Shown: one piece after another, positions 1 to 35,845 of the stretch
Layout of the letters: each line of letters opens with the position of its first letter
How positions within the stretch are numbered: the stretch's first letter is position 1
Origin: an uncultured Parvularculaceae bacterium
GTDB lineage: Bacteria > Pseudomonadota > Alphaproteobacteria > Caulobacterales > Parvularculaceae
Assembly (NCBI GenBank): GCA_938010655.1
Contig: CALLVA010000031.1
Location: 1-35,845, forward strand
Reading direction: 5' to 3'
DNA: 35,845 bases
The notes under the pieces: model-generated
Seen by the model: the letters and a program-made list of their open reading frames with translations, nothing else
Told to the model about the DNA's origin: nothing
Database searches by the model: none
Translations under genes and position numbers: made by a program

Positions 1-548
1 CCATCGACATTGGAGACGAAAAAAGTTTGGCGGCCTTTGATGGAAAAAGGTTTCAGCGCTTCTGTGACCATGACGGGGCCAAGGTCTGACCCCCCAATGC
101 CGATATTCACAACACTGGTGAGGGTTTTGCCTGTATAGCCGACCCATTTGCCAGAGTGAACTTCCGTACAGAAATCTTTCATATGATCAAGTTCAGCTTG
201 GATTGCTGGCATCACATCTTCGCCATCGACAAAATATGTCTCTTTGGCGGTATCGCGCAAAGCCACATGCAAAACAGCACGGTCTTCTGTGGTGTTGATT
301 TTTTCGCCTTTAAACATGGCGTCCCGTTGGTCCGACACGCCAGCGCCTTTGGCCAGATTGATCAGCGCGTTAAAGCCATCTTGGGTGAACCCGTTTTTGG
401 AATAATCCACAAAAAGGCCAGCTGCTTCATGGGAAAAAGTTTTTGCTCGTTCTGGCGTTGCCTCAAATAGCGCGCGCAAATGTTGGTCTTTGCTCGCCTT
501 GATCTGTTTTTCAAAACTAGGGAAGGCGGGGTTGGTATGCAGCGGCAT
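1..548 (-). CDS. pgi: glucose-6-phosphate isomerase, N-terminal part (partial)
   Basis: Interconverts glucose 6-phosphate and fructose 6-phosphate in the cytosol (glycolysis, gluconeogenesis, sugar-nucleotide supply). About 182 N-terminal residues are visible and the gene continues off the left edge. The stretch VGYTGKTLTSVVNIGIGGSD, followed by LGPVMV, is the typical phosphosugar-binding region of this enzyme. The start (CAT at 546-548 on the plus strand) is preceded on the coding strand by GGAGA six bases upstream, so it is well supported. The gene shares orientation with the polyprenyl synthase gene 104 bp upstream. Identification is firm; completeness cannot be judged. Confidence 0.95.
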   Translation of the reverse strand, partial: MPLHTNPAFPSFEKQIKASKDQHLRALFEATPERAKTFSHEAAGLFVDYSKNGFTQDGFNALINLAKGAGVSDQRDAMFKGEKINTTEDRAVLHVALRDTAKETYFVDGEDVMPAIQAELDHMKDFCTEVHSGKWVGYTGKTLTSVVNIGIGGSDLGPVMVTEALKPFSIKGRQTFFVSNVD

Positions 549-652
549 TCAGGTCTCCAAAAATCAAAAAGCAAATGGGATTATAAGCGTGCCATCATAA
601 AGCCCGCTAGCCCCGAAGGAAAATTTTAAATCAAGCAAAAAGCATGAAACAG

Positions 653-1684
653 TTAATAGCCGCGGCCAACGGACATATCCGCTAAATCAATCAGAGCATC
701 AAAATGGCCTGTCCCCGGCAGGGTTTCTAAACGGCTAATTGCTTTTTCTGCGTGCTGGCGGGCTTCCATCAGGGTGCGAGAGACACAATCATGGCGTTTC
801 ATAAGCGCGCAAGCTTGGTCAAAATCACCGTCTTGAATATTGCCGTCGCTGATGGTGCGGCTCCAGAAGCTCCGTTCTTGGTCCGTTGCTGCTTCAATCG
901 CATAAACAACGGGCAAGGTCATTTTGCCTTCGCGAAAATCATCCCCCACGCTTTTGCCAAGGGCCGCTTCGGTGCCTTCATAATCCAGGGCATCATCCAC
1001 CATTTGATAGGCAATGCCGAGATGTTGGCCATAATCGTAAAGGGCTTGTTCTTGCGTTTCGCTCGCCCCCGCAATAACGGCGCCGGCGCGTGTCGCTGCC
1101 GCAAACAAAGCCGCTGTCTTGGCTTTAATCACACAGAGATACATGTCTTTGGTGGCCGCAATATTTTTTTGCGTGCCCAATTGCATGACTTCGCCTTCAG
1201 CGATGACGCCAGAGGCATGAGACAGAATATCGAGCACTTTCAAATGCTCCGTTTTCACCATCAATTCGAAAGCGCGAGAAAAGATAAAGTCGCCCACAAG
1301 AACGCTTTCTTTATTCCCCCAAATCACATTGGCAGTTTTTGCGCCGCGTCTGAGGTGGCTTTCATCTATCACGTCATCATGGAGCAAGGTTGCCGCATGG
1401 ATCAGCTCAACAGCAGCAGCGAGAAGAACATGTTTGTCTTCGCTATATCCAAGCCCCCGCGCTGCAGACAAAGTGAGCAAAGGGCGCAAGCGTTTGCCGC
1501 CAGCGGCAATTAAGTGTTCTGCCATTTGCGGGATCAGCGCGACGGAGGATTGCATATTGTCGAGGATCGTTGAATTGACCGCCAACATATCAGTGACATT
1601 CAGTTCTTGAAGGTGGCGGACGGCGGACCGGAAGTCCGCAGGTTTACCATTTTGATCTGTCAGCGTCGCGGCGGGAAGAGACAC
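653..1684 (-). CDS. ispB: long-chain polyprenyl diphosphate synthase (octaprenyl/decaprenyl type)
   Basis: Adds isopentenyl units to an allylic diphosphate to make the side chain of ubiquinone. Numbered from the longest frame (start 1720, 355 residues), GGKRLRP lies at 74-80, the first aspartate-rich motif DDVID at 115-119 and the second, DDALD, at 242-246; all are intact. I prefer the GTG at 1684-1682 as start, because AAAGAGG sits five bases before it and the family homology begins about there; the ATG at 1720 lacks a comparable site. Product chain length cannot be read from the sequence, so octaprenyl versus decaprenyl is open. Divergent from the S49 peptidase gene. Confidence 0.93.
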   Translation of the reverse strand: MSLPAATLTDQNGKPADFRSAVRHLQELNVTDMLAVNSTILDNMQSSVALIPQMAEHLIAAGGKRLRPLLTLSAARGLGYSEDKHVLLAAAVELIHAATLLHDDVIDESHLRRGAKTANVIWGNKESVLVGDFIFSRAFELMVKTEHLKVLDILSHASGVIAEGEVMQLGTQKNIAATKDMYLCVIKAKTAALFAAATRAGAVIAGASETQEQALYDYGQHLGIAYQMVDDALDYEGTEAALGKSVGDDFREGKMTLPVVYAIEAATDQERSFWSRTISDGNIQDGDFDQACALMKRHDCVSRTLMEARQHAEKAISRLETLPGTGHFDALIDLADMSVGRGY

Positions 1685-1835
1685 GAGAACCTCTTTAAAG
1701 ATGGGGCGGTTGAACCGCACTGATTAGGGCGTCACATTGGTCGACAGGCCACCGTGGGTCAAGCTTATCCACCGCTGTCCTGTCAATAAATTAAGTAGGG
1801 GCTTTTCAACGTAATTACCACTTGTCTAGGACAGA

Positions 1836-2729
1836 ATGCCTCATTACATGCTGCCCATGGTAAAAAAACTTTCTCTCCCCGCCCGCCTTTGGCAAAAGAC
1901 ACCCTTTTCTGGTGCGTCTAATCCGTTAGTTACCCATTTAGAGCTTGTCGGCTCTATTGGCCCAGATAGCCGAACAGGGCGCAGCTTAAATTTGAAGCGC
2001 GTGGAAAAAGCGCTGGATGCGGCGTTTAAACCCAACAATCTTTCAGCCGTGGCAATCACGGTGAATTCTCCCGGGGGCTCCCCGGTGCAATCTCGATTGA
2101 TTTTGGATCGTATTCGGCTTTTGGCGGCGGCAAAAAAAGACAAGCAAATTCCGGTTTTTACCTTCATTGAAGATGTCGGGGCGTCTGGCGGATATATCCT
2201 CGCTATGGCGGGAGATGAAATTTTTGCAGATGCCAGTTCTATCGTTGGATCGATCGGGGTGATTGCTGGCGGGTTTGGTTTTGTGGAAGCGATTGAAAAA
2301 ATCGGCGTGGCCCGGCGGGTTTACACGGCAGGCAAAAACAAAAGCCAGCTAGATCCTTTCCAGCCTGAAAACAAAAAAGACATTGAACGCTTTAAAGGTA
2401 TGCTTGATCAAACCCATGATGTTTTCAAGCAGGTGGTCAAAGACCGCCGGGGCGCAAAACTGGATGATGCGCGTGAGGAAGAAATGTTCTCCGGTCAATT
2501 CTGGATTGGCGAAGAAGCCCAAAAGCTAGGCCTCATCGATGGGATCGGGCATATGCGGCAGACAATCGAAGCGCGCTTTGGCCAAGAAGTTGAGATTAAA
2601 AAAATCACAATGGATGAAAAAGGCTTTGTGGCAAAATTACTTGGCGCCAAAATGGGACCGATGGTTGATGCTGGCGATGTCGTGGCCAGCCTTGAAGAAA
2701 AAGCCCATTGGGGGCGTTTCGGGCTTTAA
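1836..2729 (+). CDS. S49 family serine peptidase (SppA-like), no membrane anchor
   Basis: A 297-residue SppA/protease IV-type peptidase of single-domain size. The probable nucleophile is Ser117 in GASGGY, and the probable general-base lysine is Lys167 in TAGKNKS; this Ser/Lys dyad defines the family. SPGGSP at 78-83 is the conserved substrate-strand segment. Unlike typical signal-peptide peptidases it shows no N-terminal transmembrane helix or signal peptide, so it probably acts in the cytoplasm or peripherally at the membrane. AGGA five bases before the first ATG supports this start; ATGs at 1848 and 1857 are alternatives. Function beyond peptide hydrolysis is not evident. Confidence 0.88.
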   Translation: MPHYMLPMVKKLSLPARLWQKTPFSGASNPLVTHLELVGSIGPDSRTGRSLNLKRVEKALDAAFKPNNLSAVAITVNSPGGSPVQSRLILDRIRLLAAAKKDKQIPVFTFIEDVGASGGYILAMAGDEIFADASSIVGSIGVIAGGFGFVEAIEKIGVARRVYTAGKNKSQLDPFQPENKKDIERFKGMLDQTHDVFKQVVKDRRGAKLDDAREEEMFSGQFWIGEEAQKLGLIDGIGHMRQTIEARFGQEVEIKKITMDEKGFVAKLLGAKMGPMVDAGDVVASLEEKAHWGRFGL

Positions 2730-2878
2730 GCTCTTGCGCTTCAGCCTGGCTTTTTAAAAGTAAGCTAGGTGGGCGTTTGGCCCTTCAGCGGCTTGTTGCA
2801 GAAAAATAACCTTGGTTTCATTAGCAAGGCTGCCCTTTTTGAGCTATAAACGATGGACCGCTTGAGAGGGGATTTTGC

Positions 2879-3073
2879 ATGTCGACAGTTGCAACGATTT
2901 TAACAACGGCCGTAGTTGTTGTTGGGGCCGTGAGGCTTTCCAGGCATTTGAATAAGCGTTTCGCCAGAGCCGAAGCACATCTGAAATCCAAAATGCGTCC
3001 CCCAACAGAGCAAGATGAAGCTGTGACCATCACAGCGACAAAAAATACCGAGACGGGTGTTTTTGAAGTTTAG
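2879..3073 (+). CDS. small membrane-anchored protein of unknown function
   Basis: A 64-residue protein with one hydrophobic N-terminal segment (about residues 4-18, rich in Val, Ala and Thr) followed by a basic, then a mixed polar tail. GAGAGGGG lies seven bases before the ATG, a good ribosome-binding site, and this argues that the ORF is real. The positive residues after the helix suggest an N-out, C-in topology. It stands alone between the S49 peptidase and the exonuclease genes. I do not recognise a family. Confidence 0.65.
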   Translation: MSTVATILTTAVVVVGAVRLSRHLNKRFARAEAHLKSKMRPPTEQDEAVTITATKNTETGVFEV

Positions 3074-3279
3074 ACCCATTCTAAAACTAAGCTTGATAAA
3101 AGCTTTACGGTTCATAAAGCTGGTCACAAAACCATTTCGCCCTCTTGGCAGAAGCGGGCACTGCGCTATAAAGTGTGATTATAATTATAAAATTGTGACC
3201 TGTTAGGGCAGGGCAGCTTGGATTATTTTCATAAGGGTGACCGAAAGCCTTTTTGCAAAAATGATCTTGGCTCAAGGAA

Positions 3280-3855
3280 ATGTCTGTATCTATGTCAAGT
3301 GAAGACCAACTGCGTATGACGGGCAAAGACAATGAGTCCTCAGGCTCTGGCCAGCGTCAAATTGCTTTTATCGATCTTGAAGCCTCCGGGCTTGGCCCCC
3401 AAAGCTGGCCCATTGAAATTGGTTGGGGCTTTCTGGGGTGGAGCCCTCGGGCGATGCTGATTAAGCCTGCCGATAATTGGAAAATGGCGGCGTGGGAAAA
3501 ATCCGCTGAAGAACTGCATCATATTTCAATCGATGAATTGCTGCGCGGGGGCAAACCCCCCTTAGAAGCAGCATTGATTTTAAACGCGGCTTTGGGCGGC
3601 TCAGATGTTTATTCTGATGCGCCGGATTATGACGGGTTTTGGCTATACCGTTTATATGAAGCCGCTGGCGTGAAAGCGAATTTCAAATTATTGGATATTG
3701 CCAGCCTGCTTGAGCCTTTAAATGTGGACCCGCCTTCTTTGGTGAAGCGGGCTGAGGCTATTGAGCCTCATACGCACCGAGCGGATCAAGATGTGCGCCA
3801 TATGATGGTGCTCTATCAACTGGCTGTGTCTGATGCCAAAAACGCTGCTTCTTAA
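3280..3855 (+). CDS. DEDDh-family 3'-5' exonuclease (DnaQ/RNase T-like)
   Basis: A 191-residue exonuclease-fold protein. Motif I is FIDLEASGL (Asp32, Glu34) and motif III is the HxAxxD box His166-Ala168-Asp171, so the metal-binding acidic residues expected of a DEDDh nuclease are present. Such proteins trim 3' ends of DNA or RNA; the substrate here is unknown. The start is uncertain: AAGGA lies only two bases from the first ATG and 14 from the second (3292), and homology begins near residue 25. The alpha/beta hydrolase gene follows after three bases, which suggests co-transcription. Confidence 0.85.
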   Translation: MSVSMSSEDQLRMTGKDNESSGSGQRQIAFIDLEASGLGPQSWPIEIGWGFLGWSPRAMLIKPADNWKMAAWEKSAEELHHISIDELLRGGKPPLEAALILNAALGGSDVYSDAPDYDGFWLYRLYEAAGVKANFKLLDIASLLEPLNVDPPSLVKRAEAIEPHTHRADQDVRHMMVLYQLAVSDAKNAAS

Positions 3856-3858
3856 AAA

Positions 3859-4782
3859 ATGAGAGAAACGCGCTTCGAGGTTTCTCTGCCCAGTCGCGGT
3901 GGCACTATAGCAGGGTGGCATTTTGCGCCAGAGGGCGACGAAGAGCGTCCCAGAGACAGATTGCTCTTTTTGCATGCGAACGGGTTTACGGGCAGCACCT
4001 ATCGACAGTTTTTGTCTAGCATCGTGCGACATCAAGGGGACAGGCTCGAAATTTATGCGCCTGATATGCGCGGCCATGGTCTTACAAGCTTGCCCACGGA
4101 CCCGTCCAATTTTCGCAATTGGCTTATTTATGCCGAAGATGCAAAGGCGTTGCTGGGCGCGCTTCCGGCTTCTGAAGGGCGGGTCTTTCTTGCGGGGCAT
4201 TCGCTTGGCGCGGTTACCTCGATCAATTTGGCGGCATTCATGCCGGGTCAAATATCATCTTTGACCCTGATTGATCCGGTGATTTTCCCCCCTGCCATAC
4301 GCCGGGTCTTGCGGTGGATCAGCAATTCACCCTTTCATCAAAAGGCGATGAAGCGTGTGCCCATTGTAAAAATGGCAAAAGGTCGACGGAGGCAGTTTGC
4401 GTCTCGTGAGGCGGCGTTGGAAAATTTATCCAAGAAGAAGCTTTTTGCCAATGTGCCTCTGCAAGTGATGTCAGATTATCTGGAAGATGGGTTGCGCAAA
4501 AGCGATGGGGGAATGGCGCTTTCTTGTGCACCAGAATGGGAAGCTGCAAATTTTGCGGCGCAGGGCCATGATGTTTTTAAAAGTTGGCGGCAACTACAGG
4601 CACAAGGCGGGATTGCGACACAGCTTTATTACGCAGAAAAGGGGTCAACAACCCATATGCGTGTCCGCGCAAAATTTGCTCAAGATGGAGCAAAAGCTCA
4701 AAGTCTTGTCCGCACAACGCATCTTCTCCCTTTGGAATCCCCTGATAGTTTAGGCGCATTAGTGGCTTTCCCGTCAGAATAA
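3859..4782 (+). CDS. alpha/beta-fold hydrolase
   Basis: A 307-residue cytosolic hydrolase. Visible landmarks are HANGF at 39-43 (oxyanion-hole region), APDMRGHG at 67-74, the nucleophile elbow GHSLG with Ser115, and a C-terminal histidine (His288 in TTHLLP) as the likely catalytic base. This is the pattern of esterases, lipases and C-C hydrolases with a lid inserted after the nucleophile; the substrate cannot be deduced. It starts three bases after the exonuclease stop and is probably translated from the same message. Confidence 0.88.
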   Translation: MRETRFEVSLPSRGGTIAGWHFAPEGDEERPRDRLLFLHANGFTGSTYRQFLSSIVRHQGDRLEIYAPDMRGHGLTSLPTDPSNFRNWLIYAEDAKALLGALPASEGRVFLAGHSLGAVTSINLAAFMPGQISSLTLIDPVIFPPAIRRVLRWISNSPFHQKAMKRVPIVKMAKGRRRQFASREAALENLSKKKLFANVPLQVMSDYLEDGLRKSDGGMALSCAPEWEAANFAAQGHDVFKSWRQLQAQGGIATQLYYAEKGSTTHMRVRAKFAQDGAKAQSLVRTTHLLPLESPDSLGALVAFPSE

Positions 4783-4919
4783 GTGATTTTTAAACAGTCC
4801 TTGGCTTTCCTGCGCGAAAAAGCTTGGACGTTGCGCTCCTTCCTTGCTAAGCCTTCCCACCAATAGGCAGCCAAGGTGGCAGGCCTTCACTCTATCAAGA
4901 CTTTTCAGGAGAATATCTC

Positions 4920-5708
4920 ATGAGCCAGACGAACCCAACGGAGTTGGAAGGCAAGGCATTTTTGTTCCGCAAGCCGGAGCTTTTGACCAAAGAAGCACAT
5001 GGCAATCTAGGCGTTGCACGCCCGAAGCGCCCGATGAGCTTTTGCGAAGATATTCGCGCTGTGCCGTTGACCGTGTCTGAAATTGCTTCTGCCATGAAGC
5101 ATTATCCTGTGATCTTCGCGTCAGAAGAAAATCCTCTGCCAATGGCTGTTGTGGGCATCATCGATGAACGCAACTTGTTTGTAGACGAAAATGGCGAGTG
5201 GGATAATACAGTTTACATTCCGGGATATATTCGCCGCTATCCTTTTGCACTTGCTTCTGACCAAGGGTCAGACCGCATGGCGATCATTGTTGATGGGGCC
5301 TATGAAGGCATTACCAAAAAGCCGGAAACACCTTTCTTTAACGGCGAAAACCCTTCTGAGCCTATGGCGCAGGCGATGGAATTCTGCAAATCCTATGAGC
5401 AGGAAGCGCAAATTACGCGGGAATTTTCCAAGCGTCTTGGCGAGCTTGGCATCGTGAAATCTCAAGTAGCGCAATACACACCAGAAGGCGGCGAGCCGAC
5501 TGCGTTTGCTCAATATTTTGGGGTGGATGAAAAGCTGCTCAGCGAATTAGCCGATGATAAGTTCCTCGAAATTCGTAAAAATAACATGCTGCCAATCCTT
5601 TATGCGCAATTGATGAGCATGGGCAATTGGCGCTTGATGATGGATCGCCGTGTCCGTCGCTATGCTCTTTCCCCTGCGGATGTGTTGAAGCCAATTTCGG
5701 TTTCCTAA
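4920..5708 (+). CDS. SapC family protein
   Basis: A 262-residue soluble protein resembling the SapC family, named after an S-layer-associated gene in Campylobacter and common in proteobacteria; its biochemical role is not established. Typical parts visible are the N-terminal HYPVIF segment, the YIPGYIRRYPF motif near the middle and the C-terminal LPILYAQLMSMGNW segment. There is no signal peptide. A strong site (AGGAGA, eight bases) precedes the ATG. It looks monocistronic, with a strong terminator 20 bp downstream. Confidence 0.85.
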   Translation: MSQTNPTELEGKAFLFRKPELLTKEAHGNLGVARPKRPMSFCEDIRAVPLTVSEIASAMKHYPVIFASEENPLPMAVVGIIDERNLFVDENGEWDNTVYIPGYIRRYPFALASDQGSDRMAIIVDGAYEGITKKPETPFFNGENPSEPMAQAMEFCKSYEQEAQITREFSKRLGELGIVKSQVAQYTPEGGEPTAFAQYFGVDEKLLSELADDKFLEIRKNNMLPILYAQLMSMGNWRLMMDRRVRRYALSPADVLKPISVS

Positions 5709-5728
5709 ACATCTTACAAAATTGACGG

Positions 5729-5758
5729 AAAAAGCCCCCAGTTTTTGGGGGCTTTTTT
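5729..5758 (+). terminator. Rho-independent terminator after the SapC gene
   Basis: An 11-bp perfect stem (AAAAAGCCCCC pairing with GGGGGCTTTTT) with a seven-base loop, ending in a T run. Both arms are A- or T-flanked, so it could work in both directions, but only the plus-strand gene needs it. Confidence 0.93.
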
Positions 5759-5862
5759 GTGCCTCACATTCAAGTGAGATAACGCTCTGGTGAGAGGGGA
5801 ATTTATTTTCTTTTGCTGGCGGTGTGCTACATTTCAAGGAACAACGAAAAGGCACATTGTTC

Positions 5863-8028
5863 ATGTTACGGTTTTTCCTAGGTCTATTGCTATTACTGCC
5901 GAGTTTGGCGCTTGCCCAAACGGAGTCCGAATTTGTTAAAACGGAATATGCCAATTCTGTCTTATTGGCAGAGCGGGGCGGGATCGCCCCTGGCGAGACG
6001 ATGTATCTCGGCTTTCATCAGGAATTGAACGAAGGCTGGCATGTCTATTGGCAAAACCCGGGCGATAGCGGCCTGCCACTTACTTTAAATTGGCAGTTAC
6101 CAGAAGGATGGAGCGCTGGCGAAATTCAATATCCAGTGCCGCATCAGCTTTCTGTGCCGCCCCTCATGAATTATGGCCATGAAGGCAAGCCGACTTTTCT
6201 GGTGCCTATCACGGCACCAGCAACTGCCAAGCCGGGGGACATTGCCAATTTATCCGTCAAAGCAGGTTGGTTGATTTGCGAGGAAATTTGCGTCCCGGAA
6301 AATGCTGATCTTGAGATTGCTATTCCCATCACAAAAACCTATGCAGCGCCTGACACATTTGGCGCAGTGATCATCGCTGATGCTGTCGCGGCCTTGCCCG
6401 TTGCAGCGCCATTTGCGGCGGTGGCCTTTGATCAAAATGGGGCGCCAGCGGTTCAGCTCAAGCTGCAAGACCGCCCTCTTGGAACAGCTCATTATTTTCC
6501 GTATGCGGAAGGCCTGATCGAACCTGCGGGCCGCGTTTTGGAAACGGTGGATGCAGAACAGGGCATGGCGCTTTTGTTCACTGCGGGGTTTGATTATGAC
6601 CCTGCTTCGTTCAGCGGCCTTGATGGCGTGGTGACCTTCACGAAAGAAGGTGAAAAAGAGCCTCATCAAGTTTTTATCGTCACAGCGCCATTGGGTGAGG
6701 CGACTTTATCAGTGGTGACGCCAGAAGGCGAAAGCGCAGCTGAAACAAGCAAAATTGGGAGCGCGAATACCTCGGCTTCAGTGGATTTGCCGTCACAGGA
6801 GCCTCAACCGCTTTTTGTTATTTTAGGCTTAGCGCTTCTAGGTGGGCTAATCTTAAATGTCATGCCATGCGTTTTTCCAGTTATCTTTTTAAAAGCAGGG
6901 GCCCTCGCGCAATCAGCGCAGCATGATATGGGCACGGTGCGTCGCCATGGCCTACTTTACACGGCGGGCGTTGTGCTAGCTTTTCTGGCGATTGCAGGCG
7001 CATTGATTGCTTTGCGGAGTTTTGGGGAAGCGCAACTCGGTTGGGGCTTCCAGCTGCAACACCCTGTGCCGATCGCTATATTTGCGATCATAATGATGCT
7101 GATCGGCCTCAATTTGTCAGGCGTATTTGAAATGGGCACTTCTGTTCAAGGGGTTGGCGATGGTCTGGCCAGCAAAGGCGGCAATGCTGGCGCATTCTTT
7201 ACCGGGCTTCTTGCGGTGGCGGTGGCTGCTCCCTGTGTTGGTCCGTTTTTGGGCGGTGCATTGTCTTATGCGTTGAATGCCCCGGGCGTTTTAGGCCTCG
7301 CTGTGTTTGCCGTGATGGGGCTTGGTCTGGCTTTGCCTTATCTTATTATTTCTTTCGTACCGGCCATCGCAAAAGCGCTTCCGCGGCCCGGGGCTTGGAT
7401 GGAAACATTTAAACAGTTTCTCGCCTTCCCGATGTTTGCCACGGCCATTTGGTTGATCTGGACCCTGACAAATATGGCCGGGTCCACTGGCCTCGTGATC
7501 TTGCTCTGCGCCATGTTGGTTGTTGCTTTTGGGGCATGGATTTATGGGCGTGGACAAGCCAAGGGAGGCATTGTCTCAAAGCTTGTTGCTTTGGCCGCAT
7601 TGGTCGTGGCCGGGTTTATGATTAAAGACATTACCATCCAACAAGCGGGGCCTGTGGCGGTTAACGCGCCCGGCGGTGATACAAGCAAATTACCAAGTGA
7701 CGTGTTTTCGCCAGAAAGATTGGCCGAGCTACGAGCGAATGGCACGCCCGTTTTTATAGATTTCACCGCATCATGGTGTGTCACATGCCAAACCAATAAG
7801 CTGACAGCCATTAAGCGCCCCGCTGTTATTGAGGCATTTCATGAAACGGGCACAGTTTATATGGTCGCGGATTGGACTGTCCAAGACCCTGTTATTACAG
7901 AAACTTTAGCTCAATATGGTCGATCTGGCGTGCCGCTCTATCTATATTATCAAGCAGGGGCCGAAGAGGCGGAGATTTTGCCGCAAATTCTGACCACTGA
8001 TATCATGCTGAAAACGATCCGTTCTTGA
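5863..8028 (+). CDS. DsbD/ScsB-like transmembrane thiol:disulfide reductase
   Basis: Carries electrons from cytosolic thioredoxin across the inner membrane to periplasmic thiol proteins. Domains in order (721 residues): signal peptide 1-18; DsbD-alpha-like periplasmic domain with a CxxxC pair Cys139/Cys143; a polytopic core at roughly 320-590 with the conserved membrane cysteines Cys336 (MPCVFP) and Cys458 (APCVGP); C-terminal thioredoxin-like domain with WCVTC (Cys639, Cys642). All three cysteine pairs are present, so it should be active. I chose the ATG at 5863 because the signal peptide begins there; a GTG at 5824 would add 13 polar residues. An exported redoxin follows 31 bp downstream and is a plausible electron acceptor. 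Confidence 0.93.
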   Translation: MLRFFLGLLLLLPSLALAQTESEFVKTEYANSVLLAERGGIAPGETMYLGFHQELNEGWHVYWQNPGDSGLPLTLNWQLPEGWSAGEIQYPVPHQLSVPPLMNYGHEGKPTFLVPITAPATAKPGDIANLSVKAGWLICEEICVPENADLEIAIPITKTYAAPDTFGAVIIADAVAALPVAAPFAAVAFDQNGAPAVQLKLQDRPLGTAHYFPYAEGLIEPAGRVLETVDAEQGMALLFTAGFDYDPASFSGLDGVVTFTKEGEKEPHQVFIVTAPLGEATLSVVTPEGESAAETSKIGSANTSASVDLPSQEPQPLFVILGLALLGGLILNVMPCVFPVIFLKAGALAQSAQHDMGTVRRHGLLYTAGVVLAFLAIAGALIALRSFGEAQLGWGFQLQHPVPIAIFAIIMMLIGLNLSGVFEMGTSVQGVGDGLASKGGNAGAFFTGLLAVAVAAPCVGPFLGGALSYALNAPGVLGLAVFAVMGLGLALPYLIISFVPAIAKALPRPGAWMETFKQFLAFPMFATAIWLIWTLTNMAGSTGLVILLCAMLVVAFGAWIYGRGQAKGGIVSKLVALAALVVAGFMIKDITIQQAGPVAVNAPGGDTSKLPSDVFSPERLAELRANGTPVFIDFTASWCVTCQTNKLTAIKRPAVIEAFHETGTVYMVADWTVQDPVITETLAQYGRSGVPLYLYYQAGAEEAEILPQILTTDIMLKTIRS

Positions 8029-8059
8029 TGGGACGGGAACAATTCTAAAGGAGACTCAT

Positions 8060-8671
8060 ATGCGTAAATTCTTTTCCCCTCTGGTGGCAGCTGCTGCCGT
8101 TTCTGCCCTCGCGATTGCGCCTGCTCTGGCGGCCCCAAAAATCGGTGAAAAAGCGCCTGCCTTCACGGCGACCACAACATCTGGCGAAGAAATTAGTTTG
8201 GCCGATATGATGGGCAAAACAGTTATTCTGGAATGGACCAATCATGATTGCCCATTTGTGGTGAAGCATTATGAGTCAGGCAATATGCAGATGACTCAAG
8301 AAAAAACCACAGATCAAGGCGCGGTTTGGGTTTCTATTGTTTCTTCCGCAGAAGGCAAGCAAGGCTATATTGATAATGCGCAGGCGGATGATTTAACAAC
8401 ATCACGTAATGCAAAACCAAGCCATATTGTGCTGGACCCTGCAGGTGATATTGGCCGCGCTTATGAAGCCAAAACAACACCTCATATGTATGTCATCGCC
8501 GCAGATGGCACTTTAGCTTATGCAGGCGCAATTGATTCCATCAAATCCACTAATCAAGATGACATTGCCAAAGCCGAGAATTATGTTTTGGCAGCGATGG
8601 ACGATCTGTCAAATGACAGACCTGTTAAAACATCGACGAGTAAGCCTTATGGATGTTCTGTTAAATATTAA
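8060..8671 (+). CDS. exported redoxin (AhpC/TSA-like), partner of the DsbD-like protein
   Basis: A 203-residue periplasmic thioredoxin-fold protein. Residues 1-24 form a clear signal peptide ending in ALA. The active-site region reads NHDCPFVVKH, with one cysteine (Cys64) where thioredoxins have CxxC; the only other cysteine in the mature protein is Cys199 near the C-terminus. This is the layout of a peroxiredoxin-like redoxin, so it may reduce peroxides or thiols using electrons from the DsbD-like neighbour; that link is inferred from context. AAAGGAGA before the ATG is an excellent ribosome-binding site. A terminator follows, making a two-gene operon with the upstream gene. Confidence 0.88.
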   Translation: MRKFFSPLVAAAAVSALAIAPALAAPKIGEKAPAFTATTTSGEEISLADMMGKTVILEWTNHDCPFVVKHYESGNMQMTQEKTTDQGAVWVSIVSSAEGKQGYIDNAQADDLTTSRNAKPSHIVLDPAGDIGRAYEAKTTPHMYVIAADGTLAYAGAIDSIKSTNQDDIAKAENYVLAAMDDLSNDRPVKTSTSKPYGCSVKY

Positions 8672-8685
8672 TGGACACTCAAAAT

Positions 8686-8718
8686 AAAAAAGCCCTCACA
8701 TCAGTGAGGGCTTTTTTT
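8686..8718 (+). terminator. Rho-independent terminator between convergent genes
   Basis: A 14-bp stem (A-rich arm ending in GCCCTCAC, pairing with GTGAGGGC plus T run) with the four-base loop ATCA. The A and T tracts on both sides make it bidirectional, serving the redoxin gene and possibly the sugar transferase gene on the other strand. Confidence 0.92.
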
Positions 8719-8735
8719 GTAAAATGATAATGGCT

Positions 8736-9431
8736 TTAGTAAGCGCCTTTGCCAAAAACGACGACAGGTATCGTCATAAAGAGAATTTTGAAGTCGCGCA
8801 CAAGACTCCAATTTTTAACATAATCGACATCGAAATTGATACGTTCCTGATACGTCGTATTGTTTCGACCATTAATCTGCCAGAGACCTGTAATGCCCGG
8901 CCGTGCGGCGCGATAAATCTCAGCGTCTGTTCCATATCTATGTAGCTCATCCTGTGGCACAGGGCGCGGGCCAACCACTGACATATCGCCCCAAAAAATA
9001 TTGAGGATTTGCGGCAATTCATCCAAACTGGATTTACGTAAGAATTGCCCAAATTTTGTCACGCGTGGATCACGTCGCAATTTTTGCATCTCAGCCCACT
9101 CTTTGGCCAAAGCCGGGTCATTCTCAAGATAGAACGTTAAAGGCTTTGCCCGATGGCTCATGGATCGAAATTTCAAACAGCGGAATTTCTTCCCGTTCAG
9201 CCCGGAACGCTCATGGGCGAAGAAAATCGGTCCGCCATCTTGCACTTTAATAATGATCGCAATCACAACCAAAAGCGGTAGTGTGAATAGAAATGTTCCA
9301 AGAACAATCAAGAGATCAATACTGCGCTTGATCGGACCTGATAGTCCGTTAGGCGGCGTGAAAGAAGATCTCTCCGACATAAATGATGGTTCATTTATAA
9401 TCGCAGTTTCAGATTCAAACGGCAAACTCAT
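8736..9431 (-). CDS. undecaprenyl-phosphate sugar-1-phosphate transferase (ExoY-like)
   Basis: Initiates polysaccharide assembly by moving a sugar phosphate from a nucleotide sugar to undecaprenyl phosphate at the inner membrane. Family marks visible are one hydrophobic N-terminal helix (SIDLLIVLGTF onward), KFRSM, DELPQ, VGPRP and PGITGLWQ. The short form with a single membrane helix matches ExoY rather than the longer WbaP type. I favour the ATG at 9431, preceded by GGGG; a GTG at 9461 would add ten residues. The O-antigen ligase-like gene starts divergently about 290 bp away, and galU lies in the same region. Confidence 0.92.
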   Translation of the reverse strand: MSLPFESETAIINEPSFMSERSSFTPPNGLSGPIKRSIDLLIVLGTFLFTLPLLVVIAIIIKVQDGGPIFFAHERSGLNGKKFRCLKFRSMSHRAKPLTFYLENDPALAKEWAEMQKLRRDPRVTKFGQFLRKSSLDELPQILNIFWGDMSVVGPRPVPQDELHRYGTDAEIYRAARPGITGLWQINGRNNTTYQERINFDVDYVKNWSLVRDFKILFMTIPVVVFGKGAY

Positions 9432-9725
9432 TATACTACCCCAGCAGATGGCCTCTTCCACACTGATCTCTTGATGAGAACGACATGCAAAATGCCTGTA
9501 TCGGTTAATACTTATTCATTAAAGAGCAAATTAGGGGCCATAATTCCCCGTTGCCCCCAAAAAAACCTGCAAAACCGATTTTATAGGCGGGACAATAGGT
9601 TAACAATAGGTAAACGTCAAATCGAAAGGTTAAGAAAGTATTTACTTAATCATTTGGCAACCATAAAGACTTTAAGAATATTGAAGGCAAGACTCTGGGT
9701 GAAGAGACAATAAAAAGAGGGTGAT

Positions 9726-11054
9726 ATGCGCGGTATTATAAACATATTCATCCCTTGGGGCCTGATTATGTGCCTGATCGGGGTCGCGACACTGTTTTTC
9801 GGTGCCGATACGCCTTTGTCTCAATATGTCTTTTCCGGTCTCATTTTGACCCTTAGTGCCATCATTGTGGCTTGGCGCAGACATGCTGTGCCATATTGGG
9901 TCGGTCTTGCTGGCGCATTGATTGGGCTTTTTGTGCTCAAGGAAATGGCGGCAAGACAGCTTATCCTCTCAGGGGCAGAATATGCGTGCCTTGTGGCGGG
10001 GCTGGCGGTCGTGTTGATCGGGCGGGAATCCATGATGTTATCGACGCGGATCACCCCTATGTGGCAATTATCAGGGCTGATTTTCCTTGTTATCTCTTGC
10101 TGGGCCTTTGTGGATTTCATCACAGCGCCTGAAACATTGTTTGGCCAAGCGCGGCCTTATCATGAAGATCGATTATCGGCGGCCTTTCTATCAGCCAATG
10201 TCGCGGCGACATTTTTTGGCGTGATCATTTTATCCAGTCTTGCGCTTCTCGTGCAGGCTTTCGCGAAGACCCCTAGTTTAACGTTATTAGGGGTTGCCGA
10301 AGGGCTTTTCCGCCATGGGGCGTTGGCCATCGTTACTTTATTGGTGGCGATGAGTTGTCTTTTGCTGACAGGATCGAGAGCGGGTATTGGGCTGACCTTT
10401 ATTGCAGCTGTCATCCTCATTGTCTGGGAAGTTTGGGCGACCCGAAATTTACGGCAAGATCGCGGGGCGGGCGCAAAAACCCCCCTGATTTTGCCAGTTG
10501 TCTTAGCTGTCTTGGCAATTTCAAGCGTGGCTGCTTTGGCGATGCTCACCTCTGGAGACGTGGTGGGGGAGCGCGCGACAAGCTTGGAGCAATCTGCAAA
10601 TTCTCGAGGGATGATGTTTGCGGCTTATTGGCAGGGCCATTTGGAAGCGCCTTTCTTTGGACAGGGCTTGGGAGCTTTCGGGGTTGTCAATCAGGCGCAA
10701 ATGACAGCGGAAAATGCGCATGTGCTCACCCAACAAGGGGCGGCTCATAATGTTGTCTTGCAATGGCTGATACAGACAGGCTGGGTCGGTTTTCTTCTCG
10801 CTGCTGCTATGATTGGGTTTATCCATTGGCGGATTATTTTAGGCCTCAAAAGACGACGTCGATATCGACCGTTTTTGCGCGCTGTTTTGTGCATCAGCTT
10901 TTTTGTTTTTGCCCATAATATGGTGGATTTCAGTCTTGAAGTCCCCGGTCTCATGTGGTGGTGGGCATTGCTGCTCGGTTTTGGCTGGGGGATCGCCGAT
11001 GGGCGCTCCGCTGACCGGCGGGCTGCATCGCGTCCGCGCCCACGATCTGGTTAG
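9726..11054 (+). CDS. O-antigen ligase / Wzy-like membrane protein
   Basis: A 442-residue polytopic inner-membrane protein with about ten or more hydrophobic helices. LLLTGSRAGIGLTF matches the family's conserved TGSRxG segment, and the large periplasmic loop contains the AHNVVLQWLIQTGWVG segment typical of O-antigen ligase/polymerase proteins. It probably polymerises or ligates the repeat units begun by the adjacent sugar transferase; ligase and polymerase cannot be told apart by sequence. GAGGGTGAT directly before the ATG is a good site. Its stop overlaps the stop of the convergent next gene by four bases. Confidence 0.87.
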   Translation: MRGIINIFIPWGLIMCLIGVATLFFGADTPLSQYVFSGLILTLSAIIVAWRRHAVPYWVGLAGALIGLFVLKEMAARQLILSGAEYACLVAGLAVVLIGRESMMLSTRITPMWQLSGLIFLVISCWAFVDFITAPETLFGQARPYHEDRLSAAFLSANVAATFFGVIILSSLALLVQAFAKTPSLTLLGVAEGLFRHGALAIVTLLVAMSCLLLTGSRAGIGLTFIAAVILIVWEVWATRNLRQDRGAGAKTPLILPVVLAVLAISSVAALAMLTSGDVVGERATSLEQSANSRGMMFAAYWQGHLEAPFFGQGLGAFGVVNQAQMTAENAHVLTQQGAAHNVVLQWLIQTGWVGFLLAAAMIGFIHWRIILGLKRRRRYRPFLRAVLCISFFVFAHNMVDFSLEVPGLMWWWALLLGFGWGIADGRSADRRAASRPRPRSG

Positions 11055-11656
11055 CTATTGGGTCGAACGACCTCTGGTGCAGATGCACATATAGGTTCGT
11101 ATAAGCTTGGATGTGGATTGGTGCGGCATTGGATCCGTCGCCAATCATAAGAAATGCCAAAGCGGGCAATGATTGGAATTTGGCTCAGGGTTTTTTCTCG
11201 CAAAGAGGTCGGCATCGCGCTCCAATGGGCGCTGGCAAAATCTACCCGCCAAATCATCATATCGAGATCGCCAAAAGGGCTGACCTCATAGCCCTGCAAC
11301 AGGGCAGCTAAGCCTTCTTTTGTCGGAATACCGTTTTCCAGTCGGTCAAGATACGCCAAGCGGTTCCAGACACCGACAGTCATCGGCTCTTTTTTCGCGA
11401 GAAACTCTAATGCGGTTCTCGCCCGGTCAATATCAATCGGGCTTTCCAAAGCTTGCGTTGAAATTTTTCGCAACATGTTTGGTGACGTTGAGGCATCAAA
11501 AACTGTCATACGATCTGGGCTATTGCTGAATCGCATGGCGGCTAAAAAGCAAACACCAGCGCAAATAAGAAAAATAATTGTAGCGAAAGCAGCAGAAAAA
11601 CGTCGCCATAAGGCGGTGTGGCTTGAAAGTTGGCTCATTTGTGGTTTTTTCATCAC
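11051..11656 (-). CDS. membrane-anchored protein in the polysaccharide cluster, unknown function
   Basis: A 201-residue protein with one N-terminal transmembrane helix (roughly residues 20-42) and a periplasmic helical part. The sequence IDRARTALEFLAKKEP, then VWNRLAYLDRL, looks like a degenerate TPR pair; this suggests protein contact rather than catalysis. Proteins of this build are often next to O-antigen ligase-type genes, which fits here, but I cannot assign a family by eye. It converges on the ligase-like gene with a four-base overlap (TTAG). Confidence 0.7.
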   Translation of the reverse strand: MMKKPQMSQLSSHTALWRRFSAAFATIIFLICAGVCFLAAMRFSNSPDRMTVFDASTSPNMLRKISTQALESPIDIDRARTALEFLAKKEPMTVGVWNRLAYLDRLENGIPTKEGLAALLQGYEVSPFGDLDMMIWRVDFASAHWSAMPTSLREKTLSQIPIIARFGISYDWRRIQCRTNPHPSLYEPICASAPEVVRPNS

Positions 11657-11823
11657 AGGGTATCGCTTTGCGTCGCTGCTAAGAAAAATGTTTCAAATCA
11701 ACATATTAGGGGCCTTTGGCCTGTTGTCGATGACTCAAATTTCGCAGTGCAGCAACGAATTATGGAGATCTTACCGACTTTTATGCAACCTTACGGTTAA
11801 CACGGCATTACAATTCACGTAAA

Positions 11824-11857
11824 ATTACATGTAATAAATTAACACTCTTTTAGAGTG
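11824..11857. promoter_or_regulatory. palindrome and hairpin upstream of the 82-residue protein
   Basis: The 243 bp between two divergent genes is AT-rich. It holds a perfect 12-bp palindrome, ATTACATGTAAT (11824-11835), and then a six-bp stem with a three-base loop (CACTCT-TTT-AGAGTG, 11843-11857). The palindrome has the form of a dimeric-regulator operator. No regulator is suggested by the sequence. Confidence 0.35.
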
Positions 11858-11900
11858 AAAGGGCCATATTATCTCTATAATTTTCAAACAGGGTGGTTTT

Positions 11901-12149
11901 GTGTCAAGTTCAGTAGAAGCATCTTCAAGAGACTATGTTAAAACAGCAGCCTCTTCTCGGCCGTTAGCGGCAGAGGGCATTGGCGCAGATGCTTCTCCTG
12001 CTCTTAATTTACAAGCCTATTTAGGATCAGAGTTGCAGCGTCGGCATGATCAAATTCAGGGAGCCGACCGATGGTCTGCGCGTCGGTCAGCCGCCTTTGT
12101 GATTATCTTTTGCAGCCTTGCTTGGGCCGGCATTTTTTCGATTTTTTAA
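11901..12149 (+). CDS. small C-terminally anchored membrane protein
   Basis: An 82-residue protein starting at GTG, with AGGGTGG a few bases upstream. The first 60 residues are polar with a short helical stretch (LQAYLGSELQRRHDQIQ), and the last 19 are a hydrophobic helix ending at the stop, so it is probably a tail-anchored or single-pass inner-membrane protein. It lies between polysaccharide genes and its stop overlaps that of galU (convergent) by four bases. No family is recognised. Confidence 0.6.
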   Translation: MSSSVEASSRDYVKTAASSRPLAAEGIGADASPALNLQAYLGSELQRRHDQIQGADRWSARRSAAFVIIFCSLAWAGIFSIF

Positions 12150-13009
12150 AGCTCTTTTGCAAAAGCTTTTAGATCAGCCGCAAATTCTGGCCGATCAACG
12201 CCAAAAGCAAGGTTCGCTTTCATCCAGCCTAGTTTCGATCCACAATCGTGGCTTTCGCCTTCATAATTGAGCGCGAAGAATTGTTGCTGGCTGAGCAGCT
12301 CTGCCATTGCATCTGTCAGTTGAATCTCACCGCCAGCGCCTTTGCCGGTTTTTGCCAATAAAGCAAAAATTTCTGGCTGTAGAATGTAGCGACCCATAAT
12401 AGAGAAGTTGGACGGCGCGTCTTCAACAGCTGGTTTTTCCACCATGCCAGACATTTCCATCAAGCGCCCATCGGTCGACTTTGGGGCGATTACGCCATAT
12501 TTATGGACTTCTTCGCGGGGCACTTCTTCCACAGCGATCATATTCCCGCCCACTTGATTATATTGGTCCACCATCTGTTTCAAACAGCCGGGCGCGCCGC
12601 GGACAATGACATCAGGCAGAGAAATCGCAAATGGCTCATCTCCAATAATATCTCTCGCACACCAAATCGCATGGCCCAGACCAGCCGGGGCCTGTTGGCG
12701 GGTGAATGACATTTGGCCTGGTTGGAAAACAGAAGATTGCACATCTTCAAGAATTTCCACTTTGCCTTTTTCCTTAAGGGAGGTTTCCAACTCAAATGCA
12801 TGATCAAAATAATCTTCAATCGCAGCTTTGTTGCGCCCTGTTACGAAGACGACATGTTCAATGCCAGCTTCAAAGGCTTCTTCCACCACATAATGAATGA
12901 GGGGGCGATCCACGACAGGTAATAATTCTTTTGGGAATGCTTTGGTCGCGGGTAAAACGCGTGTGCCATGGCCAGCAACAGGGATGACAACTTTACGGAT
13001 CGGTTTCAT
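12146..13009 (-). CDS. galU: UTP--glucose-1-phosphate uridylyltransferase
   Basis: Makes UDP-glucose, the activated sugar used for polysaccharide and glycolipid synthesis. The 287-residue length is normal. The nucleotide-binding N-terminus reads PVAGHGTRVLPATKAFPKELLPVVDRP, close to the consensus GxGTRxLPATK with a histidine at the variable second position. Other family segments are QAPAGLGHAIWCAR, MVEKP and GGEIQLTDA. It sits in the polysaccharide neighbourhood beside the ExoY-like and Wzy-like genes and may feed them. The neighbouring plus-strand gene overlaps its end by four bases. Confidence 0.96.
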   Translation of the reverse strand: MKPIRKVVIPVAGHGTRVLPATKAFPKELLPVVDRPLIHYVVEEAFEAGIEHVVFVTGRNKAAIEDYFDHAFELETSLKEKGKVEILEDVQSSVFQPGQMSFTRQQAPAGLGHAIWCARDIIGDEPFAISLPDVIVRGAPGCLKQMVDQYNQVGGNMIAVEEVPREEVHKYGVIAPKSTDGRLMEMSGMVEKPAVEDAPSNFSIMGRYILQPEIFALLAKTGKGAGGEIQLTDAMAELLSQQQFFALNYEGESHDCGSKLGWMKANLAFGVDRPEFAADLKAFAKEL

Positions 13010-13183
13010 GAAATCTATCTTTCAAAACGATTAATATTGTAGCCTCCTAGCGCAGACACGCTTGGGATGCAATTTTCTCCTCACGCAAGTTTGAGACCGC
13101 GACAGGCCTATTTGAAGCTAGGCCCCTTGGTTCCCAAACCGGCGACTCCTATGATGCAATAATTAAGTTTAAAGAAAGTGCAT

Positions 13184-14470
13184 ATGAGACGCCTCACTCG
13201 CCTTTTTATTGCGCAGCTTTGTGCTGTGGCCATGCTGATTGGGCTGGCAGGCTGCGTGCCCCTGACATTGGCATGGACGGACTTAACGCCAAATGGCCCA
13301 GCGGCAACGCCGCCAATATTAGGCGCTTTTGGCGATGCGCCCCCTGTTCGGACCATTGAAGATTGGGCGGCGCGCAGACCCCTGATCCAACAGCGTTTGG
13401 AAGAGGAAGTTTATGGCGAGATGCCAGCAGGCCATCAAAGCCGCCTCCTGTCTGCGCGGGTGATTGATCAAAATATGTGGGAGGGCCGGGCCCGCCTTGA
13501 GGAATTTACGTTTCAGTTTGAAGCCTTGGATGATGCGGGAAATGTTTTGGGGGGTGGCCCCCTCACAATGGTGGTGCTGACGCCGAGAGATACGCCCATT
13601 ACGAAAACAATCCTTATGCAAACATTTTGCCCCAATAGCAGCACAATGCCATTTGACGGCGTGAGTGATGTGGGAGGACGAGACTGTAAAGGGGATGGCT
13701 TTGCATCCTCACTGATGAGTTATGTTTTTGGCCGCTATATTGCGACGCCGCCTCTGGAAATGATTTTGGAAGAAGGCATTGCTGTTGCAACGATTTATCC
13801 TTCTCAATTAGTGCCGGACAATAAAGCTACTGCTGAAGCAGCCTTAGCTAGGATTTTCGCGCCTGATGATAAAACGATTTCCAAAACCCGCCTTGGCACG
13901 ATTGGCGCTTGGGGGGTGTTTTATGGAGCGATGATGGACGTCCTCTTGGCCGATGAACGATTTGCGGGCAGCAGCTGGATTGCTTATGGCCATTCACGAT
14001 ATGGCAAAGCTGCCCTTGTGGGGGCCGCTTATGATCCGCGCATAGACGGTGTCATCGCTCATCAATCGGGCGCGGGCGGCGCCTCGCTTAATAAAGGCAA
14101 ACGCGGCGAAACCGTTGCTCAAATTACAAAAGCCTACCCACATTGGTTTGCGCCAGCCTATGCAGATTTTGCAGGGCGCGAAGAGGAAATGTCGATTGAT
14201 CAGCATCACCTCATGGCATTATTAGCACCGCGACCCGTTTTTTTAGGCAATGCAAGACGAGATGTTTGGTCTGATCCCAATGCGTCTTTTGAAGCTTCTA
14301 TTGGGGCGAATGCGGTTTATCATCTTTATGGTCGCCAAGGGCTAACGGCGCAGCTATTGCAAGAATTTAATCCGCAGGCAGATGTTTCTTTCTTCATTCG
14401 CCCAGGTACACATGGCGTAACGGAAGAAGATTGGCCTGCATTCTTAGCTTTCGTGAAAGCACATTTTTAA
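13184..14470 (+). CDS. CE15-like (glucuronoyl esterase family) lipoprotein
   Basis: A 428-residue predicted outer-membrane lipoprotein: signal peptide followed by the lipobox LAGC about 24 residues from the start. The nucleophile region GHSRYGKAALVGAAYDPRI (Ser271) and the following HQSGAGGASL resemble bacterial carbohydrate esterase family 15, which uses a GxSRxGK motif. His410 in PGTHGV is the likely catalytic histidine. Such enzymes cleave esters of glucuronic acid; the substrate here is unknown. AAAGAAAG five bases before the ATG at 13184 supports that start over the GTG at 13178. The gene has its own upstream gap and faces away from galU. Confidence 0.78.
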   Translation: MRRLTRLFIAQLCAVAMLIGLAGCVPLTLAWTDLTPNGPAATPPILGAFGDAPPVRTIEDWAARRPLIQQRLEEEVYGEMPAGHQSRLLSARVIDQNMWEGRARLEEFTFQFEALDDAGNVLGGGPLTMVVLTPRDTPITKTILMQTFCPNSSTMPFDGVSDVGGRDCKGDGFASSLMSYVFGRYIATPPLEMILEEGIAVATIYPSQLVPDNKATAEAALARIFAPDDKTISKTRLGTIGAWGVFYGAMMDVLLADERFAGSSWIAYGHSRYGKAALVGAAYDPRIDGVIAHQSGAGGASLNKGKRGETVAQITKAYPHWFAPAYADFAGREEEMSIDQHHLMALLAPRPVFLGNARRDVWSDPNASFEASIGANAVYHLYGRQGLTAQLLQEFNPQADVSFFIRPGTHGVTEEDWPAFLAFVKAHF

Positions 14471-14605
14471 AAATCGAATTTTGATGGGTGTCCATTACAA
14501 AAAGATTAATATGCCGCATAATTTAATCAAATTTAAGCCCTTGCCAAAGCCATCAATTCAAGACAAGCTTTGCATATCTATTAACAATTGAAAGGAGGTG
14601 GTCCG

Positions 14606-14683
14606 ATGTCTAGTAAGAACTCTATGCCCAAATGGGGACTCGGTAATGATCATATGTTTGGGGAGCAACCTCTCCTCTCATAG
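14606..14683 (+). CDS. 25-residue mini-ORF with very strong ribosome-binding site
   Basis: ATG to TAG encodes 25 residues beginning MSSKNSMPKWGLGN and ending in GEQPLLS. The Shine-Dalgarno sequence AAAGGAGGT has ideal spacing to the ATG and continues to match rRNA past GGAGGT. The peptide has no membrane helix or signal peptide. It could be a functional microprotein, or its translation could regulate the RNA that carries it. I do not recognise the peptide. Confidence 0.45.
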   Translation: MSSKNSMPKWGLGNDHMFGEQPLLS

Positions 14684-14746
14684 CATGCCCTGTGGGTCGC
14701 CCCGAGATAGGTGATCCATAGCCTAAATGGCATAAGTATCTTGCGA

Positions 14747-14782
14747 GAAAGCTGCTCTTTTGGGGCGGCTTTCTTTCGTTTT
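14747..14782 (+). terminator. Rho-independent terminator of the mini-ORF transcript
   Basis: A nine-bp stem GAAAGCTGC / GCGGCTTTC (one G-U pair) with a nine-base loop, followed by TTTCGTTTT. It lies 64 bp after the mini-ORF stop and 59 bp before the next gene, so it separates the two transcription units. Confidence 0.75.
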
Positions 14783-14840
14783 GGGCGCTCTTGGTGGTTT
14801 GCGGTTTCGGTGCTACGCTTAAATTGTAAGGGGAAATGAG

Positions 14841-15605
14841 ATGGGCTTGCTTTCACGTCTTTTTTATACAGGTGCTTGTGTTGGGGTTGGATGGATCATC
14901 GGGTCTAAATATGCCGCGCCCCCTGTTATTTTGGAAACAACAGACCGTCTTGTCCTGACGACAAAAGATAAAATCAGCAAAGCCTTGGAAGATGTGCGCT
15001 CTGTTGACGAGCTTGCCCCTGAAGACATAGCCAAAGGCGATATTCCCGCTGTGCATGTTACGAAAACAGACGAAAAGCTATATGATACTTATTTGGCAAC
15101 AAGCTTAAAGCTGTGCCGGACGTCGATTTCGAATGCGCCTTCTGCAAATTCAGAAAATATCGTGATGCAGTATAAGCCTTTGGTCAAAGTTGGCGGGATT
15201 GATATGGCTGTTATGCCCGTTAAAAATGCTTGTCTTTCCTCCGGCTACGGACGACGGAAGGGAAAACTTCATAAAGGCGTTGATTATTTCAGCAAGACGG
15301 GCGGCGCCATTTTTGCAGCGGCTGATGGACAGATAGTGGAAGCGGAATATCGGGACGATTATGGTTTTACCGTGCTCTTAAATCACGGCAATGGATATTT
15401 TACCCGATACGCCCATTTGAAAGAATTCAGTGAAGGGGTCAAAATCGGTTCTGCTGTGCCGCGCGGTTTTAAGCTTGGCCCGATGGGGCAAACAGCGGGA
15501 TACGCAATTCCCAAACATCTTCATTTTGAAGTTTTAAAAGGCGATTACGATACCCCCAAAAAATCATTTGGGTTGGAAACTGTCGATATTTTTGATCGTC
15601 TTTAA
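14841..15605 (+). CDS. M23 family metallopeptidase (peptidoglycan hydrolase)
   Basis: A 254-residue cell-wall peptidase. An N-terminal hydrophobic segment (about residues 8-24) anchors or exports it. The LytM/M23 domain spans roughly 130-245, with the zinc ligands His144 and Asp148 (HKGVD) and the HxH pair His226/His228 in HLHFEV, plus RYAHL between them. All the metal-binding residues are present, so it should be catalytic rather than a degenerate activator. It probably cuts peptide cross-links. AAGGGGAAATGAG precedes the ATG. It converges on a small secreted protein gene, with a hairpin between them. Confidence 0.92.
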   Translation: MGLLSRLFYTGACVGVGWIIGSKYAAPPVILETTDRLVLTTKDKISKALEDVRSVDELAPEDIAKGDIPAVHVTKTDEKLYDTYLATSLKLCRTSISNAPSANSENIVMQYKPLVKVGGIDMAVMPVKNACLSSGYGRRKGKLHKGVDYFSKTGGAIFAAADGQIVEAEYRDDYGFTVLLNHGNGYFTRYAHLKEFSEGVKIGSAVPRGFKLGPMGQTAGYAIPKHLHFEVLKGDYDTPKKSFGLETVDIFDRL

Positions 15606-15628
15606 GGTCGCAAAAAAACGACCTTAAA
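15601..15628. terminator. inverted repeat between convergent genes
   Basis: A perfect 10-bp stem, TTTAAGGTCG / CGACCTTAAA, with an eight-base A-rich loop, overlapping the stop codon of the M23 gene. It lacks a proper T tail on either strand. It may still end transcription or protect 3' ends in both directions. Confidence 0.5.
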
Positions 15629-15637
15629 GACAGGTTG

Positions 15638-15898
15638 TTATGCGCCGGAACATTGCGCCGCAACGCTTTGGGCTTCTTCTGACATATTTACAGCGTCTTC
15701 AGGTGACTCAACCTTGGCAAATTCTTCGTATAAAGAAGGATTTTCTGTTGCTGCTTCATTAAGACATTCGCAATCTATATCTGAATCATTATCTTCAGCA
15801 TATTCTTCACATGCAGAGATAAATTCATCATTCGCAGATGCTGGTGAAAGTGCAAACGCCAATGCAATGGCAGAAAGACCTGTGATAAGTTTCTTCAT
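15638..15898 (-). CDS. small acidic secreted protein with four cysteines
   Basis: An 86-residue precursor with a clear signal peptide (MKKLITGLSAIALAFALSPA, cleavage after ASA). The mature part, about 63 residues, is strongly acidic and has four cysteines (30, 43, 45, 83) able to form two disulfides. AGAGG seven bases before the ATG at 15898 fixes the start; the longer frame from a TTG has no advantage. Expected in the periplasm or outside the cell. No family is recognised. Confidence 0.75.
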   Translation of the reverse strand: MKKLITGLSAIALAFALSPASANDEFISACEEYAEDNDSDIDCECLNEAATENPSLYEEFAKVESPEDAVNMSEEAQSVAAQCSGA

Positions 15899-16143
15899 GA
15901 CTTTTCCTCTCAAGAATTATGATCAAAATGCTACTCAAAATTGCTGCGCCCGTAAACCATTTAGATGCAAGCGCGCCTTTGCGGCGCATAAATTCGAAAA
16001 ATTGACCATGAACGCAGGGAGTTAGGCGCAAACATCTGAAACAGCTTTGATGAAATAAAGCGGGATGATGTTGTCTGGCATGGGACAATATCGTACATCA
16101 GAGAGGTGGAGTTATCGACAATCACATTTGAAGGATTTTAGGG

Positions 16144-19023
16144 ATGATTAGAATACGATATGCACTATTAGCGTGGATCGCTGTGGCATTTTTGGTGTTG
16201 CAAGCCTGTGCATCCCTCGACATCTCAAAAGATGAGGCCTCGTCAAACCCGGCCAGTCAACTTGCTAAAGTCTCAATGGACCCATGGGAGACCATACAGA
16301 TGCAAGGCGAGCCCACAGCGCGCCATGAAGCGGCATTGGTCGCGCTTGATAAGAAAATATATCTCATTGGGGGGAGGCGGCTTAATCCGGTTGATGTTCT
16401 GGACACAGAAACAATGACCTGGACACAGAAAGCACAAACGCCCATTGAAATTCATCACTTTCAAGCCGTGGCCGTTGAAGACAAGATTTATATTATTGGC
16501 GCAATGACAGGGCAGTGGCCAAATGAGACACCGCTTGAACAAGTTTTGATCTATTCTCCAGAAACAGACACGTATAAATTTGGCGCTGAAATTCCAGCAG
16601 AAAGACGGCGCGGCGGCGCGGGCGCTGTCTATAAGGATGGCAAAGTTTATGTGATAGGCGGCATTACCAATGGCCATATGGATGGATATGTGAATTGGTT
16701 TGATGTCTATGATGTTGAAACGGAAGAGTGGACAAAACTGCCAGATGCGCCGCATCGCCGGGATCATTTTCAAGCGGCCATTTCGGGCAACAAATTATAT
16801 GCATTTGCTGGGCGGCGCTCAGAGCAACGAGCGAATTTAGGGTTTGAACAAACTGTTATCCCCGGCAATGTCTTTGATTTTGCCACAGGTCAATGGGAAG
16901 AAAGCACGCAAACAACGAATATCCCTACGCCTCGCGCTGGCAATATGATGATTGCCCATCAGGGAAAAATTATCGTGGGTGGCGGCGAAAGCGGACTGCA
17001 AAAAGAATCTCATAATGAAGTTGAAGTTTTTGATTCTGAAAGTGCCACATGGTCTGCTTGGCCAGATTTAAAACAAGGTCGCCATGGATCTGGTTTTGTC
17101 ATTATTGATGATTATCTGTACACTGTTTCTGGATCTGGCAATCGGGGCGGCGGCCCGGAGCTTACAAGCATTGAGCGGCTGAAATTACCGGGCGCAAGCC
17201 CCAAGCCTCTGCTGGAAGCCAGTTTGGGCGAAAAGACCTTCTCTAAAGACGAGGTTGAAGGGCCGCAATTATGGCATACGCTCACCCTTGATTTTGAAGG
17301 GCCGACAACATCTGAAACTGACGAAAAAAATCCGTTTACAGATTACCGCTTATTGGTGGAATTTTCTAACGGTGAAACAACCTATTTAATACGTGGATTT
17401 TATGCAGCAGATGGCGATGCCGCTCAGACAAGCGCGACATCAGGTAATATTTGGCGGGTGAGATTTACACCGGATATTGTTGGGGAATGGCAATATAAAG
17501 CCACGCTAAAAACGGGGGACAAAATAGCGATTAGCCGCGATCCTTCAGTTGGTAGAAATATTGATATTCAAAAAGCCACAGGCACATTTACTGTTGTTCA
17601 GTCTACGGCAACAGGCAAAGATTTCAGAGCACCATTACGAGGCCGATTGCGCGCCGATGGCAAATTATTTCGCTTTGAAAAATCAGGCCAGTACTGGCTG
17701 AAAGGGGGCCCTAACAGCCCTGAAAACCTTCTGGGCTATACGGGCTTTGATGATACGTATCGATTGCTCAAAGAAAGCCGCGAAGGCGAGGCCAGCGCAG
17801 CAGGCGAGATTCATTCATTCGAACCGCACCGCCAGGATTGGAAAAAAGGCGATCCTTTATGGGGGCTGAAAACCGGAACCCCGCGCGGACACGCGATTAT
17901 CGGCGCGATGAATTATATTGAACAACAAGACATGAATGTCGTTTATTTTCTGACCAATAATATCAAAGGGGACGGTAATGATGTTTGGCCATATGCATCT
18001 CCAGATCAATTTGATCGATTTGATGTCAGTAAGTTGGCGCAGTGGAATATTCTATTTGATCATATGCAAGCCAAAGGAATTTTGTTGCATATGGTGACGC
18101 AAGAAACCGAAAATGAACTCATGTTAGATGGCGGCGAGACTCAATTTGAACGTCAATTATATTACAGTGAGTTGATATCGCGCTTCGGGCATCACCCCGC
18201 TTTAATCTGGAATTTGGGGGAGGAAAATGGCCCAGCCCATTGGTTGAATTATGGTCAGAATGATCAACAGCGCAAAGATATGGCAAAGTTCTTTGCTGAA
18301 AATGATCCGTATAACCACACAGTTGTCTTACATTCCCATGCCACACCCGGCGACATTGAAAAAATATTTACCCCGCTTTTGGGATATGCCCCATTAGATG
18401 GCATGTCTTTGCAATATCACAATGGCGAAGATGTTTTTGATGTGACCAGAGAATGGGCGAAAAAGTCTGAAGATGCGGGGAAAACATGGGTCATTTCTAT
18501 GGATGAAATCGGTCCTTGGTTTAATGGTGTGCAGCCAGATTCAATTGACGCTGATCATGATGAGGCTCGTCGGCATGTGCTCTGGGGACATCTTTTGGCT
18601 GGCGGCGCTGGGGTGGAGTGGTATTTCGGTAGCAAATTTTCCTCGAATGATATTTCCGCAGAAGATTGGCGAACGCGCCATAATTTATGGGCGCAGACAA
18701 AACATGCGCTCACGTTTTTTGAATCATATCTGCCTTATTGGGAAATGGGCGAGTGCGGCGGCAATACGATGGCGCGAGAAGATGTGTATTGTTTGGGCAA
18801 AGAGGGCGAAATTTATGCTTTCTACATGCCCGGTCGGGGGAGTTCCTACGTGACCCTTCCAGCAAACGGCACGGGCTACACCGTCGCATGGTATGACCCC
18901 AAAGCAGGCGGCGCGCTGCAGAGCGGTACGATCGCCACCTTAAAAGGGGGGGCATACGAATTCATCGGCCTTGCCCCAAATACAACAACACAAGATTGGG
19001 TGATCTTACTGCGGCAAAAATAA
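16144..19023 (+). CDS. Kelch-repeat + DUF5060 + glycoside-hydrolase-like lipoprotein
   Basis: A 959-residue predicted outer-membrane lipoprotein (lipobox LQAC, Cys22). Domains in order: Kelch beta-propeller at about 50-360, with repeated KIYLIGG, KIYIIG, KVYVIGG and KLYAFAG strands; a DUF5060-like beta-sandwich at about 370-475 (LWHTLTLDFEGP to WQYKATL); a TIM-barrel-like part at about 500-870; and a C-terminal beta domain at about 880-959. The probable acid/base is Glu693 or Glu694 in NLGEENG and a second candidate is Glu788 in SMDEIGPW, as in retaining glycosidases. DUF5060 proteins are usually polysaccharide-degrading enzymes. The substrate is unknown; a role in trimming or using a surface polysaccharide is inferred from location. 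Confidence 0.82.
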   Translation: MIRIRYALLAWIAVAFLVLQACASLDISKDEASSNPASQLAKVSMDPWETIQMQGEPTARHEAALVALDKKIYLIGGRRLNPVDVLDTETMTWTQKAQTPIEIHHFQAVAVEDKIYIIGAMTGQWPNETPLEQVLIYSPETDTYKFGAEIPAERRRGGAGAVYKDGKVYVIGGITNGHMDGYVNWFDVYDVETEEWTKLPDAPHRRDHFQAAISGNKLYAFAGRRSEQRANLGFEQTVIPGNVFDFATGQWEESTQTTNIPTPRAGNMMIAHQGKIIVGGGESGLQKESHNEVEVFDSESATWSAWPDLKQGRHGSGFVIIDDYLYTVSGSGNRGGGPELTSIERLKLPGASPKPLLEASLGEKTFSKDEVEGPQLWHTLTLDFEGPTTSETDEKNPFTDYRLLVEFSNGETTYLIRGFYAADGDAAQTSATSGNIWRVRFTPDIVGEWQYKATLKTGDKIAISRDPSVGRNIDIQKATGTFTVVQSTATGKDFRAPLRGRLRADGKLFRFEKSGQYWLKGGPNSPENLLGYTGFDDTYRLLKESREGEASAAGEIHSFEPHRQDWKKGDPLWGLKTGTPRGHAIIGAMNYIEQQDMNVVYFLTNNIKGDGNDVWPYASPDQFDRFDVSKLAQWNILFDHMQAKGILLHMVTQETENELMLDGGETQFERQLYYSELISRFGHHPALIWNLGEENGPAHWLNYGQNDQQRKDMAKFFAENDPYNHTVVLHSHATPGDIEKIFTPLLGYAPLDGMSLQYHNGEDVFDVTREWAKKSEDAGKTWVISMDEIGPWFNGVQPDSIDADHDEARRHVLWGHLLAGGAGVEWYFGSKFSSNDISAEDWRTRHNLWAQTKHALTFFESYLPYWEMGECGGNTMAREDVYCLGKEGEIYAFYMPGRGSSYVTLPANGTGYTVAWYDPKAGGALQSGTIATLKGGAYEFIGLAPNTTTQDWVILLRQK

Positions 19024-19069
19024 TTATAACACGGCGGAAGGCGATGAGGAGGCTTCGAGTGATAACGGC

Positions 19070-19127
19070 TCTCGGCATTTCTTCAAAAAGCCTGTCGCCT
19101 GTTCCGCATTTTGCTTAAAAAATGCGG
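19070..19127 (-). repeat. two-hairpin element, copy A, directly 3' of tRNA-Ala
   Basis: Read on the minus strand: a hairpin (CCGCATTTT / AAAATGCGG, six-base loop, 19104-19127) abutting the tRNA CCA end, then GGAACAGGCGACAGGC, then a second imperfect hairpin ending in GCCGAG. Copy B at 22088-22151 has the same order. The first hairpin may also terminate the tRNA transcript, although no T run follows it. Confidence 0.6.
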
Positions 19128-19203
<76 letters not shown>

Positions 19204-19247
19204 TTGACCATTCAAGGATCGCGAGAGTTGCCTCTTGCGACTTTTGG

Positions 19248-19276
19248 AAAATAGACAGGCTGCAGATGGGTTGCAA
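19248..19276 (-). promoter_or_regulatory. predicted promoter of tRNA-Ala
   Basis: On the minus strand, TTGCAA (19271-19276) and TATTTT (19248-19253) are separated by 17 bases, fitting a sigma-70 type promoter. The tRNA 5' end lies about 45 bases beyond the -10 box, leaving a short leader for RNase P to remove. Confidence 0.5.
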
Positions 19277-19349
19277 GACTGTTTTTCTCTATTCGCCGTA
19301 AATTATAGCTGTGCCCTTTTGTGAAAATCACCAGAGGGCACAGGCTTTA

Positions 19350-19811
19350 TTATTCGTCGTCTTTGCCAGGTTTTGGGACACCGAGATCGATTGTCTCATC
19401 TTCTTCATCATCGAGGAGAGATTCGTCATCTGCATCATCAACGTCGACTTCAAGACCTTCAAGATCAGGAATATCTTCCTCATCTTCGTCGTCATCGTCT
19501 TCGTCGTCATCATCCAAACCAGCTTTGCGTTTAGAGGCGGCACCGACATTTGTTTCATCGGCTTCATCAAGACTTGTCTCTACTTCAGACTTGTCTTCGA
19601 CTTCATCCTCATCATCATCCTTTTCGTCCTCATCGTCATCGGTTTGACTTGCCGCCTCTTCTTCCTTGCGGGTACGTCGCGGTTTGAGGATCACTTCCGG
19701 CGTGAATTCATGCGTACATTTGGGGCAGAGGGCCGGGTCTTTGCTAAGGTCATAAAAACGGGCGCCACATTCTGGGCAATCGCGTTTTACGCCGAGGTCT
19801 TCATTCGCCAT
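19350..19811 (-). CDS. TIGR02300 family acidic zinc-ribbon-like protein
   Basis: A 153-residue protein matching the alphaproteobacterial TIGR02300 family. The N-terminus (GVKRDCPECGARFYDLSKDP, then CPKC) carries two cysteine pairs, Cys12/15 and Cys29/32, that probably bind zinc. Residues 50-150 are an extremely Asp/Glu-rich, probably disordered tail. The family's function is unknown. The ATG at 19811 starts the conserved part; a longer frame reaching 19913 would overlap the aroA leader. It is divergent from aroA, and the tRNA-Ala promoter lies just downstream. Confidence 0.88.
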   Translation of the reverse strand: MANEDLGVKRDCPECGARFYDLSKDPALCPKCTHEFTPEVILKPRRTRKEEEAASQTDDDEDEKDDDEDEVEDKSEVETSLDEADETNVGAASKRKAGLDDDDEDDDDEDEEDIPDLEGLEVDVDDADDESLLDDEEDETIDLGVPKPGKDDE

Positions 19812-19933
19812 GAGATTTCTACCTATGGGATTTTTTAGAAACGATGTTAGAGCGGCGGTGTTGCCATGCCAGCCCGGCGCTGTCAAAAGGAAATCCGCGA
19901 AAAAACACCTCATCTCCTGCGGAGCCTCAAAAA

Positions 19934-21256
19934 ATGTCGACTATTTCCCTTACGAATTTTGCTCTGACTGGAATTCCTTCCAAGGGGTTGAGCGGCACAG
20001 TTAAGGTGCCGGGGGATAAATCTATTTCTCACAGATCGTTGATTTTCGGGGCGTTGGCCGATGGGGTCACTCGTGTTTCGGGTCTCTTGGAAGGCGAAGA
20101 TGTGCTTTATACCGGGGCGCAATTGCGCGCTTTGGGGGCATCGATTGAGCGCGACGGCGAAGATTATGTGATTGTGGGCGGCCCATGGCAGGCGCCCACG
20201 CGTACGCTTTATGCCGGCAATGCGGGAACAGGGGTCCGACTTTTGATGGGGGCCTTGGCGGGGCAAGAAATTGGCGCGACCTTTGACGGAGACGCGTCCT
20301 TGCGCTCCCGGCCCATGGGGCGGGTGTTGGACCCGCTGACGCAGATGGGGCTTTCTTATACCTCCCGCAAAGGCATGTTGCCCGTTACCATAACGCCCGG
20401 TCCCTTGAAGGCCATGCGCTATCGTTTGCCGAAACCGTCGGCGCAAGTGAAGTCTGCGCTTCTGCTCGCCGCTCTTGGCGCGGAAGGCGATATGGTGATT
20501 GAAGAACCCATTTTGTGCCGGGACCATACGGAAAAAATGCTGCAAGGCTTTGGTGTCAAGCTTGAGACCGCGCCGCTGGCAGGTGGAGGCCGGGAAATCA
20601 AAATGGCAGGCGGCCAGAAACTTTCCGCGACGAATATTGTCGTGCCGGGGGATCCTTCTTCGGCGGCCTTCCCGGTGGTGGCCGGGTTGATCATTCCAAA
20701 CAGCAATTTGGTGGTTGAGGGCGTCTTGATGAATGAACAGCGCATAGGCTTGTATCATTGTCTGAGGGAAATGGGCGCGAAGATCAGTTTTGAAAATGAG
20801 CGCGTCGAAGGCGGCGAAGCCGTTGCTGATATTCATGTGGAGACATCGAAATTGAATGCGATCACTGTGCCGGAAGAACGCGCAGCGTCGATGATTGATG
20901 AATATCCGATTCTGGCGGTTGCAGCCGCTTTCGCAGAAGGCGAAACTTTCATGCCGGGCTTGGAAGAATTGCGCGTGAAGGAGAGCGATCGTTTGGCGGC
21001 TGTGGAAGCTTTGCTGAAAGCCAATGGCGTGACGGTAACATCCGGGCCAGATTGGTTGCGCGTCACGGGCGGGCCAGTAAAAGGCGGCGGCGTGGTCGCA
21101 ACATTTCATGATCACCGGATCGCCATGAGCGCCTTGGTGCTGGGGCTGGCGGCTGAAAATTCGGTAACGGTGGATAGCGGCGAAATGATCGCGACGTCTT
21201 TCCCGACTTTTGCTGATATGATGCAAAGTCTGGGCGGCACCATTTCGGTCCCTTAA
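19934..21256 (+). CDS. aroA: 3-phosphoshikimate 1-carboxyvinyltransferase (EPSP synthase)
   Basis: Condenses phosphoenolpyruvate with shikimate 3-phosphate in aromatic amino acid synthesis. At 440 residues it has normal length. Motifs are PGDKSISHRS (27-36), GNAGTGVRLLMG (95-106), DASLRSRPM (120-128), SAQVKSALLLAAL (169-181), ESDRLAAVEALL and DHRIAMS. The SAQxK segment is that of class II (CP4-like) enzymes, but Gly98 stands where the CP4 enzyme has its Ala100. I chose the ATG at 19934 (GGAG nine bases upstream), where homology begins; the longer frame from 19844 adds an unlikely tail. Confidence 0.96.
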   Translation: MSTISLTNFALTGIPSKGLSGTVKVPGDKSISHRSLIFGALADGVTRVSGLLEGEDVLYTGAQLRALGASIERDGEDYVIVGGPWQAPTRTLYAGNAGTGVRLLMGALAGQEIGATFDGDASLRSRPMGRVLDPLTQMGLSYTSRKGMLPVTITPGPLKAMRYRLPKPSAQVKSALLLAALGAEGDMVIEEPILCRDHTEKMLQGFGVKLETAPLAGGGREIKMAGGQKLSATNIVVPGDPSSAAFPVVAGLIIPNSNLVVEGVLMNEQRIGLYHCLREMGAKISFENERVEGGEAVADIHVETSKLNAITVPEERAASMIDEYPILAVAAAFAEGETFMPGLEELRVKESDRLAAVEALLKANGVTVTSGPDWLRVTGGPVKGGGVVATFHDHRIAMSALVLGLAAENSVTVDSGEMIATSFPTFADMMQSLGGTISVP

Positions 21257-21355
21257 GCCGCTGGCATATTTGCCAAAACGCGCTGATAAGGCGTATGATT
21301 TCATCATTGCGAAGGGCCATATTTTTTAATGGCCCCATTACTAGGAGAGTATTTC

Positions 21356-21802
21356 ATGGGTTTGTTTAATTTTATGAAGGAAGCTGGCGAGAAGATCGCT
21401 AAAGCAGGGGCCAATGCCGCTGATGATATTAAAGATCGCGTGAAGGGCCATAAGCTTGATGAACAAGTCAAAGACCTTGAAGTGAAGGAAACGGCGGGCA
21501 AGGTGATCCTGAAAGGCCGTGCCAAGACTCAAGAAGCTGCCGAAAAACTGATTGTCGCGGCGGGGAATACCGCAGGTGTCGGCGAAGTTGAGAGCGAAAT
21601 TGAAGTCGAAGAAGCAGCCCCAGAAGCGACGATGTATACTGTACAAAGCGGCGACAGCCTCTCCAAAATTGCAAAAGCGCATTATGGTGATCCGATGAAA
21701 TATACCGCGATCTTCGAAGCCAATAAGCCGATGCTGTCTGACCCTGATAAAATTTACCCAGGCCAGGTCTTGCGGATTCCTGCGCAGGAAACTCTGTCTT
21801 AA
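21356..21802 (+). CDS. BON-LysM protein (Kbp/YgaU-like)
   Basis: A 148-residue soluble protein. A BON domain spans about 28-85 (VKETAGKVILKGRAKTQE, a fold seen in osmotically induced proteins), and a LysM domain spans 93-142 (YTVQSGDSLSKIAKAHYGD to YPGQVLRIP). The E. coli counterpart binds potassium ions; peptidoglycan contact through LysM is the alternative. No signal peptide is visible. The site TAGGAGAG seven bases before the ATG at 21356 fixes the start; the frame could reach 21329. It lies between aroA and a broken gene. Confidence 0.9.
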   Translation: MGLFNFMKEAGEKIAKAGANAADDIKDRVKGHKLDEQVKDLEVKETAGKVILKGRAKTQEAAEKLIVAAGNTAGVGEVESEIEVEEAAPEATMYTVQSGDSLSKIAKAHYGDPMKYTAIFEANKPMLSDPDKIYPGQVLRIPAQETLS

Positions 21803-21824
21803 AATCAAATTAAAAGAGCTTTGG

Positions 21825-21949
21825 CGATGGCAACGATTTATGATCTGAAGCCGAAGTTTCAAAATCTGGTGCGCCCGCTCTCTACCAAATTGGCAGAAGC
21901 GGGCGTTACCGCAAATCAGGTCCCGCTGGCGCGGGCGTTCGGGCAATAA
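21825..21949 (+). pseudogene. truncated CDP-alcohol phosphatidyltransferase (N-terminal remnant)
   Basis: Forty codons beginning MATIYDLKPKFQNLVRPLS and continuing with EAGVTANQV match the start of CDP-alcohol phosphatidyltransferase family proteins as I know them. The sequence then diverges at PLARAFGQ and stops. Full-length members have around 200 residues, and the membrane helices and the DGxxAR motif are missing. No continuation is visible in any frame of the following 680 bp. It looks like the left edge of a deletion or insertion. The wild-type gene probably made or modified a phospholipid. Confidence 0.6.
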
Positions 21950-22020
21950 TCTTCCCTCGGCGCAATCCTCAATCAACTGATGGATGTGGTCTCTCCTTTA
22001 GGTTATTATTTTTTAGTGAT

Positions 22021-22049
22021 GGGTTTTTAATCCATGCAGCGAAAAACCC
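22021..22049. repeat. inverted repeat
   Basis: GGGTTTTT and AAAAACCC form an eight-bp perfect stem with a 13-base loop. On the minus strand it could end a transcript coming from the hairpin element and the 49-codon ORF, although no clear T run follows. Confidence 0.5.
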
Positions 22050-22087
22050 CGGCAAAGCGAGCGCTTCCCGGTTGATAATGTAGCGGC

Positions 22088-22151
22088 ACTCGGCGTTTTC
22101 TTTGAAAACGCCTGTTGCCTTGTCCTTTATTTTCGCTGCGCGAGAATAAAG
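22088..22151 (-). repeat. two-hairpin element, copy B
   Basis: On the minus strand: a 12-bp stem with one wobble pair (22125-22136 with 22140-22151, three-base loop), then GGACAAGGCAACAGGC, then a perfect eight-bp hairpin GGCGTTTT / AAAACGCC (22092-22112), then GAGTGCCG. Copy A beside tRNA-Ala has the same order and similar sequence between and within the hairpins. Confidence 0.6.
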
Positions 22152-22378
22152 AGGATGGGCGCGAACGTCACATCCGCTGAAAATAAAACTAACTGAGTGC
22201 AGACATGCTCGCCCGCGCCCGGCTTTATGCGAGATTGCCTTTCCCTTTCGCCGCCAGTCTCCCAGCGGGTCTGATGCTTCCCCTCGCGGTTCCACACGAT
22301 AGAAGGCCCGGACGAGCGTTAAGCTGGCTCCAACACCAACTCCCCTCGACAACCGTCCCTGATCCCCCGCAGCTGGAA

Positions 22379-22528
22379 CTACGAAGCCTCATTGATCAGG
22401 TATGGAAGCAGTGTATCACAGCTTTTTGGGGCGGGTATAAAGTGGCTCCAGCCCTTATGGCGCGGAGCGTTGAGCGGGTTTCGCCGTGGGTGGTCAATTT
22501 GGCGGGCACCGGTTTCAACCAGTCTCAT
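22379..22528 (-). CDS. 49-residue ORF with strong ribosome-binding site, unknown
   Basis: Starts MRLVETGARQIDHPRRN and ends LLPYLINEAS; basic, no membrane helix. AAGGAGG lies four bases before the ATG. The bases before it, ACAATTGAAGGAGG, closely match those before the 25-codon mini-ORF at 14606. Without homologues I cannot say that it is a gene; the strong site in an otherwise empty region is the only argument. Confidence 0.35.
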   Translation of the reverse strand: MRLVETGARQIDHPRRNPLNAPRHKGWSHFIPAPKSCDTLLPYLINEAS

Positions 22529-22632
22529 AAAGCCTCCTTCAATTGTCGATCGCCCTTTAAGGCTAAGCTGACCCGATGCGTATATGACAAAATCCTCTTG
22601 ATCCCACTTCGAACACCCCGCATGTTCTGACC

Positions 22633-23121
22633 ATGAGTACCACCCATCGCCTTGTTCGTATTGAGCTTGATCAGCAGTCCCTTTCAGGGGCGAATGCTGA
22701 TATTGAACATGAGCGTAAGATTGCGGTTTATGATTTGCTGCAAGATAATAATTTTAAGCCCATGGCAGAGGAAGAATTGCGGGGAGAGGGGCCTTATGCG
22801 CTTTATCTTTCCTCCCGTGAGGGGCGGTTGATTTTTGATGTACGAAAAGAAGATGATGCTGAGATCGGGCAGTTCCACATGTCGGTCAGCCCCTTGCGGC
22901 GGACCATCAAAGATTATTTTTTGCTCTGTGAAAGTTATTATGATGCGATCCGCTCGGCGACCCCTGAACATATTGAAACCATCGATATGGCCCGACGTTC
23001 TATGCATAATGAAGGGGCGGAAATTTTGGCCGCGCGCCTGAAAGACAAAATTGAGATTGATTTTAATACTGGGCGGCGTTTGTTCACGCTGATTTGCTCT
23101 TTCCACATGAAAGGCCGCTGA
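22633..23121 (+). CDS. UPF0262 family protein
   Basis: A 162-residue conserved alphaproteobacterial protein of unknown function. The N-terminus (HRLVRIELDQ), the segment DIEHERKIAVYDLLQDNNF and the basic C-terminus typify the family. In many alphaproteobacteria it sits between hisD and a low-molecular-weight phosphatase gene; here the downstream order is kept but hisD is absent, and the gene-poor stretch lies upstream instead. No Shine-Dalgarno sequence precedes the ATG, so translation may depend on an unusual leader. Its stop overlaps the next start (TGATG). Confidence 0.9.
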   Translation: MSTTHRLVRIELDQQSLSGANADIEHERKIAVYDLLQDNNFKPMAEEELRGEGPYALYLSSREGRLIFDVRKEDDAEIGQFHMSVSPLRRTIKDYFLLCESYYDAIRSATPEHIETIDMARRSMHNEGAEILAARLKDKIEIDFNTGRRLFTLICSFHMKGR

Positions 23122-23537
23122 TGATTAAGCCCGCAAAAGGCGTTCTGTTCGTTTGTAAGATGAACTCTATCCGCTCGCCTTTGGCAGAAGCGATCGCCTC
23201 TTCCATATTGCCAGTGGGCCTTCACGTTGATTCAGCGGGCATCTATGAGGGTCTTGATGATCCATTTGTCCCGGCGATTTTGGCCGAAATTGACATTGAT
23301 TTAGGGGACTATACACCAAAGGAAATGGCAGGGTTGGATCTTGAAAAATTCGACCTTATTGTCGCCATGACCCCGGAAGCTGAAACAGAGGCCCGCAGTT
23401 TGGCAGGGAAAATCCCGGTGATTTTATGGTCTGTGCCCAATCCTAGCGACGAAATTGGGCGGCGAGATCAGATGATGTCGGCCTATCGGCAGGCGAGAGA
23501 TGCCATAATGGCACGCATAAAGGCTGAATTATTGTGA
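23121..23537 (+). CDS. low-molecular-weight phosphotyrosine phosphatase family protein
   Basis: A 138-residue protein with the phosphate-binding loop CKMNSIRS (Cys12, Arg18), a CX5R(S) site as in LMW phosphatases and arsenate reductases. It begins within the stop of the upstream gene, so the two are translationally coupled. The loop that normally carries the general-acid Asp-Pro reads [11 protein letters not shown] here, with Asn in place of that Asp. The enzyme could therefore be slow, use a nearby Asp, or have lost catalysis. The substrate is unknown. Confidence 0.85.
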
Positions 23538-23634
23538 TTTTTGGCTTTATTCCTTGATTTTTTGGTCGCGCCCCATCACTTTCCGGTTTGAAATACATAT
23601 ATATGGTGGGACTGACGCCACCAAAAGGAGACAT

Positions 23635-23853
23635 ATGGCTAAAGAAGAATTGCTGGAATTTTCCGGCACGGTAGAAGAGCTTCTGCCGAATGCGACATTT
23701 CGAGTGAAACTTGAAAATGAACATGAAATTATTGCCCACACAGCAGGCAAGATGCGCAAAAACCGTATCCGTGTGCTGGCGGGAGACAAAGTATTGGTCG
23801 AAATGACCCCTTATGATCTGACCAAAGGTCGGATTACGTATCGCTTCAAATAG
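23635..23853 (+). CDS. infA: translation initiation factor IF-1
   Basis: A 72-residue S1/OB-fold protein, the normal IF-1 length, which binds the 30S A site during initiation. Conserved parts are [40 protein letters not shown] and ITYRFK. AAAAGGAG four bases before the ATG is an excellent site. About 97 bp separate it from the upstream phosphatase gene, leaving room for its own promoter. Maf begins ten bases downstream. Confidence 0.97.
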
Positions 23854-23862
23854 GAGCGGTTG

Positions 23863-24462
23863 ATGAGCGCGCTTAAACCTGCGCAGGCTTTTGTGCTGGC
23901 TAGTGCCTCGCCGCGTCGCCAGCAATTGCTGGCTCAAATCGGCTATGTGCCGGATGTGATAGACCCTGCTGACATTGACGAATCTGTGCTTGATGGTGAA
24001 TTGCCAAGGGCCCATGCTTTGCGGCTTGCCCGCGAAAAAGCGGATGTGGGCGCAAGCAGACATGACGGCGCGCTGGTGCTCGGCTCTGATACAGTTGTGG
24101 CAGTGGGGCGAAGAATTTTACCTAAAACCGAGACAGGTGAAGAAGCACGCATGTGCTTGAAGTTGATCTCCGGGCGCTCGCACCGGGTTTATACCGGCGT
24201 TGCGTTGGCAGGACCAAATGGCGAGATGCGGGAGCGGGTTGTGGAGACGCGGGTGAAAATCCGGCGGCTCTCAATTGAGATGGTTGAAGCCTATATCGCG
24301 TCTGACGAATGGCGCGGCAAAGCAGGTGGCTATGCGATACAAGGCCTATTCTCCGCCCACGTCATTTCAATTATCGGGTCATATTCTGGTATTGTCGGCC
24401 TTCCGCTTTATGAAACTGCAAACCTATTGATGGGGGTTGGGCTGAAACCTGCTTCTGCTTGA
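23863..24462 (+). CDS. maf: Maf-family nucleoside triphosphate pyrophosphatase
   Basis: A 199-residue pyrophosphatase of the Maf/Ham1 fold that hydrolyses non-canonical or surplus nucleoside triphosphates. The family start FVLASASPRRQQLL is present, as are LGSDTVV and the C-terminal GGYAIQGLFS. TAGGAG precedes the ATG at 23863; the TTG three bases earlier is not needed. It lies between infA and the RNase E/G gene in the usual alphaproteobacterial order. Confidence 0.94.
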   Translation: MSALKPAQAFVLASASPRRQQLLAQIGYVPDVIDPADIDESVLDGELPRAHALRLAREKADVGASRHDGALVLGSDTVVAVGRRILPKTETGEEARMCLKLISGRSHRVYTGVALAGPNGEMRERVVETRVKIRRLSIEMVEAYIASDEWRGKAGGYAIQGLFSAHVISIIGSYSGIVGLPLYETANLLMGVGLKPASA

Positions 24463-24472
24463 AAGAAAAATC

Positions 24473-25861
24473 ATGTCTGCCAGAAATTTTGATCTTATAA
24501 TCGAAGCCGGCCCTTTGGAAACACGAGCGGCGCTTGTTGAGGGGGAGCGGGTTGAGGCAATTTGGCTTGGCCCTGAGGAAACGGGCGCAATTTATGCAGC
24601 AAAAGTCACGAAAGCGGATCCGTCACTTGGGGGCGCTTTTCTTGATCTTGGCGAAGAAGAAGGCTTCCTGAATGCGAGTGATGGCGCTTTGCCGGAAGAG
24701 GGGTCTACTATCTGTGTGCAGATGAAGAGACCTGCTATTGGGGGTAAGGCTGCATTAGTCACTCAAAAAATGACGTTGACAACGCCACTCTTGAGTTGGC
24801 AACCGCTTGCCGGCAAGCGCAAGGTTTCTATTGCCCCTGAGATCACGTCCTCAGAAGAGCGGGAGCGCTTAACCGCGATGATGGATGAAAAAGGGTTTAA
24901 GGGAGAATTGCGCATTCGACCATATGCGATGGGGCTTGTGGGGGAGGCAGGCCGACAAGCTTTTACAAAATTGCGGATGGACTATGACGCAATGAATAAA
25001 GCGGTGAAAGAAGACCCGACACCGCGTCGACTTTCCCCCCGGCAAGGGGCGTCAGCGGCGTTGATCTATTTTGCTGATCATAGTCCAAAATCCATCGAGG
25101 TGAGCGGTATTCAAGGGTTTTTAGATGTCAAAGCCTTAGTTGAAAACGACTTGTCCCACCGAAAAGTGGAACTGATCGCGTCCCAAGTGACAGGCATTTT
25201 TGAAGATTGCGGCGCGGAAGAAGCGTTGGAAATTGCGTTGTCCCGTGAGGTTGTTTTGCGTGGCGGTGGGCGAATTGTGATTGATGAAGCAGAAGCCCTG
25301 ACGGCCATTGATGTGGATGTAAGCGCGACCCAAGGCCAATCTTATAAAGGGTCAATTGTAAAAGCCGCCCTCGCGGCGATTCCAGTGATTTTTCAGCAAT
25401 TGAAAATGCGTCGTATTGGCGGGCAAGTGGTAATCGATTTCCCGCCTATTGCCGTCAAAGGCGGTGGGCAAGTTTTGAGCGTACTGAAAACGGAAGCTAA
25501 AAAAGTACCCGGTGCGCGCTTGGGTAAATTATCCGATGGCGGATTATTTCACCTTACCATGCCCCGTACAAACCGAAGCTTATTAGAGCGCATGACCACA
25601 CAGGCCGGGGAAGGCCCAGTGCCAGGCAGAGTTTTCGCACCATCGGTCATCGCGGCAAAAGCGGTGCGAAAATTAGAAAAAGAGCTCGTAGATGCCCCGA
25701 CCAGCTCTCTTATTTTGACAACTGCGGTTGATATAGCCGCATGGCTGCAAACTCATAAAGCCTGGTCCGCGCCTTTGGCAGAAAGGTTTGGCCCGCGTTT
25801 TAAAGTTGTCAGCGATGAGACATTTTCACGGGAGAAGATTGATGTCAGCGTCAAAAAATAA
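24473..25861 (+). CDS. ribonuclease E/G family protein, short form
   Basis: A 462-residue endoribonuclease-like protein, close in size to RNase G and lacking the long scaffold tail of RNase E. An S1-like segment lies at about 35-110 (YAAKVTKADPSLGGAFLDLG). The catalytic acidic residues are Asp280 (ALTAIDVDVS) and Asp322 (VVIDFPP), with the usual spacing. The CxxC zinc link that joins subunits in RNase E/G is not visible, so oligomer assembly must differ. It starts ten bases after maf and its end overlaps yacG by 20 bases. Confidence 0.88.
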   Translation: MSARNFDLIIEAGPLETRAALVEGERVEAIWLGPEETGAIYAAKVTKADPSLGGAFLDLGEEEGFLNASDGALPEEGSTICVQMKRPAIGGKAALVTQKMTLTTPLLSWQPLAGKRKVSIAPEITSSEERERLTAMMDEKGFKGELRIRPYAMGLVGEAGRQAFTKLRMDYDAMNKAVKEDPTPRRLSPRQGASAALIYFADHSPKSIEVSGIQGFLDVKALVENDLSHRKVELIASQVTGIFEDCGAEEALEIALSREVVLRGGGRIVIDEAEALTAIDVDVSATQGQSYKGSIVKAALAAIPVIFQQLKMRRIGGQVVIDFPPIAVKGGGQVLSVLKTEAKKVPGARLGKLSDGGLFHLTMPRTNRSLLERMTTQAGEGPVPGRVFAPSVIAAKAVRKLEKELVDAPTSSLILTTAVDIAAWLQTHKAWSAPLAERFGPRFKVVSDETFSREKIDVSVKK

Positions 25862-26039
25862 ATCAACGCAATGCCCGATTTGTCAAAAAGAGACGGCTGA
25901 AAATTACAAGCCCTTTTGTTCAAAACGTTGCGCTGATATTGATCTACATAAATGGTTGACTGGCAGTTATGCCATTCCGGCTTCGGAAGAAGATGATTCT
26001 ATCTCCGAAGAGACGGCATATGACGAGGGCGAATTTTAG
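25842..26039 (+). CDS. yacG: DNA gyrase inhibitor YacG
   Basis: A 65-residue zinc protein that binds gyrase in E. coli. The metal site is CPIC (Cys11, Cys14) and CSKRC (Cys26, Cys30), followed by DLHKWL and an acidic tail, as the family expects. GGGAGAAG five bases before the ATG at 25842 fixes the start, inside the 3' end of the RNase gene, so the two genes are probably coupled. The longer frame from 25788 is an artefact of the overlap. Confidence 0.93.
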   Translation: MSASKNKSTQCPICQKETAENYKPFCSKRCADIDLHKWLTGSYAIPASEEDDSISEETAYDEGEF

Positions 26040-26043
26040 CTTC

Positions 26044-26484
26044 TTATTGTTTCGCTTCTTCGGAAATTTTTGCCGCTAAAGCTTCAATTCGATCAAGCCG
26101 TTCAGAGGGCGACCCTTTGCGCCATTGTTGTTTGATAAATTTCAACATGAATTGAATCCCATAGGTCAAAAGAACAGGGATCGACATAATAGAGAGGAAG
26201 CGCACGGCGGTTTGCAGCGCTTTTTCTGCTTCCGCATTGAACAAATATGTCATCGCGACAAAAAAGCAGACCAGACCATAATTCCATATTTTTTCTAACG
26301 GCGAGACGGCGTTGGTGAGAAACAATAAAACCAGCGAAATCAGAAATAGAAAAAAGCCTGCAACACCAAGATAAGAAATGAAGCCGCCAATAAAGTCGAG
26401 AAAGGCATAGGCCATCGCGCCGACATCTTTCATTTCTCCAAAAAAATCAGCGAGTGTTTGCTTCACAGCATCAAGGCTAGACAT
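26044..26484 (-). CDS. membrane protein of unknown function
   Basis: A 146-residue inner-membrane protein with about three hydrophobic helices (roughly 27-60, 70-88 and 95-115) and a charged C-terminus with a short coiled-coil-like helix (SERLDRIEALAAKISEEAKQ). AAGAAGGAA five bases before the ATG at 26484 supports the start; the frame extends to 26685 but that part is not coding-like. It is divergent from the lipoprotein gene and converges on yacG, leaving four bases between stops. No family is recognised. Confidence 0.68.
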   Translation of the reverse strand: MSSLDAVKQTLADFFGEMKDVGAMAYAFLDFIGGFISYLGVAGFFLFLISLVLLFLTNAVSPLEKIWNYGLVCFFVAMTYLFNAEAEKALQTAVRFLSIMSIPVLLTYGIQFMLKFIKQQWRKGSPSERLDRIEALAAKISEEAKQ

Positions 26485-26617
26485 ATCGTTTCCTTCTTTT
26501 GCTGATGTCACGCTACCCACAAAATAGACCCTATTCAAGGCGTGAGGCGACACATGATAGGCTTTTGCACTTAAGGCCAATATGGCGTATCCTATTGTTT
26601 TACATTGGAGGATTAAG

Positions 26618-27070
26618 ATGGGTATTGGTAAAATGACAGTGTTTGGCATCGTCGCGCTTAGTATGCTAGCGGGCTGTGCGACCACCCCAACACCGGAAGA
26701 GATTTGCTCTACCGGGTGGATTTCTTCGCGAACAGATAAAGCTCAAGCTGAATTTCGGCGGGATGTCCGACCGATGCTCCGCACCTTTCGTAAGGCTGAA
26801 TCACAGCTTCAGAACGGCAATAGTTTAGGCTTTTTGCAAATGGCCAATGTGATGAGAGCGGTTGAGAAATTTATTGCGCGCGTCGAAGATAGCCGTGCTT
26901 TAGAAGATTTACGGTTGGTCGGTGAGACCTGTAATGATCCTGCGCTTGTCAACAAAGTGATGACAGAATTTTTGCAAGATGAAGGCGCGCCACAAGTTGT
27001 ACTTGATTTTATGAATAATCTAGACAGCTACAGAAACCTGCTTGTTGCGCCACCAAAGAGTGAGCTTTAA
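26618..27070 (+). CDS. small lipoprotein of unknown function
   Basis: A 150-residue predicted lipoprotein: short signal peptide with lipobox LAGC (Cys20), followed by ATTPT. The mature part is mostly helical with two cysteines (EEICSTG and GETCND). TGGAGGAT precedes the ATG at 26618. Its stop overlaps by four bases the stop of the convergent TpsB-like gene. No family is recognised; the periplasmic face of a membrane is the expected location. Confidence 0.75.
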   Translation: MGIGKMTVFGIVALSMLAGCATTPTPEEICSTGWISSRTDKAQAEFRRDVRPMLRTFRKAESQLQNGNSLGFLQMANVMRAVEKFIARVEDSRALEDLRLVGETCNDPALVNKVMTEFLQDEGAPQVVLDFMNNLDSYRNLLVAPPKSEL

Positions 27071-28737
27071 TAGCTGACAGATAAATCAAAACGGTGCCGT
27101 ATATCTTCATCATCTTCAGTATACGGCGCATCGGAAAGGGGCATAGCAGCTTCATAGGCTAAATTGCCCCAATTACCGAAGAAATATCTAACACCAAGTC
27201 CGGCGGAGGAAAGCCAAACGCCATCCGCTGGCGTTTCTTCGCCATGGTTCCAAATGGCACCACTGTCTATAAAGCCATAGCCTTCCCAGCGGTTGATCGG
27301 GCCAAGTTTTGACCCATGCAAAATCAACTCTGCAAAAGCGCCGCTACCGCTATCGCCGAGCACTTCCCCAAAATCATATCCGCGTCCATATTGTCCGCCG
27401 CCAATGCTAAATTCTTCGCTGAAGAGCAGGTCGTCATTCGCATATTGCCCGGAAAAGCCAACTTTGACACTGACGTTATCTGCCAAGAATTGTTGATGGG
27501 TCAATTCCGTATAGATTTTCGTAAATATGCCGTCTGCGCCTGGTCTTGATACGGCAGTATCTTGATTTTGGGTCGCTCCAAAAACATCAAGTCCTTGCGT
27601 AAATTCCAGAATGGCTGTTGATCGGTTATTATTCTTATGACGCTTCAAAAAGCCAAGGCGCGCTTTGGCCATGCGTATTTTGTCTCGATAAAGCAAAGCG
27701 CCATCTTCAAATTCTGTGACATCAGATGATTCGATTGAAAGATCAGCCCAAGCCCGCATTTTTGGATCAAATATCAATGGAATTTTGAGGCCCGCGCTGC
27801 CGCGATTAAGCTCTCCATATAGATTTCGGCCAATAAGCGCCGTTTTAGGTTCTGTTTGAGATTTTGTATAGCTGACATAAGCTCTGCTGTTTCGCCAAGC
27901 AGTAGGGGCTTCGTACCGCGCAGAAATATAGGTTAGTTCATCTATCGCTTTTGGTTTGGTCAGATACGATAGGCGAAAACTATCTCCAATACGTAATCCA
28001 GAATTCACTTGAAGCGCAACAAGGCCCTTTAAGTCTTCGCCCTCGCGGGAGCCCTTGTTTGTCAGGAAAAAAGTAGTCCTAATTTTCTGAAATTCTGTGT
28101 CGATGGTTAGAATATGCCCACCAATTATCTCAGGGTCTTCTTTTTGAACGACGTTTTTTATGATGAATCCATCAATATGTCGTAATCGGGATATGGCTAG
28201 GTCGAATGTCTTTTTGGTAACGGGTATTTCTTTTTGAACCTCGTTCATAATGCTGGTGACATCAATTGGACCTACATCGCCATATTGAACTTTGGAAACA
28301 AAACCTTCTTCCATTTTGATGATCAGTGTACCCTGGCGAGGTTGGTTTAGCGAAATTGATGCATGAGAAAGGAAATACCCTTTTTCTAAATATGCTTGAG
28401 TTACTTTATTCGCAAGGCTGCGCAAGTCAGAGACCGAAATCGGCTGATCAATATAGTCAGCGGAAAAACCTTTCAGCTCTTCAGTCGAGAAAATGGTATT
28501 TCCCTTAAAATGCATAGCGCTATATTGTAAAACGACTTCAGAATCTGTGGAGGCTGATGAAGCCTCATTAGACTTTGTAAAGCGGTCTAATTTTGGATTG
28601 TCGCTATTCGGGCGGTTTTGCGAAATTTCATCCGCATGGCCTAACGCATATTTTGATAAACCTTTAGCTTGAACCGGGCCTATAGCCACAAACAAAAAAG
28701 CGGCGCCCAAAACCGGTAACACTATACGCAGATGCAC
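27067..28737 (-). CDS. TpsB-type outer-membrane transporter (ShlB/FhaC/HecB family)
   Basis: A 556-residue outer-membrane protein of two-partner secretion systems, which export a large partner across the outer membrane. A signal peptide (1-24) is followed by a POTRA domain at about 70-147 (LQYSAMHFKGNTIFS), a second POTRA-like segment at 148-216, and a beta-barrel of about 340 residues. The conserved plug-loop tip is RGY at 452-454 in SIGGGQYGRGYDFGE. The last residue is Tyr, as usual for outer-membrane barrels. It is divergent from the FecR-repeat gene, the most likely cargo; no FHA-type TPS domain is seen in the window, so this pairing is inferred. Confidence 0.88.
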   Translation of the reverse strand: MHLRIVLPVLGAAFLFVAIGPVQAKGLSKYALGHADEISQNRPNSDNPKLDRFTKSNEASSASTDSEVVLQYSAMHFKGNTIFSTEELKGFSADYIDQPISVSDLRSLANKVTQAYLEKGYFLSHASISLNQPRQGTLIIKMEEGFVSKVQYGDVGPIDVTSIMNEVQKEIPVTKKTFDLAISRLRHIDGFIIKNVVQKEDPEIIGGHILTIDTEFQKIRTTFFLTNKGSREGEDLKGLVALQVNSGLRIGDSFRLSYLTKPKAIDELTYISARYEAPTAWRNSRAYVSYTKSQTEPKTALIGRNLYGELNRGSAGLKIPLIFDPKMRAWADLSIESSDVTEFEDGALLYRDKIRMAKARLGFLKRHKNNNRSTAILEFTQGLDVFGATQNQDTAVSRPGADGIFTKIYTELTHQQFLADNVSVKVGFSGQYANDDLLFSEEFSIGGGQYGRGYDFGEVLGDSGSGAFAELILHGSKLGPINRWEGYGFIDSGAIWNHGEETPADGVWLSSAGLGVRYFFGNWGNLAYEAAMPLSDAPYTEDDEDIRHRFDLSVSY

Positions 28738-28909
28738 AAGACATACTTTCTACAAACTCAACAATTTTACAATATTGCACTATAAACTTACCCATCTCCT
28801 AAAATGTAAAATAAATAGTTGGTAAACAGATTGTTAACTTAAAATTTTCGCTAAATCTTAATATTGGCTGTTTATTTATTAAAGAAATCGAGTTTGTAGG
28901 TGCCCCAAG
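28738..28909. promoter_or_regulatory. AT-rich divergent promoter region (TpsB / FecR-repeat genes)
   Basis: The 172 bp between the divergent genes are far richer in A and T than their neighbours, with many TTAA- and TAAAT-type runs. Both genes must start here. I cannot fix single -35 and -10 boxes with confidence. Confidence 0.5.
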
Positions 28910-30820
28910 ATGCGTATTATTTCTATCATTAGTTTTATGATTGCTGTTTGCTTTTCCCCCAATGCCTTGGCGGCAGAGGGAGACTCTTATTGGCAAATAA
29001 CTGTCGTTAAGGGATCTGTTTTAACCACTGGAAATAAGACGGCGCGTGTTGGGATGAAACTTAATGGTGGTGACTGGATCAAAACGGGTCCGAATAGTGC
29101 TACGACTCTAATGAGAGATGGCCAAAAAATCAGTCTTGGTGCCTCAGCGCAAATTGCTTTTCCTGAAAATACAAAAACGAAACGCACTGTTATTAGCCAA
29201 ATTTCAGGGGTCGCAAATTATAAAGTCGATAAGCGCAAACAACCCCATTTTGAAGTGAAGACGAAAATGGTCGCTGCTGTTGTAAAGGGAACAACTTTCA
29301 CAGTGGATGCGCATAGCACCAACCATAGCGTTAATGTAACAACAGGCATAGTTGAAGTCACTGCGCGGGATTTTAACGTTTCAAGGCGTGTAGAAGCAGG
29401 ACTAAAAGCCACGGTTAGGGCTGGAGGGAGATTGGAGATTGGTAAGAGCGCAGAAATTTCTGCGCTTCGTCAAGAAACGCTGCAACCGCAAGAGAGCAAG
29501 AACGACACGACAAAAGCTCAAGATGCGCCTGTTCAGGCAGCTGAAACTGATCTTGATAAGGGGCGCGAGACAGCCGTGCGGGTTTTGACGCAGCCAGCTG
29601 TTACCTCAACCGATCCAAATAGAGAACCAGCGCCAGCTGATCCTGAGCCTGTGCCTGTTGCGCCAACGCCAACAACAGAACCAGTGACCACACCCGATAC
29701 AGATATCCGTGTCACACCAGATCCTAGTCCGATAATGCCCCTTGATCCGGAGACAGACCCTCAAGGCGAAACTGATCCAGTAGTTGATCCAGTGGTCGCT
29801 CCGGTAGTGACTCCCGTGCTTGATCCAGCGCCGTCAAATACGAATACAAGCAGTGATCCGAGTAATGATATTACGGGTGAAAATAATTCAGTGGCAGGGT
29901 TCCGAAACACTCTCATCGGAAATGGGAATACTATTTTCAAAGATGAAAATCATATCACTGGTGATGAAAATAAAATTGATGGCAATGGGAATTCAGTTTC
30001 CGGGAATGGAAACACGATCTATGGCGCAAACATAATTGCGGATGCGGCGGATGATGTGCCTCAACCCGGCGATGACGATGCTAAGATTATCGAAAACGGC
30101 AATGACAATACTATTTTCGGTGATCGAAATGAATTGATGGGGGCAGAAAACGCCATCACCGGCAATGATAACCGTGTCTTTGGAAATAATAACACGCTGC
30201 AAAGCCTTGGCGACAATGTTGCCGTCAATAACTATGTCCGTGGTGTTTGGAATAATATCGAAGGCAGTGAAAATACGGTATATGGCGATCAGAATTATAT
30301 TCGTGGAAATCAAAATAGTATTATAGGAAATGGTAATTCTATTACCGGGTCAGAAAATGAAATTACGGGCGACTCGAATGTCATTAATGGAAACCTTAAC
30401 ACGCTGACTGGGGATATGAACGATATTAATGGCAATGCGAATAGTATTGATGGAAATAGTAATATTATCAGCGGAAATGCGAACGAAATTGATGGAAAAA
30501 AAGGAAACATTTCAGGGAACGAAAATATTCTAGATGGTGATTACGGTGTGATTGTTGGAAACGGCAATGATGTTGGTGGTCAGAATGCTAATGTGACTGG
30601 AAATAGAAATAACATTGATGGGAACAGTGTGGAAATTACAGGTAATCTCAATGTCGCAAATGGACATGAAATTCTTATCGATGGAAACAACAATCAAGTT
30701 AACGGAAACGCAAACGAATTAATTGGGAATAACAGTGCTATCCAAGGTAACTCAAATATTCTGCAGGGTGATGATCTCTTAATTTTGGGGGATAATATAA
30801 AATTTAGAAACCCGAATTAG
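28910..30820 (+). CDS. exported FecR-domain protein with a heptad-repeat (Asn/Gly) solenoid
   Basis: A 636-residue exported protein. Signal peptide 1-22 (ends in LAA); FecR domain at about 25-180, including the family's VVKGTTFTV segment at 124-132; a Pro/Asp-rich linker at about 230-318; then from residue 320 about 40 tandem seven-residue units of the form N-x-[I/V/L]-x-G-[N/D]-x, to the C-terminus. There is no membrane helix or barrel. Regularly placed Ile/Val and Gly suggest a beta-solenoid, recalling YadA-type head repeats; that fold is inferred. FecR domains in stand-alone proteins often sit with CHASE2 sensors, as here. TAGGTG precedes the ATG. The TpsB gene opposite suggests outer-membrane export. 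Confidence 0.85.
   Translation: MRIISIISFMIAVCFSPNALAAEGDSYWQITVVKGSVLTTGNKTARVGMKLNGGDWIKTGPNSATTLMRDGQKISLGASAQIAFPENTKTKRTVISQISGVANYKVDKRKQPHFEVKTKMVAAVVKGTTFTVDAHSTNHSVNVTTGIVEVTARDFNVSRRVEAGLKATVRAGGRLEIGKSAEISALRQETLQPQESKNDTTKAQDAPVQAAETDLDKGRETAVRVLTQPAVTSTDPNREPAPADPEPVPVAPTPTTEPVTTPDTDIRVTPDPSPIMPLDPETDPQGETDPVVDPVVAPVVTPVLDPAPSNTNTSSDPSNDITGENNSVAGFRNTLIGNGNTIFKDENHITGDENKIDGNGNSVSGNGNTIYGANIIADAADDVPQPGDDDAKIIENGNDNTIFGDRNELMGAENAITGNDNRVFGNNNTLQSLGDNVAVNNYVRGVWNNIEGSENTVYGDQNYIRGNQNSIIGNGNSITGSENEITGDSNVINGNLNTLTGDMNDINGNANSIDGNSNIISGNANEIDGKKGNISGNENILDGDYGVIVGNGNDVGGQNANVTGNRNNIDGNSVEITGNLNVANGHEILIDGNNNQVNGNANELIGNNSAIQGNSNILQGDDLLILGDNIKFRNPN
29867..30817 (+). repeat. coding tandem repeat: heptads of the FecR protein
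   Basis: About 40 consecutive 21-base units encoding N-x-[I/V/L]-x-G-[N/D]-x. The frame is interrupted by two non-repeat inserts: one at about 30028-30085 (IADAADDVPQPGDDDAK) and a shorter one at about 30197-30230. DNA of the units is diverged though the protein pattern is kept. Confidence 0.9.
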
Positions 30821-30863
30821 TGTAGCGCTTTTGACTATAAAGCTAAAATTGTGATGCAATCTT

Positions 30864-33155
30864 ATGGATAAGCGGATACTTAAAATATGGCCGACGTCGC
30901 ATCTTGCGAGAAAGTGGGTTATTGGTTGGTCCGTTATTGTGGTTTTCGCGATCCTGATTTGGCGATCCGCTTTTGTTTCATTCGATTACACAATATCAGA
31001 TGTTTGGGCTAAAATTTTACAACATGACCCTTCAGGGCAATCTGTTGTCGTCGCTATTGATTCTAAAAGCTTGCAGGAAAATCGTGAATGGCCTTGGAGC
31101 CGAGATGTTCATGGCAAGCTTGTCGACACATTAGATGGATTGGGTGTTAAAAGCGTTGCTTTTGATATTGATTTCAGTGCACCGCGCGCTGATGGGGGCG
31201 ACGTTCTTTTTGGTGATGCCATTGCTCGGGCAAGCGCCCCTGTTTATTTGGCAACCTTTCGTGCGCCGCTCTCTGCTGAAATGCCGGACATATATGCTGA
31301 GATGTGGCCGAATGAGGATATACGACATGGCGCAGTTCCAGTTTCTGTCAATTATATACCGGAAACGTCTGGGTTTTTAAGGTATTTCTACAGTACAACA
31401 GAGTTCAGTACAGAAACGCTTCAGTCAATGCCGGTTGCAGCCTCTGGCGTCAGGCCATCAGAAAATGTTCAAGCTTTTAACTACGCCACCAATATAAGGC
31501 GTATACCGTATTATTCTTATGTGGATGTATTAAATGGAACAGTACCAAAGGAAGCCCTTGAAGGAAAAACGATTTTCGTTGGCGCAACTGCTGTAGAGCT
31601 GGGCGATGAATATGCTTTACCTGTTTACGGCATTCAAAGCGGTGTCTTGCTCAATGTTATAGCATTTGAAAATTTGGTATTAGGGAATATTCTGGAAGTT
31701 GCGACGTCCTATATATCACTCATCCTGCTTGGTATCATGTTCGCAATTGTTGGAATTAACTCCAGTCAAAAGCCACAAAGGCGTTGGGTTGGATATGGTG
31801 TCTTAATTGTCAGTATTGCCGCCTTTTCATTGATGATGCAGGGCGTCTTCCATATCATCATACCTGTTGTTGGCGTGATGCTTTGCCTCTTTTCTCTGAT
31901 GGCTGTTGATGTGATGTATGTGTTGCATGCGCATCAATTATTGGCTTTCAGAGGTAAGGTGGCCGCGCGCGAATCGCAATTAATCACCCAGTCGCTTGTC
32001 TCCGAAAATCACGAAGGCATTATCGCTCTGAACCGATATGGTGAGATCGATATGGTCAATATAAGAGCCGCTGAATTGCTTGATATTACAAACCTAGCGA
32101 AAGGCGCAAAGTTAGCAGAACTGGCGGTAGATTTTTGTAATCATATTGACTTGGAACAAACCTTACTTAAGCCTGCGTCAAACCATGAATATAGCTACTA
32201 TACCGCTCTTGGAAAATTAGTGGCCTTAGATGTAAATATCAGTACCCTGAAAATAGATCCAGTTGATAGTCGTTTTGAACAACGCACAGAGCCACGCCAT
32301 GTCACCATTATTGGCCTTCATGATGTTTCGGCTCAACGTTTGGCGGCAGAAGCGGAGCGAGAAGCCAAAGAGGCACATGCCGCGATTTCGGCTGCAAAAT
32401 CACAATTGATTTCCACCATGACCCATGAATTGCGGACCCCGCTTAATTCAATCATCGGCTTTTCGGATATTATTAAAGCGGAAATGTTTGGGCCAAGTGG
32501 CGCTGATGAATATGTTGAATATTCCACGATGATTAATTCAAGCGGTCGCCAGCTTTTGGGTGTCGTGAATGATATGATGCTCGCGGCGCGGCTTCAATCT
32601 CATGAATTAGATCCAGTGATTGACGCCACTTCATTGAACGAAGTGTTCGAAGCGGCGATTGATGACGCGCAAATGAAAATGACATGGCGAGATCAACAGA
32701 TTGATTTGCTCCATGCTGATGGCGATGCCAGCCTCTTAATGGATGCGCAATTGATGCAGACCGCTCTTTCTCAACTTATCGATAATGCGGCAAAATTTGG
32801 TGGTGCCACTGGCACGATCCGCATTAGAACGGGATATGTGGATGGGGCGTTTGAAATCAGTATTCGGGATGAAGGGGAGGGGTGCGACCCGGCATTGCTC
32901 TCGGAGATCACGGATATGTTCAAGCAAGGAGACAGCACCTTACAGCGCAGCTTTGAGGGGTGCGGTCTGGGGTTGTATCTCGTGCAGGAAATCGTTGACT
33001 TGCACCATGGCAAACTCATCTTGCATTCGGGTGAAACTGGCGGTTTCACAGCGCGGATCAGGCTATGTGAAGCCGTGCCAAACGCGCAACTTACGGATGA
33101 AGCTGATGCTGATGAAGCATCTTTAGATGATCTCGAAACCGCTATTGCTTCCTGA
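30864..33155 (+). CDS. CHASE2-domain sensor histidine kinase
   Basis: A 763-residue inner-membrane kinase. An N-terminal helix (about 17-36) precedes an extracytoplasmic CHASE2 domain at about 37-265 (VVVAIDSKSLQENREWPWSRDVHGKL), then three helices at about 280-355, a PAS-like segment at about 370-490, HisKA with His521 (MTHELRTPLN), and an ATPase domain with the N box Asn641, G1 DEGEG at 669-673 and G2 GCGLG at 699-703. All kinase motifs are present. It starts 43 bases after the FecR gene, so they are probably co-transcribed. No response regulator gene lies in the window. No clear Shine-Dalgarno sequence is seen before the ATG. Confidence 0.9.
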   Translation: MDKRILKIWPTSHLARKWVIGWSVIVVFAILIWRSAFVSFDYTISDVWAKILQHDPSGQSVVVAIDSKSLQENREWPWSRDVHGKLVDTLDGLGVKSVAFDIDFSAPRADGGDVLFGDAIARASAPVYLATFRAPLSAEMPDIYAEMWPNEDIRHGAVPVSVNYIPETSGFLRYFYSTTEFSTETLQSMPVAASGVRPSENVQAFNYATNIRRIPYYSYVDVLNGTVPKEALEGKTIFVGATAVELGDEYALPVYGIQSGVLLNVIAFENLVLGNILEVATSYISLILLGIMFAIVGINSSQKPQRRWVGYGVLIVSIAAFSLMMQGVFHIIIPVVGVMLCLFSLMAVDVMYVLHAHQLLAFRGKVAARESQLITQSLVSENHEGIIALNRYGEIDMVNIRAAELLDITNLAKGAKLAELAVDFCNHIDLEQTLLKPASNHEYSYYTALGKLVALDVNISTLKIDPVDSRFEQRTEPRHVTIIGLHDVSAQRLAAEAEREAKEAHAAISAAKSQLISTMTHELRTPLNSIIGFSDIIKAEMFGPSGADEYVEYSTMINSSGRQLLGVVNDMMLAARLQSHELDPVIDATSLNEVFEAAIDDAQMKMTWRDQQIDLLHADGDASLLMDAQLMQTALSQLIDNAAKFGGATGTIRIRTGYVDGAFEISIRDEGEGCDPALLSEITDMFKQGDSTLQRSFEGCGLGLYLVQEIVDLHHGKLILHSGETGGFTARIRLCEAVPNAQLTDEADADEASLDDLETAIAS

Positions 33156-33302
33156 GTTGGTAAAATCGCCTTCCTTTAGAGACGTTTTCATCGCAAAAAA
33201 CCTCTTTTTCACGATCCGTCATTTGCCTTGTCCGCCAATCGGTTATACTCATAATAAGAAGACCCATTATATGGGCTTTATGTTTCGGTTTAGAGGATAA
33301 AG

Positions 33303-34265
33303 ATGCGCACTTATTTGGATTTTGAGAAGCCAATTGCTGAGTTGGAAGGTCGAATCGACCACTTGCGGGAAACCGAAGGGGCGGATGTTGGTGATGAAGT
33401 TGCCAAGCTCGAAGCGAAAGCGAAAAAGCTGCTCACAGATACTTACTCTGGCTTGACCAGCTGGCAAAAAACATCCGTTGCGCGGCATCAAGCGCGCCCT
33501 CATTTTATGGATTATGTCAGCGGTTTAATGGAAGATTTTACCCCCCTCGCAGGAGATCGCAATTTTGGCGATGATGCCGCGATTTTGGGCGGACCAGCGA
33601 CCTTTCGGGGACGTTCTGTGATTGTGATCGGTCATGAAAAAGGCCGCGATACAACGAGCCGCGTGGCTCATAATTTTGGCATGGCGCGACCAGAAGGCTA
33701 TCGCAAAGCGATTCGACTGATGGATATGGCTGAACGCTTTAATATGCCTGTGGTGTCTTTAGTCGACACGCCGGGGGCTTATCCTGGTCTTGGTGCAGAA
33801 GAGCGCGGCCAAGCAGAAGCGATTGCTACTTCAACTGAAAAATGCCTCAGTTTAAAAGTGCCCATGGTCTCCGCGATTGTGGGCGAAGGCGGCTCTGGCG
33901 GTGCGATTGCGCTGGCCGCGGCTAATAAAGTGTTGATGTTCCAGCATGCGGTATATTCCGTGATTTCGCCTGAAGGCTGCGCCTCTATTCTTTGGAAAGA
34001 TGCAGCGGGCAAAGGCGAAAATAAAGCCCCGGACGCCGCAGAAGCCATGAAAATTTCAGCGCAGCATTTATTAAAGCTTGGTGTGATTGATGGCATCATT
34101 GAAGAGCCTCTTGGCGGCGCACATCGTGATCCATTGGTTGCCATAGAGCGATTAGGGGATGCAATTGAGGCGTCTATCCACGATTTGGAAGACCTGCCAG
34201 AAGCTGACCTCATCAAGCAACGCCGTGAGAAGTTTCTCAATATTGGACGTGTTGGGCTCGGGTAG
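33303..34265 (+). CDS. accA: acetyl-CoA carboxylase carboxyltransferase subunit alpha
   Basis: Transfers the carboxyl group from biotin to acetyl-CoA, giving malonyl-CoA for fatty acid synthesis, together with AccD. The 320-residue length is normal. Recognisable parts are the N-terminal [53 protein letters not shown] and [23 protein letters not shown] abuts the ATG. A possible promoter is TTGCCT (33223) with TATACT (33244), only 15 bases apart. It stands alone, with a 69-bp gap before the next gene. Confidence 0.97.
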
Positions 34266-34333
34266 CGCTTTTTGGCATATTTTTATCAAGCACAATTTCC
34301 TAACCTCTGTTCGTGTCGAATTACGGGACAATT

Positions 34334-35845
34334 ATGACTGTACCACCAAAATTGGACTCTGCTTTAGACGCCTCTTTGAGAAGCGAATTAGGCCGTTTCT
34401 TTTCTCAAAACGCTGAAAACCTCGCTCTTGCTCTGGTGCCTTCCGCTGAGCTTGTGTCGCGTTTTGCTGCGCAAATCAAGGAGACGAATGATTTGCAAAG
34501 CTTTGCCAACAGAGAACTAAAGTGTCTTCCAGATTATCTAGGTCGTTTTTTTAGCGATGGATCCGATGCATTTAAGTCGCTCTATTTGGGAGAGCGGAAT
34601 AAAATGGCGTATGACGCGGATTTTTCGATAGAAGAACGCAATGCCTTGATGAAGCGGCTAATTGAAGCTGATCGGGATATTCTTTCATCTCAAATGAACG
34701 GCCACGTTAAGGCAGAGGCAGTCATTTATTTCAATCAGCAATTGACAGGCATTAGTGAAAGTTTTTCTAAGCCGCCCCAAGATATATCGAAAATATTATT
34801 GGTCGGGGATTGTTTATATCTGGATGTGATGGCTTTTTTATCGGGTAAAAGCCTGTCTGATGACCTATCGATCATTCCTACTTTTGTGACGGCCAGAAGT
34901 GCATCACAGCTTAAAGCTGAAATTTCTGCGCTCGCATCAGAAAAATATGATTTGGTTTTCTTTAGCCCATTCAGTTATGGCGCCAGGCCTGAGTTTGAAG
35001 AATTAATTCGCAGTGGCAATCCATTTATATCGCAGTCGAAGATCAATAAAATTATTGACCCTTTATTGGATGAAACGGTGGACTTAATGGACCTCATGGG
35101 CAATTTATTTGATTGCCCTATTTTCACTCATAATTCTTTATGTCTTGTTCGGCACCCGGATGAGCGCAAGCGCCAAATAAAAAGTCTTTTGACAAAAAAA
35201 TTGCGTGGCTATGTTAAAGGGCGAGTTGATAGTGTTATCAAAAATAAAATTTTAACTATTAATCAGTCCACATACAAGCATTTATTTTTAGTTGATGAAT
35301 TGGCGCTACTTGAAAAAGACAGCGAAACTAGCTTGGCTAGCTATTTTTATTGTAGCGATCTGCAACACCCATTGGTGATGGGCGAACGTGTCTCACATCT
35401 TTATTGGCACATTATCAAAACAAATAGCCAGCTGATAAAGAAAAAGCTTGTTGTGTGCGATTTGGATAATACCTTGTGGGATGGTGTTATTGGAGAAGGT
35501 GCCGTCAAACATTTTGTTGACCGTCAGCAAGTTCTTAAGAAGTTGCAAGACCGCGGTGTTGTGCTTGCGATTAATTCCAAAAATGACCCGGCCAATGTTC
35601 ATTGGGATGGCGGTGTTTTAAACGAGGATGATTTCGTTTTCTCCAGCATCGACTGGGAAATGAAAGTGAAAGCTTTTCCAGAGATACAGCAAGAACTGAA
35701 TATCAAGATGAAAGATTACGTATTCATCGATGATCGCGAAGATGAACTTGGTATGGTGTCATCAACTTTTCCAGAAATTGCCTGCTTAAATGCAACAGAC
35801 AAAATGACGTGGGAAATGTTCTCACTTTGGGCGGAGATGCTGGAT
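34334..35845 (+). CDS. HAD-IIIC / FkbH-like protein, 5' part (partial)
   Basis: An open frame of 504 codons running off the right edge, so it is missing from complete-ORF lists. Residues 1-370 form a divergent N-terminal region. The HAD domain follows: CDLDNTLWDG (Asp376, Asp378) is motif I, INSKND (Lys416) the lysine motif and FIDDRED (Asp466, Asp467) the last acidic motif. FkbH relatives charge carrier proteins with glyceryl units in polyketide pathways or act in polysaccharide decoration; which applies is not decidable here. No strong Shine-Dalgarno sequence precedes the ATG at 34334, so the start is moderately sure. Confidence 0.85.
   Translation, partial: MTVPPKLDSALDASLRSELGRFFSQNAENLALALVPSAELVSRFAAQIKETNDLQSFANRELKCLPDYLGRFFSDGSDAFKSLYLGERNKMAYDADFSIEERNALMKRLIEADRDILSSQMNGHVKAEAVIYFNQQLTGISESFSKPPQDISKILLVGDCLYLDVMAFLSGKSLSDDLSIIPTFVTARSASQLKAEISALASEKYDLVFFSPFSYGARPEFEELIRSGNPFISQSKINKIIDPLLDETVDLMDLMGNLFDCPIFTHNSLCLVRHPDERKRQIKSLLTKKLRGYVKGRVDSVIKNKILTINQSTYKHLFLVDELALLEKDSETSLASYFYCSDLQHPLVMGERVSHLYWHIIKTNSQLIKKKLVVCDLDNTLWDGVIGEGAVKHFVDRQQVLKKLQDRGVVLAINSKNDPANVHWDGGVLNEDDFVFSSIDWEMKVKAFPEIQQELNIKMKDYVFIDDREDELGMVSSTFPEIACLNATDKMTWEMFSLWAEMLD

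Follow-up and report, generated by a model that had tools for sequence, protein, structure and literature searches.

In Sinorhizobium meliloti, CHASE2 cyclases are reported to depend on NsrA, a predicted outer-membrane beta-barrel protein with the barrel at residues 600–1200, for receiving a signal from an external protein (PMC7529298, PMC13001267). In the Campylobacterota, genes of CHASE2 cyclases are clustered with that of an outer membrane protein bearing a FecR domain, and a single pathway was proposed for these components (PMC9239204). Besides that, the BiofilmReg operon of Burkholderia encodes a LysM-FecR protein and a CHASE2-PAS histidine kinase (PMC5192318). What CHASE2 domains sense has been stated to be unknown (PMC5192318). 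Here, we analyzed a locus in which genes for an exported FecR-domain protein and a CHASE2 histidine kinase lie next to the gene of a transporter of the two-partner secretion type (TpsB). No description of such a FecR-TpsB-CHASE2 triad was found in the open-access papers searched. The arrangement is apparently new to the literature and appears to represent a variant of CHASE2/FecR outer-membrane signalling in which the barrel is a true TpsB.

The analyzed stretch of DNA (35,845 nucleotides, hereafter the window) is an entire contig from a marine alphaproteobacterium of the Parvularculaceae, whose assembly comprises 2.19 Mb and is 78.5% complete. The TpsB/Omp85 outer-membrane transporter is encoded on the minus strand (27067..28737, 556 aa), and a divergent intergenic region of 172 bp (28738..28909) separates it from the gene of the exported FecR-domain protein with a repeat tail (28910..30820, plus strand, 636 aa). 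After a gap of 43 bp, the gene of the CHASE2 sensor histidine kinase follows on the same strand (30864..33155, 763 aa). Coordinates and strands agree with the initial annotation, which had described a TpsB gene divergent from the FecR gene and a CHASE2 kinase gene 43 bases further on. The neighbours of the FecR gene in the window are TpsB, the CHASE2 kinase and accA, and no response regulator gene adjoins the kinase gene, which weighs against a signalling role of the trio. The locus shares with BiofilmReg an exported FecR-domain protein encoded next to a CHASE2 histidine kinase, but BiofilmReg has LysM in place of the repeat tail, an adjacent response regulator and no TpsB. Similarly, the Campylobacterota clusters group a CHASE2 sensor with a FecR-domain outer-membrane protein, whereas their output is a cyclase, phosphodiesterase and TPR partners are present and no TpsB was described (PMC9239204).

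The transporter of the window is a bona fide TpsB, canonical in sequence and predicted fold. Pfam matches to POTRA_2 (53 bits) and ShlB (69 bits) were both above cut-off, and the AlphaFold2 model, computed from an input alignment of 30 rows (mean pLDDT 82.5), comprises an H1 helix (aa 22–40), two POTRA domains (about aa 69–152 and 153–216) and a barrel of 16 strands (aa 219–555). The L6 motif of the [VG]RGY type is present as GRGYD (aa 451–455) and the FxDxG motif as FIDSG (aa 489–493); G451, R452, Y454, D455 and D491 are invariant and F489 and G493 nearly invariant in the 30-row alignment. The top PDB matches of the model found with Foldseek were CdiB (6wim/6wil) and FhaC (4ql0/4qky). The likeness to two-partner secretion ends with the transporter: the window lacks a TPS-domain cargo, the FecR gene is divergent instead of co-directional, and the set includes a sensor kinase.

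By inspection, the FecR protein starts with a signal peptide, directly followed by the FecR domain (29078..29356, plus strand, aa 57–149; Pfam 47 bits) with the conserved core VAAVVKGTTF. The model of this domain matches the anti-sigma structure 4m0n and the cell-surface-signalling domain of PupR (6ovk) in Foldseek. The domain thereby resembles the periplasmic signalling domain of PupR, a domain in communication with a barrel protein of the outer membrane, as in the FecA-FecR and PupB-PupR systems; unlike in these systems, the FecR protein begins with the signal peptide in place of an anti-sigma N-terminus, neither a sigma factor gene nor a TonB receptor gene adjoins it, and the proposed inner-membrane partner is CHASE2. 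A Pro/Asp/Glu-rich linker follows (29456..29845, plus strand, about aa 183–312), which is predicted to be disordered (pLDDT mostly below 50) and is hypervariable in length in the alignment of relatives.

The remainder of the protein (29846..30817, plus strand) is a tail of 7/14-residue N-x-[IVL]-x-G repeats with a conserved RGVWNNI segment. Its self-identity is 0.29–0.32 at lags of 7, 14, 21 and 28 residues versus 0.04–0.13 at other lags. No 21/42-bp tandem array was detected in the DNA of the tail, and the repeat is therefore old. Pfam assigned four stretches (78 bits) to PF21300 (LbR_Ice_bind, 'grass antifreeze beta roll'), and, among proteins of solved structure, the tail is closest in sequence to LpIBP, an ice-binding protein from grass (3ult, E 9e-8, phmmer), with which it shares the N-x-V-x-G type of repeat, the left-handedness of the roll being assumed from the family. 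AlphaFold placed short strands every seven residues at moderate confidence (pLDDT mostly 70–79); with this moderate-confidence tail, Foldseek matches of the full FecR model at E <= 0.001 covered only the FecR domain, and 3ult was absent from the top 50. The roll also resembles a trimeric autotransporter head. Ice binding is not favoured as a function despite the family match, as side chains of mixed type flank the core, the tail as a whole is strongly acidic and the roll is missing in most relatives.

Next, we considered the cargo of the transporter. Pfam found no TPS domain in the FecR protein, and a search for TPS-domain (PF05860) proteins returned none in the window's own assembly (78.5% complete, as above), in genome G020, which is 99% complete and carries two FecR-linked TpsBs, or in the 100% complete genome G009. 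A classical TPS cargo encoded elsewhere in the genome was consequently discarded as a candidate, and the TPS-domain cargo that defines classical two-partner secretion is missing here. Since no other cargo was found, the FecR protein is, by elimination, the obvious partner of TpsB. The gene neighbourhoods described below point in the same direction, and we infer from both that the FecR protein may be the TpsB cargo. The absence of an FHA-type TPS domain had already been recorded in the initial annotation, which took the pairing to be unusual; the absence was confirmed, but the pairing is no local oddity and recurs across many alphaproteobacterial families.

This recurrence was revealed by a synteny survey. 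The best-matching TpsBs of related genomes adjoin a divergent FecR gene, most of them with a CHASE2 gene behind FecR. A scan of named genomes yielded 54 loci, nearly all with a FecR gene and most also with a CHASE2 gene, from Parvularcula, Marinicaulis, Kiloniellaceae, Rhodospirillales, Brevundimonas, Hwanghaeella, Sphingomonas, Sphingobium, Novosphingobium and one Microvirga-labelled record. A phylum-wide TpsB search, with the neighbourhoods of 40 matches, served as contrast set. Altogether, FecR adjoined 73/109 TpsB rows, always on the opposite strand (73/73), and 63 of these 73 carried a CHASE2 gene within 4.5 kb. A TPS cargo gene adjoined 19/109 rows, always on the same strand; 16/109 had neither neighbour, and one had only a CHASE2 gene, at a contig edge. 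FecR and TPS cargo never occurred beside the same TpsB (0/109). Among the 105 non-redundant TpsBs, the corresponding numbers were 69 with FecR, 19 with TPS cargo, 16 with neither and one with CHASE2 only. As the sample was picked by similarity to the TpsB of the window, these counts show how the genes associate with and exclude each other and do not measure how frequent the arrangements are. Where these genomes also encode TpsBs of other types (e.g. G009, G010, G016, G021), no FecR gene adjoins them. Genome G021 contains a FecR-TpsB pair without an adjoining CHASE2 gene, which is a point against reading the three genes as a triad.

A maximum-likelihood tree of the 105 TpsBs places those linked to FecR in a single clade (SH-aLRT 99), and the sole row inside this clade without FecR is truncated by a contig end. 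Pairwise distances of the FecR domain, TpsB and the CHASE2 sensor correlate at r = 0.92–0.93 across 61 loci, compared with r = 0.71–0.73 for the same distances versus the CHASE2 output part; joint inheritance of linked genes alone would explain part of this co-divergence. Synteny, the single origin of the TpsB clade and co-divergence strongly support the proposal of the initial annotation that the three genes belong to a single system, and the co-occurrence survey suggested there gave the 73 FecR and 63 CHASE2 neighbours reported above. We conclude that the FecR-TpsB-CHASE2 trio is a well-supported conserved module across many alphaproteobacterial families. Adjacency by chance or mere co-regulation, without a joint function, could be argued from the fact that FecR and CHASE2 are each common families and that the other CHASE2 proteins of the same bacterial family are mostly beside neither FecR nor TpsB. 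However, order and orientation are conserved across many families with an origin in one clade, TPS cargo is mutually exclusive with FecR, and CHASE2 has been re-attached on either side of the pair. The survey therefore rejects this explanation, to which we assign hardly any probability.

The CHASE2 protein of the window combines an extracytoplasmic CHASE2 sensor domain (30939..31730, plus strand, aa 26–289; Pfam 100 bits) with HisKA and HATPase_c domains, as is typical of a sensor histidine kinase. A histidine kinase output is also found in close kin and in Kiloniellaceae/Rhodospirillales; the partner at locus L159 has the same CHASE2-HisKA-HATPase_c order and, in addition, matches a receiver domain weakly. 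The output is EAL, with GGDEF recognisable or not, in sphingomonads and a Brevundimonas-like group, and PAS-GGDEF-EAL in two further families. In many sphingomonads, the CHASE2 gene is located directly behind TpsB (0–12 bp) instead of behind FecR. CHASE2 thus stays in the set despite the changed gene order, following FecR at some loci and TpsB at others. Given the variable outputs and the shifting position of the gene, the constant part of the module consists of FecR, TpsB and the CHASE2 sensor.

This constancy bears on the possibility that the locus serves secretion only. The FecR protein would then be a TpsB-secreted surface protein (an adhesin or an ice/surface-binding roll), its FecR domain would replace the TPS domain as the secretion signal, and CHASE2 would merely regulate expression. 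Such a role would agree with the canonical fold and motifs of TpsB, the mutual exclusivity of FecR and TPS cargo as its neighbours, and the placement of the FecR domain right after the signal peptide, the usual position of a TPS domain. The tails are variable and Cys-free, as in exported proteins, and the roll has counterparts in the head of a trimeric autotransporter and in an ice-binding protein. However, FecR domains are signalling modules in known systems and are found with CHASE2 in the absence of TpsB (PMC5192318), and at most loci the CHASE2 gene is kept with the pair despite its changing output, which fits direct coupling better than regulation. On balance, we regard a purely secretory role as rather unlikely.

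We slightly favour the view that FecR, TpsB and CHASE2 constitute one signalling module from the outer to the inner membrane, with the tail handled or exported by TpsB and the FecR domain reporting to CHASE2. The FecR protein would use Sec to cross the inner membrane and keep its FecR domain in the periplasm, where this domain could contact the POTRA domains of TpsB as well as the CHASE2 domain, which is also periplasmic. The linker and the low-complexity or beta-roll tail would interact with the barrel of TpsB and most likely reach the cell surface through it. Depending on whether the tail is blocked, exported or externally bound, the contact between the FecR domain and CHASE2 might then change, and this contact would set the output activity, namely that of a histidine kinase here and of c-di-GMP enzymes in other lineages. 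For the trio, we infer from these arrangements that the proteins touch, that the tail is exported and in which direction the signal runs; the arrangements suggest that the FecR protein signals to the CHASE2 kinase, for which NsrA and the CHASE2 cyclases are a close precedent. The trio probably informs the cell of events at its outer surface.

A more specific version of this signalling model is offered tentatively, at somewhat less than even chances. Here, a TpsB lineage would have swapped its TPS cargo for a FecR-tethered probe, and CHASE2 would read the status of the surface or outer membrane through the Omp85 barrel, with exchangeable outputs. The tail would occupy or pass the TpsB barrel, leaving the FecR domain behind as a CHASE2 ligand. 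Sensing through an Omp85 barrel would be comparable to RcsF, which reads status via BamA. The conserved triad with its swappable outputs points to two candidates, namely the FecR domain as periplasmic ligand of CHASE2 and a TpsB clade lacking TPS cargo as the input at the outer membrane. Many alphaproteobacterial genes annotated as 'ShlB/FhaC/HecB hemolysin secretion protein' are probably parts of signalling modules and not involved in hemolysin secretion.

The tails themselves differ strongly between clades. The beta-roll is confined to one TpsB subclade, comprising the window and the loci L027, L028, L030, L031, L048, L049 and L029/L042, the last two probably being a single locus divided between two contigs. 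Parvularculaceae harbour two TpsB subclades, and the tail type tracks the subclade. In other clades, and in most relatives, the tails are Gly/Asn-rich or Ala/Lys-rich, and their lengths range from about 140 to more than 700 residues. The roll was consequently rejected as a universal feature of the module, and so was PF21300 as its marker (6/385 class-level genomes matched, two of them above cut-off). The premise of the initial annotation that TpsB exports a beta-helical partner does not hold as a general rule for the module, and a common export route is not obvious because the tails are so different; those rich in Ala/Lys might be rods within the periplasm. The mature FecR protein of the window has no Cys, and in 68/69 FecR proteins no Cys occurs from the FecR domain onward. 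Together with the very variable linkers, this fits a threaded or exposed segment; the Cys argument is weak because TpsB proteins are Cys-poor, too.

In most relatives without the roll (e.g. L051, L061, L089), a T-[DNG]-G-L-[VA] motif follows the FecR domain, and it is absent from the FecR proteins of the roll clade. FecR proteins of Sphingomonas (e.g. L087:6871-9594, L080:7314-9788) contain, in place of the roll, several hundred residues of an Ala/Lys/Asp-rich helical repeat with up to 45% A, possibly forming a periplasm-spanning or surface coil.

Tail length and composition also touch on a further alternative, in which TpsB is an outer-membrane receptor and no longer a channel, and the wholly periplasmic FecR protein uses its tail as a rod or tether bridging POTRA and CHASE2. 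The Ala/Lys-rich helical tails of sphingomonads do look like periplasm-spanning linkers, and NsrA-type proteins, which fuse FecR-TPR to a barrel-like C-terminus, work with CHASE2 cyclases. The range of tail lengths is odd for a bridge of fixed span, however, and the secretion hallmarks of TpsB (POTRA pair, H1 helix, L6 RGYD motif, FxDxG) are all kept, so that we consider this role distinctly improbable.

NsrA and its adenylate cyclase partners CyaK, CyaD1 and CyaD2 can also be compared with the signalling module favoured above. Both combine an outer-membrane barrel with an inner-membrane CHASE2 protein, an external signal being passed inward in S. meliloti and, as proposed here, in the module. 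In proteins of the NsrA type, however, the FecR, TPR and barrel-like parts form one polypeptide and the output is a cyclase, while the window encodes the FecR domain and the outer-membrane barrel beside CHASE2 as two separate proteins, the latter a true TpsB, and a histidine kinase. Fused forms also occur in Parvularculaceae: a 1172-aa FecR and TPR protein (L116:133-4897) with a barrel-like C-terminal half ending in VRF, for which Pfam named no barrel family, is encoded 4 bp upstream of a CHASE2 gene. Further cases were found at L202:1250-6367 and, truncated, in L203. Homologues on Sinorhizobium/Ensifer plasmids, including S. meliloti pSymB (L197:7025-12648), lie immediately upstream of a CHASE2 gene, which they abut or overlap; neither a ShlB/POTRA domain nor a repeat tail was found in the Sinorhizobium FecR-TPR proteins. 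The proteins of L116, L202 and pSymB are candidate NsrA-type receptors. The combination of FecR and an outer-membrane barrel beside CHASE2 thus exists in fused and split forms, which supports the signalling reading.

In addition, two plasmids show that the association between TpsB and CHASE2 is broader than the FecR form. On plasmid AZO_p3 of Azospirillum lipoferum (L196:4752-8641), a TpsB gene is located directly behind a CHASE2-guanylate cyclase gene; no FecR gene was detected beside this pair, upstream of which a 235-aa hypothetical protein is encoded, and this counts against a triad model centred on FecR. On a Nostoc plasmid (L198:563-12763), genes for a CHAT-CHASE2 protein, for DUF928 and for two proteins with TPS domains cluster with a TpsB gene, which amounts to a CHASE2-TPS association in a cyanobacterium.

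Convergent with TpsB, a small lipoprotein is encoded on the plus strand (26582..27070, likely start at 26618, lipobox LAGC). Its one homologue is weak (L041:2653-3189, E 2e-5) and lies close to FecR-CHASE2 in G021 (L041:2653-7006), and none was found in the remaining FecR-TpsB-CHASE2 clusters. It was therefore rejected as a fourth conserved gene of the module and is possibly an accessory at most. At 16144-19023, the window encodes a 959-aa protein with Kelch repeats and a DUF5060 domain, which is likely a secreted carbohydrate-active protein.
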